Positions 1 through 60,247 of a stretch of 60,247 nucleotides of DNA are shown here, piece by piece. Under the pieces are notes generated by a model. That model saw nothing but the letters and a program-made list of their open reading frames with translations. It made no database searches and was not told the origin of the DNA. The stretch comes from a virus. The stretch's first letter is position 1. The number at the start of each line of letters is the position of its first letter. Position numbers and translations under genes: made by a program. Location: positions 1 to 60,247 of the IMG/VR virus record IMGVR_UViG_3300028392_000069. One strand, written 5' to 3'.

Positions 1-352
1 GGCTGAAGTTACCGGAGCGACTGTTGGGGCAAGCGTAGGGGCTGAAGTTACCGGAGCGACTGTTGGGGCAAGCGTAGGGGCTGAAGTTACCGGAGCGACT
101 GTTGGGGCAAGCGTAGGGGCTGGAGTTACCGGAGCAACCGTAGGTTCAAGCGTAGGGGCTGGAGTTACCGGAGGAACTGTTGGGGCAACGGTAAAAATTG
201 GGGGGACTACTGGAGGAACTGTTGGAGTTACCGGAGCAACTGTAGGTTTAATTGTTGGAGTTACCGGAGCAACTGTTGGAGTTACCGGAGCAACTGTAGG
301 TTTAATTGTTGGAGTTACCGGAGCAACTGTTGGGGCCGTAGTTGGGGCTTCG
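1..352. repeat. Pro-Thr-coding minisatellite, left edge
   Basis: A 39-bp unit beginning ggctgaagttaccggagcga recurs at 1, 40 and 79. It then degenerates into 12-bp-based units (gttggagttacc, ggagcaactgta). On the minus strand these encode VTSAPTLAPTVAP and TVAPVTPT-like repeats. The same unit types form the right edge of the window. Confidence 0.9.
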
Positions 353-3258
353 GTTACTGGGGTTTCTACTGGGGTTGGGTCAAACCCTACAAATTTTCCG
401 GTAGTGTCGTATATGGGGCGTTTTAACCCGGCAGTACCCAAAGTTTGTTTAGTTTCTGGGTCTTCAGTGTAAATAGTGTCTTCCCCTGCCGGAGGGGGGT
501 TATTTGAATCCCTAAAATATAATTTGCCAGTAATGGTATCGTATATTTGTGTGTATGTAGCGCCAGATTTATCGTGCACATAGGTATATATAAGATTAGG
601 GTAGTTCTTTTCTACATTAAATCCGCCGTATACAGTATCGCCGGGATTGGCTGCTGAAAGCGCATTCCAAGCTTTTCCTTGCGCCGATTCTGTCCAGTCA
701 TACCCAGTTACTTTTTTAAACTCTTCATTCCATACAGAATTTGTAGGTTCTGTTAAAAGGGCAGTTGATAGCTCTCTCTTAAATCCATCATTTGCAATTG
801 AAATAGCCCAAGGCGAAGTTATGACACCCAAAAAATCATCTGCTGCGTTACTTTTTAAAGTATTAGCAATTTGCGCAGAGGTCATACCCCCAATTGCATT
901 TTTTAAAAACTCAAGGGGGTCTACTGTTTTTGCAGCTTCGCTGCTACTCATAGCCGACTTGAGCCTGTCGTATACGTCACCGACTATGCTTGTATCTACA
1001 AAGCCCCTTTGACCGGGTGGTATAAACTTGCTAGTGATTGCGCTATCAATAAGTCTTTTTACTGAATCTGAAGCCGCTTTGTTTTCGGTTACTAACTTAT
1101 CGGTAAATACTTTTGCTTGAGAATCAGCAGTTCTTTCGCTAGCTTGGGATAATTTATTTAGTTCAGTTCCCGCGCCCTTTGCTGCATCAACAACATAATC
1201 AATATTGGCATCAGAAACACCTTGCGCTTTTAAATAACTTCTAAAAGCTTCTACATCTGGAGAGTTAGCGTTTTGAAATTGTGAATTGGGATTAACCCTT
1301 AACCAATCAGTTATTTTTTGCGTTAAACCCCGCGCCTCGGCGTCCCCAATTTTGTTTTCTTTAAGGCTGTTTCTAATTGCTTCTTCAGCAAGGCCCATTG
1401 CCATACCCTGTTGGACAATATCATCTTTATACGCAATGTCGTTTTGGTACGCAGTTTTATCCCCGTTGTATTGCTGGTATGTAACATAGTCAGGAAACCC
1501 TGCCTTGTACGCATCTAAATTGCCACGATACTCAATGTACTTTGCATAATCAGGAAATCCCGCTTTTGTAGCCGTATTTTTATCATTTATGTAGTCGTTT
1601 AAACCGCCACCATATTGCTGGTAAGTCTCATAGTCCGGAAATCCTTGGTAACTAGCTAAATCTCCCCCAAACTTCTGGTATGTAGCATAGTCAGGAAACC
1701 CTGCTTTTGCGGCATTAAATTCATTAACATCTCCCCCAAACTCTTGGTACTTTGCATAGTCAGGAAACCCTGCTTGTACAGCGCTTTGATCAAGTGCAAC
1801 TTCGGCAGCAGTTTTATCAGCATCAGATTGGTCAGAAGTAATTTGGTTATCGTTTGCATTTCCAAGTACGTTTACTTGGGAATTAGATAACGCTGCAATG
1901 GTGTTGTCTGCTCCACCTGTGGCATCGACTGAAGCTACAGCATCGCCGCCAGTATTATCAAGCCCATCGGCTTCAGATACTTTATTAACGTTGGTCGGTG
2001 ACTTTAATAAGTCTCTCCCCACTTGATTAGCAATCGTGTTTAAAGCATTGCTGATTGCACCTTTTTCACCACCAGTAACAGCGCCGCTTACGGTAGCGCC
2101 AAGAACTTGGGCTGTCTTAGGGTCTACATCCTGCATAGCAGTGCTAAACACGTCAGTTGCTGCGCTACTCGCAAGGCTACCAACCAATGAATTTGCTATT
2201 TGGTCAGCGTTACCTCCAGCCGCAGCGGTTTTTACTACGCTAGCCCCGGCATTTACGATGGCTTTGGTTAAATCTGGATGGGACAATAAGTCAGGCAAGG
2301 CATCGGTTAAAGCCGTTGTTATCCCGGTGTTGTTAAGACTTAAAGCGGTGCTAGTAACCCCATTAATTATGGCTTGGTCAAGGGGAACACCTTGCGCTAC
2401 CTGCACAGCGGTGCTTGCTACAGCAGTACCAATAGTAGTAGCGGTTGCAGTAGCGGCGGCAGCGGCGGCGTTGGCTGCGGCGGCAGTACCATCAGCAGCG
2501 ATAACAGAGAAAAATGCTGCGTCGGCAGATGTAACAACGCCAGCCGACATTAACGCTTCACCAATGTACTCACCAATGACGGGAAGAAAAACTGCTGCCG
2601 CTATAGCTAAGAACGGTTCAAGTCCTTGAAGCCCATGTTGCCTATTCTGCGTATTTTGGTATGTGCCGCTTGCATCAAAGTTGACGTACTGGCTTTTGCC
2701 GTTGTCAAAGCGATACCCAACAGGAGGGCCGTATTCTACTGTTCGTGTAATTCCATGAGGGCCATTTTCTTGGCTGGAAGAATATATAGGCTCCATTGTT
2801 GTGCCAAATTGCTTTTCATATGCAAGTATGGAATCTGGTTTTGCTACTTCAATTATTCCATTGCTGGGTAAATAGCTATACCCAAGAAACTTTCCTCCGG
2901 GGTCTATCAAAGTTTGTCCGGCCCCGTGCGGATTATCTTTCCATTGAGGAGAAGAGTAAGAAGCAGTCATCCCCGGGTCTTGGACTTGACTGTACGGAAA
3001 TTTATACCCAAGAAAAGCACCTTTTTCGCCGCGTCGATCCGGTTCGTAAACAGGTTCCATCCCATCAAACTGAATCTGGGACATTTCCTTGCCCCGCAAC
3101 ATTGCATCAGTTGGTTTGGGAGCTTCAACAACGGGAGCAATAGTTACGGCAGCGGGAGCAGCAACTTCCGCAGCAGCGGTAGTAGCATCAATAAAGTCAG
3201 ACCCTCCTTGGTCTGCATCCTCCGTTTCGCTCAACCAGCCTAAGTTGATCGGTTTCAT
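1..3258 (-). CDS. Giant repeat-rich virion protein, N-terminal part (open at left edge)
   Basis: The frame is open from an ATG, whose ATGA overlaps the stop of the preceding gene, to the window edge: 1086 codons with no stop. It is probably a tail or ejected virion protein. Residues 1-200 hold repeated short segments of the type 'FLGYKFPYS'/'FLGYSYLPS'. Residues about 215-290 are Ala-rich and hydrophobic. Five copies of a GFPDYxxYxxxGG motif lie at about residues 485-595, followed by helical sequence. The tail is a long Pro-Thr repeat (VAPT, LAPT, KPTVAPVT). The matching C-terminal end is at the right edge of the window. It is the last gene of the left minus-strand arm. The family is not recognised; the virion role is inferred from its place after tail and lysis genes. 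Confidence 0.85.
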   Translation of the reverse strand, partial: MKPINLGWLSETEDADQGGSDFIDATTAAAEVAAPAAVTIAPVVEAPKPTDAMLRGKEMSQIQFDGMEPVYEPDRRGEKGAFLGYKFPYSQVQDPGMTASYSSPQWKDNPHGAGQTLIDPGGKFLGYSYLPSNGIIEVAKPDSILAYEKQFGTTMEPIYSSSQENGPHGITRTVEYGPPVGYRFDNGKSQYVNFDASGTYQNTQNRQHGLQGLEPFLAIAAAVFLPVIGEYIGEALMSAGVVTSADAAFFSVIAADGTAAAANAAAAAATATATTIGTAVASTAVQVAQGVPLDQAIINGVTSTALSLNNTGITTALTDALPDLLSHPDLTKAIVNAGASVVKTAAAGGNADQIANSLVGSLASSAATDVFSTAMQDVDPKTAQVLGATVSGAVTGGEKGAISNALNTIANQVGRDLLKSPTNVNKVSEADGLDNTGGDAVASVDATGGADNTIAALSNSQVNVLGNANDNQITSDQSDADKTAAEVALDQSAVQAGFPDYAKYQEFGGDVNEFNAAKAGFPDYATYQKFGGDLASYQGFPDYETYQQYGGGLNDYINDKNTATKAGFPDYAKYIEYRGNLDAYKAGFPDYVTYQQYNGDKTAYQNDIAYKDDIVQQGMAMGLAEEAIRNSLKENKIGDAEARGLTQKITDWLRVNPNSQFQNANSPDVEAFRSYLKAQGVSDANIDYVVDAAKGAGTELNKLSQASERTADSQAKVFTDKLVTENKAASDSVKRLIDSAITSKFIPPGQRGFVDTSIVGDVYDRLKSAMSSSEAAKTVDPLEFLKNAIGGMTSAQIANTLKSNAADDFLGVITSPWAISIANDGFKRELSTALLTEPTNSVWNEEFKKVTGYDWTESAQGKAWNALSAANPGDTVYGGFNVEKNYPNLIYTYVHDKSGATYTQIYDTITGKLYFRDSNNPPPAGEDTIYTEDPETKQTLGTAGLKRPIYDTTGKFVGFDPTPVETPVTEAPTTAPTVAPVTPTIKPTVAPVTPTVAPVTPTIKPTVAPVTPTVPPVVPPIFTVAPTVPPVTPAPTLEPTVAPVTPAPTLAPTVAPVTSAPTLAPTVAPVTSAPTLAPTVAPVTSA
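1470..1790. repeat. GFPDY-coding degenerate repeats
   Basis: Five related segments with the plus-strand core 'tagtcaggaaaccctgc' or a close variant encode GFPDY-x2-Y-x3-GG on the minus strand. Spacing is irregular (about 20-35 codons). They lie within the giant edge-spanning gene. Confidence 0.75.
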
Positions 3259-3557
3259 GTTTTTACCTTCAGCACATTACTTGCCGAAGTATCGTAGTAA
3301 ATATCGCCTACCCGCAGTGAGGCTAAGTCTGCTTGTGTTGGTAGGCTTGGTGTAGTTGAGGTTCCCGTGGGGAAAAAGCTCAAGCCCGCCACAATATCTG
3401 TGCCGTTACGTTGCGTACTAGCTACCATTGGCCCTGCATTATCTAGCTGATTAAAGTACAGCCGCAATACGTTTGTAAGTTGGTTTATAAGCGCGGGGTC
3501 GTACTCATTACCTATTGCTGCGGGTAGCTTAGGGGCTGTTACATTTTTCTGCGCCAT
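3255..3557 (-). CDS. Small conserved tail-region protein
   Basis: A 100-residue protein placed between the large tail/stabilisation protein and the giant repeat protein. Its TGA overlaps the next ATG, which indicates translational coupling. The middle has a helical stretch (LINQLTNVLRLYFNQLDN). The C-terminal part (LASLRVGDIYYDTSASNVLKVKT in outline) resembles the short modules seen at the ends of phage tail and fibre proteins. There is no signal peptide or membrane segment. The virion role is inferred from context; the exact function is unknown. Confidence 0.7.
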   Translation of the reverse strand: MAQKNVTAPKLPAAIGNEYDPALINQLTNVLRLYFNQLDNAGPMVASTQRNGTDIVAGLSFFPTGTSTTPSLPTQADLASLRVGDIYYDTSASNVLKVKT

Positions 3558-3559
3558 AT

Positions 3560-6136
3560 CTACCTTCTACCATCCGAACGCATGTCAATGCGCGGTGCCC
3601 CAAGCTGCCACTGCGTACCAAGAGTATTGGATGTGATCTTCATCTGCATCTGGCGACCACGAATACGAATGTAAACCTGCCCCGTAAACTCATCAACGTT
3701 AATAACTGCGGGTACAGCGCCGTTGTACGTAACTCCAGCGCTACCAGACTGTGTAATACCTGAGCCCGAATTGTTTAAGCCTTGTAGGTACATAGTTATA
3801 GTAGGTGTCGTACCAGAAGTAGAACCACGGAATGTCAAGTCAGGAATCATACGGTAGACAAATGCAAAATTATGCCCGTCGCCAATGTCGTACTGGGATG
3901 AGGTAATTGATGCCTCAATAGCTACTGGTGTGCCAGAGGTGTTGTCATCTACACCGTTTTCGTGTTCAACAATGTTATAGCTGTAAGTAGCCGCAAGTGG
4001 GTAGTTGCGAAGACCGCTATCTAACCAAGCTGTACGGGCCATTGAGCCGTATTGCCAAAGGTCTTCGGTATAGTTATAGACAACATAGCTGTCAATGGCG
4101 CTACTGCTTGCGGAACAGTAAAACCACCAGACTTCATTAAAGCCTTCATTGGTACTACCAAATACTTGGTCAGATTGCTGAAGATTAATATTACTATAAA
4201 TATATTGGCGCAGGTCACAACGTAGCGTTTGTACACGACCATCGTATTTGTAGAACTTATCTACACCCATCCAATAGGAAACACCTGAAGCCATTACTGT
4301 AGCATTAGGGCCAATAATAGAAACATTGTCTGCTAGAAGCTGTACCCCCCAAACAACAGGAGGTCCAAGGTATTGCAATGAATACATGGTTGAATCTGTC
4401 CATACCAAAATCTCTTGACGGCTTTGCAAAGTAGTAACAATCTTGGAGCCGTGAGACAGGCGCAAGCTACCTGCCTGATTGGTAACAGCAGGGAACCATG
4501 TGGTCAAAGATTCTTGATCCGACCAACGTATGAGCATAGGGTCAAGCGTAGTACTGCCGTAGTCGTTTGTACCAAAAACAAGTAAGAACCTGCTGGCATC
4601 AGATACAGCAAATGTATTTTGATAGAGCGGGCAAGAGCTGTCAGAGCCAGCAAGACTAGACAACAAAATACCACGGGGGGAAACAGATTGTGTACCTGAT
4701 TGTGTGCCGGTAGTATTAATAATTGTTGATAAAGTAAAAGTAAGCCCCGTTGGAGTACCTACCATAGTTGGAACACCTGAACCACCAGCCGTAGTGGATA
4801 GGGTAAATGTCGTTGACCCATTAGTAGCAACGATGTAATACGTTGTAGGGTTGGTGTAGCCGGAAATAGGACCACCAGTACTAGAAGAAACACCTATAGT
4901 TCCAGTAGCACCAGAAGCTACATTACCTTTGTTTATACCGCTAGCGCTAACAAGTATAGTTCCTGTAGCACCGAAAGCTACACTACTGGATTGAGTACTA
5001 ACGCTAGTAGCTATAGTTCCAGCAGCACCAACGGCTTGATTTCCTGCTAACGCAACAGCGTAACTAACGCTACTTATTGTTATTGATTGACCAACTACTA
5101 ACGTAATACTTGAGGCAGTACAACTAAATTGTCCTGCTGTACCTGCGATAGTTACTCCCGATAATATTGCATTTGCGGTAGCAGATGTTGCTAAATTAAA
5201 TGAGCCCGAAGATATATATCTTACGTAGTATGTAATACCGGGTATTAATTCTGGTGGTAGCGCTCCAGTTGTAGCAAGCGTTATAGGCGTTAAATCTACT
5301 AGACCAAGGCTGCAAATAACTACACACGGAGAAGCAATAGATATTGTAATCGTTGTATTTGAATACCCTACAGTGGCATTCCAGTAATACAAAGGAAAAC
5401 CACGGGGGCCATAAACTAAGTCTTGCCCCCAATTTGTTTGGTTCCAAATACGAGCGCCTGTAGCTGAAAGCGTAACCGTTAAGCCATACCCCCATGTGCC
5501 TACAGTAGAGGGTAATGCAACCGCCGGAGGAGTTCCCCAAGTGCTCGCACCCCATCCATCAGAAGGAGTATAGGTAACAGACCCAGACGTAACTTGGTAA
5601 ACCGCGTAGACAGTGCCGCCGCCAGTGGTAGAAGAAGATGCCGTGCCTAAAACACTAATTGAATACGTAGAGGAAGTCAGGTAGGTTAATTGGTATTCCC
5701 CCAACACAGTAACACCACCAACAGCAGACCCACCATAAAAAGTAACGTAATCCCCGTTGGCAAACCCCGGAGGCGCTGTTACTGTTACCGTTGTATAACC
5801 ACCAGAATTAGTCGTTGTGTTGGTAGTAAACGGGTTAGTTAAAGTATTTTCTATGCGGATTGGGGTTACGTCGTAATACGCGCCGCCGTTCTCAATGTAA
5901 AACTTAACGGAAGTCCCGATGCCAAGCAGGTTCTGCCCTGTCAGAGTTACCCAGTTCCACAAAGAACGGCATACTCCAAGAAATGTATTAGCTGAAATCC
6001 GTTGCCAACCGCCAATTTTTTCGGGTGTGCCTTGGCGAAAACGCACCTTGTCGGACTCGTACCAACCACCCTCGTTAGTGTACCGAGTGTTTTCCCGGTT
6101 TACCCCCGGCTTGAGCGTCAGTTTCTGTAAGGGCAT
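3560..6136 (-). CDS. Large tail / DNA-stabilisation-type protein
   Basis: An 858-residue protein. Its N-terminus (about residues 1-45: PLQKLTLKPGVNRE, then GGWYESDKVRFR and PEKIGGW) is a signature I associate with podovirus tail-knob or packaged-DNA-stabilisation proteins of many aquatic phages (P22 gp10-like in role). Residues about 90-180 and 270-480 are Ser/Thr/Gly-rich beta segments that look like inserted immunoglobulin-like or FCCH-like modules. The conserved C-terminal half resumes at about residue 500 (SRFLLVFGTNDYG, then WSDQESLTTWFP). It most likely forms part of the tail hub. Family recognition is from memory; P22 gp10 equivalence is inferred. Confidence 0.75.
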   Translation of the reverse strand: MPLQKLTLKPGVNRENTRYTNEGGWYESDKVRFRQGTPEKIGGWQRISANTFLGVCRSLWNWVTLTGQNLLGIGTSVKFYIENGGAYYDVTPIRIENTLTNPFTTNTTTNSGGYTTVTVTAPPGFANGDYVTFYGGSAVGGVTVLGEYQLTYLTSSTYSISVLGTASSSTTGGGTVYAVYQVTSGSVTYTPSDGWGASTWGTPPAVALPSTVGTWGYGLTVTLSATGARIWNQTNWGQDLVYGPRGFPLYYWNATVGYSNTTITISIASPCVVICSLGLVDLTPITLATTGALPPELIPGITYYVRYISSGSFNLATSATANAILSGVTIAGTAGQFSCTASSITLVVGQSITISSVSYAVALAGNQAVGAAGTIATSVSTQSSSVAFGATGTILVSASGINKGNVASGATGTIGVSSSTGGPISGYTNPTTYYIVATNGSTTFTLSTTAGGSGVPTMVGTPTGLTFTLSTIINTTGTQSGTQSVSPRGILLSSLAGSDSSCPLYQNTFAVSDASRFLLVFGTNDYGSTTLDPMLIRWSDQESLTTWFPAVTNQAGSLRLSHGSKIVTTLQSRQEILVWTDSTMYSLQYLGPPVVWGVQLLADNVSIIGPNATVMASGVSYWMGVDKFYKYDGRVQTLRCDLRQYIYSNINLQQSDQVFGSTNEGFNEVWWFYCSASSSAIDSYVVYNYTEDLWQYGSMARTAWLDSGLRNYPLAATYSYNIVEHENGVDDNTSGTPVAIEASITSSQYDIGDGHNFAFVYRMIPDLTFRGSTSGTTPTITMYLQGLNNSGSGITQSGSAGVTYNGAVPAVINVDEFTGQVYIRIRGRQMQMKITSNTLGTQWQLGAPRIDMRSDGRR

Positions 6137-6139
6137 ACG

Positions 6140-6583
6140 TTAATCCAGTAATCGGCATTCCGCATTTCTGCGTTTGAGTAATCCCGGCAAGACTCGTCCG
6201 CCACCTTTTGTCCAGAGCAAAAGTTGTTCTTTTGCGCCGTCCCAGTCCTGTGCATTTATCTTACGCTTGAGGGTGCTAGTCTGCAAACGTCCAGTGCCTA
6301 AATTGTAGGCGAAATCCACAATAGCGTTGCACTTTTTCTCGTCGGTCAGCAGGACAGGACAGTTCCGTAAAACGCCCGGTAGATACGTGTGCTGTAGTTC
6401 TTGTAGCAGCAGTACAGCGGCATCAGGCTCAGACATTGGATGGTCATTCAAAGTCACCTTGCGCCCATCAGCGTAGTAGGTGCTGCCATAACCAATCGTA
6501 GGAATGCCCGCAGGGCATAGATAGGGTTTACCCCTATACCCTTCAAACTGTTTACACAGTGCTGCGGCTATGTCCAGATTCAT
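6140..6583 (-). CDS. Endolysin, GH24 lysozyme
   Basis: A 147-residue muramidase that cleaves peptidoglycan between MurNAc and GlcNAc to release progeny. The active-site pattern is Glu14, Cys23 and Thr29 within FEGYRGKPYLCPAGIPTIGYG-type sequence. This fits the E-8aa-D/C-5aa-T triad of the P21/P1 endolysin class, with Cys in place of the T4 Asp. The start overlaps the preceding holin-like gene by 4 nt. No N-terminal hydrophobic signal-anchor is visible, so export probably relies on a holin. The length matches the family (about 145-165 residues). Confidence 0.95.
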   Translation of the reverse strand: MNLDIAAALCKQFEGYRGKPYLCPAGIPTIGYGSTYYADGRKVTLNDHPMSEPDAAVLLLQELQHTYLPGVLRNCPVLLTDEKKCNAIVDFAYNLGTGRLQTSTLKRKINAQDWDGAKEQLLLWTKGGGRVLPGLLKRRNAECRLLD

Positions 6584-7074
6584 ATCCCACGCTTTGCCAG
6601 CGTCCTATCAAGGAACCAGTAGTTCAACGTACCCGATACCAACGCGGCAAAGTCAGCGGTCATGATTAGTTTAAACACAGCCTCTGGGGGAGAACCCGCC
6701 ATCCACGCTGTCAAGGCAAACCAGATGTGAGCAAAGCTCCACAATAGCAAAATCCAGTAGGTTGCTACTGGGCGTACCGAAGCAGATAGACTTGCAGCCC
6801 ATCCACCGGCAACTTTAACCATGTCGGTCTGTTGATTAATCGCTGCGTTAAACGCATCCATGACCCCGGAGTCCACCGTTGCCTCGCGCTGTGCGCCAAT
6901 CTCAGCTAGTTTTTGCTGGCCCCGCACGGTTTCCAGTTGGCACTGCTGGCTGAACATTGCCAGTTCATGCGCACGCTCGTTTTTCTTGTCCACCCATTTA
7001 AGGACTTCAGGAGCCAAACGAAATAAGCCCCCAAGTAGGGAACCAGCTATACCGCCACTTAGTAGTTCAAACAT
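6580..7074 (-). CDS. Holin-like membrane protein (3TM type)
   Basis: A 164-residue protein beginning with a Gly-rich amphipathic segment (FELLSGGIAGSLLGGLF). A charged helix follows (about 25-75), then hydrophobic segments at about 100-122 and 132-155. This arrangement resembles the family of phage/GTA '3TM holins'. It lies directly upstream of, and overlaps, the endolysin. Its role is to permeabilise the inner membrane at lysis; that role is inferred from topology and position. The neighbouring 81-residue two-helix protein is the alternative holin or an antiholin. Confidence 0.7.
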   Translation of the reverse strand: MFELLSGGIAGSLLGGLFRLAPEVLKWVDKKNERAHELAMFSQQCQLETVRGQQKLAEIGAQREATVDSGVMDAFNAAINQQTDMVKVAGGWAASLSASVRPVATYWILLLWSFAHIWFALTAWMAGSPPEAVFKLIMTADFAALVSGTLNYWFLDRTLAKRGI

Positions 7075-7075
7075 A

Positions 7076-7321
7076 TCAGTCCTTTTCGCATTCGGGTTTG
7101 TCTTCTTTGTGTGCGCCTACTTTGAGGCCCGATAACCAACCGATTAAGCCTCCGATGATGGTCTGAAAAGCAGGGCCAATGATCTCAAATATCTTGGTGT
7201 TGTCTACTTCCTTGACAAACAAACCGTGGATCAGCGCCCATATCAAAGATAGCACAACGGCACACAGAGTAGCGGTGACCATGTAGGTTACGACATTTAC
7301 TAGCTTGTCTTTACTGTTCAT
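7076..7321 (-). CDS. Two-TM holin/antiholin candidate
   Basis: An 81-residue protein with two hydrophobic helices (about residues 10-33 and 45-66) and a highly charged C-terminus (HKEDKPECEKD). This is the usual shape of small class II holins. It sits one base from the other holin-like gene in the lysis cassette and overlaps the gene upstream by 4 nt. Which of the two membrane proteins sets lysis time cannot be told from sequence. Confidence 0.65.
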   Translation of the reverse strand: MNSKDKLVNVVTYMVTATLCAVVLSLIWALIHGLFVKEVDNTKIFEIIGPAFQTIIGGLIGWLSGLKVGAHKEDKPECEKD

Positions 7322-7632
7322 CTTGCCTTCTCCATGATTTTGGCTCTAAGCAAAGGACTGTCTGATGTGCCTGCCCACTCCGGCAAGGCGTTCCAAATAA
7401 GGACGTAATCGTCCGAACTGCATGATGTCTTATCCAGCCAATCCAGCATGGCCTTGTGGCGCTCTGCTGGGTCGTGCATTGTCCAACCAATAACGTACAA
7501 ATCCTGTACCGCGCAAACCGTTTGTTTGGGTTTTGGCTTTGGTAGAGGAGGCGGCTCCGTAGACAGTATGAGCTTGTCCTGCGCCGACGACCCTGTTACC
7601 AGCATCAAAAAACAAAACAGAAACAAACGCAT
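7318..7632 (-). CDS. Small secreted protein of the lysis cassette
   Basis: From the chosen ATG the product is 104 residues. It has a clear signal peptide (MRLFLFCFLMLVTGSSAQ) followed by a Pro/Lys-rich stretch (EPPPLPKPKPKQ) and two later cysteines. A TTG seven codons upstream could also serve, but it would put charged residues before the signal. The position beside holin and endolysin and the Pro-rich exported form suggest a spanin-like or periplasmic lysis accessory. No lipobox cysteine is seen, so an Rz1-type lipoprotein is not supported. Confidence 0.55.
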   Translation of the reverse strand: MRLFLFCFLMLVTGSSAQDKLILSTEPPPLPKPKPKQTVCAVQDLYVIGWTMHDPAERHKAMLDWLDKTSCSSDDYVLIWNALPEWAGTSDSPLLRAKIMEKAR

Positions 7633-7679
7633 AGAACATGGCTCAAATTCCAACTAGTTTTTTACTAACTTACTCTTAG

Positions 7680-7889
7680 TTATGCGTTTACTGCGGTTTC
7701 AAAAGGCGTTAAATCCTCAGTTGTCCAATAATCTTGGGCTAACATAAATTGCAAATGTTTCTTGTTTCTCTGCATTGTGTCTTGGTCATTCTCGGTCATA
7801 GTCTCTTGTGCCGCCAGTGCGGTAATTAAATTGACGGAATCCATAGCAGCAGAGTAGTGCCTAGCAATTTGTTCTGGGGTATTTTTCAT
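7680..7889 (-). CDS. Small helical protein after tail fibre
   Basis: A 69-residue acidic, helical protein (MKNTPEQIARHYSAAMDSVN, ending FETAVNA). It sits between tail fibre and lysis genes, with no membrane segment. Small genes at this place in phages often encode fibre accessory factors, but no family is recognised here and the function is unknown. Confidence 0.55.
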   Translation of the reverse strand: MKNTPEQIARHYSAAMDSVNLITALAAQETMTENDQDTMQRNKKHLQFMLAQDYWTTEDLTPFETAVNA

Positions 7890-7909
7890 TTTTAAATTTT
7901 CTTAAATGT

Positions 7910-10213
7910 TTAAGTTGAAGTTACCGTTTCCCAAGCCGAAACCCCGCCAATGCGAAGTTTGTTAAGGGTTGTATCAAAGTACATTGCGCCAAGTACCCAT
8001 GCAGGCGCAGCGGCGGTGGTAAATTTTGGAATATTTACCCGGCCAAAAAAGTAATTATCTACGATAGATGAATTACCTAAAACAGCAGTATTTGCCCCTT
8101 GACCAACAGCGTTGTACCCAATAACAATTGAGTTGCTGTTTGTAGCTACTGCTAGGTTAGCGCCAGAACCGATAACCGTGTTTTGTGCGCCAGTGGTAAT
8201 TATTGTCCCGGCACTTTTTCCAACTGCCGTATTATCAGCGCCTGTGGTGTTGTTAATGAGCGCATTGTGCCCAAAAGCTGCGTTGTTTGAGGCTGAAACA
8301 TTATAATAAAGTGCAGAATAACCGGTTGCTGTATTGTTGTTGCCTGAAACGTTATTATAAAGTGCAAAAGAACCGATTGCTGTATTGCTATAGCCTTGCG
8401 CAGTGTTAAGTGAAGCTTGTGCTCCAATAGCTACGTTATAGTCGCCTGATGCTAGCGTAGCAGGTGATATAGCAAAACCAGAGCCCGCGCCAATAGAAGT
8501 GCATGACATTACCGTTGTTGTATCTTGAAATCCATAACCGCCCGATACCCCGAAAGCAGAAACTACCAGAGTTACAGCAGTAACTACGCCACTAGCATTA
8601 GTTGTAATAAGTACGGATGGGTAAGATATGGCAGTTGAACCTGATACATAAGATAGGGTTGCTGCTACAGCAGTAAGGTTTGGTGTGTAACCTGTGCCAC
8701 CTGTAATAGCCCCAAAAGTACTAACAACAGTAGTATTACGTTGAAGCGCGCTTAGACCCACGGCTACGTTATAAGTACCTGTGGTAGTATATAAAAGTGC
8801 ACTACTTCCCACGGCTAGGTTTCTAGTACCCGTAGTATTGTTAAGTAACGCGTCGGTTCCTAATGCCATATTAAGAGAACTACCCCCACTACCAAAAGAA
8901 CCACGCAATGAATTAGCCCCGCTAATAGTTTGGCTACCTGTGAATGTATTAGCGCCTAAAGTTGCACCACCAGAAGGAGTTGCCCAAGCACCATCTCCAC
9001 GCCAAAATGTTGTAGCTGAAGCAGAAGTGCCTGAGTTTAAATTAGTAACGGGAAGATTTCCTGTTACACCTGTAGTTAGAGGCAAACCTGTTGCACTAGT
9101 TAAAACAATGGCTGAAGGCGTGCCAAGAGCAGGGGTTACTAATGTTGGACTAGTAGCAAGAACAACTGCTCCTGAACCAGTAGATGAGTTAAAAGATGTA
9201 AGATTACCTACAGACGTAACTACACCTGTTAAGTTAGCGTTTGTTGCATCATTACCGTTTAACTTTTGAATTGCTTGCAGAATTGAATCCGTGGCTGCAA
9301 CTGTTCCTGCTCCAGAAACGTACCCTGTCAGTACCTTACCTATTACTGATGCATTGGGTAGTGTAGTTGTATTGCCAACACTGGTAACGTCGCCCGTTAG
9401 ATTGGCGTTGGTAGTAACATTACTTGCTGTAAACGCTGTAGCTGTGCCTGTAATATTTGTACCCACTAACGCGGAGGGTGTTCCTAATGCGGGAGTTACC
9501 AAAGTTGGGCTAGTTGATAAAACAACACTGCCTGAACCAGTGGAAGTGGTAACCCCTGTACCTCCATTGGCAACTGGGAGTGTTCCTGTCACGCCCGTAG
9601 AAAGCGGTAATCCAGTAACATTTGTCATTACCCCAGATGTGGGCGTGCCTAGCAAGGGGGTGACTAGTGTTGGGCTAGTTGATAAAACAACACTGCCTGA
9701 ACCAGTGGAAGTGGTAACCCCTGTGCCCCCGTTAGCAACAGGAAGAGTGCCGGTTAAATTAGACACCACGCTAGATGAAATTTTTACATAGTCAGTGCCA
9801 TTCCAAGCCACAATTGCTTTTTCGCCATCAACTAACGTAACCCCAGAAGTAGCTGCGCCTTTAACTGTAAGTAAAAATCCTCCTGTGGCTGCGGCGTTAT
9901 TGATGACGTAGTGCCTGCTGCTACTTGGAAGGATTAAGTTTCGCGCTGCTGTTTTAGCACCTGTAATGTTTAGGATTGCGTATTGAGCAGTACTACCAGT
10001 GGCTCCGGTAGAAATAATTCCAGTTGCTACGCTTGTACCCTGAGTTAGCGTAAGTGTGATATCTGTTGTAGTAATTGCAATCGCCAAACCGCCAGCAATG
10101 GCAATGTCTAAGTAAGACGTAACTGAGTTGTTTACGTCATCGCCCCATGTACCAGACTCTGTTCCGGTTACAGGTTGCCCAAGCTGTAAACTAGTTGTGT
10201 AATTAACGGTCAT
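7910..10213 (-). CDS. Tail fibre / receptor-binding protein
   Basis: A 767-residue protein for host attachment. The N-terminus (about 1-150) has a fibre-attachment style ([22 protein letters not shown]). Residues about 150-420 carry repeats of [19 protein letters not shown] and [13 protein letters not shown], common in phage fibre shafts. Residues about 440-720 contain repeats of the form NxAVGxxAL and NTAIGSFAL, the left-handed parallel beta-roll (YadA-head-like) seen in trimeric adhesins. The C-terminus ([21 protein letters not shown]) is a usual fibre end module. It is placed just before lysis genes in the late operon. Host specificity cannot be read from sequence. Confidence 0.85.
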
Positions 10214-10225
10214 GATATTTTCTCT

Positions 10226-10675
10226 TTAATATGTATTCGTATTAATAAGCGTCCAATTAGCGTTTTCAGCGTTATCAATATTACCCCATCCAACTGGGAT
10301 AATAGTACCAGTAGACCCTAATGCCCTTGCGCCTGTTAACGTTGGTAATATTCCTGCACTACCGGTAGCTGATATACCAACTAAATCTATTGAAACAGCT
10401 TGAAAAGTTGCAATCGTTCCTGTGCTACCTATAGCTAACCCACCTACAGATGCATAAATTGAAGTTAGCGTTCCTGTACTACCGGTAGCTGATCCGCCTG
10501 TAAGTGCATTAACTGAAGTTAGTGTTCCTGTACTACCGGTAGCTGATCCGCCTGTAAGTGCATTAACTGAAGTTAGTGTTCCTGTACTACCGGTAGCTGA
10601 TCTGCCTGTAAGTGCATTAACTGAAGTTAGTGTTCCTCTACTACCGGTAGCAAAACTGCCTATAAGTGTTGCCAT
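10226..10675 (-). CDS. Short repetitive structural protein
   Basis: A 149-residue Gly/Ser/Thr-rich protein built largely from an 18-residue repeat (GSATGSTGTLTSVNALTG). There are about four good copies and two degenerate ones. At the DNA level this is a 54-bp tandem repeat (10440-10650). It precedes the tail fibre gene and ends in an aromatic segment (GWGNIDNAENANWTLI). The beta-repeat character and position suggest a fibre shaft or capsid accessory component; the function is unknown. Confidence 0.6.
   Translation of the reverse strand: MATLIGSFATGSRGTLTSVNALTGRSATGSTGTLTSVNALTGGSATGSTGTLTSVNALTGGSATGSTGTLTSIYASVGGLAIGSTGTIATFQAVSIDLVGISATGSAGILPTLTGARALGSTGTIIPVGWGNIDNAENANWTLINTNTY
10440..10650. 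repeat. 54-bp tandem repeats
   Basis: Near-identical units contain gtactaccggtagctgatc then cgcctgtaagtgcattaac. They encode the 18-residue repeat of the overlapping gene. Neighbouring copies differ by only a few bases, which suggests recent expansion or homogenisation. Confidence 0.85.
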
Positions 10676-10751
10676 ACTTTACTCCGTCAATACATCAACA
10701 GAAAAAGCAATATTTACCATGAATTACACGGCGTTTAGCCGTACCCCACTA

Positions 10752-11243
10752 TTAAGCTGTAGCCAGACGTACTAATGCAAGAGTTGATGAATTAGTAGGC
10801 ATAGTCAACGTTAATGTACCAGCCGTAATGGTCTGGGCGGTAAACGTATAAACACCAATAGCTTTATTACTCTGTGTGGAGTTATAAATCAATACGGTAT
10901 CAAACGTAGTAGCTAATGTCACAGTTGTGTACACAATACTTGCAGAGGGAGTCCAGTAGCCTACGCCTGCTGTAGAACTAGTGTTGGCAGAAGTTGGTGC
11001 AGTGGCGTTTGTTACCGTTACACCACCGGCTGTATAGTTTGTGCCCGATACTTCGTTTGTAGCCGAATATACGGTAGTTGCAGCATTAATGGTGGCTGTA
11101 GTTATGTATAAAGCGGCTTTTACCGTGTCCGTAGTAGGCGCGGTCAAGCTAGTACGTGAAACAATAGTCGAAGTACCAAGCTGGTGTTGACCCAGCATTA
11201 GTTCCCCGAGGAATGATGTGCATAGTGATTGAGTATTTGCCAT
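10752..11243 (-). CDS. Beta-rich structural protein, paralogue A
   Basis: A 163-residue protein. It shares the signature DTVKAALY, then TTVYSATNEVSGTxYTAGG, a middle IYNSTQSNKAIGV and a C-terminal TLTMPTNSSTLALVRL with the gene at 11441-11857. The two are clear tandem paralogues separated by one small gene. Proteins of this type are common next to connector genes in phage genomes and are probably virion surface or tail components. The role is inferred only from context. Confidence 0.7.
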   Translation of the reverse strand: MANTQSLCTSFLGELMLGQHQLGTSTIVSRTSLTAPTTDTVKAALYITTATINAATTVYSATNEVSGTNYTAGGVTVTNATAPTSANTSSTAGVGYWTPSASIVYTTVTLATTFDTVLIYNSTQSNKAIGVYTFTAQTITAGTLTLTMPTNSSTLALVRLATA

Positions 11244-11252
11244 GATATTTCC

Positions 11253-11444
11253 TTAAAAGAAAGCAGTTTCGCCACCTGCAACGGTAAGCATTTTTTTCAA
11301 CGTAATATGAACAGATCGGTGAACCAATTCGCCATCCAGCCAGTACTCTGTCCAAGCTGTTGACTCATTGTCATTGTCAGTTTCGCCTGAACGGTGTTCC
11401 AACAAGGAATCGTCCATATCGCCTTTGGTGGTAGTGACTATCAA
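11253..11444 (-). CDS. Small acidic hypothetical protein
   Basis: A 63-residue protein, acidic in the first half (GDMDDSLLEHRSGETDNDNE), with the segment WTEYWLDGELVHRSVHI. Its ATG overlaps the stop of paralogue B, and it lies between the two paralogous beta-rich genes. It is probably a small virion-module protein; no family is recognised. Confidence 0.6.
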   Translation of the reverse strand: MIVTTTKGDMDDSLLEHRSGETDNDNESTAWTEYWLDGELVHRSVHITLKKMLTVAGGETAFF

Positions 11445-11857
11445 TTTGAACTCCTAATAAGTGCAGTGGTTGAAGTGTTAGCTGGCATGGTGATTGTAAA
11501 CGTGGTGGTCGATGTTTTGTCAGAGCCAAAGTCCAGAACCGCAATAGACTTGTTACCTTGCGTAACGTTGTAGATTAAAGCACACCGAGCGGTCAAAGCT
11601 GCTGTCCAAGACACATTGTCCCAGTTTGCGTAGGCCACGTAGCCCGATGAGCTAATGGCTACCCCAGTCATGGTAGCCCCGCCAGCCGTGTAGCCTGTAC
11701 CTGAGACTTCGTTGGTAGCGCTGTAGACTGTTGTAGTCTCATTCAAGTCAGCATTACCCGTGTACAACGCAATCTTAATTGTGTCCGTAGCCAAGTTGTG
11801 AACAGCCGTGTACAACTCCTTCTTGAAGCTGGTGGTTTGGGTCTGGACAATGCTCAT
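11441..11857 (-). CDS. Beta-rich structural protein, paralogue B
   Basis: A 138-residue tandem paralogue of the 163-residue gene downstream. It shares DTIKIALY, TTVYSATNEVSGTGYTAGG, LIYNVTQGNKSIAV and a TITMPANTSTTALIR ending. It is shorter because it lacks an extra Thr-rich loop after the conserved YTAGG. ATGA overlaps link it to the adaptor gene upstream. Presumed virion protein; exact role unknown. Confidence 0.7.
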   Translation of the reverse strand: MSIVQTQTTSFKKELYTAVHNLATDTIKIALYTGNADLNETTTVYSATNEVSGTGYTAGGATMTGVAISSSGYVAYANWDNVSWTAALTARCALIYNVTQGNKSIAVLDFGSDKTSTTTFTITMPANTSTTALIRSSN

Positions 11858-12705
11858 GGCACTTGAATCCTTATTTGCCCACTACGGTATGCGTCTTGAC
11901 GTTCCATACCATCACCCAGACGTTTAGCCAATGTAAGCGCTTGAACGTACTTCTGATTGTATAAAGCTACTATGTCCGCTTCACCTTTCATAAAGGTGTA
12001 CGCTTCTACCAAAGCCCCATACAACAACACAGAATCAAAGTTATCGCCCAACCAAGTTTGTCCACTAGCGACTGTGGTAATTGACTCAGGGTAATAGTAG
12101 TAGTGAAGTTCTGCGGAGTAGGCGGCATCTGGCGTGGGGCCAAGGATAAAACTTAATTCATTAGTTATCACAGAACTAGCAATCGTAGGCCCAAACAGCG
12201 CGTAGTACTTTGGCGTTCCTGTGCTTGTTGGGCCGGGGTAAGCCTCACGCATAAAATTTACATCTTTGTTCAGAAGATATATGTAATCACCGCCACCATA
12301 AGGGTAAATAGCCAAAGAGTAAGGCGCTAAGAAGTCGTCTGGAGCGGACAAGTACTTGTTGTTTGCAGTAATTGTTCCTGTCACGTTTTTGCGTATCGAC
12401 GGAAACTGTACCGAGTTGTAGATGCGCTGCTCTGCCTGTTGGATAAACCGGTTAATCTGAGTCGTAGATGTAGAAGTTAATACCGCTGTGCCAGTTCCAG
12501 AACCAACTCCGGTAGCAGTAAAAACTACACCAACCGCGCTAGATGAAGCGCCAATTGCTATAAAGTTGGTTGTACCAACTGAAGTAATTGTGTAAATTGA
12601 CCCAACAGTGAAACTTCCAGCCGTATACGAACTTGCAGTAGTAATCGTCGGAAAATAATTTTCCGTGTAAGTTTGTATTGCCGTTGAAAGCTCAGCGTAG
12701 TTCAT
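11854..12705 (-). CDS. Head-tail adaptor protein with inserted beta domain
   Basis: A 283-residue protein whose framework (MNYAELSTAIQTYTEN, then INRFIQQAEQRIYNSVQFPS and RKNVTGTITANNKYLSAPDD) I recognise as the podoviral adaptor family typified by phage SU10. It would attach below the portal. Residues about 25-75 are a Gly/Thr-rich module (SFTVGSIYTITSVGTTNFIA, ending GVGSGTGTA) that interrupts the N-terminal helix region. Other family members, as I recall them, run directly from TENT-type sequence to the FIQQAEQRIY helix. Its last codons overlap the upstream gene by 4 nt. Confidence 0.75.
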   Translation of the reverse strand: MNYAELSTAIQTYTENYFPTITTASSYTAGSFTVGSIYTITSVGTTNFIAIGASSSAVGVVFTATGVGSGTGTAVLTSTSTTQINRFIQQAEQRIYNSVQFPSIRKNVTGTITANNKYLSAPDDFLAPYSLAIYPYGGGDYIYLLNKDVNFMREAYPGPTSTGTPKYYALFGPTIASSVITNELSFILGPTPDAAYSAELHYYYYPESITTVASGQTWLGDNFDSVLLYGALVEAYTFMKGEADIVALYNQKYVQALTLAKRLGDGMERQDAYRSGQIRIQVP

Positions 12706-12962
12706 GCCATCGGACCTCGTGCCATTACGCCTTTAGTGGCTGCGCCAGTACCACGAATTTTAATGCCGTCAGTTTTGGTTGGCTTATCGGGACCGTTGTT
12801 GTACATACCAACACTCATACGCATATCAGCCGTGCTGGATATCTCAGAATTCTTACCGGGGTTGCTAGAAATTTTCATGGCCTTACCATCCATCGTATGC
12901 GGTTTTGCATAGACGGCAGCGGAGCCAACTTCTTTACCACCTTTTTTCATACTGTAGGCCAT
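12702..12962 (-). CDS. Small basic 'KKGGKEVG' protein
   Basis: An 86-residue basic, Gly/Met-rich protein beginning MAYSMKKGGKEVGSAAVYAK and ending IRGTGAATKGVMARGPMA. The MKKGGK and GTGAATKG motifs recur in short proteins of many aquatic phage structural operons. It is probably unstructured and nucleic-acid-compatible; the function is unknown. It lies in a run of nine small basic genes between connector and capsid genes. Confidence 0.65.
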   Translation of the reverse strand: MAYSMKKGGKEVGSAAVYAKPHTMDGKAMKISSNPGKNSEISSTADMRMSVGMYNNGPDKPTKTDGIKIRGTGAATKGVMARGPMA

Positions 12963-12965
12963 GAT

Positions 12966-13166
12966 TTACCCCGTTTTCTGGTTAGCTGCGCGGGACAGAT
13001 TACGGCCCATACGCATACGGTCTTCACCGGTAGGGCCACCTTTTTTAAGCTTCAAAGTTGTACCCTTGCCGCCCTTATGCTCTTGAGCATCGTGCTGCTT
13101 AAATGCTTTTTTAATCATGGCCTTGTCTTGCGCCGTGTCATTTTTCATGTTTTCTTTAGCCATCAT
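12966..13166 (-). CDS. Small Lys-rich hypothetical protein
   Basis: A 66-residue protein with strongly basic composition (TLKLKKGGPTGEDRMRMGRN) and a helical N-terminal half (DKAMIKKAFKQHDAQEHKGG). Two adjacent ATGs are possible. AGGAG spacing favours the second, at 13163. It is a member of the small basic protein cluster; a DNA- or capsid-associated role is possible but not shown. Confidence 0.6.
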   Translation of the reverse strand: MMAKENMKNDTAQDKAMIKKAFKQHDAQEHKGGKGTTLKLKKGGPTGEDRMRMGRNLSRAANQKTG

Positions 13167-13172
13167 GGACTC

Positions 13173-13556
13173 CTATGAAACCGTTACTGTACCAACACTT
13201 GTGGTTCCAACCAAGTAATTGGGTGTTAAACCTACGTCAAAAAAACTAGCTCCGCCTACCGGAGCCCAGCCCCACTGGATATCCCGCGAACCGCTAGCAG
13301 GAAACCCGTTTACATTGTTACCCGAAGTCACGTAAGTTGTATCTTTACGAGGGTTACGCAGTGCTTGCGGGTCATCTACTGGAAATGTACCCAGCATTAA
13401 TTGCGGCTGGTCGGGGTCCCAACATGTAGGACATACAAGTAATTCATATTTCCGTTGCTTGATTATCTCTGTTTTTAACTTCTTTAGCAGAAATTGTTGA
13501 CCACAACGATCACATTCCGCAATCGCCTTTTTACCAGAGGCAAATCTATTACCCAT
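13173..13556 (-). CDS. Zinc-finger protein of the connector region
   Basis: A 127-residue protein. The N-terminal half has two CxxC pairs (ECDRCGQQF at about residue 14-22 and VCPTCWDPDQPQ at about 41-52), a four-cysteine zinc ribbon. The motif CPTCWDPDQPQLxLGxxPVxDPQALRNPR is one I recognise as widely conserved in podovirus-like genomes beside the connector. The C-terminus is beta-rich (YLVGTTSVGTVTVS). It sits directly after the connector gene. Structural role likely, function unassigned. Confidence 0.7.
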   Translation of the reverse strand: MGNRFASGKKAIAECDRCGQQFLLKKLKTEIIKQRKYELLVCPTCWDPDQPQLMLGTFPVDDPQALRNPRKDTTYVTSGNNVNGFPASGSRDIQWGWAPVGGASFFDVGLTPNYLVGTTSVGTVTVS

Positions 13557-14476
13557 TACGATATAAACATTTGGCGGGGTACAAAGCGTATAGCCGCTTT
13601 TTCCCGGTCTTCATCTGCGGCTAACTGCCAAGCTTCATCGTACTGAGCTTTTAGGATTGGTAGGCGCTCCATGCCGCCCGGTATCTTTTGAGCTATGTAA
13701 TACGACAAGCCCGCAATCATGCAAGGCATAAATCTAAAAGGTACATCCATTGTGTTTACACCAGTGCCAGCATCATCAATACGGCGCATACGCCAGTAGA
13801 CAAATTGGTAGGTTGTAGAGTTATCCGGGGTAGGCCAAAGAGTTACCCGTGGGAGGTTCTGAATAGCCACCGCATCGCCTGATGTATGTGCAGCGGCAGT
13901 TGTATTGTTCTGCCCACGAGCAATGCTATATAGGGTATTCCCTGATATGTATCCGTAATAAATGGTTTCTGTGCCTATCAGCAAGTAACCAGTAGCGGGT
14001 AAGTTGGTAGCAGACGTTACAGAAATAGTAGTGTCTGTAGCTGTAATAGTGGCACTCAGCGTAGTAGCCGAAGCTGTAATCTGCCCATCAAGCCGCTGGA
14101 ACCACATTTGGATTGGGCGGGCTTGCTGAAGCTTGTTGGGGATCGTAGCGTAGGTGCTAACACTAATCCGCGTAATGGTTAAATCCGACTGAGTAGACGC
14201 CGTATTAGAGCCAGTACGAATCACATGTTCTAATAGGTCTACTGTATCTGTAGGAATAGGGTAAGTGTTTAACCCCGAAACCAAAGTAATAGTCCCTTGC
14301 TCAAACGTCCACATGTTTATGCCACGGTTTGCCCAATCAGCAAACATGATGTTTAAACTGCGTCTAGCAGTGCGCAGGTCATAGCCCGTGCGTAACTCAG
14401 AACCTGCACGTTCAAACGCTTCCTCCACAATTTCCGTGAGGTCAAGGTCAAAAGTAGCGGTTCCCGAAGTGCTCAT
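13556..14476 (-). CDS. Head-tail connector / stabilisation protein
   Basis: A 306-residue protein. The N-terminal helices (VEEAFERAGSELRTGYDLRT, then SLNIMFADWANRGINMWTFE) and the C-terminal helix (ILKAQYDEAWQLAADEDREK) match the general pattern of P22 gp4-like packaged-DNA stabilisation/adaptor proteins. Residues about 135-200 are a beta insert with YSIARGQNNTTAAAH. It would close the portal channel and join head to tail. It overlaps the upstream 57-residue gene (ATGA). Assignment rests on pattern and position, not on a search. Confidence 0.75.
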   Translation of the reverse strand: MSTSGTATFDLDLTEIVEEAFERAGSELRTGYDLRTARRSLNIMFADWANRGINMWTFEQGTITLVSGLNTYPIPTDTVDLLEHVIRTGSNTASTQSDLTITRISVSTYATIPNKLQQARPIQMWFQRLDGQITASATTLSATITATDTTISVTSATNLPATGYLLIGTETIYYGYISGNTLYSIARGQNNTTAAAHTSGDAVAIQNLPRVTLWPTPDNSTTYQFVYWRMRRIDDAGTGVNTMDVPFRFMPCMIAGLSYYIAQKIPGGMERLPILKAQYDEAWQLAADEDREKAAIRFVPRQMFIS

Positions 14477-14646
14477 TTAAGCCCTTTAAGGGTCTGTGCT
14501 AACCTAGCACGTTGCCCCATTTTACCCGGGGCTTTAGCTGCTGCGGCTAGTTTTTTTGCCGGGATAGGTTTATCACCTTTAACGCCAAGCTGGGCCTTTA
14601 AGGCACCGGGCTTTTTAATTGCCTTTTGAATCCATTTTTCAGCCAT
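14473..14646 (-). CDS. 57-residue basic protein
   Basis: A short open frame encodes MAEKWIQKAIKKPGALKAQL, ending RARLAQTLKGLK: 57 residues, about a quarter Lys/Arg. Its ATG shares one base with the upstream stop (TAATG), and its TGA overlaps the connector's ATG (ATGA). This makes a continuous coupled series. The N-terminal WIQKAIKKPGAL motif recurs in small phage proteins. Function unknown; the coupling on both sides argues that it is real. Confidence 0.75.
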   Translation of the reverse strand: MAEKWIQKAIKKPGALKAQLGVKGDKPIPAKKLAAAAKAPGKMGQRARLAQTLKGLK

Positions 14647-14879
14647 TATCTGTACCTCGCTGTTTTCTTTGCTATGGTTTTAGGCTGCACCACAAACTGT
14701 TTACCTGCTGCCTTACCCGCACGTTTTGCTTTGGTAGTCGCTGCATACTCAGCCGATGACAAAGATTTTATAGCAGCTTCAGGCAGGTATCGCTCACCTG
14801 TTTTGGACGACGGCTTCCCCGACTTGGTGCGCCATTTCTGGTCGCCCCAAGCTTTTAGGGATTGCTGCGGTGCTTTCAA
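14646..14879 (-). CDS. Small basic protein (W..KWR family)
   Basis: A 77-residue basic protein with LKAWGDQKWRTKSGKPSSKT, then RYLPEAAIKSLSSAEYAAT and a Lys/Ala-rich tail. It resembles a small family found in many large phages (DUF5872-like from memory). The start is a TTG that overlaps the upstream TGA, with GGAGG nine bases ahead; no in-frame ATG lies nearby. A DNA-binding or virion-associated role is guessed from charge only. Confidence 0.65.
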   Translation of the reverse strand: MKAPQQSLKAWGDQKWRTKSGKPSSKTGERYLPEAAIKSLSSAEYAATTKAKRAGKAAGKQFVVQPKTIAKKTARYR

Positions 14880-15151
14880 TCTCTGTACCCTCCGCCAGCA
14901 GCTTTGTACTTCTTAGCCACAAGTTGCGCTTTACGGGCTGACCACTGACCAGCACCTGTACCTTGTGTAGCCGCAGCTTTGACTTGAGACACAATGCGTT
15001 TACGCAGACTTGGCTTAGTATAGTTTCCCGCAGCATTTACCTTGCCGCCTTCAGCGTATTGCGTGAAGTCAGTATTGTCCCGACGTGCTTTTTTCTTAGC
15101 ACCGGGCATTTTGGAAGGATTGATATCACCCATGCCGCGTGAAGCTCTCAC
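14876..15151 (-). CDS. Small basic protein (GQWSARKAQLVAK family)
   Basis: A 91-residue protein with a GTG start that overlaps the upstream stop and has AGGAA seven bases ahead. An ATG six codons later is the alternative. The motif NYTKPSLRKRIVSQVKAAA, then GAGQWSARKAQLVAKKYKAA and GGGYRD, is one I have seen in many environmental phage proteins of unknown function, usually beside the W..KWR type as here. Strongly basic. Confidence 0.65.
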   Translation of the reverse strand: MRASRGMGDINPSKMPGAKKKARRDNTDFTQYAEGGKVNAAGNYTKPSLRKRIVSQVKAAATQGTGAGQWSARKAQLVAKKYKAAGGGYRD

Positions 15152-15432
15152 CGCATCATTCCTTTAGTTTTCCCACGTTGGGCACAGCCATCAGCGCGTG
15201 AGGAAGCAGAACCGCCCTTAGCCATCTTCTTTATCGGCTCATCTACAGGAACACTATCCTTATAGATCGGCATTTTTGGTTTTGGCTTAGGCATAGGTTT
15301 TGGCTTAAGCATAGGTTTTTTACCTTGAACTACTGTAGCCGCGGAAGTTCCCGTATCCGGTTCGTAATCTTCACCCTCAGTAATATCAGAAATATCACCG
15401 CCACTACCAAAACGTGTTTTTTTATGCGCCAT
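15148..15432 (-). CDS. Small basic protein with RADG..RGKTKG C-terminus
   Basis: A 94-residue protein. The N-terminal third is acidic (DISDITEGEDYEPDTG), the centre is a Pro-Lys run (KPMLKPKPMPKPKPKMP), and the C-terminus is KMAKGGSASSRADGCAQRGK, ending TKGMMR. The last 20-25 residues match the C-termini of the genes at 15442 and 16081, so three proteins here share one terminal module. Function unknown. Confidence 0.65.
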   Translation of the reverse strand: MAHKKTRFGSGGDISDITEGEDYEPDTGTSAATVVQGKKPMLKPKPMPKPKPKMPIYKDSVPVDEPIKKMAKGGSASSRADGCAQRGKTKGMMR

Positions 15433-15441
15433 GATTAATCC

Positions 15442-15840
15442 TTAGCAGGCCATGCCGCCCTTGTTCATTTTAATTTGTTTAGCTTTGGTTTTACCTTTGG
15501 AAACAATACCGTCGGCAGAACGAGTAAAACCGCCAGAAGCCATCTTTTTAACGCCGCCGCCTTTTTTCATTCCCATCATTTGTTTCTTGTCCAGCATCAT
15601 GTCAGCTTTAGAGCCTTCTTTCATGCCCTTTTTCTCGACATCCTTACCGGATTTCTCAAATTTTGCAAAGGGATTCACACCTTTTGTAGCCATATCACCA
15701 CCTCGTTTAAAAGTTTTGCCTTTATCGGCCTTGCTGAAATCTTGCCCCACAGATTGTGGGACTCCTGCTTTCTTGGCAAACGATGGCGAGTGAGCTATCG
15801 CTTCCATGAAATTGTGTTGCTTCTTGCTAGTTGAAGGCAT
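15442..15840 (-). CDS. Small basic protein with head-region motif and shared C-terminal tag
   Basis: A 132-residue protein. The N-terminus PSTSKKQHNFMEAIAHSPSF, then AKKAGVPQSVGQDFSKADKG, is a motif seen in many phage small proteins of the capsid/connector region. The middle is Lys/Met-rich. The C-terminus has KKMASGGFTRSADGIVSKGK and KTKAKQIKMNKGG, a variant of the tag shared with two neighbours. Probably a virion-packaged or assembly protein; unproven. Confidence 0.65.
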   Translation of the reverse strand: MPSTSKKQHNFMEAIAHSPSFAKKAGVPQSVGQDFSKADKGKTFKRGGDMATKGVNPFAKFEKSGKDVEKKGMKEGSKADMMLDKKQMMGMKKGGGVKKMASGGFTRSADGIVSKGKTKAKQIKMNKGGMAC

Positions 15841-16079
15841 TATTTATTCCACCAGTGCAGTACTTGCATAAGCCCTGCGCCAACAACTCCAGCGAAACCA
15901 CCAACTGCTAGAAGCATTTTCCAGCCACCTTTGGCTTCGGACAGAGTTTTATCAATGTCAGCAAGCATTTTCTTAATATCATTTATGTCCGCAGCCATCT
16001 TGTCCATATCTGATTGCAGGTGTGCAATGTCAGAAGCATGGGTAGCTAGTTCACGGGCAGTTTGTATTGCGTCTTCCAT
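15840..16079 (-). CDS. Coiled-coil protein with C-terminal membrane anchor (XhlA-like)
   Basis: A 79-residue protein. Residues about 15-50 form an amphipathic heptad-like helix (LQSDMDKMAADINDIKKMLA), and residues 54-75 are one hydrophobic helix (MLLAVGGFAGVVGAGLMQVL). This is the layout of XhlA-type haemolysin/holin accessory proteins. It is far from the lysis cassette and inside the small-protein cluster, so a virion or membrane role is equally possible. Confidence 0.6.
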   Translation of the reverse strand: MEDAIQTARELATHASDIAHLQSDMDKMAADINDIKKMLADIDKTLSEAKGGWKMLLAVGGFAGVVGAGLMQVLHWWNK

Positions 16080-16080
16080 A

Positions 16081-16662
16081 TCAGCACATCCTACCTTTGG
16101 TTTTACCGCGTTGAGCTATGCCATCAGCCCGCTTAGAAGCGCTGGATACCTTACCACCAGAAGCCATTTTCTTTACTTTGCCACCTTTTTTCATGCCAAA
16201 GTCACCTTCTGAGTACTGGGGTTTAAACTTATCTGGGCCAGAATCAGAGTCATCTAAGTCAGCAACTTTTTCTTTTGCTCGTGGACTAAGTTCTACCTTA
16301 TCGCGCATGTTCACGACTTTATCTACAACGTCACCAAGGCCAGATTTGTCTACAATCTTTTTACCTATGCCGGTCTTTTCGTCTATTGCACGTCCCAATT
16401 CATATCCGGCCTCTAAAGCTAAACTACCAAGTCCAGCACGGCCTCCACTGCGTGTTGTACCCCTACCACCAGCTTCTTGTTGCATCCTGCGGTTGTACTC
16501 ACTTTGAGCAGTGGGGTTTAGCCCCCTACGTATACGTTCGGCATCGGCTCTTTGGGACGCAACTACATCTTCGTTCAGATTAGGGAGTAAATCCCTAGCA
16601 TTAGTTTGTCCGGGAGAGCGGTATGTATACCCTTCTTGCGCTGGTCTATTTAAGCGGCCCAT
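16081..16662 (-). CDS. Basic protein with shared RADGIAQRGKTKG C-terminus
   Basis: A 193-residue hydrophilic, mainly helical and probably partly disordered protein. The N-terminus is MGRLNRPAQEGYTYRSPGQT, with a Gly/Arg-rich centre. The C-terminal region (GMKKGGKVKKMASGGKVSSA, then SKRADGIAQRGKTKGRMC) is the clearest copy of the tag found in two nearby proteins. A terminal Cys follows. Function unknown; late-operon expression and basic charge suggest capsid or DNA association. Confidence 0.65.
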   Translation of the reverse strand: MGRLNRPAQEGYTYRSPGQTNARDLLPNLNEDVVASQRADAERIRRGLNPTAQSEYNRRMQQEAGGRGTTRSGGRAGLGSLALEAGYELGRAIDEKTGIGKKIVDKSGLGDVVDKVVNMRDKVELSPRAKEKVADLDDSDSGPDKFKPQYSEGDFGMKKGGKVKKMASGGKVSSASKRADGIAQRGKTKGRMC

Positions 16663-16671
16663 AATTTACTC

Positions 16672-16926
16672 CTAACACTTCCATCTTGCTAGTGAAGCAG
16701 CCTTACGAGTAGGCTTACCTTTTTCGTCTTTCATCGGCCCCGGCATACCAGACATCCGCGCACAAAATGAGTTTTTGCGTGCGCCACCTTGGGGTTGTGG
16801 AGCCTTGAGGTTACTGCCTGTTGCTGCATTGTATTTAGCACGGCCTTTGGCAGTCAGCCCAGCCCCTTTGGAAACAGGCAACTTCTCGCCACGACCTACT
16901 GCAAGGGATGGGGTCTTCTTAGCCAT
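16672..16926 (-). CDS. Small basic protein (DUF6321-like)
   Basis: An 84-residue protein with VSKGAGLTAKGRAKYNAATG, then SNLKAPQPQGGARKNSFCAR, MSGMPGPMKDEKGKPTRK and a final ARWKC. This pattern is strongly conserved among tailed phages; from memory it corresponds to DUF6321. Two cysteines, many Lys/Arg. It overlaps the glycosyltransferase gene by 8 nt. Function unknown. Confidence 0.7.
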   Translation of the reverse strand: MAKKTPSLAVGRGEKLPVSKGAGLTAKGRAKYNAATGSNLKAPQPQGGARKNSFCARMSGMPGPMKDEKGKPTRKAASLARWKC

Positions 16927-17662
16927 TTGCTACTTTAAGTTTAAGCCGGGCATGTTCTTTAAGGAGCGGTTGCAAGGCATCTTGTTCAAAGTTACGCGTG
17001 AATTCTTTTGAACCTATATGTGGCAAACTAATCATAGGGTCTAAGTAAATCTTAAACCCTTCCTCGCGAGCGCGACGGCAAAATGCATAGTCCTCGCCAA
17101 TGTACTGCCCATCAATCAACAGGAAGTCAAAGATAGCATATTCATCTTCTCCATCACCATCCCCGGCGTAACGCCACTCAGGATGTTTCTCCATCATGTA
17201 ATCAATCACATGGCGGCGGATAAGCATGAACCCAGTAGGCGCACTCTCCACCCGCATAAGTCCATTCTCATCAAATTCTAACTGGTGGTCTTCATCCAAA
17301 TAAAAGTCAAGGAAGAACTTGGCGTCATCTGCACGGCGCGGATAAGTACCGGCAACCACATCTTTGTCCGTGGACAGCGCCAGTAAGCGGGTTACGGCTT
17401 CTACGTTAATGACCACATCTGCATCTACAAACAACAGGTCAGTGCAGTCAGTTTCGGTGAAGTTGCGTACCAGCTTGTTACGAGCCTTGGAGATGATAGA
17501 GCAACCAGACAGGTGAACCAGATGAATCTGGACACCCATCTTATCCAACTTGGGGACGAGTTGGGCTATGGCAAATGCAGTTCTAATATTGACTTTGCCG
17601 TCATAACACGGGATAGCAAGCATAAGCTTGCGTCCCACCAAGTTGAAGCTCTTATCAGCCAT
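16919..17662 (-). CDS. GT-A glycosyltransferase
   Basis: A 247-residue GT2-like enzyme predicted to transfer a sugar from a nucleotide donor. It starts its fold at LMLAIPCYDGKVNI (about residue 12). It has the metal-binding DxD in LLFVDADVVINVE (about 95-105) and the late acceptor/catalytic block GEDYAFCRRAREEGFKIYLD (about 195-215). No membrane segment or signal, so cytoplasmic. It lies in the structural operon between capsid-associated genes and the small basic cluster, so a virion protein or surface glycan is the likely acceptor. Donor and acceptor cannot be read. Confidence 0.8.
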   Translation of the reverse strand: MADKSFNLVGRKLMLAIPCYDGKVNIRTAFAIAQLVPKLDKMGVQIHLVHLSGCSIISKARNKLVRNFTETDCTDLLFVDADVVINVEAVTRLLALSTDKDVVAGTYPRRADDAKFFLDFYLDEDHQLEFDENGLMRVESAPTGFMLIRRHVIDYMMEKHPEWRYAGDGDGEDEYAIFDFLLIDGQYIGEDYAFCRRAREEGFKIYLDPMISLPHIGSKEFTRNFEQDALQPLLKEHARLKLKVANG

Positions 17663-18161
17663 AGAAAATGTTTACCGCCAATAGGTTAGACATCTGCGCG
17701 TAGACGCCATTTACAGCTATAACGCCATCATCAGGGATAAATGGAGAGTTGTTAAAGCTATCACTTGCGCTTACATCGTAGCTCATCAGCCAACGATCCG
17801 AATACACCATTGCTGCGCCTGCCGTAATAGACCCGGTGTTGATATCAGTAATCGTAAACGTGCTGGAGGTCAATACCGTAACTGGATAGTTGCCGTTAGT
17901 AGCTGTGCCGCCTGTGCCCGCTGCAAAATCAATACCAATCACTTGCCCAGTTACTAGGCCATGTGCTGTTTGCGTAACGGTAACTGTATATGCAGACCGC
18001 GCATAAGTTCCGGTTGTTACTGGAGCCGTAGTGGTATCAAATAGCGCCACATAGCCCGCAGTAGCAGTCCCAACAAAGGAAATGCCTTTTACGCGGTTAC
18101 GCCCAAGTACCAGAAAACCACTGGCGTTTATGTGTGCCTGTTTTACAGGTGTCTGGTTCAT
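17655..18161 (-). CDS. Capsid-region structural protein with beta insert
   Basis: The start is the ATG seven bases after AGGAG (MNQTPVKQAHINASGFLVLG), giving 168 residues; a TTG two codons upstream is less likely. Residues about 55-125 form a recurring phage beta module (TVTVTQTAHGLVTGQVIGID, then GNYPVTVLTSSTFTITD). The flanking sequence closes with VNGVYAQMSNLLAVNIFYG. It probably decorates the head or tail; unproven. Confidence 0.65.
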   Translation of the reverse strand: MNQTPVKQAHINASGFLVLGRNRVKGISFVGTATAGYVALFDTTTAPVTTGTYARSAYTVTVTQTAHGLVTGQVIGIDFAAGTGGTATNGNYPVTVLTSSTFTITDINTGSITAGAAMVYSDRWLMSYDVSASDSFNNSPFIPDDGVIAVNGVYAQMSNLLAVNIFYG

Positions 18162-18180
18162 AATCAATCTCCTATAAAGC

Positions 18181-18196
18181 AGGGGCCGAAGCCCCT
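18181..18196 (-). terminator. Intercistronic GC hairpin
   Basis: On the minus strand AGGGGC-TTCG-GCCCCT forms a six-pair stem with a UUCG loop, then gctttata without a good T-run. It sits between two late genes, so it may be an attenuator or RNA-stability hairpin rather than a full terminator. Confidence 0.5.
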
Positions 18197-18204
18197 AAGA
18201 TTAA

Positions 18205-18732
18205 TTAAGCAGACACGGGAGACTGAGTTCCGTCCGAGTTTGCAACGGCATACACGATAGTGTATTGAACAGTTCCTGCGGTTACATCAGCAACGGTAGG
18301 AGTTAATGCTGCTTGAATAATAACGTCAGTTGCGCCAACACCAATACCGTTAGGAGATGCAGTACTTGTTGCGCCAGCCCAATTAACCAATTTAGCAGCA
18401 GCATTAGTATTAGCCAAGCGGCCTTGGGCGGTGATGTCTGTAGAAGCCCAGAACAAATTTGTAGTGGCTGAAGTTCCAACTACCACATTGGCTGCGGTAG
18501 AGCCAGTAAAAGCCACTAAAGTGTCAATAAAAATACTGACAATCTGTGATCCTGCTGGGATGGTAAACAGCGTTGTAGTAGCAGTGGCTGCAGCTACAGT
18601 GCCGGTATAAACTACTTTTTTAGTCTGGGAGACTAGGGTAGTACCAGTGTTTTGAATGGTTCCAGCAGTAGTGCCGGTGGTGTTTTTTACCGTGCCAAGC
18701 AGCCAAGGGCCAAGGTGAGTTGCGAATCCCAT
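18205..18732 (-). CDS. Capsid-associated beta-rich protein
   Basis: A 175-residue Thr/Ala/Val-rich protein beginning MGFATHLGPWLLGTVKNTTG. Strands include KKVVYTGTVAAATATTTLFT and IVSIFIDTLVAFTGS. It lies just downstream of the capsid gene's terminators and behind its own promoter candidate. Short proteins of this look beside the capsid gene are often head decoration or fibre proteins; that is inference. Confidence 0.65.
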   Translation of the reverse strand: MGFATHLGPWLLGTVKNTTGTTAGTIQNTGTTLVSQTKKVVYTGTVAAATATTTLFTIPAGSQIVSIFIDTLVAFTGSTAANVVVGTSATTNLFWASTDITAQGRLANTNAAAKLVNWAGATSTASPNGIGVGATDVIIQAALTPTVADVTAGTVQYTIVYAVANSDGTQSPVSA

Positions 18733-18820
18733 GATAATTCCTTACATACAAGTTAGGTACATCAATCGGTATGTCGTCTGCCGGGACAGTTTGATGCACC
18801 GGAAAGCCCGGGTTGGATGC

Positions 18821-18850
18821 AATATATCACAAATTTAAACACCTGTGCAA
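18821..18850 (-). promoter_or_regulatory. Late internal promoter candidate
   Basis: On the minus strand TTGCAC (18850-18845), an 18-bp spacer ending TGTGA, then TATATT (18826-18821). The TGn before the -10 makes an extended -10, as in the plus-strand promoters of this genome. It lies between the capsid terminators and the next gene, so it would restart transcription. Confidence 0.5.
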
Positions 18851-18852
18851 AT

Positions 18853-18878
18853 AAAAAAAGCCCCCGAAGGAGCCTTTC
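18853..18878 (-). terminator. Terminator 2 after major capsid gene
   Basis: The minus-strand hairpin aaaggctcc-TTCG-ggggctttt (nine pairs with G-U) is followed by a T-run. Rho-independent pattern; second of a tandem pair. Confidence 0.75.
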
Positions 18879-18879
18879 T

Positions 18880-18896
18880 TAAAGCCCGAAGGCTTA
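18880..18896 (-). terminator. Terminator 1 overlapping capsid stop codon
   Basis: Minus-strand AAGCC-TTCG-GGCTT hairpin begins in the TAA of the capsid gene and is followed by TTaag. Weak alone; it probably acts with the stronger hairpin immediately downstream. Confidence 0.6.
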
Positions 18897-19805
18897 GGAC
18901 GAACCGGGCGATCCAAAGATACCCAGAGGGTCAGACACGCCGAAGCTGTAACGCTCGCGGGCCTTGTAGCGCACGTTGCCGGTATCGAAGTCGCCGTCCA
19001 TGCTGTTAGCCAGCGGAGTACGGACAAAATGCTTCAAACCGTTAGGTACATCAGTGGTCAAGAACCAGCCGTTTGTGTCGGTCAAGAAGTGGTTAACGGT
19101 GTAACCTTCAGGGATCGAACCGTTGTTCTTCAGAGCGTTGATATCGTTGTCGGTAGTACCAACACGCAGGCTGGTTTCCAACAAACGGGTAGCAACGAAC
19201 ATCAGAGATGGAGGAACAATCAGCTTAGCGGGCTTAGCTGCAATCAGCAGGCCACGCTCGTCTGTCCAGCCAGCGATCTGAATAACTGCGTTTTCCAACG
19301 AAGTCTCATTCAAGTCAGCGCCGGTAGAAGGACGATTGCTGTTAGTACCACCAGAAATCAGCGGGTGTGCTGTATTACATAAAGACACACCATCGCCATA
19401 AACGACGGTAGTGGTAAATGCATTGTTCAACACGTAAGCTGCTTTGACTTGCTTGGTATAAGCCATACCACGAGCCAGTGCCTTGGTGTAACGAGCAGAC
19501 AGCGAGTCATACAAGTTATCTTCCACAGCTTCTTCAGTGATAGAGAATCCCATTGCAATGGTTTCGTGGTTGTAACGAGCAGTCCATGCTTCCTGTGCAT
19601 TGTCATAAGCGATGGCAGAACCCTCGTTTTTGACTGGTGCGGCAGAAAAGCCCGACAGTTTCGTTTCTTCTTCAAAGCTACGCTCCGACGTTTCGGTTTC
19701 GTAGATTTCCTTGTGCTCTTCGCCGTATTTAGCGTACTCCAGACCAAACAATGCATTCAGACCGGGGAGCAGTTCTTTAAGTAGTTGTGCGCGTGAAATA
19801 GCCAT
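18894..19805 (-). CDS. Major capsid protein (HK97 fold, inferred)
   Basis: A 303-residue protein beginning MAISRAQLLKELLPGLNALF, with the N-arm/E-loop-like acidic stretch YGEEHKEIYETETSERSFEE. The spine helix is in AVEDNLYDSLSARYTKALAR. The later conserved segment (AAKPAKLIVPPSLMFVATRL) is typical of capsid proteins in this phage type. It lies two genes downstream of scaffold, has its own strong tandem terminators, and is the expected size. Assembles the icosahedral head. Confidence 0.85.
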   Translation of the reverse strand: MAISRAQLLKELLPGLNALFGLEYAKYGEEHKEIYETETSERSFEEETKLSGFSAAPVKNEGSAIAYDNAQEAWTARYNHETIAMGFSITEEAVEDNLYDSLSARYTKALARGMAYTKQVKAAYVLNNAFTTTVVYGDGVSLCNTAHPLISGGTNSNRPSTGADLNETSLENAVIQIAGWTDERGLLIAAKPAKLIVPPSLMFVATRLLETSLRVGTTDNDINALKNNGSIPEGYTVNHFLTDTNGWFLTTDVPNGLKHFVRTPLANSMDGDFDTGNVRYKARERYSFGVSDPLGIFGSPGSS

Positions 19806-19815
19806 GATTTACTCC

Positions 19816-20412
19816 TTAAACACCAGTGGTGTTGTTATATTGGTGAGTGTTAATCTTCACCAATAGTTCGGTGTAGGTATCGGCTGCGGTAGCAGTCTCA
19901 GGCACTACGTCGATAACACGGATTGGGATAGTCGCAGTAGTACCAGCACCAGTCAAGGTAACTGCATACGCGGAATCACCAGTGGTGGTGTTGCCAGCAT
20001 TCAGTACCAAAGCCAAGTTAGCTCCTACTACGGTGCGACCTGCGGAACTCATGGTCGTGCCAGACGAAACCACGGCTACTTTAAACAGTGCCATAGGATC
20101 ATCCACAACGTATGCATAAGCAAGGTTAGTAGACGTAGAAATCAAAGCAGGCAGATATTGGCCCTGAACGGTTTGACCGCTAGAGTTTACATACTGACCG
20201 CCAATACAGACGCCAACGACTGCACCAGAGTTGGTAGTGGTAGAAAGAACCAGATAACCGGTGCTGTCAATTTGTACAGTGTCGCCATTAAAAATAGCGG
20301 TTGCAAAACTAGCAGCTACGGGAATCTGACGAATAGCACCAGCATAAGGGAGGCCGTCAATTCGATTGACAGGCTTTAGACCGTATGGGGCGCTAACTGT
20401 AGGATAAGCCAT
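19816..20412 (-). CDS. Capsid-associated / decoration protein
   Basis: A 198-residue protein starting MAYPTVSAPYGLKPVNRIDG, then LPYAGAIRQIPVAASFATAIFNGD. This N-terminus is common in proteins placed directly before capsid genes in environmental podovirus-like phages. Beta-rich with no membrane segment. Probably a head decoration or minor capsid component; assignment rests on position and pattern. Confidence 0.7.
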   Translation of the reverse strand: MAYPTVSAPYGLKPVNRIDGLPYAGAIRQIPVAASFATAIFNGDTVQIDSTGYLVLSTTTNSGAVVGVCIGGQYVNSSGQTVQGQYLPALISTSTNLAYAYVVDDPMALFKVAVVSSGTTMSSAGRTVVGANLALVLNAGNTTTGDSAYAVTLTGAGTTATIPIRVIDVVPETATAADTYTELLVKINTHQYNNTTGV

Positions 20413-20429
20413 AGTTAAACTCCAAAAAA

Positions 20430-20879
20430 TTAAATACCTTTACCGAAAGTAACGCTAGAGCTTCGTTCTTTAAACAAAGGCATCCGAGGGTCGCTCTCGC
20501 GCATGTAAGTGTTATCTACAGAGTTCATTTGCGCTTCTGCTTGCCCAGCAAAATATGCATCACGTTGCTCTATAAATTCCACTGGGGTTTTGCATAGCAT
20601 CAAACCACCCACAATAACGCTATCAGGAAACTGTCCAACAGTAGAACCAAATAAACGAATCTCAGGGTGGTCAGAAGACTTTACAGGCTCCCAGCCTTCA
20701 CGTAACTTCGAAGAAAGATTTGTAGCATCGTCTTTGTTCAAAACTGAAATACGAATCCAACGAAACGCATATCCCGGTTCCGGGTTAGGGTCGGGTAGAA
20801 GTTGGGGAGGCATCCAGCGTTTAGGGCGCTCAAATTTCTCACGGGTTTCAAGTTCACGAGCTAGTTTAGATTCAGCCAT
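20430..20879 (-). CDS. Conserved capsid-module protein
   Basis: Taken from the ATG seven bases after GAGGA, the product is 149 residues; an ATG two codons earlier overlaps the scaffold stop and is possible. Features are FERPKRWMPPQLLPDPNPEP, then YAFRWIRISVLNKDDATNLS and a C-terminal MNSVDNTYMRESDPRMPLF. The pattern recurs between scaffold and capsid genes in related phages. Function unknown; perhaps assembly-related. Confidence 0.7.
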   Translation of the reverse strand: MAESKLARELETREKFERPKRWMPPQLLPDPNPEPGYAFRWIRISVLNKDDATNLSSKLREGWEPVKSSDHPEIRLFGSTVGQFPDSVIVGGLMLCKTPVEFIEQRDAYFAGQAEAQMNSVDNTYMRESDPRMPLFKERSSSVTFGKGI

Positions 20880-20881
20880 AA

Positions 20882-21799
20882 TCATTTCCTCATTTGTTCT
20901 TCAGCAACCTTACGAGCATAGAGTTCCAATGGAACACCAAGCTTTTTGGCGAGACTCACCTGTGTCTGAGTAAGCACGATTTTTCGCGGTGCAGTACTTC
21001 TAGTAGCAGGTGCTACGTTTGATTTTCGAGGCGAAGTTTGCGCATCCGCCGGTTTCTCAGATTCAAACTCATCGGGAAACACTTTTCGTAATCGAGAGTT
21101 AATTCTCTCATAATATTCATCTGACTGAGGATCGACTCCTGATTTAACTAGCTTGGTATGGAGTCCAAGGGCAAAGCTAGTCATTTCCTCGTCAACACCA
21201 AACCACTTATTGTTCTTCTGCTGCCATGATAACGCTTTTTGGTCAGGAGGAGGCGCAGAAGGTTCCGGGGTAGTTTGTACACTAGATTCTTCATCTTGTA
21301 AAGGGGCTGGGCGGTAGTTGTTAACTTTTTCAAGCTTACTTCTTACCACAGCTATATCTTCTTGGGCCTGAATAATAGCGTCGGCATCCCCAGAATACAT
21401 GGCTTGTTTGTACTTTTCCTTAGCCTCTTCCATCTCATTGGAAACCACTTTTTTGGCTTGCTCCAACAAGGCGGCTTGGTTAGTATTTAGCGAGCCTTTG
21501 AGTTTTTTGTTCTCCTCGACAACTTGCTGCGTTAACCGTAAAGCTTCATCCTTTTCCCGAAGCGCGGCATCAGCCCTACGCCTTTCTTCGTGGTACCCTT
21601 TAGAAAAATGTTTGATCCGCTTCTTTACGCTTTCGTCGTACTTAGCAAGCTCATCATCCGTAACTTCCTTTGGGGCTTCATCCATTGGGGTTCGGTTACG
21701 ATCTTCTTCGGGGGTATCGTCTTCAATCTCAATTTCAATCTCGGACTCGTTTTTGTTTTCCTGCTCATCAGGAAACTTATATTCTTCTTTAGTAGCCAT
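20882..21799 (-). CDS. Capsid scaffolding protein
   Basis: A 305-residue protein. The N-terminal 50 residues are very acidic (ENKNESEIEIEIEDDTPEED). The middle (about 55-165) is a long charged coiled coil (VKKRIKHFSKGYHEERRRAD and DEALRLTQQVVEENKKLKGS). The C-terminus is basic (PRKSNVAPATRSTAPRKIVL). Acidic head, coiled coil and basic tail before the capsid gene is the classic scaffold plan. It would guide procapsid assembly and then leave. Confidence 0.8.
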   Translation of the reverse strand: MATKEEYKFPDEQENKNESEIEIEIEDDTPEEDRNRTPMDEAPKEVTDDELAKYDESVKKRIKHFSKGYHEERRRADAALREKDEALRLTQQVVEENKKLKGSLNTNQAALLEQAKKVVSNEMEEAKEKYKQAMYSGDADAIIQAQEDIAVVRSKLEKVNNYRPAPLQDEESSVQTTPEPSAPPPDQKALSWQQKNNKWFGVDEEMTSFALGLHTKLVKSGVDPQSDEYYERINSRLRKVFPDEFESEKPADAQTSPRKSNVAPATRSTAPRKIVLTQTQVSLAKKLGVPLELYARKVAEEQMRK

Positions 21800-21808
21800 A
21801 ACAACTCC

Positions 21809-22216
21809 TTATGGACGTTGGATTCCACGGGGGTCTTGTACCACCGCTTCCACCGAGTCGTCGTTAATTAAGCGCCATTCTGTCCCGTGAATTTTCATTC
21901 GGGTTCCGGTATTGGGGCGGGTAAGAATAAAGTCACCCACCTTGCAGCTTGGGCCACTTGGAAAGCGTTTTTCATCTTTAAATGCATCTGGCCCTACTTT
22001 TGCCACAAACAATACGGGGGATAAAAGCTCCTCGTGGTGCATCATTTGTACAGTTTTTACCAGTCCAGTTGCGCTTAATTCTTCTTCCGCTTTGGGGAGC
22101 ATACAAAGAAGATGATAAGTAACCGGATCGGGTACTTGTTTTGCTTTTTCTTCCGTGGAGGTGTTAAGCACTCCAGAAAGGTTTACAGCATTAATATTAA
22201 AGTCATTCATTGGCAA
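21809..22216 (-). CDS. Hypothetical protein of the head module
   Basis: A 135-residue protein. The segment AVNLSGVLNTSTEEKAKQVP begins it, and the C-terminal half (FPSGPSCKVGDFILTRPNTG, then TRMKIHGTEWRLINDDSVEA) looks like a GroES-type small beta barrel. Phages sometimes carry co-chaperonin-like proteins with GDxVL..G...KI.G..Y..I..DDV.A patterns, and that resemblance is visible here. A co-chaperonin-like fold is therefore proposed. Function unproven. Confidence 0.6.
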   Translation of the reverse strand: MPMNDFNINAVNLSGVLNTSTEEKAKQVPDPVTYHLLCMLPKAEEELSATGLVKTVQMMHHEELLSPVLFVAKVGPDAFKDEKRFPSGPSCKVGDFILTRPNTGTRMKIHGTEWRLINDDSVEAVVQDPRGIQRP

Positions 22217-22394
22217 ATTTCTCCGCTTGTTTACGCAGGTCTTGAATATCTGACTTCACAAGGTTAAGACCGTAAATCACCCCGCAAATTCTTTGGTACT
22301 CACCAAAGTCCTTACAACCGCCGCTAGATATAGCAATGGTCATATTAGCTTTATTTTCTTCAATCTTTGATTCAATAACGTCTAGTTCAGTCAT
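22203..22394 (-). CDS. Small coiled hypothetical protein
   Basis: A 63-residue protein, mostly one or two helices (ELDVIESKIEENKANMTIAI, then VKSDIQDLRKQAEKFANE), with one Cys pair region (GGCKDFGEYQRICG). It overlaps genes on both sides by 8-14 nt. Small helical proteins of this shape sit in many phage head modules; no function known. Confidence 0.65.
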   Translation of the reverse strand: MTELDVIESKIEENKANMTIAISSGGCKDFGEYQRICGVIYGLNLVKSDIQDLRKQAEKFANE

Positions 22395-23349
22395 TTCCTA
22401 TCCTTTTGTAGTCACTCCAAGCTTTAGGAGATACAGTTTTTGCTTTGTAATCAATTCCAGAAAACGCTGCATACTCTTCCAAAGTACGTACTTTGCCTAG
22501 GGAATACACCCCCAAGTCCTCGCCTTCTATCAGTCTAGACAGGCGTTTCTCGGCTAAAGCAAGTAATGATGCGGCCTTTTCGTGGGCAACCTTATCGCTC
22601 TCTGGGTTTTCCCGACGTGGACGACGTTCTGAACTAAGGGGGTTGTCGTACAAATGGTATACGGGGGCAGCAGGTGGGCTAAAAATGTCCCAACCGTGCG
22701 TATAAGACCTAATTGCAAGCCCTTGTTCTTCCCCAGAAAAATAAAAATTAGGGTCGTAAGGTATTTCTTGTATCCAATTACCAGAGGTAAATATAAACCC
22801 GGCAAGGAGTGTAAATGTTTTAACTGGAGCCCCAGAAATTATATACCCCGGTTCATTATGCAATAAGTAAGAATTAGGTTCAAAAATTGAATTTACTTTC
22901 AAAGCCCCTAAATTTATACCCGCGTTTATAACTTCTAGCGCTACTTGCCCCTCTTTTATATAAAACGCTGTAGGAAAAGATGAAAGTATACTCTTTGGAT
23001 TTATATGCTGCATTGCAGCAAGAGTATTAATCATCCATAAATCCCAATCTTGCCCAAATAGCATGTGCGCATCAATCTGCAAATGCCATTTTTCCCCCCT
23101 ATAAAGCGTATTAGTTATGCTTCTAGCCCAGCAACAACCACGAGATTCCTCTGGATTAATGCCAATATATCTAATAGTGTCTCGCCATTCTTCTTTAATA
23201 ACGAGCCTTTTATTCACATCTTCTTGTTCCACTATACCTATGTAAATATTTTCTGGGTATTTAGCTCTTTCCAGCATATTTACAATGGTATCTAAAAGCC
23301 TCGTATCTTTATACGAGGCTATGGCAACATAGATAGTGTTGTCGCTCAT
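22387..23349 (-). CDS. GlcNAc-type glycosyltransferase
   Basis: A 320-residue enzyme resembling the Pfam GlcNAc glycosyltransferase group (PF11397). It has TIYVAIASYKDTRLLDTIVN (about 5-24), PENIYIGIVEQED, the conserved GCCWARSITNTLYRGE (about 83-98) and the metal-site block HLQIDAHMLFGQDWD (about 101-115). No membrane segment. It overlaps the portal stop by ATGA and sits between portal and scaffold, so a virion or intracellular acceptor is likely. Eukaryotic relatives modify Skp1 hydroxyproline, which makes the Pro-Thr repeats of this phage a possible but untested target. Confidence 0.8.
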   Translation of the reverse strand: MSDNTIYVAIASYKDTRLLDTIVNMLERAKYPENIYIGIVEQEDVNKRLVIKEEWRDTIRYIGINPEESRGCCWARSITNTLYRGEKWHLQIDAHMLFGQDWDLWMINTLAAMQHINPKSILSSFPTAFYIKEGQVALEVINAGINLGALKVNSIFEPNSYLLHNEPGYIISGAPVKTFTLLAGFIFTSGNWIQEIPYDPNFYFSGEEQGLAIRSYTHGWDIFSPPAAPVYHLYDNPLSSERRPRRENPESDKVAHEKAASLLALAEKRLSRLIEGEDLGVYSLGKVRTLEEYAAFSGIDYKAKTVSPKAWSDYKRIGND

Positions 23350-25814
23350 TGGACGGGTCCTTGCTGACCTTGGGTCTGTTTAGCAACTGCTATTGCTTGT
23401 TGTAACTTAGCGGCTTGGTCCATTTGGCCCAGTTTCTGGTCGTGTATTTGCTGTTGCTGCATCATTTCTTGTTGGTGACGTTGCATCAACATTTGGGGAG
23501 ATTCGCCAATCTTCTTGGCTGTCTCATCTGCTTTAAGCTGCAACTCTTGGGCTTTAAGAGCAAGGTCACCATCGACTTTCTTAGCCTTGGTATCAGCTTC
23601 TTGCTTGCGAATTTGCAGTTCAGCCTGCTGCGCCTGCATCATTGGGTCTTGCGCCATCTGCTCGTTCTGTTTCTGCTGGGCTTGGGCCATATTAATCTGC
23701 ATCAATTGGGTAGCAGCCTGTGCTGTCAGACGAGACAGTTGAACCTCAATCTCAGGGGGCAGTGGCTTATCTGGAGGCGGCAGCGGTACACCCATCTGCT
23801 CCTCAATCTTTTTGCGGTAAGAGAACGCCAAGTGTTCAGACAAGTGAGCTTGGATAGCCCCCATCATCTGCTGCGCCGCTGGGCTCTGTCCTATTTGTTG
23901 CGCAATCATGGGGTCTTGCATAAACGTCGTATGCACAGCGATATGCGCATCATGGTCTTGATACATGAACGCCTTTGTAGGCTCGCCCTTTAAGAAACCC
24001 ATATTCTCCGAGATCGGGTCTTTGGGCGTCTCGTCGTCCTCTACCGGTACAAGCTTCTCGGCGTTTTTTATGCCCAACACCTCAATCATCTGGCGATGCA
24101 AATTAGGCAAGTTGTAAATCTGCGGCGCTGTCTGCGATAGCTGGATGACCGCTTGGTACTGCATGATCCGCTGCGCCATCGTGCTGCTGTTAGGGTCGCT
24201 AACAGGAATAACCTCGCACATGTCATAGTCAGCTTGCTTAACTTGACGGTCTCCGTCCTGCGGATCGTAGTCATAGTCCGCTGGGGTGTAGTCTCTGATG
24301 AGAGCTTTGAGTAATTTGAACTCCTGCTTCATCGAATAGTGGACACGAGCCTGCACCGCGCTCATCACCTTTAGCTGGCGTTCCAAAAGAGCCAACGTAG
24401 TGCCTACCGGGGCGTTAGCACTCATATCGCTGATGTTCATGTCAGCAATCGAACCCAGTCGGCGACCTTCTTCGGTAATCCTGTCAAGAAGCCCAGCCAA
24501 AACCTGCGACGGTTCTTTGTACGGCAGGGGCATGATGTTGTCGCGGATCGAACCACTTGGCACGTCCACATCTCGGAACTCACCGGGTGCAATTGGCGTA
24601 TCGTCACCCTTTACACGCAACCCACGCGACTTCAGGCCACCGGGTAAATTGCTCAAAGTACCCGCATCAATAAGCTGCCTAATAAGAGAAGTACCAGCGC
24701 GAGCGTAGCCACCAATCAGGTGAACAAAACCAAAACCGTATGCCCCAAAGCCGGGGATATAGTCGTACTGCACAAAGTGTTGGCGCTTGAGTTTGAGGTC
24801 ATCTTCTTCTTCCCAGTTACGGTAGATAGCCAAAATCTCATCCGTGCCCTTGTCAATAGTAATAATATACGGCAGTGCAATACCATCCTCGTCCTCATAC
24901 CCGGGCAAGTCATAGTCCACTTGGATTTCATAGACTTGATAGCGGTCATCCTCGGTTATTGAATAGCCTTGACCCTCTGCTTTCTTTTTCTCTATGTCCG
25001 TGTGAATCTGCGTCGGCTCACCAAGATCAACATCTTTATAGAAGCCAGCAACTTGTAGCTTCTTAATATCATTCTTCGTCTTACGCATCATGTGCGTAAC
25101 CCGCTCAGCAGTGCGCGTGCCACTGGAGCCATAGGGAATAATTAAATCTTCTGCGGGGATAAAGATAGAAGTCTCACGCCCGAGTCCGGGGTCGTAGTAC
25201 ACCTTCTTAAACGCAGCCCCTGCAAGTCCTAGGTTAAACAACATACGCTCATGTTCAGGGCGATATTCCGGCATACCCTCAGTGAGCCTGTAGTTCATAT
25301 CATCACGAACACGGTCCGCTGCCTGCTCTTTTACCCGACTAATCGCGCCAATAATCTCGGTCTTAACCGGCCCAGCAGAGGGGAACGTCTCGATAATTGT
25401 CTCGCTCTGAAAGCGCACGGCAGCTTCCGTAAGGATAGTAGAGTACACACCACATGCACCAAGCCAAGGTTCTGTGCGCTCTTCGTACTTCATTCCTAGT
25501 ACTTCAAGACCGGTAACAAACATGTCTACCCAGTCCTTGCGACTATTGATGTCGGCATCAATCAGCCCCATCAAATCGCTAGCAATTTTTTGCAACTCAC
25601 CTTCGTCTATAAACTCAGCTAAATTAGAGTCAAACTTTTCACCCTTGTCGTCATCTGGCATCAAGTCAATTTCCACCCCATCAAGTCCTATTTTGACTCC
25701 ATCAGGGTTTTCAATTTCAATCTCAATACCACCAATCCCAGAATCTTCTAAGTCCAAATCATCCATGCTTGAAAAGCCCGGACCAATTGATTTATCAATA
25801 CTAGAGGTAGCCAT
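23346..25814 (-). CDS. Portal protein
   Basis: An 822-residue protein forming the dodecameric DNA gate. An acidic N-terminal 70 residues precede the wing/stem-type core (WVDMFVTGLEVLGMKYEERT, then ACGVYSTILTEAAVRFQSET). The long C-terminal tail is Gln/Met-rich helix (QMAQDPMMQAQQAELQIRKQ), suited to a barrel or internal extension. Length is near P22-type and other podovirus portals (700-850). It lies directly after the large terminase gene. High confidence in role, less in exact subfamily. Confidence 0.88.
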   Translation of the reverse strand: MATSSIDKSIGPGFSSMDDLDLEDSGIGGIEIEIENPDGVKIGLDGVEIDLMPDDDKGEKFDSNLAEFIDEGELQKIASDLMGLIDADINSRKDWVDMFVTGLEVLGMKYEERTEPWLGACGVYSTILTEAAVRFQSETIIETFPSAGPVKTEIIGAISRVKEQAADRVRDDMNYRLTEGMPEYRPEHERMLFNLGLAGAAFKKVYYDPGLGRETSIFIPAEDLIIPYGSSGTRTAERVTHMMRKTKNDIKKLQVAGFYKDVDLGEPTQIHTDIEKKKAEGQGYSITEDDRYQVYEIQVDYDLPGYEDEDGIALPYIITIDKGTDEILAIYRNWEEEDDLKLKRQHFVQYDYIPGFGAYGFGFVHLIGGYARAGTSLIRQLIDAGTLSNLPGGLKSRGLRVKGDDTPIAPGEFRDVDVPSGSIRDNIMPLPYKEPSQVLAGLLDRITEEGRRLGSIADMNISDMSANAPVGTTLALLERQLKVMSAVQARVHYSMKQEFKLLKALIRDYTPADYDYDPQDGDRQVKQADYDMCEVIPVSDPNSSTMAQRIMQYQAVIQLSQTAPQIYNLPNLHRQMIEVLGIKNAEKLVPVEDDETPKDPISENMGFLKGEPTKAFMYQDHDAHIAVHTTFMQDPMIAQQIGQSPAAQQMMGAIQAHLSEHLAFSYRKKIEEQMGVPLPPPDKPLPPEIEVQLSRLTAQAATQLMQINMAQAQQKQNEQMAQDPMMQAQQAELQIRKQEADTKAKKVDGDLALKAQELQLKADETAKKIGESPQMLMQRHQQEMMQQQQIHDQKLGQMDQAAKLQQAIAVAKQTQGQQGPVQ

Positions 25815-25823
25815 TTGTTATCC

Positions 25824-27353
25824 TTAATAATAAGATGCGCGACGACCAGATTTAAAATACCGCACTGGTTCTGGCTCATCGCTTGGAAGCCGTAAAAACC
25901 CACCCTGACGGAACCTCATAAGCGCCAATGTAGTTGCATCCACCAAGTCATCGTGTTCGCCTGACGGAAACGCAGCAATTTCATCAACGAGTTCTTCGGC
26001 CCACCTAGTTCTGGGAACCCATACTTTCTTTGACGCAATTATGTCACTCACCGAGTTGAGCCGTGCTATCTTATCCTGCCCCTTACCCGGTGTGTACTCC
26101 TGTACAGGTATGCCCATCGCCCTCAATTCATAGATCAGCGGAGCCCCTGTAGCTTTCTTTTCAATTAGTATGCCATCAGGCTCCCACTCGTTGTACTCAC
26201 GCAGCACATCACGCTTCAAGTCAACCCACTCCACCCGCTTTTTGTAAGTGTTAAGCAAGATGATATTGGGTAGTGATTGGTCCTCGTCGTTCGTCCATAT
26301 ACCCCACGTCGTCCCTGCGGAGTAATCGGCACGGTTGTTCTTTTCAAAGGCCGTGTCCCATGTTTGAAGAATGTATTCGCACTTAGGTGGGTCATCTTTC
26401 TCCCACCACTGCCACCAATCCCTCTTAACAATAGCACTCTCGTTACCTACCGGGTTCTGCTGATACTGGGCTTGCCATTTAGAGTTAGGCAGTTCGTTGC
26501 GCAGAGCCTCAAGCTCATCAAAGCTCCAAAACTCCGGCCATAAGGGTTTACCCGAAGGCATGATTGCGGGAAACTCAATGACTTCCCACTCTTCACCGCC
26601 CCTTGCAGCGGCAGCTTTAAGCACTTGCCCAGTCAAATCTCTCTGACTCCAGCGCGTCATAACTATAACAATAGACCCACCGGGCTGTAAACGCTGGCGT
26701 GGCCCAGATGTGTACCACTCATAAGTCTTGTCGTAGATTTCCGGGTTACTTGCTGCCATTGCAGCCTCTTGTTCGGAGTGTGGGTCATCAATTATGAGTA
26801 CGTCAGCACCCTTACCGGTTACTGCACCCCCAATTCCGATAGCAAAGTAGTCACCACCCCTGCTAGTGTTCCACCTCCCGGCTGCTTTTGAGTCTGCTTG
26901 TAGGTGTAGGTCGGGGAAAATCTCTGAAAACGCCTCAGAATCCACTAAGTTACGCACTTTTCGGCCAAAACCCACCGCTAGCTCAGCAGTATGGGACGCT
27001 TGGATCACTTTTTTACCCGGAAACTGCCCTAAAAACCAAGCTGGGAGCAGGTAGGAGGCAAATTCTGACTTAGTATGCCGAGGCGGCATGTTAATAATGA
27101 GTCGTTTGCACTCCCCACGGGCCACTCTTTCAAACGCTTCAGCCATCCGAGCATGGTGCCTGCCCGAAATAAACGAAGGCCAGACCTTTTGCGTAAACTT
27201 AATGAATTTGGTTTGGCAAAGCTCTCGGTCTTTAAGCTTTTCTAAGTGTGTTAGCTCCTTCTCTAATACCCGTAGATCGGTATCGGTGAGCTTGCCAGAA
27301 CTCATTAGGAGTTCTAGGTCTTTGAGGGACACTCTTTCTTGCACAGCCGTCAC
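25824..27353 (-). CDS. Terminase large subunit
   Basis: A 509-residue packaging motor. The ATPase has the Walker A variant PPRHTKS (residues 90-96), Walker B VLIIDDPH (about 185-192), and a coupling/adenine region near VMTRWSQRDLTG. The C-terminal RNase H-like nuclease has TWDTAF, ILIEKKATG and HDDLVDATTLAL acid clusters. It starts at GTG, overlapping the small-subunit TGA (GTGA). Cuts concatemers and pumps DNA through the portal. Confidence 0.95.
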   Translation of the reverse strand: MTAVQERVSLKDLELLMSSGKLTDTDLRVLEKELTHLEKLKDRELCQTKFIKFTQKVWPSFISGRHHARMAEAFERVARGECKRLIINMPPRHTKSEFASYLLPAWFLGQFPGKKVIQASHTAELAVGFGRKVRNLVDSEAFSEIFPDLHLQADSKAAGRWNTSRGGDYFAIGIGGAVTGKGADVLIIDDPHSEQEAAMAASNPEIYDKTYEWYTSGPRQRLQPGGSIVIVMTRWSQRDLTGQVLKAAAARGGEEWEVIEFPAIMPSGKPLWPEFWSFDELEALRNELPNSKWQAQYQQNPVGNESAIVKRDWWQWWEKDDPPKCEYILQTWDTAFEKNNRADYSAGTTWGIWTNDEDQSLPNIILLNTYKKRVEWVDLKRDVLREYNEWEPDGILIEKKATGAPLIYELRAMGIPVQEYTPGKGQDKIARLNSVSDIIASKKVWVPRTRWAEELVDEIAAFPSGEHDDLVDATTLALMRFRQGGFLRLPSDEPEPVRYFKSGRRASYY

Positions 27354-27913
27354 TTGTCGGTTTCCTCTTCTTTGGTCTCTTCTACTTCTTCTACAGTTTC
27401 TATTTCTTCGGGGTCCGATAAGCCTAATTGCGCATCCAGATCATCTAGGGGGGTTATATCTATTACGTCAGAGTGCAGCAACCGCTTGATTCTCTCCTTA
27501 ATGGAATTCTCTAGGGACTGACTTGTGGTGTGGCGCACAGTAATTTCACTGCGCTCGGTAAATATCCCAACATCGCTATGTTTGCCCAGAAGCTCCAGCG
27601 CTTTAATTTCAATCTTGGGGTCGCCGCAGTCGCTAAGCTCAATGAGCTTGTTGGTGATTAAGTTACGTGCTTGCTGCGCGTCGGCTACTACCGCAAAGTC
27701 ATACCGTTTGAGAATCTCCGAAGCTGCTTTCGCTTGGCTAGGGCTAGTAATATGTTTGGGTACGTTGGGCGCAGCTTTGGTTACCAGATTAACTGCTTCC
27801 TTACCATCCTTCTCGTTGAAGTCAATACTCCCGCCGAGTTGTTCAAGAAAGCTAGCTGTGTTTGCCGCAATAGCAATGCTGTCCTTATGACTCGCAGGTT
27901 GCTCGTCGGACAT
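27350..27913 (-). CDS. Terminase small subunit (probable)
   Basis: The start chosen is the ATG giving MSDEQPASHKDSIAIAANTA, 187 residues. A longer frame begins at 28018, but its start lies inside a promoter candidate and its extra 35 residues look non-genuine. The middle is helical (ITSPSQAKAASEILKRYDFA and IEIKALELLGKHSDVGIFTE), resembling HTH plus oligomerisation of small terminases. The C-terminus is very acidic. First gene of the late arm; would recognise the packaging site. Confidence 0.7.
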   Translation of the reverse strand: MSDEQPASHKDSIAIAANTASFLEQLGGSIDFNEKDGKEAVNLVTKAAPNVPKHITSPSQAKAASEILKRYDFAVVADAQQARNLITNKLIELSDCGDPKIEIKALELLGKHSDVGIFTERSEITVRHTTSQSLENSIKERIKRLLHSDVIDITPLDDLDAQLGLSDPEEIETVEEVEETKEEETDK

Positions 27914-27990
27914 GTCGAATGGAACAGGATGTTCCGCTGTGGGTTCAATGTTTATCACCGGGTATACGCACCAATGAAAGTAATGGGCCG

Positions 27991-28018
27991 ACTGTAGCAC
28001 AAAAAATAAAAAATGCAA
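27991..28018 (-). promoter_or_regulatory. Late-arm promoter candidate
   Basis: Minus strand TTGCAT (28018-28013), 16-bp spacer ending TGC, then TACAGT (27996-27991). The extended -10 agrees with other promoters here. Predicted transcription start is about 70 nt before the small terminase ATG. Confidence 0.5.
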
Positions 28019-28254
28019 CGGGTACTTTGGGACTCCTACCGGGGGGTGTTTCTATATAGAGGGGGGTGGGTCTAACAGACTGGGAATATTTTGTACCACA
28101 TGAGTTTAAAAATTTTGCAAAAATTTAAAAATGAGTATCGCTTGAGTGGATTAGTGTGTAGGGAAATTCTGGGACTCCTTCTTGGGTACTTGGTCGGTGG
28201 GGGGATAGTGGGCCTGTTGCTTTGAAAACATTTTATTTATTGTTCACTGAGGGT
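28019..28254. other. Divergent control region between the two arms
   Basis: A non-coding stretch between late minus-strand and early plus-strand genes. It has A+T-rich runs (aaaattttgcaaaaatttaa), G-rich tracts, and two copies each of gggactcct (28029, 28171) and gggtactt (28020, 28184) in swapped order. A second weak minus-strand extended -10 (TGG-TACAAA, 28098-28090) lacks a good -35. Terminase recognition or packaging signals could lie here; no direct evidence. Confidence 0.5.
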
Positions 28255-28284
28255 TTGACTTTGCATGGCATTTTGTGGTACAAT
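28255..28284 (+). promoter_or_regulatory. Early promoter P1
   Basis: TTGACT, an 18-bp spacer ending TGTGG, then TACAAT: sigma70 with extended -10 (TGG-TACAAT). It drives the first plus-strand gene and shares TTGAC...TGTGGTA with two other promoters. Confidence 0.75.
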
Positions 28285-28289
28285 CCACC

Positions 28290-28315
28290 TATGTAAATCA
28301 AATCCGGTTTACATA
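28290..28315. promoter_or_regulatory. 8-bp inverted repeat at P1 start site
   Basis: TATGTAAA and TTTACATA are perfect inverted arms 10 nt apart, starting at the predicted transcription start of P1 and abutting palindrome site 1. Could be an operator or a 5' RNA hairpin. Confidence 0.55.
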
Positions 28316-28330
28316 CCTAACAATGTTAGG
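28316..28330. promoter_or_regulatory. Palindrome site 1 (P1 leader)
   Basis: CCTAACAATGTTAGG, exact consensus, flanked by A/T to give a 17-bp palindrome. Lies between P1 and the first gene, 32 nt before its ATG. Confidence 0.85.
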
Positions 28331-28361
28331 TTTATTAGAGTAGTTAGAAAAGGAAAACATC

Positions 28362-28874
28362 ATGTTAGATATTACAGTAACACAAGCCCCTGAAGTCAAC
28401 GTCATTGACGTTTTACGTAACGCAGTTGCTGAAGCAACGGTTCGCGCCTATGGTGCAGAACGTGAATACGCCATTGCATTGTGCGGGACTTTGCCCTTTG
28501 CTTGGTATTCAGTGGAGCATAGCGATAAGTCTGAAGGGGCAAAGCCTACGCATGCTGAGAAAAAAGCATTGTTCAAAGTGCTCAATGCCGCAAAGCATAC
28601 TAACCCGTCGACGGTGTGGGCGCGTGTACGCAAATATGCTCAGGAACATGTAGAGGGTAAGCCCGAAAATGCTGAGGGCGAAAGTGCTGAGGGCGAATCA
28701 GTGGGCGCAAAAGCTCGACGTTCGCTAACCCTGCGTTTTGTTGAAGAGCTTACTACTCTCTACAAAGCTGGAAAGAATGCTGAATCGATGTCCGCAAAGG
28801 AAACCGATGCGCATACGTACATAGCAAGCGCATTGAAAGCTCTAGGGATTGACTTAGCCACAATCCAATCGTAA
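28362..28874 (+). CDS. First early gene, unknown
   Basis: A 170-residue soluble protein with GAAAAGGAAAAC before the ATG. The N-terminal half is helical (NVIDVLRNAVAEATVRAYGA). The middle has HAEKKALFKVLNAAKHTNPS, then VWARVRKYAQEHVEG, an acidic repeat (NAEGESAEGESVG) and a helical C-terminal domain (SLTLRFVEELTTLYKAGKNA). It is the sole gene behind P1 and is followed by a hairpin, so it is expressed alone and early. A regulatory role is plausible by place only; no family recognised. Confidence 0.75.
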   Translation: MLDITVTQAPEVNVIDVLRNAVAEATVRAYGAEREYAIALCGTLPFAWYSVEHSDKSEGAKPTHAEKKALFKVLNAAKHTNPSTVWARVRKYAQEHVEGKPENAEGESAEGESVGAKARRSLTLRFVEELTTLYKAGKNAESMSAKETDAHTYIASALKALGIDLATIQS

Positions 28875-28881
28875 ACCCGAG

Positions 28882-28905
28882 GGTAAGAGGGGAAACCCTC
28901 TTACC
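28882..28905 (+). terminator. Perfect 10-bp hairpin with GAAA loop
   Basis: GGTAAGAGGG-GAAA-CCCTCTTACC, eight bases after the stop of the first gene. There is no T-run behind it; instead it runs straight into palindrome site 2 and shares its first two bases. Could be an attenuator, an RNase-processing or a protein-dependent termination site. Confidence 0.6.
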
Positions 28906-28918
28906 TAACATTGTTAGG
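28904..28918. promoter_or_regulatory. Palindrome site 2
   Basis: CCTAACATTGTTAGG, extended to a 19-bp palindrome (TACCTAAC...GTTAGGTA). Intergenic, sharing two bases with the upstream hairpin and 19 nt before the next ATG. Confidence 0.85.
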
Positions 28919-28936
28919 TAAACTGGAGAAAATTTT

Positions 28937-29167
28937 ATGGCATACGCAAATGAATATCTTACCGATGAAGAGCATGAGCAAAATCTAGTCACGCAACAAA
29001 ACATGAGGGCAATAAATCAGGGTATAAATGTACATGTTCAATTGTGGCTTGACGGTTTAATTACTGATAGGGAAATAACCGCATACTTTGCCAAACTGAA
29101 CGAACGGTTTTCCCGCGCCGATGTGCGCGGTTTGATTGACCCGAATACGGGCCTGCGTTACGAATAA
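28937..29167 (+). CDS. Small hypothetical protein
   Basis: A 76-residue protein with CTGGAGAAAA before the ATG. Acidic helical N-terminus (ANEYLTDEEHEQNLVTQQNM) and C-terminal half LDGLITDREITAYFAKLNER. Followed by a strong terminator. No recognised family; second gene of the early region, with palindrome site 2 in its leader. Confidence 0.65.
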   Translation: MAYANEYLTDEEHEQNLVTQQNMRAINQGINVHVQLWLDGLITDREITAYFAKLNERFSRADVRGLIDPNTGLRYE

Positions 29168-29185
29168 CCCCCCCTCTCCAAACCC

Positions 29186-29210
29186 AAGCCCGCGCAATGC
29201 GGGCTTTTTT
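29186..29210 (+). terminator. Rho-independent terminator
   Basis: AAGCCCGC-GCAAT-GCGGGCTT then TTTT: an eight-pair stem with T-run, 18 nt after the preceding stop. Confidence 0.9.
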
Positions 29211-29247
29211 ACGTCTGGGCTTTTCTCCCTCCCCCTATTTGAATTGA

Positions 29248-29262
29248 CCTAACAATGTTAGG
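29248..29262. promoter_or_regulatory. Palindrome site 3
   Basis: CCTAACAATGTTAGG, extended to 19 bp by GA/TC (GACCTAAC...GTTAGGTC). Intergenic, about 40 bp after the terminator. Confidence 0.85.
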
Positions 29263-29370
29263 TCGGATGGAATGCCAGTTCTCGGGTCGGCGGTAGCGTA
29301 CCACGTTGTTACAATGTTACAATGTTACGCGAATTTTTAAGTCCCACTGCCAGCATGGTTATTCGGCGAA

Positions 29371-29385
29371 CCTAACAATGTTATG
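29371..29385. promoter_or_regulatory. Palindrome site 4 (degenerate)
   Basis: CCTAACAATGTTATG, one mismatch from consensus, inside the origin-like region. Confidence 0.55.
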
Positions 29386-29406
29386 CTTTTTTCGATGTTA
29401 CGGGCT

Positions 29407-29426
29407 AATGTTACGTGCGTAACATT
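29407..29426. repeat. 9-bp inverted repeat
   Basis: AATGTTACG-TG-CGTAACATT, perfect arms with a 2-nt centre. Its TAACATT half is related to the 15-bp palindrome. Confidence 0.7.
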
Positions 29427-29777
29427 GCTAAGTCCTTGATTTATAAGGATATTTTCGTAAAGTTACAATGTTACGCGATTTTCGGAATGGGTGTCGGTTG
29501 GCGCAAGAAAATTTAGAGGCACGATAATAACGGCAAATGCAATTCATACCACAAAAACTAATTTTTCCCCGCCTCATACCCTCTCTTAAAAACACATAAC
29601 ATTATAACATTATATATATCTACTACTTTTTCTTTTATGAATCAACAACTTGCGAACCTTTTTCCGTTATGTTTGCCTTTTTATAACCATAACTTTGCTG
29701 TAACATTGCCCCATTTCCATAACGCACAAGTCTACCCATTTCATAACACCCCAAACCCAACCCGCAAAAACCCCCCC

Positions 29778-29849
29778 GAAACGTAACAAAGCACAGAAAT
29801 GTAACAAAGCACCGAAATGTAACAAAGCACCGAAATGTAACAAACTAAA
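29778..29849. repeat. Four 18-bp iterons
   Basis: Tandem units gaaacgtaacaaagcaca, gaaatgtaacaaagcacc (twice) and gaaatgtaacaaactaaa. Typical size and arrangement of initiator-binding iterons; also gives rise to a spurious repeat-coding frame on the minus strand. Confidence 0.8.
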
Positions 29850-29886
29850 GCACTCTAATCTTTTGTCGAGCCTAAGACTAAAGGAC

Positions 29887-29915
29887 TTGACATTGCCATA
29901 ACATTGTGGTATAAT
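29887..29915 (+). promoter_or_regulatory. Early promoter P2
   Basis: TTGACA-17 bp-TATAAT, full sigma70 consensus, with TGG before the -10 (extended). Spacer ends cattgtgg as in P3. Drives the small-gene operon from 30026. Confidence 0.92.
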
Positions 29916-29990
29916 ATACGCTGGCACGGAGAAATATAACCCGTAGTCAAACGAGCCCAAGTGCGCCAAAGTGCGCCCAAGCAAAACCCA

Positions 29991-30005
29991 CCTAACAATG
30001 TTAGG
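29991..30005. promoter_or_regulatory. Palindrome site 5 (P2 leader)
   Basis: CCTAACAATGTTAGG, about 70 nt after the predicted P2 start and 20 nt before the first ATG of the operon. Confidence 0.85.
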
Positions 30006-30025
30006 TACTTTCAGAAAGGTTAGAT

Positions 30026-30274
30026 ATGTTAGATGTAGATAAAGACACAAGTAGTCAATGGTGCGAGTGCGCTAGATGTGGGGATGAATTCCCCGTGCGC
30101 CGCAAGCAACTAGGGTATAAGTTATGCCTATGGTGTGGCGAAGAAGCCGCAACTGTAGAACGCAGTTCGTGGTGCATTGTGCAGGAATACTCAAAGGGCG
30201 CATACCAATTGGTTACACCTGCCGCCGCACACATAACCCTCAAGCAAACCAACCCCAAGGAGCAACGCGCATGA
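30026..30274 (+). CDS. Small zinc-ribbon protein
   Basis: An 82-residue protein. CARCGDEFPVRR (about 15-26) and LCLWCGEE (about 34-41) give two CxxC pairs, a zinc ribbon. The ATG is followed by TTAGATG, like other genes here. AGAAAGG lies ahead. First gene of the P2 operon. The zinc ribbon suggests nucleic acid or protein binding; no specific role known. Confidence 0.7.
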   Translation: MLDVDKDTSSQWCECARCGDEFPVRRKQLGYKLCLWCGEEAATVERSSWCIVQEYSKGAYQLVTPAAAHITLKQTNPKEQRA

Positions 30275-30444
30275 ACACAAAGTCCGAAACCATTTCCCAC
30301 ATCGGGATTGCAGTCCTTACCACAATCATTCTTTTCACTTGCTGGGACAGAGAGGGCTGGCTATTCGAAGCTGGCCTAGTATGGGCTGGAGCCAACATCG
30401 GGTTTTTAGTGACAGTCTATTTGAACCAAGGAGAAGATGAATGA
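30271..30444 (+). CDS. Small two-TM membrane protein
   Basis: 57 residues, start ATGA-coupled to the preceding gene with AAGGAG ahead. Two hydrophobic segments (about 10-25 and 32-48) flank WDREGWLFEAG. The C-terminus is GEDE, whose codons carry the ribosome-binding site of the next gene. Membrane protein of unknown role. Confidence 0.65.
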   Translation: MNTKSETISHIGIAVLTTIILFTCWDREGWLFEAGLVWAGANIGFLVTVYLNQGEDE

Positions 30445-30623
30445 AAGTCAAAGAGTTAATCCATTACCTGCAAGGGCGCAACCCTGAGCATGACGTAGTT
30501 ATATCTGGACATGAGCTAGGGTTAGGCAGCGACCTTATCCTTGTAGGTGCATACCAGTATGACAACACCACCTACGTTTGCCTGATAACAGGTGATAGTT
30601 TTGAAGAAGGAGAAGATGAATGA
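30441..30623 (+). CDS. Small hypothetical phage protein
   Basis: 60 residues (MKVKELIHYLQGRNPEHDVV, ending EEGEDE). The opening KELI..L....P...V is common in small phage proteins. Coupled by ATGA on both sides, with GGAGAAGATGA before the start. Function unknown. Confidence 0.65.
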   Translation: MKVKELIHYLQGRNPEHDVVISGHELGLGSDLILVGAYQYDNTTYVCLITGDSFEEGEDE

Positions 30624-30850
30624 ACACCTACTGGAACTATCGCATCGTCAATGCCAAATCAGAAAACGGCGGCGAGGATTGGTACTGCCTGAAAGAAGTC
30701 GTGTACCAAGACGGTAAGCCTTGGGGCTATAACGACCCCTGCATTGGGTCTGATGACATGGACTCTATGCGTGACGTATGGCGCTTGATGAGCCTAGCAA
30801 TGGAAGTGCCGCCGATGCAAGAATCAGACTTTGTAGGAGAAGATGAATGA
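30620..30850 (+). CDS. Small conserved phage protein
   Basis: 76 residues: NTYWNYRIVNAKSENGGEDW, then CLKEVVYQDGKPWGYNDPCI. The WNYRIV...EVYYD..G.P.GY pattern occurs in many short phage and prophage proteins. Ends in GEDE with an embedded ribosome-binding site for the next gene. Role unknown. Confidence 0.7.
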   Translation: MNTYWNYRIVNAKSENGGEDWYCLKEVVYQDGKPWGYNDPCIGSDDMDSMRDVWRLMSLAMEVPPMQESDFVGEDE

Positions 30851-31062
30851 CTATGGTAACTAACACATTCGTAACCGAAGGCAATAAGTACCACGTCGAG
30901 GTATTCGGCAATGGCTGGGCATATTGCGTGACGTGCCAACGCACAGGCGATAACTTTTTTGTCCAAGACCATGATGCCGAGCAACTGCAAAACGAGACTG
31001 ATAACTTTGAGTGCATCGGTGCGATTGATATGTATATGGAAGCATTGGGAGGTTCAACATGA
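30847..31062 (+). CDS. Small hypothetical protein
   Basis: 71 residues, acidic, beta-like start (NTFVTEGNKYHVEVFGNGWA), then CVTCQRTGDNFFVQDHDAEQ. One CxxC but no partner pair. Coupled to both neighbours. Function unknown. Confidence 0.65.
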   Translation: MTMVTNTFVTEGNKYHVEVFGNGWAYCVTCQRTGDNFFVQDHDAEQLQNETDNFECIGAIDMYMEALGGST

Positions 31063-31262
31063 ATACAGAATTATTGGTAGAGCCACGCGACAAGTACGGG
31101 GAGACCCGTATCTACCCCAAGTGCGACAAGTCCAAACTGTTCTGTCAGATGCTCAATCAAAAGACGCTGACCCCACGGGACATCCACAACATCATCCGGC
31201 TTGGATTCACCATCAAAGCAGAACACCCGCCGATTACATTCGGCACAACTCAAGGAGCCTAA
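31059..31262 (+). CDS. Small hypothetical protein
   Basis: 67 residues: RDKYGETRIYPKCDKSKLFC, then TLTPRDIHNIIRLGFTIKAE. Its TAA stop lies within palindrome site 6. Unknown function; part of the P2 operon. Confidence 0.65.
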   Translation: MNTELLVEPRDKYGETRIYPKCDKSKLFCQMLNQKTLTPRDIHNIIRLGFTIKAEHPPITFGTTQGA

Positions 31263-31272
31263 CAATGTTAGC
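31258..31272. promoter_or_regulatory. Palindrome site 6 (stop-start junction)
   Basis: CCTAACAATGTTAGC (last base off consensus). It contains the stop TAA of one gene and the ATG of the next. Confidence 0.8.
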
Positions 31273-31438
31273 TAGATACTGCGTAACAGGATGGAGCCCA
31301 CGCTTTGGGGTGTGGGAGACAGAGATGATTGAGGCTAAGAATATGGAGGCGGCGAAGGTGCGCTACTCCATGAAGTTCTCAAGCAACAAGCGAGTCAAGG
31401 CGTACTTACTACGCACGAATGCAGAGATGATGGAATAA
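31265..31438 (+). CDS. Small hypothetical protein started inside a palindrome
   Basis: 57 residues (MLARYCVTGWSPRFGVWETE, ending TNAEMME). AAGGAG lies seven bases before the ATG, and the ATG sits at the centre of palindrome site 6. A longer frame upstream in the same reading phase overlaps two real genes and is not used. Unknown function. Confidence 0.65.
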   Translation: MLARYCVTGWSPRFGVWETEMIEAKNMEAAKVRYSMKFSSNKRVKAYLLRTNAEMME

Positions 31439-31472
31439 ACAAACGTAACAAACTAAACGAAAGAAGGGCAAC

Positions 31473-32531
31473 ATGGCTTTTAATTCAACAACCCGACTGC
31501 CTTACATACGTTCGTATGCCACGGCGAAAGCAATATACGAGAAGGTCGCGCCGATTCGGGGCGACGAGAACAATCGGCGACCACTAGCCAAGCGAAGCGA
31601 CAAGCACATGCACATAAGCAAGGTGCAAAAGGACGCCGACGAGGTTTATGTCTGCCACTGCTACGACAAGCCGATGGTGACGTACTACCCCGACGACACC
31701 GTGGAAATCCATGATGCACCGCACAGTACAGCGTACACCCGAGAATTCTACGGACAGTTGTTAAGTGGTATGCACGTATACGTAATTAATAGTAAGACTG
31801 TAATGCAACTAAAGGACAGCAAGGATAAGTACGTAATAGCCAAGGGCAACACAATCCGACTGAAGCACGACTACATTAAAAATACTTGGGTGGTGGTGCA
31901 AGCCGAGGGCGCACTTGAGTGGACGCTGAACAAGGCCAAGGCTAACATTGTTAGGCGACCATACGCTGAGTTCTTGGGCTACTACAAGGGGATGACATCG
32001 CTACTCAATGAAGCCGTGGACTTTGATGTGAAGTATGCCCGACGCTACAGCAGACCAGATGCCGACACCCCGTTCATTGCGAAGCACGAGGTTGTACTGC
32101 CTATGCCTACGCTAGTATCCATGTTTGGTGTGAACACAACAACATATTTCGGAGGTGAAACCCTGAACACCACGGAGATAGACAAGGCGAGCAACACATG
32201 GGTTCCGCACTGGGGTGATAAGGATAAATGTGCAGAGTTAATCGGTAAGACCAAGGCCAAGCAACAGGAGGTATTGGCGCTGATGCGTAGTGACCAGCCC
32301 GAAGATACCAAGGGCGACAACTTCTACAAGGCGGCGCTGATGATGCTGATGCAGGGCATGTCGTATGTGAGTGTTAAGAAAGATACAGTCAAGATAGCGA
32401 CATCGACTGCGCGAAAGAAAGCCGACGAGTTCATACTGAGGATGCACAAGGGCGAGGTGCTGGAGCAAAAGCGTATGCCGATGGGCAAGGTGTCAAGCAC
32501 CAACTACCACACATGGTTTGAGTACATATAA
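31473..32531 (+). CDS. 352-residue protein upstream of MoxR
   Basis: Soluble, basic-start protein (TRLPYIRSYATAKAIYEKVA). Middle VYVCHCYDKPMVTYYPDDTV is beta-like. Later GGETLNTTEIDKASNTWVPH and a Lys-rich helical end (TARKKADEFILRMHKGEVLE). Contains palindrome site 7, read in frame as Ala-Asn-Ile-Val-Arg. Last gene before promoter P3 and the MoxR/VWA pair. No family recognised. Confidence 0.75.
   Translation: MAFNSTTRLPYIRSYATAKAIYEKVAPIRGDENNRRPLAKRSDKHMHISKVQKDADEVYVCHCYDKPMVTYYPDDTVEIHDAPHSTAYTREFYGQLLSGMHVYVINSKTVMQLKDSKDKYVIAKGNTIRLKHDYIKNTWVVVQAEGALEWTLNKAKANIVRRPYAEFLGYYKGMTSLLNEAVDFDVKYARRYSRPDADTPFIAKHEVVLPMPTLVSMFGVNTTTYFGGETLNTTEIDKASNTWVPHWGDKDKCAELIGKTKAKQQEVLALMRSDQPEDTKGDNFYKAALMMLMQGMSYVSVKKDTVKIATSTARKKADEFILRMHKGEVLEQKRMPMGKVSSTNYHTWFEYI
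31941..31955. promoter_or_regulatory. Palindrome site 7 (intragenic)
   Basis: GCTAACATTGTTAGG (first base off), in frame as A-N-I-V-R. Confidence 0.75.
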
Positions 32532-32576
32532 GCAGGAAGGGTTGGGAATATTTAGTCTTACACATGACTAAAGTAC

Positions 32577-32605
32577 TTGACTTAGGTATAACATTGTGGT
32601 ATACT
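32577..32605 (+). promoter_or_regulatory. Early promoter P3
   Basis: TTGACT-17 bp-TATACT with TGG before the -10. Spacer ending taacattgtgg matches P2 almost exactly. Drives the MoxR/VWA operon. Confidence 0.88.
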
Positions 32606-32656
32606 ATACGCACAGTAAGAGATAACAATGAGTGAGCAGGGGGGTTTCAGTCCTAA

Positions 32657-32671
32657 CCTAACAATGTTAGG
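32657..32671. promoter_or_regulatory. Palindrome site 8 (P3 leader)
   Basis: CCTAACAATGTTAGG, extended to a 19-bp palindrome (AACCTAAC...GTTAGGTT), about 45 nt after the predicted P3 start and 37 nt before the MoxR ATG. Confidence 0.88.
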
Positions 32672-32708
32672 TTGGGGTTCATTAGTGGTTAGTTAGAAGG
32701 AGTTAGAT

Positions 32709-33773
32709 ATGTCAGAAGTTAATTTTGGTAAGACCGTAACGCTAAAGCAAGCGGTCAATTTGATTTGCACCAACCCCGAGATTCGGTTCATGCTACGGGG
32801 CGAGCCGGGTATTGGTAAGAGTTCGATGCTTGAAGCTATCGCCGAGCGTCTTGGTTATGACTATGCGTATATTGACGTACCCAATATGGATTTGGGTGAC
32901 GTTGCAATGCCTGTCATCGACCACGAGACACGTACCACGAAGTATTACCCCAATGCTCGGTTCAAGGTGCATCTAGGCAAGCCGGTGGTGATGATGTTCG
33001 ACGAGTTCAGTAAGGGCGCAGACCCAGTGAAGAACATGCTCCATCCATGCTTGGAGAAAGCCAACCCACGACTAGGCGACATCAGCCTGAACAACAGTAA
33101 CGTGGTTTTTCTTACGGGCAATTTGGCTACGGACGGAGTGGGAGACGTGCTCAAGGCGCATACCCGCAATCGTATCGTTGAGATAACTGTGGCAAAGCCG
33201 AGCGCCGAGGAGTGGATTGAGTGGGCTATCAACAAGGGACTGGAAGCCGAGGTGATTGCTTGGGTGAATCAGTACCCCCATGCTCTAGCTTCATACATTG
33301 ACCCAGCCCAAGCGGGGAATCCATACATCTACAACCCACGCAAGTCTCAGAGTGCGTTCGTATCCCCACGTTCATTGGAGACTGCATCTAACATTGTTAG
33401 GTCAAGGAAGGACAACGATACCGATGCGGTCATAGCAGCATTGGCTGGCGCAGTAGGTGAGTCAGCGGCGAGAGACTTGCAAGCGTACATCGAGTTCTCA
33501 GACCAACTGCCGACATGGGAGGCGACCATCGTGCAACCTAAGACTACCAAGATACCCACAAGTCCGGGCGCTAACGCAATCGTGGTATTCGGTGCAATTG
33601 CGCGAATCGACAAGGCAAACATTAACCCGTTCATGGAGTATCTCGGGCGTATGGAACCTGAGTGGCAAGCGGTGTTTGCTATCAACATAGCGAAGAATCC
33701 AACCAAGCAGAACATTGCGTTCGCTAGCGGTGCGTTCAAGGATTGGTTGGCTAAGAACCAAGATTTGCTGTAA
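32709..33773 (+). CDS. MoxR-type AAA+ ATPase
   Basis: A 354-residue AAA+ protein. Walker A GEPGIGKSS (31-39), Walker B VVMMFDEFSKG (about 93-103), sensor-1 FLTGNLA (about 134-140). The pore/insert-type segment YIDVPNMDLGDVAMPV resembles MoxR/CbbQ ATPases that remodel VWA-domain partners. AAGGAG precedes the ATG; promoter P3 and palindrome 8 lie in the leader, and palindrome 9 is inside. Followed at once by the VWA gene, its presumed partner. Substrate unknown. Confidence 0.88.
   Translation: MSEVNFGKTVTLKQAVNLICTNPEIRFMLRGEPGIGKSSMLEAIAERLGYDYAYIDVPNMDLGDVAMPVIDHETRTTKYYPNARFKVHLGKPVVMMFDEFSKGADPVKNMLHPCLEKANPRLGDISLNNSNVVFLTGNLATDGVGDVLKAHTRNRIVEITVAKPSAEEWIEWAINKGLEAEVIAWVNQYPHALASYIDPAQAGNPYIYNPRKSQSAFVSPRSLETASNIVRSRKDNDTDAVIAALAGAVGESAARDLQAYIEFSDQLPTWEATIVQPKTTKIPTSPGANAIVVFGAIARIDKANINPFMEYLGRMEPEWQAVFAINIAKNPTKQNIAFASGAFKDWLAKNQDLL
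33387..33401. promoter_or_regulatory. Palindrome site 9 (intragenic, MoxR gene)
   Basis: TCTAACATTGTTAGG (first base off), in frame as S-N-I-V-R. Confidence 0.75.
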
Positions 33774-33790
33774 TCAACAAACGAAAGGAA

Positions 33791-33805
33791 CCTAACAATG
33801 TTAGA
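33791..33805. promoter_or_regulatory. Palindrome site 10 (over VWA start codon)
   Basis: CCTAACAATGTTAGA; the ATG of the VWA gene is its centre. AAGGA lies just ahead. Confidence 0.8.
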
Positions 33806-35009
33806 AGAAAGACGAGTTCAGAAAGCAAAGGTTACATTGATGCGTAACCCTAAGTTTGCTTTGCTGTCGGGCATCCTCATGGTGGGGCGCACGTATGTGA
33901 AAGATGATTTGCCGACTGCGTGTACTAACGGACGCGATGAGTCTTACGGGCGTGAGTTCGTTAAGAAACTACGTGACCCCGAGTTGGCGTTTGTGATAGC
34001 GCACGAAGCAGGACACAAGATGTACCGCCACTTGACAACGTGGAAGAAGCTACACGACGAGAACCACGAGCTAGCTAACCAAGCGTGTGACTACGTTATT
34101 AACCTGATGCTCAGGGACTTAGACCCAACAGAGCAGGTCGTTGCTATGCCGAGGTACAAAGATGGGCCTATGCGCGGTAATCACATGGGCCTGATTGATG
34201 AGAAGTTCCGAGGTATGAATACCAAGCAGGTGTTCGACATTCTCAAGCAGGAGGAGGAAGGAGGAGACGCGGGTAAAGGTGAAGGTGGGAACGGGCATAG
34301 TTTTGACGACCACGACTGGGACGGCGCAAAAGAAATGACCGAGGAAGAGAAGAAGGACTTGGCGCGAGACATAGACCAAGCTATTCGCCAAGGTCAGATG
34401 GCACGGCAAAAGATTGCGGGTGCTGGCGCTGGTGGATTGGACAGGGAGTTGCAGGATTTGCTTGAGCCCAAGGTGGATTGGCGCGAGGTGCTACGTGAGT
34501 ATGTGAAGGCAGTATGCAGAGCCAAAGATGCATCATCGTGGCGCAGAGTCAATCGTAGGTTTCTATCTATGGGCACTTACATGCCTAGCATGATTGGTGA
34601 AAAGATGGGGCACTTGGTTATAGGCATAGATACGTCAGGTTCGATTGGTGGGCAAGAGCTAGCCGACTTTCTTTCCGAGGTGAAGGGGATTGCTGAGGAG
34701 GTTATGCCCAGTCAGGTAGACCTAATCTACTGGGACAGCGCGGTAGCTGCGCATGAGGAATACAGCGAGCAGGATGTACCTAACATTGTTAGCTCTACTA
34801 AACCACGAGGTGGTGGGGGTACAAGCCCATCATGTGTATCTGCGTACTTGAAGGAGAAGAACATCAAGCCTGAGTGCACCATCATTCTGACCGATGGGTA
34901 TGTGGGTGACGATTGGGGTAGCGAGTGGACATCCGAGGTTCTGTGGTGCATCGTAGGTGGTAACACCGAGGTCGCACCGAATGGTAAGACGATTCATATT
35001 AAGGAGTAA
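33798..35009 (+). CDS. Metallopeptidase-like / VWA domain protein
   Basis: A 403-residue protein. The N-terminal domain has the zinc site HEAGH (69-73) in AFVIAHEAGHKMYRHL. A Gly/acid-rich linker follows (EEGGDAGKGEGGNGHSFDDH). The C-terminal VWA domain has the MIDAS motif DTSGSIGG (about 278-285) and a later LTDGY. This is the DUF2201-type peptidase-VWA fusion. It partners MoxR-like ATPases in bacteria. Palindromes 10 and 11 lie at its start and inside. Target and activity unknown. Confidence 0.85.
   Translation: MLEERRVQKAKVTLMRNPKFALLSGILMVGRTYVKDDLPTACTNGRDESYGREFVKKLRDPELAFVIAHEAGHKMYRHLTTWKKLHDENHELANQACDYVINLMLRDLDPTEQVVAMPRYKDGPMRGNHMGLIDEKFRGMNTKQVFDILKQEEEGGDAGKGEGGNGHSFDDHDWDGAKEMTEEEKKDLARDIDQAIRQGQMARQKIAGAGAGGLDRELQDLLEPKVDWREVLREYVKAVCRAKDASSWRRVNRRFLSMGTYMPSMIGEKMGHLVIGIDTSGSIGGQELADFLSEVKGIAEEVMPSQVDLIYWDSAVAAHEEYSEQDVPNIVSSTKPRGGGGTSPSCVSAYLKEKNIKPECTIILTDGYVGDDWGSEWTSEVLWCIVGGNTEVAPNGKTIHIKE
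34779..34793. promoter_or_regulatory. Palindrome site 11 (intragenic, VWA gene)
   Basis: CCTAACATTGTTAGC, in frame as P-N-I-V-S. Confidence 0.78.
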
Positions 35010-35012
35010 AGC

Positions 35013-35357
35013 ATGGACAAAGATTGGATGACTGAAGAGTACGGAATCCCACACAAAAACGGACATGTGCGGTTCTACATGATTGGATTTAATGAAGATG
35101 TGCATGGCTATTTAGGGTGGTTCGACATGACCGACTGGGATAAAGGTTGGGATGAATTATGGGAGACCGCAAAGCAAAGCCGAAATGGTGGTGAGGAATT
35201 CTCAATACTACGGCACGACCAATTACTTGACCTACAAAGAAACGTAATAAATGCGCTGGAAGAAGCGTTAGAGGATAAAGATGAGACCACGTTCTATTGG
35301 TGGTACAAGAAAGAAGCAAAATCTGAATCTAAAGGAGTGAACGATGAAAACCTATGA
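35013..35357 (+). CDS. Hypothetical protein after VWA gene
   Basis: 114 residues, acidic and Trp/Tyr-rich (GWFDMTDWDKGWDELWETAK, then TTFYWWYKKEAKSE), with no membrane segment. AAGGAG lies ahead. Co-transcribed with the MoxR/VWA pair, so it might take part in that system; no family recognised. Confidence 0.65.
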   Translation: MDKDWMTEEYGIPHKNGHVRFYMIGFNEDVHGYLGWFDMTDWDKGWDELWETAKQSRNGGEEFSILRHDQLLDLQRNVINALEEALEDKDETTFYWWYKKEAKSESKGVNDENL

Positions 35358-35505
35358 AGTGGAGTTGGAATACATAGCATATATGGTTGTAACTGTAGAA
35401 GCCGAGAACGAAGACGAAGCCGAGGAGATTGCGTATAAGTCTGTTGAATCATCGAAGGCTGGGGGTAGTTGGCGTACCGAATCAGTGGAAGAAATTTTTA
35501 ATTAA
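35344..35505 (+). CDS. 53-residue acidic protein
   Basis: MKTYEVELEYIAYMVVTVEA, then ENEDEAEEIAYKSVESS and a WRTESVEEIFN end. The alternating V-x-V-x-AEN-x-x-EAEEIA pattern is one seen in many small phage and bacterial proteins (a beta-strand plus helix). It overlaps the preceding gene by 14 nt; AAAGGAG lies before the ATG. Confidence 0.65.
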   Translation: MKTYEVELEYIAYMVVTVEAENEDEAEEIAYKSVESSKAGGSWRTESVEEIFN

Positions 35506-35518
35506 CCGGAGAAATGAA

Positions 35519-36376
35519 ATGAGTATTAGTTCATCAGCGTTATTAGTGGAGTTGAATATCAGCGTATGGCCTGCGTCAAAGATTGACCGCGAGATTACCG
35601 ACAAGGTAAACAACGATGCGGGTGCAGTACACGGGGCGTCGCAGACTAAGAAGAACCTATTCGCAGGTACTAGTATGCGTAGCAACATCGAGAAGTTTGC
35701 GGCGAGAGTTCGGTTGTATCACAACCAATGCACCCTGCCGTGGGCTGACAAGGGTGAGCGCATGTTGCCGACTAAGTTGTTCATTGAGTACAAGCAGACA
35801 ATGGACAAGTACAACGACACATTCGACATGATGTGCGATGAGTTCTTTGTTGCGTATCCTGACCTAGTGGCAGCAGCACCTATTGCATTGAAGGGTATGT
35901 TCAAGGTAGAGGACTACCCCGACATAAATGCGGTGAAAACTAAGTTCGGATTTCGTCGAGCGGTCAAGCCACTGCCCGACGCTGGAGACTTTCGCTTAGA
36001 CATACCAGCGCAGGACTTGCAAGATATACGTGAAGAGTACGAGAAGCAGTACTCGGTCAAGTTAGCCGACGCTATGCGAGCGCCGTGGGAGAGACTGCAC
36101 ACCATGCTCAAGACCATCAGCGAGAAAGTTGCAGAGACAGGCAACGATGACGACAAACCTAAGCGGTATCACGATACGTTTATCTCCAACCCGTTGGAGC
36201 TATGTGAGTTGTTGACTAAGTTGAACGTGACTAATGACCCCAAGTTAGAGGAAGCACGTAAGCAGCTAGAGGTAACAATGTTAGGTACTAACCTTGAGGT
36301 AATTAAGGAGGACTCGGTGGCGCGTACTGTACTGAAGTCTAAGGTAGATGCAATCCTCGGTAAATTTGAATGGTAA
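35519..36376 (+). CDS. Hypothetical protein of the MoxR/VWA operon
   Basis: 285 residues, chosen at the ATG after CGGAGA. Segments are VELNISVWPASKIDREITDK, GTSMRSNIEKFAARVRLYHN, and a long helical C-terminal half (LQDIREEYEKQYSVKLADAM, then LHTMLKTISEKVAETGND). A protein of this style often accompanies MoxR/VWA genes in phage genomes, as far as I recall. Palindrome site 12 is inside. Function unknown. Confidence 0.7.
   Translation: MSISSSALLVELNISVWPASKIDREITDKVNNDAGAVHGASQTKKNLFAGTSMRSNIEKFAARVRLYHNQCTLPWADKGERMLPTKLFIEYKQTMDKYNDTFDMMCDEFFVAYPDLVAAAPIALKGMFKVEDYPDINAVKTKFGFRRAVKPLPDAGDFRLDIPAQDLQDIREEYEKQYSVKLADAMRAPWERLHTMLKTISEKVAETGNDDDKPKRYHDTFISNPLELCELLTKLNVTNDPKLEEARKQLEVTMLGTNLEVIKEDSVARTVLKSKVDAILGKFEW
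36271..36285. promoter_or_regulatory. Palindrome site 12 (intragenic)
   Basis: GGTAACAATGTTAGG, two outer-base mismatches; in frame as V-T-M-L-G. Confidence 0.65.
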
Positions 36377-36386
36377 GGAGAACCAA

Positions 36387-37223
36387 ATGACAGAACACAC
36401 ACGGACTTTTTCTAATCTTTTGTTTGCAGATAAATGCAGACCAACACCCGAACAGACTGTTCAGTGGAAAACAACAACACTAAGGGACGTAAGTTATTTC
36501 TTATGCGAACGTAATCCTACGTGGAATTTTATTGTCACGGAAAAAGATTGGGGTGGTGGCGATAAACTTTGTATAAAGAGAGTAGATGTAGTTAGCAAGG
36601 GAGAAATAATCGGTAAGCTTGTCGGCGCGTATAGCCGTGGCAATAATGGTGTGGAAATAATTGCAAAGAGTTCGCGCAAGTTTACGTCAGACTCTAAGAG
36701 GGCTATATCCATAGCAAAGAAATTACTACTACTCAAGACCAAGCAGGAGAGACTGCATGAATCAGTAGCTGCTGCTGAAAATTGCATATCTAATGCTGTG
36801 TATAACCATGATAGAGCAATGCAGAAAGTTAGGTACAGCCTCAACGAAGTAATTTTTAAGTACATGTTGAAGGACGCAAGAGCGTATGTCGAAGCTAACA
36901 TAAGCCACATGGATAGCAATGGTTTGCAAATGCTAGAGAAATACGATGAGCAATTAGCGCAAGTAAAAACCATTGACCGAATTAAATCATTGTTCGATGA
37001 TAAGAAAACAGCATTGCTTATTTTAGATGAGGGTAAATACCTAGTGAAGATAGGTGACGCCATTGATTTGTACAACGATACTACGCTTCCGATTTCCATG
37101 CGTGGTAATTTAGGCGTACTTAAATTGGTGGAGGTAGGTCAGATGGTTTCAGATATTGGCTGTAAGGTGAACGATGAAACCTTTGTACTAGTGATGGACG
37201 AACAACCTAACATTGTTAGCTAA
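36387..37223 (+). CDS. Hypothetical helical protein
   Basis: 278 residues from the ATG six bases after AAGGAG. The N-terminal third is mixed (CRPTPEQTVQWKTTTLRDVS). The middle is long helix (AISIAKKLLLLKTKQERLHE, then SVAAAENCISNAVYNHDRAM). The last codons Asn-Ile-Val-Ser are palindrome site 13, just before the stop. A+T-richer codon use than its neighbours. Function unknown. Confidence 0.7.
   Translation: MTEHTRTFSNLLFADKCRPTPEQTVQWKTTTLRDVSYFLCERNPTWNFIVTEKDWGGGDKLCIKRVDVVSKGEIIGKLVGAYSRGNNGVEIIAKSSRKFTSDSKRAISIAKKLLLLKTKQERLHESVAAAENCISNAVYNHDRAMQKVRYSLNEVIFKYMLKDARAYVEANISHMDSNGLQMLEKYDEQLAQVKTIDRIKSLFDDKKTALLILDEGKYLVKIGDAIDLYNDTTLPISMRGNLGVLKLVEVGQMVSDIGCKVNDETFVLVMDEQPNIVS
37206..37220. 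promoter_or_regulatory. Palindrome site 13 (gene 3' end)
   Basis: CCTAACATTGTTAGC, encoding P-N-I-V-S immediately before the TAA stop. Confidence 0.78.
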
Positions 37224-37234
37224 GGAGAAACAAA

Positions 37235-37435
37235 ATGCGTAAAGTAAGATTTATGGAACTAATGAAGGAGCCCTTCAAGAAACCCACACCCCTTGAGATG
37301 ATTGCTGCTGAGTTATCAGACGCACACCTTGAGAAACTAAACGCTGAGACTGCTGTGGAATACGCACAGTCAATCGTGGACTACAACACTACCCGCATTG
37401 AGCGGCTCAACACACGACTGGAGGAATACAAATGA
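37235..37435 (+). CDS. Small coiled-coil protein
   Basis: 66 residues; helical second half (ELSDAHLEKLNAETAVEYAQ, then SIVDYNTTRIERLNTRLEEY). GGAG precedes the ATG. The pattern of a basic start and a C-terminal coiled coil is common in small phage proteins of unknown function. Overlaps next gene by 4 nt. Confidence 0.65.
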   Translation: MRKVRFMELMKEPFKKPTPLEMIAAELSDAHLEKLNAETAVEYAQSIVDYNTTRIERLNTRLEEYK

Positions 37436-37662
37436 AAGATCAACCGATATCTATGGAATTACTTGCCGCCAAGCAGTACACAGACTGGATGGTAAAGACT
37501 GGAGGCTACGCCAAGGACATGACCCTGCGTGACCACTTTGCTGGGCTGGCTTTACCATTGATGCTCCAAGCAAACGTAGGTAGATGGGCCGGTAATCATT
37601 CTTTATATGCGGAGCAGGCCTATGAGTTCGCAGACGCAATGCTCAAGGAGCGTGCTAAATGA
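37432..37662 (+). CDS. Small conserved phage protein
   Basis: 76 residues. TLRDHFAGLALPLMLQANVG, then YAEQAYEFADAMLKERAK. The pattern 'R D x F A G x A L x x L' with 'A Y x x A D A M L' is frequent in phage and prophage small proteins. Role unknown. Coupled by ATGA on both sides. Confidence 0.7.
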   Translation: MKDQPISMELLAAKQYTDWMVKTGGYAKDMTLRDHFAGLALPLMLQANVGRWAGNHSLYAEQAYEFADAMLKERAK

Positions 37663-37838
37663 CATTACAAGAACACGTTAAAGCACTACCGGAAGAAGAG
37701 CGGATTAAATTCTTTCGCGCAATTATGGCTGTGGTTGATGCAGGCCGCGCAGCGGGCGTTCCTGCTAAGGAGTGGGCAAAAACATACGCTGACGTGTACA
37801 GGGGAGTAAATGATTTAATCGAGGGGGGTTCCAAATGA
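37659..37838 (+). CDS. 59-residue helical protein
   Basis: MTLQEHVKALPEEERIKFFR, then AIMAVVDAGRAAGVPAKEWA and a helical end. ATGA-coupled to both neighbours with AAGGAG ahead. No family recognised. Confidence 0.65.
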   Translation: MTLQEHVKALPEEERIKFFRAIMAVVDAGRAAGVPAKEWAKTYADVYRGVNDLIEGGSK

Positions 37839-38053
37839 ACTGCTGTAATTCTCATGGTGAATGCACACAAGGGCGTGACTGCCCTATACGCAAGCAACGC
37901 GCCAAGGAAACCGATGATGCGTATATGAGTGGTGGCTGGGACAGGGTTGCTGACCCCTATGATGACATTACCTCGACTTTCAAAGCACTGATTGCAGTGA
38001 TAGCAGTGACCGCAGCTTTGACGCTGCTGGCTTTTTTGATTTGGGGGAAATGA
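37835..38053 (+). CDS. Cys-rich single-TM protein
   Basis: 72 residues. The N-terminal CC-x5-C-x4-C-type cluster (NCCNSHGECTQGRDCPIRKQ) is followed by a C-terminal membrane helix (about 49-69, ALIAVIAVTAALTLLAFLIW). The cysteine start plus TM end is common in small phage proteins. Function unknown. Overlaps the next gene. Confidence 0.65.
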   Translation: MNCCNSHGECTQGRDCPIRKQRAKETDDAYMSGGWDRVADPYDDITSTFKALIAVIAVTAALTLLAFLIWGK

Positions 38054-38262
38054 TGGCCGGATTTCCAAGCAAGAAGGCAGCGGCGCAAGCCAAGCTGGAT
38101 GAAGATGACGACATCCAAGTCTATAAGCGCCCGTGGGTAAGCCTGACAGACGATCAGATAAAAGAAATCGTTGGGCCGTGGGGCGACACACCCATTAAGG
38201 GTTACACCCGCAAACTTATTGACCAAATTGAAGCCAAACTCAAGGAGAAGAACAATGTATGA
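38053..38262 (+). CDS. Small WVSLTD / EAKLKEKN protein, copy 1
   Basis: 69 residues. YKRPWVSLTDDQIKEIVGPW, ending LIDQIEAKLKEKNNV. Shares WVSLTD and EAKLKEKN with the gene at 38476; WVSLTDEEI modules are common in short phage proteins. Its end carries the AAGGAG of the next gene. An ATG one codon earlier is possible. Confidence 0.65.
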   Translation: MAGFPSKKAAAQAKLDEDDDIQVYKRPWVSLTDDQIKEIVGPWGDTPIKGYTRKLIDQIEAKLKEKNNV

Positions 38263-38479
38263 CGACAAACTGCATGAGCAAGCATCTACGTACGCCAGCA
38301 ATCGTAAAGATGCCTATCTTGAAAAGATGAAGAAAGGTGACGTTGAAAAGAAAACCCAAGACGAATTGAATTGGATTTGGGTAGCGCACTACGAAGGCTA
38401 CAAGGAAGGCTACTGGACGGCAAAAGGTGATGACCATTACACGACAGACCCTGCCAAACTCAAGGAGAAGAACACATGA
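38255..38479 (+). CDS. Small hypothetical protein
   Basis: 74 residues, chosen at the ATG seven bases after AAGGAG. Polar helical protein (ASTYASNRKDAYLEKMKKGD, then YEGYKEGYWTAKGDDHYTTD) that ends with the same AKLKEKN as both neighbours. Unknown function. Confidence 0.65.
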   Translation: MYDDKLHEQASTYASNRKDAYLEKMKKGDVEKKTQDELNWIWVAHYEGYKEGYWTAKGDDHYTTDPAKLKEKNT

Positions 38480-38688
38480 CTATTGCATGGTACGACCCCA
38501 CTAACCACCACGTTAGCACGGACAAGAACGACCCCCTGTTTACACCGCTTGGTCAGTTGTGGCCTTTGGTTGTGCAGCGTGAGTGGGTAAGCCTGACGGA
38601 TGGGGATGAGATTGATTGGGATGGTGGCGATTTAAAGTCACTTATTGCCTCAGTTGAAGCCAAGTTGCGAGAAAAGAACAGTGCGTAA
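38476..38688 (+). CDS. Small WVSLTD / EAKLREKN protein, copy 2
   Basis: 70 residues. QREWVSLTDGDEIDWDGGDL, ending SVEAKLREKNSA. Likely paralogue of the 38053 gene, with a different N-terminus. Role unknown. Stop overlaps the next gene's GTG start region. Confidence 0.65.
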   Translation: MTIAWYDPTNHHVSTDKNDPLFTPLGQLWPLVVQREWVSLTDGDEIDWDGGDLKSLIASVEAKLREKNSA

Positions 38689-38929
38689 GTCATACCACCA
38701 CGCTGTAAGGATGGCGCTACAAAAGTATCATGATGGCCTGACCGTATCGGAATTAGCCGAGCGACTGGAGAAACCCCCCGAACCCGTTCGACGGGCGCTA
38801 ATAGCAATGTCCGATGCGTACATAGACAGATGGATTTCCGGTAGGGAACATAGAAAACAATGGGCCGCTGTATGGTGCGTAATAGTGCCGCCACAGAACT
38901 GCCCTAAACCAAAGGAAAAACCTATATGA
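38681..38929 (+). CDS. Small winged-helix-like protein
   Basis: 82 residues from a GTG that overlaps the preceding stop. VRMALQKYHDGLTVSELAER, then LEKPPEPVRRALIAMSDAYI looks like a winged-helix DNA-binding module, with WISGREHRKQWAAVWCV as the wing. A possible regulator of this phage. No ATG start available in the same frame before the HTH. Confidence 0.6.
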   Translation: MRKSYHHAVRMALQKYHDGLTVSELAERLEKPPEPVRRALIAMSDAYIDRWISGREHRKQWAAVWCVIVPPQNCPKPKEKPI

Positions 38930-39126
38930 CCGAACACGAAACCAACCTACGAGACTTAGCAGCAATGTTTGCTATGGCAGGACTATTAGTACGTAACTTC
39001 ACTGAACATGGAGAAGCTATTGTCCCCACTGCATTTAACTTAGCTAACGAATTTATGCAAGCCCGTAATCCTATTAAGGAAGAAGGCATAGCTGCGATTA
39101 AACCTAAGCGTACAAAAGGAGAGTAA
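38926..39126 (+). CDS. Small helical protein
   Basis: 66 residues: HETNLRDLAAMFAMAGLLVR, then an amphipathic helix and a basic end (IKPKRTKGE). The LRD.FA..AM.GLL pattern is usual in short phage proteins. ATGA-coupled. Function unknown. Confidence 0.65.
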   Translation: MTEHETNLRDLAAMFAMAGLLVRNFTEHGEAIVPTAFNLANEFMQARNPIKEEGIAAIKPKRTKGE

Positions 39127-39128
39127 AC

Positions 39129-39329
39129 ATGACTACGGGGATTGAATTTTTAAAACCTGAGAAAAAACGGACAGGGCGGGGACTCGGCAAGAAACCCGCG
39201 CTGTTCAGTACGAGCTTGCGACTATCGAAAGAGGTGATGGATTATTTCAACACCAATTTTCCACGGTCAAAGCAAGCCAAAATTAGAGAAATTCTTGCCG
39301 ATTACGTTAAAAAACAAACTTTGGAGTGA
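39129..39329 (+). CDS. RHH-like small DNA-binding candidate
   Basis: 66 residues, very basic N-terminus (KPEKKRTGRGLGKKPALFST), then SLRLSKEVMDYFNTNFPRSK, QAKIREILADYVKK. A short beta strand followed by two helices fits a ribbon-helix-helix fold; such dimers bind palindromes. This makes it a candidate binder of the repeated 15-bp site. Prediction only. Confidence 0.55.
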   Translation: MTTGIEFLKPEKKRTGRGLGKKPALFSTSLRLSKEVMDYFNTNFPRSKQAKIREILADYVKKQTLE

Positions 39330-39331
39330 AC

Positions 39332-39667
39332 ATGAAAAAGCCAACTGAAACAAAAGTGCAACCAGTAAAGCGGGCGCGTGGCCGACCACGTAAAAGTCCT
39401 TTGCCGGTAGTTCAAAAATACAGCGCAAGCCAACTAAAAACTGCTTTTCTACCGGATATGGTGAACCATCCACCGCACTACAAAGTAGGCGGCATTGAGA
39501 CCATTGACTTTATTAGGGCTAAGCTAACGCCCGATGAATTCCGTGGATATCTAAAAGGCAACGTGCTCAAATACTTGACTCGCGCAGGGCACAAGGGCAA
39601 TGCAAACGAGGACATTGACAAGATGGTGTGGTATGCCAACCGACTAAAAGAAACACAACACACCTAA
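39332..39667 (+). CDS. DUF3310 protein with AT-hook
   Basis: 111 residues from the ATG after GGAG. The N-terminus is basic with an AT-hook-like RARGRPRKSP. The body NHPPHYKVGGIETIDFIRAK, then YLKGNVLKYLTRAGHKGNAN, EDIDKMVWYANRL is the DUF3310 family (phage 'SaV-like' proteins, some called nucleotide kinase). Its TAA stop lies in palindrome 14. Biochemical role is uncertain. Confidence 0.8.
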   Translation: MKKPTETKVQPVKRARGRPRKSPLPVVQKYSASQLKTAFLPDMVNHPPHYKVGGIETIDFIRAKLTPDEFRGYLKGNVLKYLTRAGHKGNANEDIDKMVWYANRLKETQHT

Positions 39668-39677
39668 CATTGTTAGG
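39663..39677. promoter_or_regulatory. Palindrome site 14 (last site)
   Basis: CCTAACATTGTTAGG, spanning the TAA stop of the DUF3310 gene and just ahead of a terminator. Last site before the replication module. Confidence 0.85.
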
Positions 39678-39686
39678 GTAAACACC

Positions 39687-39709
39687 AACCCGCTTCGGCG
39701 GGTTTTTTT
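39687..39709 (+). terminator. Rho-independent terminator
   Basis: CCCGC-TTCG-GCGGG then seven T. Ends the palindrome-containing gene block; promoter P4 follows at once. Confidence 0.92.
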
Positions 39710-39720
39710 ACGTCTGTGTG

Positions 39721-39748
39721 TTGACAAAGTACAAGCATGTGATAAAGT
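39721..39748 (+). promoter_or_regulatory. Replication-module promoter P4
   Basis: TTGACA-16 bp-TAAAGT with TGA before the -10 (extended). First promoter without a palindrome in its leader. Confidence 0.7.
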
Positions 39749-39774
39749 AGGGGGGTAAACAACTGGAGAATTCG

Positions 39775-40113
39775 ATGACACCACGTATGGAAAACGCTCT
39801 AATCCTAGCTGACAAGTGCTGGGGGAAAGCCAGCATAGCCAACCCCGAATTTGTTGAGCGTTATTTAGAGTTAGCTGAGCAATTGTTAGCATCCAAGTCC
39901 GTAGTCCTTGGCGATGAGTTCCGAGAGTACTGCGCCGACAACCGACTATTTAGACCCCCCACATTGCACCCTAACGTATGGGTATCGGGCGTTCGAACCC
40001 TTAAAACACTTGGGTGGATAGAGCACAAGGGGTACACAACCCCAACTAAGTCGCACAACCACATGCCCTCAGTATCACTATGGAAGAGCATGTTGTATGG
40101 CGCAGACACCTGA
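39775..40113 (+). CDS. Hypothetical protein ahead of VRR-NUC
   Basis: 112 residues, ATG after CTGGAGA. ALILADKCWGKASIANPEFV, then a C-terminal wHTH-like part (LHPNVWVSGVRTLKTLGWIE, followed by HKGYTTPTKSHNHMPSVSLW). The end resembles a phage module seen before nuclease genes. Function unknown. Confidence 0.65.
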   Translation: MTPRMENALILADKCWGKASIANPEFVERYLELAEQLLASKSVVLGDEFREYCADNRLFRPPTLHPNVWVSGVRTLKTLGWIEHKGYTTPTKSHNHMPSVSLWKSMLYGADT

Positions 40114-40396
40114 AGCTAAAGTCAAGGCCAAGATTAAGGCTATCCTCAAAGAGCAGGGTATCTACTACGCCATGCCAATCGGCACAGGCTACGGTAATAG
40201 CGGTGTGCCTGACTTCCTCTGCTGCGTCAATGGCTATTTTCTAGCTATAGAAGCCAAGGCTGGCAAGGGTAAAGCTACCGCGCTACAAATAAAAAATATC
40301 AACGCAATTCACGATTGCGGTGGACAGGCATGGATTGTCAATGAAGATGACTTAGACAGCCTTGTTGAACACATTAAATTTTTAGAGGAGAAGTAA
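40097..40396 (+). CDS. VRR-NUC nuclease
   Basis: 99 residues. PD-(D/E)XK fold with PIGTGYGNSGVPDFLC, catalytic Asp39, Glu52 and Lys54 in AIEAKAGKGKATALQ, and the conserved Gln64. Standalone VRR-NUC proteins act as structure-specific nucleases in replication or recombination. Overlaps the gene before it and abuts the polymerase. Confidence 0.88.
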   Translation: MAQTPEAKVKAKIKAILKEQGIYYAMPIGTGYGNSGVPDFLCCVNGYFLAIEAKAGKGKATALQIKNINAIHDCGGQAWIVNEDDLDSLVEHIKFLEEK

Positions 40397-42214
40397 ATGA
40401 ACATCCTCACCATAGACTTTGAAACGTACTACTCACCCGAGTACGGACTAAAGAAGCTCACTACTGAGGAATACATACGCGACCCTCAGTTTGAGGTTAT
40501 TGGTGTATCAGTGCAGGTCAACGCTGGGGAGCCGGTATGGTTCAGCGGCAGTATGGTTGAAACCGCCGAATACCTTGCGCAGTTTGACTGGGGCAATTCT
40601 CTGGCCTTAGCACACAATGCGCCATTTGACGGAGCGATTCTTAGCTGGCATTTTGGGATAAAACCAAAGGGCTGGCTGGACACGCTTAGCATGGGGCGTG
40701 CGTTACATGGTACGGAGGTAGGTGGTAGCTTAGCGGTACTTGCGTCTTACTATGCATTAGGCGTTAAGGGGGACGAGGTTGTTAACGCTTTGGGCCTTAC
40801 ACGCGAGGACTTCCCCGCCGACCAGCTTGCACGATACGGTGAATACTGCAAAAACGATGTGGCCCTGACATGGGCGCTGTTCAACGCAATGGGGGATTTC
40901 CCGCCGACTGAGTTGCGACTCATTGACTTGACGGTGCGTATGTTCACCGAGCCTACCCTTGCTTTAGATTTAGCAATTTTGAATGAGAATTTAGAACGGA
41001 TAAGGTTTATAAAAGCACAGGCGCTAAGTGGGTACAAAAAAGAAGAATTGATGAGTAACCCCAAGTTCGCCGATTTGCTACGGGCGTTTAATGTACTCCC
41101 CCCAATGAAAGTTAGCCCCGCCACAGGCAGGCAGACGTATGCGTTTTCTAAGACCGACGAGGAGTTCAAAGCCCTACTTGACTACCCAATACATCAGGTG
41201 CAAGCATTGGTAGCTGCGCGATTAGGAACCAAGTCAACCATCGAAGAGACACGAACCGAGCGGTTTATTGGGATTGCCAGCCGAGGACTTATGCCAGTTC
41301 CCCTACGCTACTATGCAGCGCACACAGGGCGTTGGGGCGGTGATGACAAATTGAACCTCCAAAACCTACCACGCAATTCCCAACTCAAACAAGCCATCAT
41401 TGCGCCAGTTGGTTACGTAATCATCGACTCAGACTCTTCTCAGATTGAAGCCCGTACGTTAGCATGGCTAGCAGGGCAGGATGATTTGGTTCAAGCGTTT
41501 GAGGATGGTGAGGACGTATACAAAATAATGGCCTCGGCTATCTACGGCAAGCCCGAGAGCGAAATTACTAAAGATGAGCGGTTTGTAGGTAAGACAACCA
41601 TTCTTGGTGCAGGGTACGGCATGGGGGCGGCTAAGTTCCAAATGCAGCTTAAAAACTTTGGTGTTGAGGTTGGGTTAGATGAAGCCAAGCGCATCATTGA
41701 TACCTACCGTCAGACTTACCCAAAGATTACAGAGCTATGGAAAACCGCAGGGCAAGCACTGGAGAGCATTTTGCGTGGCAACGCAATGGATTTTGGTAGG
41801 GGCGGCATCCTAAAAGTAGATGGTAGGGATGGTACTTTGCTGCCTAATGGTCTGTACCTCAAGTACCCCAACTTACGTAAGCGCACCGACCCTGATACTG
41901 GTAAATCCGAATTGGTTTACGACACTAAAAAGGGTAAAACCACTATACCTAACCGCATATATGGTGGTAAAGTGATTGAGAACATGTGCCAAGCCCTTGC
42001 TCGTATTGTGATCGGTGAGCAGATGCTTATGATTGCCAAGAAGTACAAAGTGGTGATGACGGTACATGATGCTATTGCTTGTGTAGTGCCTGAAAATGAA
42101 ACAGAAACTGCTAAAGAGTACATCGAACTATGTATGCGCGTACGCCCCAAGTGGGCGCTTGAACTACCTTTGAACTGTGAGGCTGGATATGGAAAAAGCT
42201 ATGGGGACTGCTAG
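40397..42214 (+). CDS. DNA polymerase, family A, with 3'-5' exonuclease
   Basis: 605 residues. Exonuclease: DFETYYS (Asp7, Glu9), HNAPFD (Asp78), YCKND (Tyr150, Asp154). Polymerase: GRWGG, LNLQNLPR; motif A DSSQIEAR (Asp346); motif B R395-K399-Y407-G; motif C VHDA (Asp558). All catalytic aspartates are present; the Glu normally after the motif C Asp is Ala. Compact, without the N-terminal 5' nuclease of bacterial Pol I, like T7-type replicative enzymes. Replicates the phage genome. Confidence 0.95.
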   Translation: MNILTIDFETYYSPEYGLKKLTTEEYIRDPQFEVIGVSVQVNAGEPVWFSGSMVETAEYLAQFDWGNSLALAHNAPFDGAILSWHFGIKPKGWLDTLSMGRALHGTEVGGSLAVLASYYALGVKGDEVVNALGLTREDFPADQLARYGEYCKNDVALTWALFNAMGDFPPTELRLIDLTVRMFTEPTLALDLAILNENLERIRFIKAQALSGYKKEELMSNPKFADLLRAFNVLPPMKVSPATGRQTYAFSKTDEEFKALLDYPIHQVQALVAARLGTKSTIEETRTERFIGIASRGLMPVPLRYYAAHTGRWGGDDKLNLQNLPRNSQLKQAIIAPVGYVIIDSDSSQIEARTLAWLAGQDDLVQAFEDGEDVYKIMASAIYGKPESEITKDERFVGKTTILGAGYGMGAAKFQMQLKNFGVEVGLDEAKRIIDTYRQTYPKITELWKTAGQALESILRGNAMDFGRGGILKVDGRDGTLLPNGLYLKYPNLRKRTDPDTGKSELVYDTKKGKTTIPNRIYGGKVIENMCQALARIVIGEQMLMIAKKYKVVMTVHDAIACVVPENETETAKEYIELCMRVRPKWALELPLNCEAGYGKSYGDC

Positions 42215-42872
42215 TGTCGTATGGTCATTCAGTAGCTTAAAGACATTTCAACAATGCCCTCGGAAGTACTATCACACCAAGATAGCTAGGGATGTGGTTG
42301 AGCCTGACACAAAAGATACGTTGTACGGCAAAACGGCACATACTGTTGCCGAAGAATACATACGTGATGGAACCCCGATCCCCCCTGCGTTTGACTACAT
42401 GAAACCAACGCTGGACATATTAAAAGCGATACCGGGGGAGAAGTTATGCGAAGTAAAGCTTGGGTTGACAGAGAACTTAGAAAGCTGCGATTTCGATGCA
42501 CCGAATGTATGGTGGCATGGAATAGCCGACTTGGTGATTATCAATCAGGGGAAGAAGATAGCTCACTCGGTGGACTACAAGACAAGCAAGAGTGCGAGAT
42601 ATGCGGACGTGAAGCAACTCGATCTTGTAGCTTGTGGCCTGTTCGCCAAATTCCCCCAACTGGAGAAGATTAAATCGGCGCTAGTGTTTACAGTTTCTAA
42701 AGAATTTGTAAAGGCTATTCACCACAAAGAGATGTTTGTTAAGTACATGGAAACACCAGCTAAGGATGTTGCAAGGATTGAGACCGCGAAAGAAAATGGT
42801 GTGTGGAACCCTAAGAGCGGCCCGCTGTGTAAGTTCTGTGCAGTTAAAGATTGTGAATACAACAGGAGCTAA
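42189..42872 (+). CDS. Cas4/RecB-like PD-(D/E)XK nuclease
   Basis: 227 residues from the ATG six bases after GAGG; overlaps the polymerase end. FSSLKTFQQCPRKYY (Cys23), TAHTVAEEYI, GIADLVII, VDYKTSK form the PDDEXK_1 core. C-terminal C214-x2-C217-x4-C222 with Cys23 gives the four-Cys iron-sulfur pattern of Cas4/AddB nucleases. Probably a 5'-3' exonuclease acting in recombination. No cas genes are near. Confidence 0.88.
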   Translation: MEKAMGTASVVWSFSSLKTFQQCPRKYYHTKIARDVVEPDTKDTLYGKTAHTVAEEYIRDGTPIPPAFDYMKPTLDILKAIPGEKLCEVKLGLTENLESCDFDAPNVWWHGIADLVIINQGKKIAHSVDYKTSKSARYADVKQLDLVACGLFAKFPQLEKIKSALVFTVSKEFVKAIHHKEMFVKYMETPAKDVARIETAKENGVWNPKSGPLCKFCAVKDCEYNRS

Positions 42873-43153
42873 TGATGCCCTACGTCAATAAACCAAGACC
42901 ATACAAAAAAGAATACCAGCAGCAAGTAGAGCGAGGCGAATTGCCAAAGCGCATGGAGCGCCAACGTGCTCGAAACGAAATGGATGCTAAGGGTATTGAC
43001 CGTACAGGTAAAGACATAGACCATGCCATACCGCTATCCAAAGGTGGTACTAATGCGCCAAGCAACTTGAAGCTAAAAGCACCGAGTGCCAACCGTTCCT
43101 TTAGCCGCAACTCAGACCACACAGTCAAGGTCAACAAACCAAAGAAAAAATGA
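42872..43153 (+). CDS. HNH endonuclease
   Basis: 93 residues. A basic N-terminus (NKPRPYKKEYQQQVERGELP) precedes the HNH core KDIDHAIPLSKGGTNAPSNL and KAPSANRSFSRN. Starts at TAATG with the nuclease before it, and overlaps the helicase after. Could be a packaging nick/cos enzyme, a homing enzyme, or a replication nuclease; its place argues for the last. Confidence 0.82.
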   Translation: MMPYVNKPRPYKKEYQQQVERGELPKRMERQRARNEMDAKGIDRTGKDIDHAIPLSKGGTNAPSNLKLKAPSANRSFSRNSDHTVKVNKPKKK

Positions 43154-44535
43154 ACCTATCAGAATACGAATGGCCTAGGCCACACGGTTTTACACCGTTC
43201 GATCATCAGAAGTCCACTTCAGAATTTTTAATAAACAACCGTAAAGCCTTTTGCTTCAACGAGCAGGGCACAGGTAAAACGGCATCAGTGATTTGGGCGG
43301 TTGACTACTTGATGCAAGTAAGGGTAATTAAGCGCGTATTGATTGTCTGCCCCTTGTCGGTTATGAAGGCGGCATGGCAAGAGGACTTGTTTAAGTTTGC
43401 TATACACCGCAGAGTAGCTGTAGCGCATGGTGATCGTGAGAAACGCAAGCGCATTTTGCAGAGCAATGCTGAGTTTGTCATAGTCAACTTTGATGGTGTG
43501 CAGATCATCAAGAAAGAAATCTTAGACGGTGGATTTGACCTAATCGTCGTAGACGAGGCATCAGCCTACAAGAACGCGCAGACTGACAGATGGAAAACCA
43601 TGCGCGACCTGAGCCGTAGCATCAAAGGGTTATGGATGCTGACAGGTACTCCAGCAGCGCAGTCCCCCGTAGATGCGTATGGGCTAGCTAAATTGGTGAA
43701 CCCCAAAGGAGTGCCTTTGTTTTTCGGGCAGTTCAGGGATTCGGTCATGTACAAGATCAGTGACTACCGCTGGATACCCAAAGACTCTGCTAAGACTACA
43801 GTACACACTGTGCTGCAACCAGCCATCAGGTTTGAGAAGTCCCAGTGTTTGGACTTGCCCGATGTAACTTTTGTAGAGCGCGAAGCCCCCCTCACCCCAC
43901 AGCAAGTTAAGTACTACAACGTATTAAAGAAGCAGATGCTTTTTGAGGCAGCAGGGGAAGAAATCTCTGCGGTCAACTCAGCAGTAAAAATCAACAAGCT
44001 GCTTCAGATATCTGGCGGCGCAGTGTACTCGGATAACAAAGAAGTAATAGAGTTTGACGTGTCCAACCGATTGCAAGTGGTCAAAGAGATCATTGATGAG
44101 TCGAGCCACAAGGTGCTGGTGTTTGTTCCCTTCACGCACACCATTGAACTTCTAAACAAGTACCTAGCTAAGCACCATATCACATGCGACACAATCAATG
44201 GGGCAGTGTCGGCAAACCGCCGAGCCGAGATCGTTAAAGAGTTTCAGAACAACCCTGACCCCAAAGTGCTAATCATCCAGCCGCAAGCTGCATCCCACGG
44301 GTTAACCCTAACTGCGGCTAACACTGTTATTTGGTACGCTCCCACCTCCAGCGTAGAGACCTACCTCCAAGCCAATGCGCGTATTGATAGGCCGGGGCAG
44401 CGCAACCCTATGACCGTAGTACACATAACGGGTAGTCCAGTAGAGGCCCGCTTATACAGTTTACTGCGTGGAAACATCACAAATCATAACAAAATAATTG
44501 ATCTGTACCAACAAGAAATCATGGGAGCCCCTTGA
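43150..44535 (+). CDS. SNF2-type superfamily II helicase
   Basis: 461 residues. Walker A-like NEQGTGKTASV (about 37-47), motif II VDEASAYKN (about 134-142), motif III TGTPAAQS, and C-terminal ANARIDRPGQRNPMTVVHI. ATP-dependent DNA translocase, commonly encoded beside phage polymerase and HNH genes. Ends the P4 operon just before promoter P5. Confidence 0.9.
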   Translation: MNLSEYEWPRPHGFTPFDHQKSTSEFLINNRKAFCFNEQGTGKTASVIWAVDYLMQVRVIKRVLIVCPLSVMKAAWQEDLFKFAIHRRVAVAHGDREKRKRILQSNAEFVIVNFDGVQIIKKEILDGGFDLIVVDEASAYKNAQTDRWKTMRDLSRSIKGLWMLTGTPAAQSPVDAYGLAKLVNPKGVPLFFGQFRDSVMYKISDYRWIPKDSAKTTVHTVLQPAIRFEKSQCLDLPDVTFVEREAPLTPQQVKYYNVLKKQMLFEAAGEEISAVNSAVKINKLLQISGGAVYSDNKEVIEFDVSNRLQVVKEIIDESSHKVLVFVPFTHTIELLNKYLAKHHITCDTINGAVSANRRAEIVKEFQNNPDPKVLIIQPQAASHGLTLTAANTVIWYAPTSSVETYLQANARIDRPGQRNPMTVVHITGSPVEARLYSLLRGNITNHNKIIDLYQQEIMGAP

Positions 44536-44559
44536 CAATGTTCAATCCTGTGATACATT
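44532..44559 (+). promoter_or_regulatory. Replication-module promoter P5
   Basis: TTGACA-16 bp-TACATT, TGA before the -10. It overlaps the 3' end of the helicase gene (stop TGA within the -35). Leads the SSB-like/primase operon. Confidence 0.72.
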
Positions 44560-44605
44560 AGATGCGTGGGGAGTCACCCACACCTTAACCAATTAGGAGA
44601 ATTAG

Positions 44606-45025
44606 ATGGAAGAAGTTCTAGAAGCACCGAGAGTGTCAGTTGACAAGTTAGCTGCGCTCTACATACGCATACGCGACAAACGCGCTGAAGACAAACGAGC
44701 ATTTGAGGCCACGGATTCTGACTTGGAAGAGCAGATGAAAGTGCTGGCTACAGAGATGCTTGATGTATGCAAAAGCATGAACGCCGACAGCATCCGCACA
44801 GAACATGGCACGATCATTCGTTCAGTTAAGTCACGGTATTGGACTAATGATTGGGATTCAATGTACAACTTCATCGAGGAGCACAGTGCATTTGGCCTAT
44901 TGGAGAAACGACTTCATCAAACAAACATGAAGGACTTTCTTGTTGAGAATCCCGATGTTTACCCAAAAGGCATGAACGTCGAAAGCGAATACACCGTGGT
45001 AGTTAGACGAGCAAAGGAAAAATGA
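44606..45025 (+). CDS. Gp157-like helical protein
   Basis: 139 residues. Helix LAALYIRIRDKRAEDKRAFE, then EEQMKVLATEMLDVCKSMNA, followed by DSIRTEHGTIIRSVKSRYWT and a C-terminal V-rich end. This pattern is common in phages next to SSB and recombination genes. Role in replication accessory function is inferred. ATTAGGAGAATTAG precedes the ATG. Confidence 0.7.
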   Translation: MEEVLEAPRVSVDKLAALYIRIRDKRAEDKRAFEATDSDLEEQMKVLATEMLDVCKSMNADSIRTEHGTIIRSVKSRYWTNDWDSMYNFIEEHSAFGLLEKRLHQTNMKDFLVENPDVYPKGMNVESEYTVVVRRAKEK

Positions 45026-45026
45026 A

Positions 45027-45194
45027 ATGGCAGATTCAGAATTGAAAGTACGTGCGTTGCAATTTATTTTGCAGATATCGGAGAACGTACTGTTATCCGA
45101 CCAAGAAATGGAACCGTTGGCTATGGATAACTTAGACAACATATTGACTGGCGCACAGCAGATTTATGATTTTTTAAAAGGTGAAACTAAATGA
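45027..45194 (+). CDS. 55-residue helical protein
   Basis: MADSELKVRALQFILQISEN, then DNLDNILTGAQQIYDFLKGE, amphipathic helices, acidic. AAAGGAAAAATGAA lies ahead, and its TGA overlaps the next ATG. Could be a partner of the SSB-like protein; unknown. Confidence 0.65.
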   Translation: MADSELKVRALQFILQISENVLLSDQEMEPLAMDNLDNILTGAQQIYDFLKGETK

Positions 45195-46075
45195 GTAATT
45201 TGACTATTCTTGACCAATCGTTACCCGACTTCTTGCAAACTGCTGGAGTCAGTGAGCTTACGAAGCAATTGGCTGGCCGTAGCGGGGTTAAACGTATTGT
45301 CCCTAAGAACGGCATATTCCGCAAAATGGTAGGCGGCGAAGAGATGGGTAAAGTTAAGGGCGACCTTGATACTATTGTTGTTAACGCATCCCCCCATGTT
45401 GGACGTATTTTCTACGCGCAAGCATGGACTCCTGATGCCGAGCCGACTGCGCCTGACTGCTTCTCTAACGATGGACGTGCTCCCGATGCAGGTTCAACAA
45501 ACCCCCAAGCAGAGCGCTGCGATAGTTGCAATCAGAACATCAAAGGTTCGGGCCAAGGTAACTCCAAAGCTTGCCGGTATTCCCGCCGCATTGCACTGAC
45601 TTTGGTTGAAGACTTTAATACTTCTTTAGAAGGTTCTGTGTATCAAATGAACTTGGCATCTAAGTCTTTGTTTGGTGATAGCGCAGGGGACAATACCCAT
45701 ACGTTTGAAAACTACTCTAAGTACTTGAGCAACAACGGCAAGAGCTTGGACTACGTTATTACACAGATCAGCTTCAACGAAGAGAACGACAACCAATCCG
45801 TTCTGTTCACGCCGACTGGTTACATTAACAAAGCGCAGTACGCTGTAACTAGTAAGGTAGCCGCATTACCGGAAGTTCAGAAGATGGTAGTTATGACTCC
45901 GTATCAAGCGGATGTATCGGGACGTGCGCCTAAGTTGGAAGCCCCTAGAGCCCCTGCGCCTAAAGCCGAAGACCCTATTGGTGAGCCAGTGAAGCGGGCA
46001 TCGAAAGCGCCTGCTGTGCCGGTCACTAGAAAAGACCTTGACTCGGTAGTAAAAGCTTGGAGCGACGAGGAGTAA
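45191..46075 (+). CDS. Single-stranded DNA-binding-like protein
   Basis: 294 residues. The N-terminal half holds a beta-rich core (VKGDLDTIVVNASPHVGRIF). Cysteines CFSNDG, ERCDSCNQN and KACRYSRR (about 96-135) form a zinc-site candidate. The Pro/Ala/Lys-rich linker (EAPRAPAPKAEDP) ends in the acidic tail KAWSDEE, as in SSB and gp2.5/gp32-type proteins, where it docks partners. Placed between an accessory gene and the primase. SSB role inferred. Confidence 0.7.
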   Translation: MSNLTILDQSLPDFLQTAGVSELTKQLAGRSGVKRIVPKNGIFRKMVGGEEMGKVKGDLDTIVVNASPHVGRIFYAQAWTPDAEPTAPDCFSNDGRAPDAGSTNPQAERCDSCNQNIKGSGQGNSKACRYSRRIALTLVEDFNTSLEGSVYQMNLASKSLFGDSAGDNTHTFENYSKYLSNNGKSLDYVITQISFNEENDNQSVLFTPTGYINKAQYAVTSKVAALPEVQKMVVMTPYQADVSGRAPKLEAPRAPAPKAEDPIGEPVKRASKAPAVPVTRKDLDSVVKAWSDEE

Positions 46076-46078
46076 TCC

Positions 46079-46318
46079 ATGAGCTACGGATATAGCCAAC
46101 GACTTGTAGAAGCCAATAAAACGGCAGACCCTAGTTCGTGGGGCGTTCTCCTTGGTTCACGTTGCATTGAGTACGGCATACCTGTCAGTTATGTAGCTGG
46201 AAAAATTGGTGTAAGTCGGACAACGGTTTACAACTGGTTTTGGGGAGCTCGCTCCCCCAGCGTGAATCATTGCCAGCGTATCGCCGTACTTTTGCCCAAG
46301 CTTAAAAAGCTCAAATAA
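46079..46318 (+). CDS. XRE-like helix-turn-helix protein
   Basis: 79 residues. GIPVSYVAGKIGVSRTTVYN, then WFWGARSPS is a canonical HTH-XRE turn. The C-terminus is basic (LLPKLKKLK). The gene carries a GC hairpin (46242-46257) in its coding part and another after it. A phage regulator candidate, but it lies in the replication module and could equally adapt the replisome. Confidence 0.78.
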   Translation: MSYGYSQRLVEANKTADPSSWGVLLGSRCIEYGIPVSYVAGKIGVSRTTVYNWFWGARSPSVNHCQRIAVLLPKLKKLK

Positions 46319-46333
46319 ACCCAAGCGAATGTT

Positions 46334-46350
46334 TGGGGGCATCGCCCCCA
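46334..46350 (+). terminator. GC hairpin before primase gene
   Basis: TGGGGGC-ATC-GCCCCCA, seven-pair stem with no T-run, just after the HTH gene and before the primase ATG. A near copy of the hairpin inside the HTH gene. Attenuator or RNA-stability element. Confidence 0.5.
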
Positions 46351-46376
46351 GCGTAGCTGTCTCTAAAAGAAACACA

Positions 46377-49217
46377 ATGCCCACTTTTGACCTATTGGAC
46401 GCTGTACTTCCCGCTGAGGGTAGGTACTGTGTACTAGGGTTAGGGCGATATTCGGATCAAAAGTTTTATGATACAAGAGCAGAGGTAGACGAACAGGCAA
46501 AGACGCTTGTAGGTGGAAAGTTTGATGTGTATTTTGGGTGCGCCAAGTTCGGCCCGCTTAACAACCGTACACACAAAAATGCCACGTACTTTCGCGCACT
46601 GTGGATGGATATTGATTGCGGCCCCACAAAGGCTGCACCTGATGATAAGGGCGTCATCAAAGGTTATATTGACCAAGCCACAGGTCTTACCGAATTCAAA
46701 AAGTTTTGTTCTAGAGTAGGATTACCACGCCCAATTTTGGTTAGTTCAGGTTACGGCATCCACGCATATTGGCTGCTAGAAGAAACCATTGACCGACTAA
46801 GTTGGGAGCCCATTGCTAACCGCCTTCGTGAGTTGTGCGTTGAGCAGGGGTTGATTGTTGACCCTTCTGTATTTGAAGCATCCCGAGTACTGCGCATACC
46901 CGGTACATTTAACTTTAAACAGGATGAACCTATAGAGGTAACTGTACTTAATGAAGTAAGCGAGCGTATATCCTATGCCCAATTACGCGACATTCTCGGA
47001 GCACCGGAACCACAGCCGGTAGAAGAGAAGCCTGACTTTATACCCCGCAGCATGAGTCCTTTGATGGAGTCCGTGCTACAGAATAAGATCAAGCGATTTA
47101 AAACAATAATGATGAAGTCCGCAGCAGGGGAAGGTTGTAACCAACTTCTTTATTGCTACGAGAACCAAGCCACACTCGACTACAACTTATGGCGCTCTGC
47201 GCTTTCCATAGCAACCTTTTGCGTGGATAGAGACTCTGCGGTACACAAAATGTCTGCGGAGCATCCTGACTATGACAGGTACAAAACTGAACATAAAGTA
47301 GATGACATACAACGTACTGGAGGCCCACACCATTGCGCTACGTTTGAGAAGCAGAACCCCGGTGGGTGCGATGGATGTAAGCACAAGGGGAACATAAAGT
47401 CCCCCATCGTATTGGGCGTTGAGATTGAAGAAGCCGATGACGGTGAGCTTGAGGTTGAAACCGACGGTGAAGTGGAAGTTGTACAAGTACCTGAGTATCC
47501 GTTTCCATTTTTCCGTGGCAAGAATGGCGGGGTCTACTGTAGACCCGCTGAAGGTGAAGAGGCAGACCCGGCTTTGGTGTATGAGCACGACTTGTACATC
47601 ATTAAGAGGCTGACTGACCCTGACATCGGTGAGACCCTGTTGTTTAGATTGCACCTACCGCGAGATGGCATGAAGGAATTCTCTATCCCGTTAGGTGTGA
47701 TTTCATCAAAGGAAAAACTTCGTGAAGCATTAGCAAGTAGAGGCGTAGGCTTGTTTACCAAACAGGTTGACCTCATGTGTACTTACATAATGACTTCGGT
47801 AAAAAACTTACAAGTAGTAAAGAAAGCAGAAATTATGAGAACTCAATTTGGTTGGGCCGACAACGATAGCAAGTTCATTCTCGGCGAACGAGAGATTACA
47901 AAGGATGGGGTGTTCTATAGCCCGCCTTCGCACATAACTAGGACGGTTGCTGAGAACCTCAACGAGCATGGCAGCTTTGAGCTATGGAAGCAGGTGTTTA
48001 ACATGTACGCCAAGCCGGGGCTTGAACCTCACGCATTTGCAGCCCTCACCGCATTCGGCTCCCCCTTGTTGAAATTTACCGGCATGTCGGGGGCAATCAT
48101 CAATGTCATCCACAGTAGCTCAGGCTCAGGCAAATCGACAGCACTCTTTATGTGCAACAGCGTGTGGGGGCACCCTACAAAGCTTGCTTCTATTTGGAAA
48201 GACACATTTAACGCAAAGATGCACCGACTTGGTGTAATGAACAACCTGCCCAATACCATTGACGAGATTACCAATACGAGTCCGATGGAGTTCTCTGACT
48301 TGTCTTATAGCATTTCGCAGGGGCGGGGTAAGAACAAAATGAAGGGCTCGGTTAATGAAGAGCGAATCAATCACACAAGTTGGCAAGGTATAACCCTATC
48401 TTCTTCTAACGCTAGTTTTTACCAAAAGCTTGGGGCAGCTAAGGACTCACCAGATGGTGAATCAATGCGGTTGCTAGAGTATGAGATTAAGCCCACAGAC
48501 ATCATAAATGTTGCCGAGGGTAAGCACATGTTTGACCATCAATTGCGGGAGAACTATGGACACGCAGGGGAAATCTATGCTCAGTGGTTGGTAAACAACC
48601 TTGAAGATGCCAAAGACTTAGTGCGCCAAATACAGGCAAAGCTGGATAAAGAAGTGCAGTTCACCGCACGGGAAAGGTTTTGGTCAGCCGTTGCAGCCTG
48701 CAACATAGCAGGTGGCTTAATTGCTAGAAGTTTGAAGCTGCACGATTATGATATGGGGAAGGTATATAGCTGGCTTAAAGGTATGCTTGGTGAGATGCGG
48801 GAGGACATTCGACCCCCATCTATTAACCCAGTCGCTTCTCTGGGTGACTACATCAACTCCCACATGAACAACGCATTGGTGGTCAATGGTGAGAACGATG
48901 CTAGAAACAACATGCTGCCTATGCCAACTCTGGAGCCCAAAGGCCCACTCTACATACGATACGAACCCGATACAAAGCAGCTATGGGTGACTGCCAAAGC
49001 GTTTAAAGACTTTTGTGTTGACCGTCAAATCAACTACAAGGAACTACTGAAGCAGTTGAAGGATGCCGGTATGTTTAAAGACGCTGTTAATAAGCGCATG
49101 GCTAAAGGGATGAAGGTTGTTTCCCCTGCGGTTCGTGCGCTGTTGTTCGATGCTTCGCAGTCTGACTTTATACAGATAGAGGCTAGTGGAAATGAAGATA
49201 GAGACAGTAAGCTATAA
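46377..49217 (+). CDS. Primase-helicase (RepB-primase-like plus DUF927-type)
   Basis: 946 residues from the ATG after AAAAGAAA; an ATG 16 codons earlier would overlap a hairpin. N-terminal primase-like part has ALWMDIDCG and LVSSGYGIHAYWLLEE (AEP/RepB-type). The central/C-terminal helicase has Walker A SSSGSGKST (about 582-590) and PNTIDEITN as Walker B-type, in a DUF927 arrangement. A Cys/His cluster (HHCATFEKQNPGGCDGCKHK) lies between. Provides priming and unwinding for the phage fork. Confidence 0.88.
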   Translation: MPTFDLLDAVLPAEGRYCVLGLGRYSDQKFYDTRAEVDEQAKTLVGGKFDVYFGCAKFGPLNNRTHKNATYFRALWMDIDCGPTKAAPDDKGVIKGYIDQATGLTEFKKFCSRVGLPRPILVSSGYGIHAYWLLEETIDRLSWEPIANRLRELCVEQGLIVDPSVFEASRVLRIPGTFNFKQDEPIEVTVLNEVSERISYAQLRDILGAPEPQPVEEKPDFIPRSMSPLMESVLQNKIKRFKTIMMKSAAGEGCNQLLYCYENQATLDYNLWRSALSIATFCVDRDSAVHKMSAEHPDYDRYKTEHKVDDIQRTGGPHHCATFEKQNPGGCDGCKHKGNIKSPIVLGVEIEEADDGELEVETDGEVEVVQVPEYPFPFFRGKNGGVYCRPAEGEEADPALVYEHDLYIIKRLTDPDIGETLLFRLHLPRDGMKEFSIPLGVISSKEKLREALASRGVGLFTKQVDLMCTYIMTSVKNLQVVKKAEIMRTQFGWADNDSKFILGEREITKDGVFYSPPSHITRTVAENLNEHGSFELWKQVFNMYAKPGLEPHAFAALTAFGSPLLKFTGMSGAIINVIHSSSGSGKSTALFMCNSVWGHPTKLASIWKDTFNAKMHRLGVMNNLPNTIDEITNTSPMEFSDLSYSISQGRGKNKMKGSVNEERINHTSWQGITLSSSNASFYQKLGAAKDSPDGESMRLLEYEIKPTDIINVAEGKHMFDHQLRENYGHAGEIYAQWLVNNLEDAKDLVRQIQAKLDKEVQFTARERFWSAVAACNIAGGLIARSLKLHDYDMGKVYSWLKGMLGEMREDIRPPSINPVASLGDYINSHMNNALVVNGENDARNNMLPMPTLEPKGPLYIRYEPDTKQLWVTAKAFKDFCVDRQINYKELLKQLKDAGMFKDAVNKRMAKGMKVVSPAVRALLFDASQSDFIQIEASGNEDRDSKL

Positions 49218-49386
49218 CGTCAATTGGGCTAAGTTCCGCAAGGGGTATTCCTTTTTTGTACCCTGCATTGACCATGTGGAAGCAAGAGCAGAACTTGGCC
49301 GAGTAGCTCGCCGACTCAAACTAAAAATCATAACAAAGTTGATAGTTGAGGATGGCATAAAAGGTTTGCGAGTGTGGAGACTATGA
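49192..49386 (+). CDS. Small basic protein
   Basis: 64 residues. VNWAKFRKGYSFFVPCIDHV, then ELGRVARRLKLKIITKLIVE. The ATG overlaps the primase 3' end by 26 nt. Basic, possibly nucleic-acid-binding; last gene of the plus-strand arm. Unknown function. Confidence 0.65.
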   Translation: MKIETVSYNVNWAKFRKGYSFFVPCIDHVEARAELGRVARRLKLKIITKLIVEDGIKGLRVWRL

Positions 49387-49440
49387 GCTAAACTAAACTG
49401 TTGGTAAGCAGTTGCCGACTGTCATGTGTTCTCCTTTTAC

Positions 49441-49466
49441 TCCCGGCTTACCACCGGGGGTTTTTT
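49441..49466 (+). terminator. Terminator at arm convergence
   Basis: CCCGG-CTTACCA-CCGGG then gg and TTTTTT. Ends plus-strand transcription exactly where the minus-strand arm ends. Lacks a T-run in the minus direction. Confidence 0.85.
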
Positions 49467-52400
49467 CATTCCTTCGCCGCTTCGCGTTCCAGTTTTCCAA
49501 TCGGCACATCAAGCAGATCAGCCAAAGCAGGATAGAACTTTTCTTCAATTGGAAACCCACGGTAAGATTTAAGCCGCTGTTCTAAACGCTTTTGCAGCAT
49601 ATTGGGTAGGTCGTCTGTATTGACTCCGTTTGCAGGATTGCGGTAGTTAAATTTAAGCACGTTTCCAATAGCATCATCTACTGCTTTGTCGCTACCCAAT
49701 TCGGCCTCTCTATCTAACCGTTTAATCAACTCCCCTTTTTCCTGTATGACCTTAGCTTTAAGCGCATTAGCTTTAAATAGAGCTTCTTGCTGGGAAGCAA
49801 GCCCCGTAGTGCGTGCGCCGAGTCCTTGTGCGATCAATTGCGCTTTAGTAAATTCTTCAGGTTCTTTAATCACTGCTCCTGTACTGGTACGAACACCTTC
49901 TTGGCTATACCTATATGCAGTTACTGGAGCGCGTAACACAGCGGGTAAAAGTTTCTCTATACCCTGTAATGTTTTACCCTGCTTGAACGAATCTATTGCC
50001 GACGGTATTTGATTAAGCATCAAACTAGCAAATGGGCCAGCCATAGATAGCGCGTATTGCTGCGCAGTGGCTACCTCGGTAGCTTGTTCTTTTTGGTCTG
50101 GGAACCACATGTTGTTCATAGACAAGCTGTTAGACATGTTGTACCCAGTAAGCGTATCTAACACACCAGCATCCAGTAATTCCGAAATCTTATAGCCCCC
50201 AATCTGGGCCTCACCAAACATACGAGGTATAACTACATTGCGGAAATATGTTTCTAGATCGCGTTCTTCTAATGGGTCATCGTCATCTTCATCCCGCATT
50301 TGGTTGATAATTCCCTGTACAGCGCCCATAGCAGCACTGATACCCGGTATGCCAACGTAACCAGCTATTAATCCAGACATAGCTAAAGAACCAAAGAACT
50401 GTATAGCCGCTTCTTTTTTAGCCGCGCTATCCATACCAGCCATCATGCGGTAAGCATTACGTGTAAAGTAAGTGGTTACAAAGGTTGGGTATGATTTAAA
50501 TTGCAACAGGGTACGACCAAGCGGGCCACGCATAATTCGACCACGATTGCTTTCTTTGAAGTTGCCGAGCGAGTCGTGGGTATCTTTGACTGCTTGCTCT
50601 ACTGCGTCATCAAAAGACATACCCTCTTTGCGACTTAAACGGAAGGAAGTCATAAACATAACTTCGCGGTTCAAGCGCTCTACGTGATGAAATAGTGCGC
50701 CCATCATGTTAGTTGCAGTCCTCCACGCACCGGAATACTTTGCAGTTGGAGTACTACGGCGGTCCATTAGGTCATAAGTCATTGTGACTTCGCTAATACC
50801 CCTATCTATCATGGCTTCACCAGCCCGCTGCTCTTCTGGATTAAGCTTAACTCTACTAGAATTTAAGAGCGTCGGCATAGAGAACTTGCCATCTTTATCT
50901 CTGACGCCGACATCGTTATATACCGTCATCATTTTGCCCATTTCGAGAAACACACTGGGGGCGCTATGACGAGACAACAGCACGGGCAGTCCCATGACCG
51001 GTAAAGAAGCTGCCTGTACAACTGCGGTTTTTACCGAAGTCATAAAGTATAGAAACGCCGACTTGTTTGCAAAGTTTGCTACACCACGGGCCATAGAATC
51101 TATTGGGGGTGGAGCGATATCTAGCTCGACACGTTTTCCAAGTTCATCTACTAGCATTACTAGCTTATCTTTTTCTGGGTTGCCTTTAAGCCCTTCTTTA
51201 GCAGAATCTATTGCAAGCAACAGCGGCTGGCTGTACTTCAACCGAGCAAGCTGGCTTGCCATGTTTGTGGACGAGGTGATAAAGTTGCGCAGAGCATCCC
51301 CTGAAAAACCAGCCGTACCTTTGCGGTGAATAAACTGCCGACGGAAACTCTGCTCAGGCATTGTCTGCAAGTACAACTGATAGATTTGGTCCTTCAGTTT
51401 TTCTGCTTCTACGTTCTCTAGGCTATTCCCAATTAACTCAAAAATTTCTTTGAGTAGCGGGGCCGAGTTGTTATCAATGCTTTTGTTGCGCAGTGCGGTT
51501 AAGTCATTACCGGTTTCGATATCTTCGTCACCTTTCATCTGGTCTAAAGTGCGAGCGTCGCCCTCTGCGTTTAATTGACGCACCTGCTTACGCATAAAGA
51601 GTTCTCTATCGACCACGCTTTCAAACATGTAGAACTCTTTTTTCTTGCCAGAACCTATGCGCAACCAGTAATCGCCATAGCGCATCAGTGGGAAATACGG
51701 AGCAAGCTTTTTACCTGCCTCGTACATCTTCTTGATCTCTACCATCAACTGCCCTTTAGGTGTATCAGGATTGTTTGGGTCACCGGGAATCTTTAGGTTA
51801 TTAATGCGCTCGTTTAATAAAGTGCGATATAAATCATAGTTAGATTTATAAAAATCACGCACTTCTGCGTACACTTCCTTAGCGGTATCGCTAAGGCCAT
51901 TCCACATCTTGTTAAGTACGGGGTCTTTTGTATTGTTAGACGGGTCTATGCCTTTATCCGTGCTGTAGTGCATTACAGCAGACAAATCAATTAGCTCGTT
52001 TCGCTTACCTTTGATGTACTTACCGTACATACCCGAATTTATTTCAAGCCATTTTTCTACAACATTAGCGGCACCGCTTAACATTTTGGAGCGCATGGAA
52101 TCCATGTCATCCATAAGACGAGTAGCCCTATCCATGTTAGTTATGCCAAGATTTTTGCCCCACTCTGCTAGTACATTAGTTTGTATAGCAGGTAACAGGG
52201 CTTGTAGTTTTTTAACATTGAGCCCACTCCAAATAGCTTTGAGTGTGTCTAAGAAAACTCTAGGGTCACGCATCCCAATGAGAGAGTCAATACCATCTAT
52301 AGTTTCCTGCGCATCTTTGCTTTTTTGTATTTTGCGCTGAATAGCGGTAATTTTTTTGGAGGCTTTCTTAGCTTCCAAAGCGACTTCTTCTTTACCCTTA

Positions 52401-55400
52401 GCTGCTTCACTAGCTAGCTTGCGCTCCGACTTAGCAACCATCTGCATGTCAGGGGTCAGCCTAGAAGATAGCACTTTGTCAGTAACTGCAATCAGATCAG
52501 ACAACGCATTGAACTTGTCAGGTGTCATGCCGAGTAGTTCGCGCATTGTGTTTACAAACTTGTTGTAAAGCGAGGACAACGGCTGAATCAGTTTTTCCCC
52601 TACGAACTCACCTTTTTCCTTCATCCCTTCAGCACCCATCAGGAATTTTTGGAAAGCAGGGTCAGTCATACCGTAGGATATGAACTCATGCGGGTTAGAG
52701 AATGCCTCCGACTTATTTTTTAAGTCAACTATACCTTCTGGTAATTTGCCTTCGCTTTCTAGTCGGTTGTACTCTGCTTCCGCATTTTTCATTACCTTGA
52801 CCAGATCGGTATACGCACGGGTCAGTTTTGCATCGCCAGAAAAGCCCCTGTCAAAAGCTAATTTAGCAAGAGAGAGTTTTTGCTGTAACGCTGCATGAAG
52901 CACTTCATGCGCAACAACCGTGGGGTTTATGCCTTGGTACTCACCGCCACTTGAACCGCGCACATAGATAGTTTTTTCACCAGTAGCTCTGTTCTCTATG
53001 TAAACACCACGAGAACGGTTTTCATCTTCGCCCCAAGCTTCTTTGTGCCGCTCCAGTTGCTCAGGTAACGGCTCGCTTTCTTCTACCACTATAAACTTGG
53101 TATTCATTACAAAGGGCAGCAAACGTTTAGCCAAGAAAGCTTGGAATGGGGTACCGGTATCTATGATGCGTTTAAGAGCTTGGCTAGCATTGGTATCCTT
53201 TTTAAACCCTTCGTTTGGCGCTTCAGCTTCTACATTACCAGCATTGCTTTTAGAGGCGCGTTCTTGCGCTTTGACTTTACGGCCCTTGATAATGTCATCA
53301 AGCTCTTTTTTAGAGATGCGGGAAGTATCGTTAAGTACTTCTTTGATGCGTTTGCCTAACTCAGTACCACGATGTTTAGCCTCAAGATCAAGCAGATCAT
53401 TGATAGCATCACGTTTGTCACCTTGCTTTTCACGCGACTGATTGATTACGTCGGCTTCACTTTCAACATCTTCGGGCTTGATGTCTTCGTTAGCTTTGTC
53501 AAGTTTGCCTAAGACTTTGGGTAGAGTGCGCTCACCCTTCATGTACTCACGTCTAGCGGTCTTACGCTCGTCAGCTTTCTGTGCCTTTTCTTCTTCCGTA
53601 AGTTCAGCCTTTGGCCGACCACGTTTGCTTACTCCGGCTGCTGGTGCTTTTTGTTCTTGCGCTTTTGCTTCGACGGTTTCAACGGTTTTAATGCCACTTG
53701 GTTTTCCTTTGGTTTCTGTATTTCGGGTTGCGTCAAGCGCGTTTATTGCATCAGTTTCTTCTTGAGTTCTTTCCACTTTTGCACGGGGAGGCGGCGGTGG
53801 AGGTGGTGGGACTATTGCAGGGGCTGGCTTTCCTTTTCCTTCAGCAAGCTCTCCAACATCCTGCTCAGTAGAAACCACTCCATCTCGTTTAGGTGCTCCA
53901 AGTCCTTCGGTGGTGGCAGCATCGGGTAGGGGTTGTACAGCACTTTCATCGCCGACTCCAGTTGTATCTGGGACAGGTCTTGCAACATTTGTCGCTCCTT
54001 GTTGGTCTGCTTGTTTTGCATCTAGGGCTTCCTGCACAGCTTGTTCAACTGCTTTGTTGTGGGCTGTCTGTGGGTTTTCCCCAGCAGAAACCATGTCGAT
54101 TCTAAGTTGCTCAACACGTTGAGGGTCAGCTTGTTCTTCAAATGCCACCCGTGCAAGGCGTTCGGCATCATCAGTCATGTAACCTTTTTTGCGGAAGTCC
54201 GCTACAAGCGCCGCAAAGTTAGCATCAACCGTAGGTATTAGCGCAGTAGTAGTTAACGCTTCGTCGGTAAGCTTAGGTTCTACTCTTCCTTCTGTTGGCG
54301 CAGCTTCGGCTGGCGGTTGTACTTCTTCAAGGTTAGGCTCTACTCTCCCCGGTACTGGGGCAATTTGGGCTTCCGGTGTAAGTACAGGTTCAGCACCTTT
54401 AGAGGCAGGTAATTTTTTCCGTGTGAGTTTTGGTTCTACTCTTTGCACGGGAGCAGGAGCGGCAGGAGCAGCAGGAGCAGCAGGAGCAGCAGGAGCGGCA
54501 GGAGCGGCAGGAGCGGCAGGAGCGGCAGGTTCTTCTGAAAGCTTAATTATTTTGCTAGGGTCAGCTATAGGTTTGGTCAAATCAAGTATTTTGCCCGCTG
54601 CTTTCCCTGCTCCACGGAGTCCAACACCCATCATCCCTGCTTGGATGGCAGTATCACGCAACCCATCTATGAACTCTTCCATTGTAAGGTTTGGATTCAA
54701 ACCAATACCGGGGAGCAAATCAACACCTGCTTGTCCTGAATATTGAACCAGTGAAACAGGGACTTCCCTTACACCCGCTTGCAATAATTGATTGCCCGCA
54801 AGTTTTTTAAGTTCGATAGATGCGTTTTGATCTAAAAGTGTTTTTATAGAGTTACCAACTTTGTCAAGCCCAATAAGTTTGTTGCTTACTAACGCAAACG
54901 CGCCAGAGGGGACGGCATTTCCAAATGCTTCAAGCGGTGTTTTACCTTGCTCTCTTGCTTTTGAATACTGTTGGGAACCAATCATTACCCCAAACAAAGG
55001 AGCAGCAGCTTCGGGGCCAAATGCGGAAAGAGCTAATATTTGTGCTGCACCGGACGCAGCCGATTCGCCTTGGCTAGTTAAGTAGTTAGTTAGCGTAGGT
55101 ACAACACTCTTAGGCCCAAAACCTTCAACACCACCAGTCCTAGCTGGCCCCATTGCTGCTTCGCGCTCTTCTGCATTTAATCCCGCGCCCCGGCCAATTT
55201 CTTGAAAAGTTTCGTTTCCTGTTACATCCCCCGCAAGACGATAAAGCCCTGCTATACCTTTTTCACCACCTACTAAAGCTTTCGCCGTAACACGAGCAGG
55301 AAAGCTAGCGCCCTGCATTTTTTCACCAGAAATTGTGGCAGCAGAAGGGACGACCCTAATGCCTTGAGTCATGTTTGGGGCAGTTTGGATTTTGTTTTGT

Positions 55401-55897
55401 TGCTCAGCATACTTACGGTTAGACAGGCGGTTTAGTTCCTCTTCGTTGTACGGAGCCTCGGGCATTTTTTTGCCCTCTAACACTGACTTACCTACATCCC
55501 CAACATTTATAGGAACCCCAGTCGCCCAATCCCGTACGGTGTTCATTACATTACCGACGCTATCCAGCATAGATGGAGATGCCGGTTTTGGCACGGGCGC
55601 TGGGGGTGCAGCTTGGGGCGCTGGGGGTGCAGCTTGGGGCGCTGGGGGTGCAGCTTGGGCTACAGGGGTTTCCGATACAACTTCCCAGCTAGCAGCGTTG
55701 TATGCACGCAGTACATCTTTGGCGGTAGCATCTCCCGCGTTAGCGCTAGCTTGTAACTGCTGTAGTTTTTGAGGGGGTAAAGTTGTCCCTGTCCACCGAG
55801 TTTGTGCAGCAGGGGTTTCAGAAACAACTTCCCAGCCAGTGTTTACGGCTGCACTAGCTGGGGTTTCGGAAACAACTTCCCAATCAGTTTGCGCCAT
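49466..55897 (-). CDS. Giant virion/ejection protein with peptidase-like motif
   Basis: 2143 residues, the last gene of the late arm. N-terminus: three WEVVSETPA repeats, then Ala-Pro runs (APPAPQA, APAAPAAP). Middle: HEVLHA (about 996-1001) is an HExxH metallopeptidase-like site in PTVVAHEVLHAALQQ. Later GRTLLQFKSYPTFVTTYFTR (about 1795-1815) resembles the 'large polyvalent protein' (LPD38-type) segments in phage ejected proteins. Long helices elsewhere. Probably injected with DNA. Catalysis unproven. Confidence 0.8.
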   Translation of the reverse strand: MAQTDWEVVSETPASAAVNTGWEVVSETPAAQTRWTGTTLPPQKLQQLQASANAGDATAKDVLRAYNAASWEVVSETPVAQAAPPAPQAAPPAPQAAPPAPVPKPASPSMLDSVGNVMNTVRDWATGVPINVGDVGKSVLEGKKMPEAPYNEEELNRLSNRKYAEQQNKIQTAPNMTQGIRVVPSAATISGEKMQGASFPARVTAKALVGGEKGIAGLYRLAGDVTGNETFQEIGRGAGLNAEEREAAMGPARTGGVEGFGPKSVVPTLTNYLTSQGESAASGAAQILALSAFGPEAAAPLFGVMIGSQQYSKAREQGKTPLEAFGNAVPSGAFALVSNKLIGLDKVGNSIKTLLDQNASIELKKLAGNQLLQAGVREVPVSLVQYSGQAGVDLLPGIGLNPNLTMEEFIDGLRDTAIQAGMMGVGLRGAGKAAGKILDLTKPIADPSKIIKLSEEPAAPAAPAAPAAPAAPAAPAAPAAPAPVQRVEPKLTRKKLPASKGAEPVLTPEAQIAPVPGRVEPNLEEVQPPAEAAPTEGRVEPKLTDEALTTTALIPTVDANFAALVADFRKKGYMTDDAERLARVAFEEQADPQRVEQLRIDMVSAGENPQTAHNKAVEQAVQEALDAKQADQQGATNVARPVPDTTGVGDESAVQPLPDAATTEGLGAPKRDGVVSTEQDVGELAEGKGKPAPAIVPPPPPPPPRAKVERTQEETDAINALDATRNTETKGKPSGIKTVETVEAKAQEQKAPAAGVSKRGRPKAELTEEEKAQKADERKTARREYMKGERTLPKVLGKLDKANEDIKPEDVESEADVINQSREKQGDKRDAINDLLDLEAKHRGTELGKRIKEVLNDTSRISKKELDDIIKGRKVKAQERASKSNAGNVEAEAPNEGFKKDTNASQALKRIIDTGTPFQAFLAKRLLPFVMNTKFIVVEESEPLPEQLERHKEAWGEDENRSRGVYIENRATGEKTIYVRGSSGGEYQGINPTVVAHEVLHAALQQKLSLAKLAFDRGFSGDAKLTRAYTDLVKVMKNAEAEYNRLESEGKLPEGIVDLKNKSEAFSNPHEFISYGMTDPAFQKFLMGAEGMKEKGEFVGEKLIQPLSSLYNKFVNTMRELLGMTPDKFNALSDLIAVTDKVLSSRLTPDMQMVAKSERKLASEAAKGKEEVALEAKKASKKITAIQRKIQKSKDAQETIDGIDSLIGMRDPRVFLDTLKAIWSGLNVKKLQALLPAIQTNVLAEWGKNLGITNMDRATRLMDDMDSMRSKMLSGAANVVEKWLEINSGMYGKYIKGKRNELIDLSAVMHYSTDKGIDPSNNTKDPVLNKMWNGLSDTAKEVYAEVRDFYKSNYDLYRTLLNERINNLKIPGDPNNPDTPKGQLMVEIKKMYEAGKKLAPYFPLMRYGDYWLRIGSGKKKEFYMFESVVDRELFMRKQVRQLNAEGDARTLDQMKGDEDIETGNDLTALRNKSIDNNSAPLLKEIFELIGNSLENVEAEKLKDQIYQLYLQTMPEQSFRRQFIHRKGTAGFSGDALRNFITSSTNMASQLARLKYSQPLLLAIDSAKEGLKGNPEKDKLVMLVDELGKRVELDIAPPPIDSMARGVANFANKSAFLYFMTSVKTAVVQAASLPVMGLPVLLSRHSAPSVFLEMGKMMTVYNDVGVRDKDGKFSMPTLLNSSRVKLNPEEQRAGEAMIDRGISEVTMTYDLMDRRSTPTAKYSGAWRTATNMMGALFHHVERLNREVMFMTSFRLSRKEGMSFDDAVEQAVKDTHDSLGNFKESNRGRIMRGPLGRTLLQFKSYPTFVTTYFTRNAYRMMAGMDSAAKKEAAIQFFGSLAMSGLIAGYVGIPGISAAMGAVQGIINQMRDEDDDDPLEERDLETYFRNVVIPRMFGEAQIGGYKISELLDAGVLDTLTGYNMSNSLSMNNMWFPDQKEQATEVATAQQYALSMAGPFASLMLNQIPSAIDSFKQGKTLQGIEKLLPAVLRAPVTAYRYSQEGVRTSTGAVIKEPEEFTKAQLIAQGLGARTTGLASQQEALFKANALKAKVIQEKGELIKRLDREAELGSDKAVDDAIGNVLKFNYRNPANGVNTDDLPNMLQKRLEQRLKSYRGFPIEEKFYPALADLLDVPIGKLEREAAKE

Positions 55898-55898
55898 A

Positions 55899-57557
55899 TT
55901 AATTTACTTTTGTTGGCTGGCCGTTTTTAAGAGTCCACTTCCCCTTGCCTCTAAACTCAGTGATTACACCTTCTTTTAACATACTAGCAGGAGGGGTAGT
56001 TGAAGCCGCCGCAGGAGCCGCAGGAGCCGCAGGAGCCACAGGGGGAGGGGTAGCTATACCTGATTTATCTCTAGTAGCCCTAAACCTCTTACGATAATCG
56101 TCTTCTAGTTTTGCTAACGCTGCTTGATCTTCAGGTTCTGTAGACTGCGAAAGCTTGCGTGCTGTCTTATCCATCAGCTTATGGGAACTCCAAGCTTTAT
56201 CTTCCTCTTCGCTAGCTTTTTCACCAACCGCTGCCATCTGTGGGGCTTGTCTAAGGCCATACACTTTTGCTAAAGCTGCTTTTTCTTCGTCGGTTCCAGA
56301 AGTCATTATCCGCATTGCTTCACTTTGGTCGGTAAGTCTTGGTGGTGATTTAGGTGCAAATGGTCGTTTGTTACGTTCCGCAGCAGCTTCCACTGCACCT
56401 TTAGCCGACTCTTTACGCCCAGCAACACCGAGGATACCTGTAGCCATTTTACCGAGTAAGGTGTTTAAGGATACGTTGTTGTCCTTAGCAATTTTAGCTA
56501 AATCTACTTGGGCTTTTTGCTCTGCTACTACATCGCCATTCAACTGTGCGCGTCGTAGCTCTTGAACTTTGTACTTTGCTTCATTGAGCATCACTTGTTC
56601 TTTAAGTGCGTCACCACGCAGCCCTTGCTCACGGGCAATATCTTCAGCAGCAGCTTTACTCCATGAAGCGCCAAACCCACCAAACAAACCACCAATACCG
56701 GTTTGCCCGCGAGTGCCTTCTCCAGCATCAATCAACGATTTAAAAAAAGCCGATTTTGCTAACCTTTTATTTTCTTCACGTTGCGTGTCTGATTCAGCAG
56801 CGTTTGCTTTTCGTTGCGCTTCTAAACCTTTAAGATAGTCCGCGCCAATTGGGGCGGTTGTATCAACCCCGTAATCTCTACCACCTTCACCTGTTAGGCG
56901 TTTTAGTATGGCTGCACGATTGTCAACCGTAGGAAGTTTTTTTCCTTGCTGCGCTTGTATTTGAGCCTTTAAAGCTTCAAACTCACTAGCTGTATCAATA
57001 CCGGAACCTTCTGCGCTACCACCTGTGTCATCATTTGTGTCATCACCTGCGTTATCACCATCTTCTTCATCCGCATTGGGATCAGAAACTTGGCTCGGCC
57101 CGTTTCCAGCAAACGCCACAATTCCACCCGAGCCGTACTCAAAGTTGCTGGAATCAACGGGTAAATTCATCAACCCACCATCTGCGGCGGAAACCGGTTG
57201 TCCTTCAGGGGGAGCTTGTGGAGGCATACCTTGTTGGGGCATACCTTGTTGTGGCTGGGCTGGCATACCTTGTTGGGGCATACCTTGTTGTGGCATACCT
57301 TGTTGTGGCATACCCATTGTGCCCGCCATTAGCTGCTGAGCAATTTCTTTAGGCAACGAAGCGTTCAGGGGTTCTGTTGGGGGGTTTTTAGGTATTCCAC
57401 GTTCTTTAATATTTCGATTGATTTCGTTCAACCGTATGAGTGCCATATATGGCGGGATATTAAGATTCATGCCTTTAGCCGCAGCGGACAACAACTGGAT
57501 TGACTGCGGAGTAGGGGGCAGCATATTAAGCTGCTCTTGGGTTTTGATTAGATTCAT
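55899..57557 (-). CDS. Internal virion protein with GMPQQ repeats
   Basis: 552 residues. Residues about 75-115 are Gln/Met/Pro repeats (QQGMPQQGMPQQGMP). A following segment (SAADGGLMNLPVDSSNFEYG, then SGGIVAFAGNG) is a motif I associate with phage internal proteins. The rest is Ala/Lys/Glu-rich helix (AAAEDIAREQGLRGDALKEQ). No membrane segment. Directly upstream of the giant protein, 1 bp apart, so probably co-assembled in the head. Confidence 0.72.
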   Translation of the reverse strand: MNLIKTQEQLNMLPPTPQSIQLLSAAAKGMNLNIPPYMALIRLNEINRNIKERGIPKNPPTEPLNASLPKEIAQQLMAGTMGMPQQGMPQQGMPQQGMPAQPQQGMPQQGMPPQAPPEGQPVSAADGGLMNLPVDSSNFEYGSGGIVAFAGNGPSQVSDPNADEEDGDNAGDDTNDDTGGSAEGSGIDTASEFEALKAQIQAQQGKKLPTVDNRAAILKRLTGEGGRDYGVDTTAPIGADYLKGLEAQRKANAAESDTQREENKRLAKSAFFKSLIDAGEGTRGQTGIGGLFGGFGASWSKAAAEDIAREQGLRGDALKEQVMLNEAKYKVQELRRAQLNGDVVAEQKAQVDLAKIAKDNNVSLNTLLGKMATGILGVAGRKESAKGAVEAAAERNKRPFAPKSPPRLTDQSEAMRIMTSGTDEEKAALAKVYGLRQAPQMAAVGEKASEEEDKAWSSHKLMDKTARKLSQSTEPEDQAALAKLEDDYRKRFRATRDKSGIATPPPVAPAAPAAPAAASTTPPASMLKEGVITEFRGKGKWTLKNGQPTKVN

Positions 57558-57566
57558 TATTGACTC

Positions 57567-58433
57567 CTACCCTAATGTAATTCCAAGTTTTGCTAGCGCA
57601 TCAGTCAACTGCCCAAGCCCACCAACAGTAGAAGTTAGTTGTCCAAGGGTTGACTGGGGCAAAGGTTGGTTGCTAACTGTGGAAATGGGCAGCCCTTGGA
57701 GCAAAGACTGTTGGAACTGTATTTGTTTTTGCGGGTAATCACGTTGCGCTAAGAACTCGTTATAGTCAGAAGTAAGACCTTGTTGCTCAATACCGCGTTG
57801 CTCTTGCCCTTGTTGCGTCATCATATCGGCTAGTGTTTTTGCTTGGCCTTGCTCTGTATTGAACTGACCCATAGCTTTATCGTAGGCATTAGCGTAGCCT
57901 TGGCCGACAGTTTTGTTTTGCTCTTGCATCAAGTTACGTTGGGTTTCGGAATCCATAATAGCTTGACGACCACCACCAAACGCGCCTGCACTAGCCATTT
58001 TTCCAGCGTTTTGGTTTTGGGTAATTTGAGACTGTCGGCGTAGCTCATCTAGCTGTGGGTTTAATACAGATTGCAAGTACGGGTTCATGTATTGCCCAGC
58101 AATACCAGTTCCCCCTTTACCACCCGTAATTGACCCGTTAGCTCCGTATTGCGGCAATTGATACGCCCCAGCAGAACTAAAACTTTGCCCAAGATTACTA
58201 GGAAAATCTAACCCACCAAGCCCGCCAAAAACTTTGTTTTGTAAATCAGAAGCGCCTGCAACCTGTGCGCCTTGATAGGTTTGATATGGTTGGTCAGCTA
58301 AAGCCGATGCTTTACCAAGCATACTTGTTACGTATGGCCCCGCCCATTCAGATAAGGTAGAGGAAGATGTGCCCCCCGCAGCAGGGAGAGAAGAGGCCGA
58401 AGTTCCGGCAGTATTAGTAAGAGCGGTTGCCAT
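57567..58433 (-). CDS. Gln-rich internal/tail protein
   Basis: 288 residues. Repeated Gln-rich helix (QNAGKMASAGAFGGGRQAIM, then DSETQRNLMQEQNKTVGQGY) and a Pro-rich end. The start MATALTNTAGTSASSLPAAG and GRQAIMDSE-type helix are common in podovirus-like internal proteins. Ejection-type role inferred. Confidence 0.7.
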   Translation of the reverse strand: MATALTNTAGTSASSLPAAGGTSSSTLSEWAGPYVTSMLGKASALADQPYQTYQGAQVAGASDLQNKVFGGLGGLDFPSNLGQSFSSAGAYQLPQYGANGSITGGKGGTGIAGQYMNPYLQSVLNPQLDELRRQSQITQNQNAGKMASAGAFGGGRQAIMDSETQRNLMQEQNKTVGQGYANAYDKAMGQFNTEQGQAKTLADMMTQQGQEQRGIEQQGLTSDYNEFLAQRDYPQKQIQFQQSLLQGLPISTVSNQPLPQSTLGQLTSTVGGLGQLTDALAKLGITLG

Positions 58434-58442
58434 TTTTAGTCC

Positions 58443-59549
58443 TTATGTGGGAAGGTACTTATCTACATTGGTGTTGGCTGCAATATTGTTTGTTGCACTC
58501 CTAGCCTGCTTAATTCGATCCATCATAGCGTACAGTTTTCGTGCGCCAGCTTCGGATGAGCCATTGCCAATTTCAGAGACAATTCTAGCTGGGAGCACAA
58601 ACTCCCCATCAGCTAACTTGGCTTTTTGCGATTCCCCGATTGTGGCAGGAATATCATCGGACACCCCATCGCCGGGGCCACGCAAAAGCTGCCCACCATC
58701 TGAATACGCCCCTAGGTTAGAAATACCCCCAGAAGCCATACGCACGCTACCGCCTTCGGCATAGTTTTTAGCTACGTCAATATCAGCTTGGGATATACCA
58801 TATCTAGCCATATCCTCCATTAATTGTTGGGGGGTGGGATATGTACTTAAATAAGTTTTAATATTTTTATAGTATTGAGATAGCCCAACACCGCCGGGAG
58901 CTACAGCCTTTGCGTATCCTTGGGAAACTAGGGAACCAACTGGAGCTACTGTTGGGGCTACTGTTGGGGCTACCGTTGGGGCTCTAGTTGGGGCAACCAT
59001 GACGGCGGTAGTTGGGGCTATTGTTGGGGCTTGGGTTGGAGCAAAGGTTGTACCCGGCGCTGGAGTTGGAGCCACTGTTGGGGCTAAAGTCTCTCTGGAA
59101 ATGTTTGAAAGCAAAGTGTATAACCCCGTATTTGGATCGGGGGCGCTATTAAGTGCGGGAGCAGCACCTTGCTGCGTGTATTGCATAGGAGAGAAGTAAG
59201 TAATACCTCCAGACCCCGGACGCCTAGGGGTTACACCAGCGTTTGAAGTAGCAGGATTTGCTAAAGTATTTGTAGGTATAGGTAGCATTTGCCGATTAGC
59301 TGTATAAGTAGGAATGCCATACTTATACCCAGCAGGAGAACTAGATGAACCACTGCCCAACAAAGAACTTATACCGTAAAGCCCAGCAATTTGACCTGCT
59401 GTGCCCAGACTGCTAGTGCCACTAAGTAAGTTTTTTGCGCCTGTCCATAGGTCATTTACGTTCCAATCGGTTGCGCCACTTTGTACTCCAGTACTAAAAT
59501 CTCCGGGGTTGTAACTAGATGCATCAAATTGGGTAAGCTCGTTCGACAT
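58443..59549 (-). CDS. Virion protein with Pro-Thr repeats
   Basis: 368 residues. Residues about 155-205 are Pro-Thr repeats (APTVAPTVAPTVAP). The C-terminal part GGQLLRGPGDGVSDDIPATI, then KAKLADGEFVLPARIVSEIG and LYAMMDRIKQAR is a module widely conserved in podovirus-like structural proteins. Lies between the giant repeat gene and internal proteins. Virion role likely. Confidence 0.78.
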   Translation of the reverse strand: MSNELTQFDASSYNPGDFSTGVQSGATDWNVNDLWTGAKNLLSGTSSLGTAGQIAGLYGISSLLGSGSSSSPAGYKYGIPTYTANRQMLPIPTNTLANPATSNAGVTPRRPGSGGITYFSPMQYTQQGAAPALNSAPDPNTGLYTLLSNISRETLAPTVAPTPAPGTTFAPTQAPTIAPTTAVMVAPTRAPTVAPTVAPTVAPVGSLVSQGYAKAVAPGGVGLSQYYKNIKTYLSTYPTPQQLMEDMARYGISQADIDVAKNYAEGGSVRMASGGISNLGAYSDGGQLLRGPGDGVSDDIPATIGESQKAKLADGEFVLPARIVSEIGNGSSEAGARKLYAMMDRIKQARSATNNIAANTNVDKYLPT

Positions 59550-59550
59550 A

Positions 59551-60246
59551 TCATCCCTTTCCTAAAATTCGGAGGATTTCATCTGTGGTTGTGGGGGTAC
59601 TTGATGTACCCATAATTTGTTGGATGTAATCATTTACATCTGAAGTCTTAGCATTTTCGCTTTTCTCTTTGTTTTCTGCAAGGCTTTCAAGCAATTGATC
59701 TGGCTCTGCTCCAGCTTGGGTAACGCTTAAGGGTTTATAAATCTCTTCTTGCAATTCTCCGTCTTTTAACTTTTGCTTCTTAGACCCAAATTCTTTCCCA
59801 TAGTAAAACACATTAGCAAGCTGCGGTACATTTTGTTGGGTTGAAGCTGCTGGGATGCCTGTATACGCATAAGGCGATGGGGCTCGTGTAGGTTTAACTG
59901 TAGGTTTAACTGTGGGTTTAACAGTTGGGGCTACCGTTGGGGCTACCGTTGGAGTTACCGTTGGAGTTACCGTTGGAGTTACCGTTGGAGTTACCGTTGG
60001 AGTTACCGTTGGAGTTACCGTTGGAGTTACCGTTGGGGCGAGCGTAGGCTGAAGAGTAGGCTGAAGAGTAGGCTGAAGGGTAGGCTGAAGGGTAGGCTGA
60101 AGGGTAGGCTGAAGGGTAGGCTGAAGGGTAGGCTGAAGAGTTGGGGCAAGCGTAGGGGCGAGCGTAGGCTCAAGTGTTGGGGCAAGCGTAGGCTGAAGAG
60201 TTGGGGCGAGCGTAGGGGCAAGCGTAGGCGCAAGTGTAGGGGCAAG
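59551..60246 (-). CDS. Giant repeat-rich virion protein, C-terminal part (open at right edge)
   Basis: 231 residues in one frame open to the right edge, ending with a stop 1 bp before the next gene. It begins with LAPT, LQPT, VTPT and VKPT repeats, then YAYTGIPAASTQQNVPQLAN and a charged helical end (ESLAENKEKSENAKTSDVND). It has no start of its own. It matches the missing end of the gene at the left edge; joining needs 5 further bases (plus any missing repeats) to keep frame. Confidence 0.75.
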   Translation of the reverse strand, partial: LAPTLAPTLAPTLAPTLQPTLAPTLEPTLAPTLAPTLQPTLQPTLQPTLQPTLQPTLQPTLQPTLQPTLAPTVTPTVTPTVTPTVTPTVTPTVTPTVTPTVAPTVAPTVKPTVKPTVKPTRAPSPYAYTGIPAASTQQNVPQLANVFYYGKEFGSKKQKLKDGELQEEIYKPLSVTQAGAEPDQLLESLAENKEKSENAKTSDVNDYIQQIMGTSSTPTTTDEILRILGKG

Positions 60247-60247
60247 C
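59888..60247. repeat. Pro-Thr-coding minisatellite, right edge
   Basis: 12-bp units: gttggagttacc about seven times (59950-60030), aggctgaagggt-type about eight times, and ggggcaagcgta-type to the edge. Same unit family as the left edge. Confidence 0.9.

What the first reader, a model, noticed from the sequence alone, without database searches (positions are those of the whole stretch)
31941..37220. Palindromes are kept inside genes in one reading frame
Sites 7, 9, 11 and 13 lie inside four different genes, and all read as [A/S/P]-Asn-Ile-Val-[R/S]. The proteins are otherwise unrelated, so the shared tetrapeptide is most easily explained by selection on the DNA or RNA, using the frame that is least harmful.
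Basis: partly seen in the sequence, partly recalled or inferred. Interest (0 to 1): 0.7.

Follow-up and report, generated by a model that had tools for sequence, protein, structure and literature searches.

The report
Dispersed palindromes matched to phage regulator
This uncultured phage, and dozens of its relatives, carry 10-20 copies of one short palindrome through their early genes, even inside protein-coding sequence, and the spelling of all copies changes together with one small early gene that probably makes the protein reading them.

Summary
In detail: 12 exact and 2 one-mismatch copies of CTAACAWTGTTAG lie at 28317-39676 (0.14 expected by chance), and sites 7, 9, 11 and 13 read [A/S/P]-N-I-V-[R/S]. 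"One reading frame" is weaker than it sounds. The palindrome carries stop codons in one frame, a fifth in-gene site (36272) reads V-T-M-L, and relatives use both open frames (88 versus 48). Selection on the nucleic acid is strongly supported. In the VWA gene and gene 31473 the NIV residues come and go with the palindrome. In the AAA+ gene S-N-I-V is conserved without it, and only codon choice tracks the site. Relatives of this uncultured phage group use TAACA-n1-TGTTA or TAACA-n2-TGTTA genome-wide. Two phages with 86.5% identical DNA differ by one spacer base at seven orthologous sites. The spacer class follows the first early gene (28362-28874, a novel family) better than it follows any of 15 other gene families, and a relative lacking that gene lacks all sites. 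Best reading: dispersed DNA operators of this protein, acting as elongation roadblocks ('stoperator'-like) that restrain early transcription. Binding is inferred, not shown.

The parts
28362..28874 (+). Gene for the candidate cognate regulator (170 aa), first early gene, novel family, predicted all-alpha
   Evidence: Present in relatives with sites, absent with all sites in L007; spacer class follows its tree best; no Pfam/PHROG/NCBIfam/PDB match
28255..28284 (+). Promoter P1 (TTGACT...GTGGTACAAT) of the regulator gene
   Evidence: Conserved promoter family; site 34 bp downstream
29887..29915 (+). Promoter P2 (TTGACA...GTGGTATAAT)
   Evidence: repeat D10; site 78 bp downstream
32577..32605 (+). 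Promoter P3 (TTGACT...GTGGTATACT) upstream of the AAA+ gene
   Evidence: repeat D10; site 54 bp downstream
28317..28329 (.). Site 1, leader of the regulator gene
   Evidence: exact match
28905..28917 (.). Site 2, intergenic
   Evidence: exact match
29249..29261 (.). Site 3, intergenic
   Evidence: exact match
29372..29384 (.). Site 4, intergenic, one mismatch (outer base)
29992..30004 (.). Site 5, leader of P2
   Evidence: exact match
31259..31271 (.). Site 6, supplies the TAA stop of gene 31059-31262 and the ATG start of gene 31265-31438
31942..31954 (.). Site 7, inside gene 31473-32531, reads A-N-I-V-R
32658..32670 (.). Site 8, leader of P3
   Evidence: exact match
33388..33400 (.). Site 9, inside the AAA+ gene, reads S-N-I-V-R
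33792..33804 (.). Site 10, contains the ATG start codon of the VWA gene
34780..34792 (.). Site 11, inside the VWA gene, reads P-N-I-V-S
36272..36284 (.). Site 12, one mismatch, inside gene 35519-36376, reads V-T-M-L (the other open frame)
37207..37219 (.). Site 13, last codons of gene 36387-37223, reads P-N-I-V-S-stop
39664..39676 (.). Site 14, supplies the TAA stop of the DUF3310 gene 39332-39667
31473..32531 (+). Host gene of site 7 (unknown function)
32709..33773 (+). Host gene of site 9, AAA+ (MoxR-like) ATPase
33798..35009 (+). Host gene of site 11, DUF2201 putative metallopeptidase with VWA-like domain
35519..36376 (+). Host gene of site 12 (unknown function)
36387..37223 (+). Host gene of site 13 (unknown function)

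Best explanation
The palindromes are dispersed DNA operators, [C]TAACA-(1 or 2 bp)-TGTTA[G], for the protein encoded by the first early gene (28362-28874). Most likely a dimer binds each two-fold symmetric site. One site lies 34-78 bp downstream of each early promoter (including the regulator's own) and others follow every few hundred to about 1,500 bp through the early operons. The protein would therefore restrain early transcription by blocking elongating RNA polymerase and would autoregulate itself. Because position matters more than context, sites are written wherever the sequence allows: in leaders, across stop/start codons (C-TAA-CA-ATG-TTAG), and inside genes in the frames the palindrome leaves open. 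Shown: the sites, their exactness, their conservation apart from protein sequence, their concerted spacer switch, and their association with this gene. Inferred: binding by this protein, DNA rather than RNA as target, dimerisation, and roadblocking as the effect.
For: Far above chance. Sites confined to one early region in 60-66 kb relatives. Codon choice at in-gene positions follows the genome's site class: AAA 14/16 vs 4/22, VWA 14/17 vs 0/23, gene 31473 10/13 vs 1/18, gene 35519 12/15 vs 1/17, Fisher p between 6e-5 and 3e-8, phylogeny not corrected. L028 (n1) and L033 (n2) are 86.5% identical, yet all seven aligned intergenic site pairs differ by one base in the spacer, the site in gene 31473 slid by one base in its left half without an indel, and the AAA and 35519 sites are erased by synonymous changes. 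In the closely related pair L029/L021 the regulator gene is replaced (no blastp match) while its neighbour terminases are 93-94% identical. Spacer class needs fewer changes on the regulator tree than on the trees of all 15 other families tested (e.g. AAA 5 vs 2, terminase 8 vs 3; IQ-TREE 7 vs 4). L007, 74% identical in aligned DNA, has no homologue of the gene and no site. The two regulator subfamilies are homologous (hhalign E 4e-8). Mismatches fall on the outer base or base 6, symmetric at base 6 (24 vs 31), with no G.U preference (7 vs 13), as for a DNA dyad. In-gene sites do not fold as RNA better than shuffles.
Against: No binding, expression or repression data. AlphaFold models (pLDDT 79-80, pTM about 0.5) match no solved DNA-binding fold. 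Subfamily alone does not fix the spacer: L011, L089, L097-L101 and L110 pair n2-type regulators with n1 sites, and L008 and L056 are mixed. Roadblocking is argued from position only; no site overlaps a core promoter, so classical repression of initiation is not indicated. 124 of 456 n2 sites contain a gene's start codon, which would also suit translational control.
Confidence: 0.62

Rival explanations
1. RNA-level control: the palindrome is a short hairpin in early mRNA, bound by the same regulator to repress translation at start codons or to modify elongation (antitermination-like).
For: Every site near a promoter is in the transcribed leader; many sites hold a start codon (n2 124/456, n1 37/351); the leader site at 29992 folds well (z -2.3).
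Against: No wobble-pair tolerance (7 G.U-compatible vs 13 mirror changes); TAAC/GTTA letters almost invariant; in-gene sites do not fold better than shuffles; mid-gene sites make no sense for start-codon occlusion.
Confidence: 0.15
2. The sites are read by another protein (host factor or another phage protein such as the small RHH-like protein 39129-39329), and the 28362 gene only travels with them.
For: Binding not shown; the RHH-like protein (weak BrnA/antitoxin match) is conserved in nearly all relatives.
Against: The RHH orthologue is 87.5% identical across the spacer switch L029/L021 and is present in L007, which has no sites; the spacer tracks the 28362-family tree best.
Confidence: 0.13
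3. Genome-handling sites: centromere-like or packing/replication signals bound by a nucleoid-type protein (parS or matS-like), with no direct effect on transcription.
For: matS is also a 13-bp symmetric site spread over genes (own knowledge); a weak GapR hit in 2 of 36 regulator homologues (E 0.024).
Against: Confined to the early region and tied to promoter leaders and gene borders; no integrase or resolvase found; no lysogenic or plasmid phase known.
Confidence: 0.07
4. The shared NIV is a protein motif under ordinary protein-level selection and the palindrome is incidental.
For: S-N-I-V is conserved in the AAA+ gene with or without the palindrome.
Against: Most copies are not in genes; NIV varies where the site is absent in the VWA gene and gene 31473; codons follow the genome's site class.
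Confidence: 0.02

Closest known systems
Stoperators of cluster A mycobacteriophages (L5, Bxb1; PMC6550527, PMC9283540)
   Same: 20-30 copies of a 13-bp site dispersed in the phage genome, mostly outside promoters, often in short intergenic gaps; each phage group has its own consensus that matches its own repressor; a site near the repressor gene is proposed to autoregulate it; bound repressor blocks elongation.
   Different: L5 sites are asymmetric, oriented with transcription and bound by a monomer of a two-domain (HTH + Stoperator) repressor of temperate phages. Here sites are two-fold symmetric, many lie deep inside genes or over start codons, are confined to one early region, no integrase is found, the candidate protein is unrelated to known families, and the spacer length itself switches.
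22-bp dispersed repeats of virulent T1-like phages (T1, Stevie, TLS; PMC4319613, PMC11447400)
   Same: About 16-20 copies in a phage considered lytic, compared to stoperators by those authors, role unknown.
   Different: Asymmetric, oriented, predominantly intergenic, no cognate protein proposed in the passages read.
SPBRE / MrpR of Bacillus phage SPbeta (PMC10516654)
   Same: One phage master regulator reads a repeated 15-bp element at many places.
   Different: Element lies in promoter regions; MrpR has a tyrosine-recombinase fold; SPbeta is a prophage.
matS/MatP of enterobacteria (own knowledge)
   Same: 13-bp palindrome GTGAC-RNY-GTCAC, same geometry as CTAAC-ANT-GTTAG, spread across genes.
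   Different: Chromosome organisation over hundreds of kb; different letters and different protein family.
Rickettsia palindromic elements (own knowledge)
   Same: Palindromic DNA tolerated inside open reading frames.
   Different: Those are mobile insertions of roughly 100-150 bp; here 13-14-bp sites arise in place by substitutions without insertions in genes.

Membership tests
Cluster A-type stoperators | Many copies of one short site dispersed mostly outside promoters | tested here: met
   14 sites in 11.4 kb, none in a core promoter
Cluster A-type stoperators | Site asymmetric and oriented with transcription | tested here: not met
   Two-fold symmetry, centre A or T in both orientations
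Cluster A-type stoperators | Site consensus matches the phage's own repressor across relatives | tested here: met
   Spacer class tracks the candidate regulator's tree
Cluster A-type stoperators | Repressor with HTH plus Stoperator domain | tested here: not met
   No family or fold match for the candidate
Cluster A-type stoperators | Temperate phage (integrase or parABS) | tested here: inconclusive
   No PF00589 in 14 records and no PF00239 in 10; regulator not found in genome contigs; records may be incomplete and parABS was not searched
Cluster A-type stoperators | Bound repressor halts transcription elongation | not testable with these tools
   needs an experiment
T1-like dispersed repeats | 22-bp asymmetric intergenic repeat, consensus VWATAGCAYKWWTTGYTAAAAV | tested here: not met
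   13/14-bp symmetric site, partly inside genes
SPBRE/MrpR | Repeat lies in promoter regions | tested here: not met
   Sites are 34-78 bp downstream of the -10 or elsewhere
SPBRE/MrpR | Reader has a tyrosine-recombinase fold | tested here: not met
   No such match for the candidate
matS/MatP | Site GTGAC-RNY-GTCAC read by MatP | tested here: not met
   Letters differ; no MatP-like hit
Rickettsia palindromic elements | Insertion lengthening the host protein | tested here: not met
   Homologues with and without the site align without gaps there

The most novel reading that the evidence does not exclude
A new family of phage regulators reads two-fold symmetric sites written throughout the early genes, including inside coding sequence. 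When a phage acquires a regulator with a different spacer, all 10-20 sites are rewritten together: one base is inserted or deleted between genes, half-sites slide or are erased by synonymous changes inside genes, and phages such as L008 and L056 are caught midway.
Probability: 0.55. Interest if true: 0.82.

Novelty: new variant of a known kind. Interest (0 to 1): 0.72.

Why it matters
It offers a clean natural record of how a regulator and a whole set of its sites change together, including sites constrained by overlapping protein sequence, with closely related phages on either side of the switch. It points to a regulator family with no match in Pfam, PHROGs, NCBIfam or 50,697 phage records, and suggests stoperator-like control in phages with no sign of lysogeny, a question left open for T1-like phages. 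The predictions (cognate binding, spacer preference, elongation block) are simple to test.

Tried and rejected
Peptide motif under protein selection alone: rejected. Mobile palindromic insertion: rejected, no length change at sites. RNA hairpin: disfavoured, no wobble signal and weak folds. A hidden motif in L007: k-mer, dyad and direct-repeat searches found only its promoters. First assumption that the 28362 subfamily alone sets spacer 1: rejected when L011 and others were seen to pair the other subfamily with spacer 1. Fold searches of both AlphaFold models against the PDB: nothing significant. Regulator in phage isolates or bacterial genomes: none. Profile A2 could not be used for a scan. 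Two paper searches for dispersed palindromes in virulent phages found nothing, and a third found only unrelated regulators.
Full report
What is in the window. The window is an uncultured virus record of 60,247 bp. It holds 12 exact CTAACAWTGTTAG and two one-mismatch copies, all at 28317-39676. Shuffled windows give 0.14 such matches on average and none of 100 reaches 14.

One reading frame? The 13-bp site contains TAA and TAG in one frame, so only two frames are open. Site 12 (36272), also inside a gene, uses the other one (V-T-M-L). Over all relatives the 13-bp form is read 88 times as N-x-V and 48 times as L-T-[M/L]-L. The 14-bp form, which has stops in two frames, is read 43 of 43 times as L-T-x-V. 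My gene calls are home-made, and a few small ORFs among these counts may be spurious. The common frame in the window is therefore a mixture of stop-codon limits and small numbers.

Is the selection on the protein or on the DNA/RNA? Forty relatives were fetched through the AAA+ gene and 70 loci through a regulator alignment. Relatives use either TAACA-n1-TGTTA (as here) or TAACA-n2-TGTTA, usually 10-20 copies of one kind. At the VWA position, n1 phages have the site in 14 of 17 unique contexts and n2 phages in 0 of 23, with different residues. At gene 31473, 10/13 versus 1/18, while 12/18 n2 phages have their own form there (e.g. A-T-N-V-R). At the AAA+ position, 14/16 versus 4/22, but S-N-I-V is conserved in 21 of 22 n2 contexts: only the codons change. 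So the peptide is a by-product of the site in some genes and pre-existing in another. The counts are not corrected for shared ancestry.

Concerted switch. L028 (n1) and L033 (n2) share 86.5% DNA identity over 9.2 kb. All seven aligned intergenic site pairs differ by one base in the spacer. In gene 31473 the left half-site slid by one base without an indel. In the AAA+ gene and gene 35519 the n1 site was erased by synonymous changes. L029 and L021 show the same at six intergenic pairs, with one n1 site left in the L021 AAA+ gene. L008 (6 n1, 11 n2) and L056 (6 and 6) look like intermediates. Further dialects exist: A..T or G..C as outer base, TGACA..TGTCA half-sites (L109, L113, L114), and spacer 3 in L102.

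Which protein? The first early gene, 28362-28874, is replaced between L029 and L021 while its terminase neighbours are 93-94% identical. n1 phages close to the window carry one subfamily and n2 phages another, homologous by profile comparison (E 4e-8). Spacer class needs fewer changes on the regulator tree than on the tree of any of 15 other families in the same phages (IQ-TREE 4 versus 7 for AAA). L007 has no homologue of this gene and no sites, although its AAA+ protein is 82% identical; L044 also lacks the gene and carries an unrelated 24-bp palindrome. Loci were chosen by the regulator, so the independent co-occurrence evidence is the set. The subfamily is not the only determinant, since some n2-type regulators pair with n1 sites.

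Anatomy. A promoter family TTGAC-n-GTGGTATAAT lies at 28255, 29887 and 32577, with a site 34, 78 and 54 bp downstream of the respective -10 element; similar distances recur in most relatives examined, and no exact 13/14-bp site overlaps a core promoter in those examined (one spacer-3 form in L089 does). Sites also supply stop codons and start codons: 124 of 456 n2 sites and 37 of 351 n1 sites contain a called start codon. In complete-sized relatives sites are concentrated in this region. No tyrosine integrase was found in 14 records and no resolvase in 10, and no bacterial genome contig was found to encode the regulator.

DNA or RNA? Mismatches sit at the outer base or at base 6; the four letters TAAC/GTTA are nearly invariant, base 6 changes symmetrically (24 versus 31), and G.U-compatible changes are not favoured (7 versus 13). 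In-gene sites do not fold better than shuffles as RNA. A DNA dyad is the better reading; sequence-specific RNA binding is not excluded.

Best explanation and comparison. Dispersed operators of a new regulator family, acting like stoperators to restrain elongation in early operons, with autoregulation. Cluster A mycobacteriophage stoperators are the nearest known system (PMC6550527, PMC9283540), but these sites are symmetric, lie inside genes, and come with a different protein and no sign of lysogeny. T1-like phages have unexplained asymmetric repeats (PMC4319613, PMC11447400). It works like a stoperator system; it is not filed as a member of that family because defining features were tested and not met. 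Binding, dimerisation and roadblocking remain inferred.

Noticed in passing
L044:5239-13889: A distant relative (AAA+ 42% identical) carries eight copies and one near-copy of an unrelated 24-bp palindrome, GGACAGCAGTT-nn-AACTGCTGTCC, and no TAACA sites: a similar layout with a different site.
   Followed up: partly
window 28255, 29887, 32577: Three copies of one promoter family (TTGAC-n-GTGGTATAAT) head the early operons; L007 keeps three such promoters although it has no palindromes.
   Followed up: partly
window 29776-29847: Four tandem 18-bp units (GAAATGTAACAAAGCACC) just upstream of promoter P2; the nearby stretch 29300-29480 holds degenerate GTTACAATGTTAC copies.
   Followed up: no
window 33798-35009: PHROG labels this protein HNH endonuclease, but Pfam finds DUF2201 putative metallopeptidase plus VWA-like domain; the PHROG label looks wrong.
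   Followed up: no
window 39129-39329: A 66-aa protein resembling RHH/BrnA-type antitoxins, conserved in nearly all relatives including L007.
   Followed up: partly
L109, L113, L114: A further dialect, TGACA-n2-TGTCA, next to divergent regulators; L109 also holds eight TAACA-n1 sites.
   Followed up: partly
L008, L056: Genomes with both n1 and n2 sites; several of the n1 sites in L008 lie inside genes, as if coding sites lag behind after a switch.
   Followed up: partly
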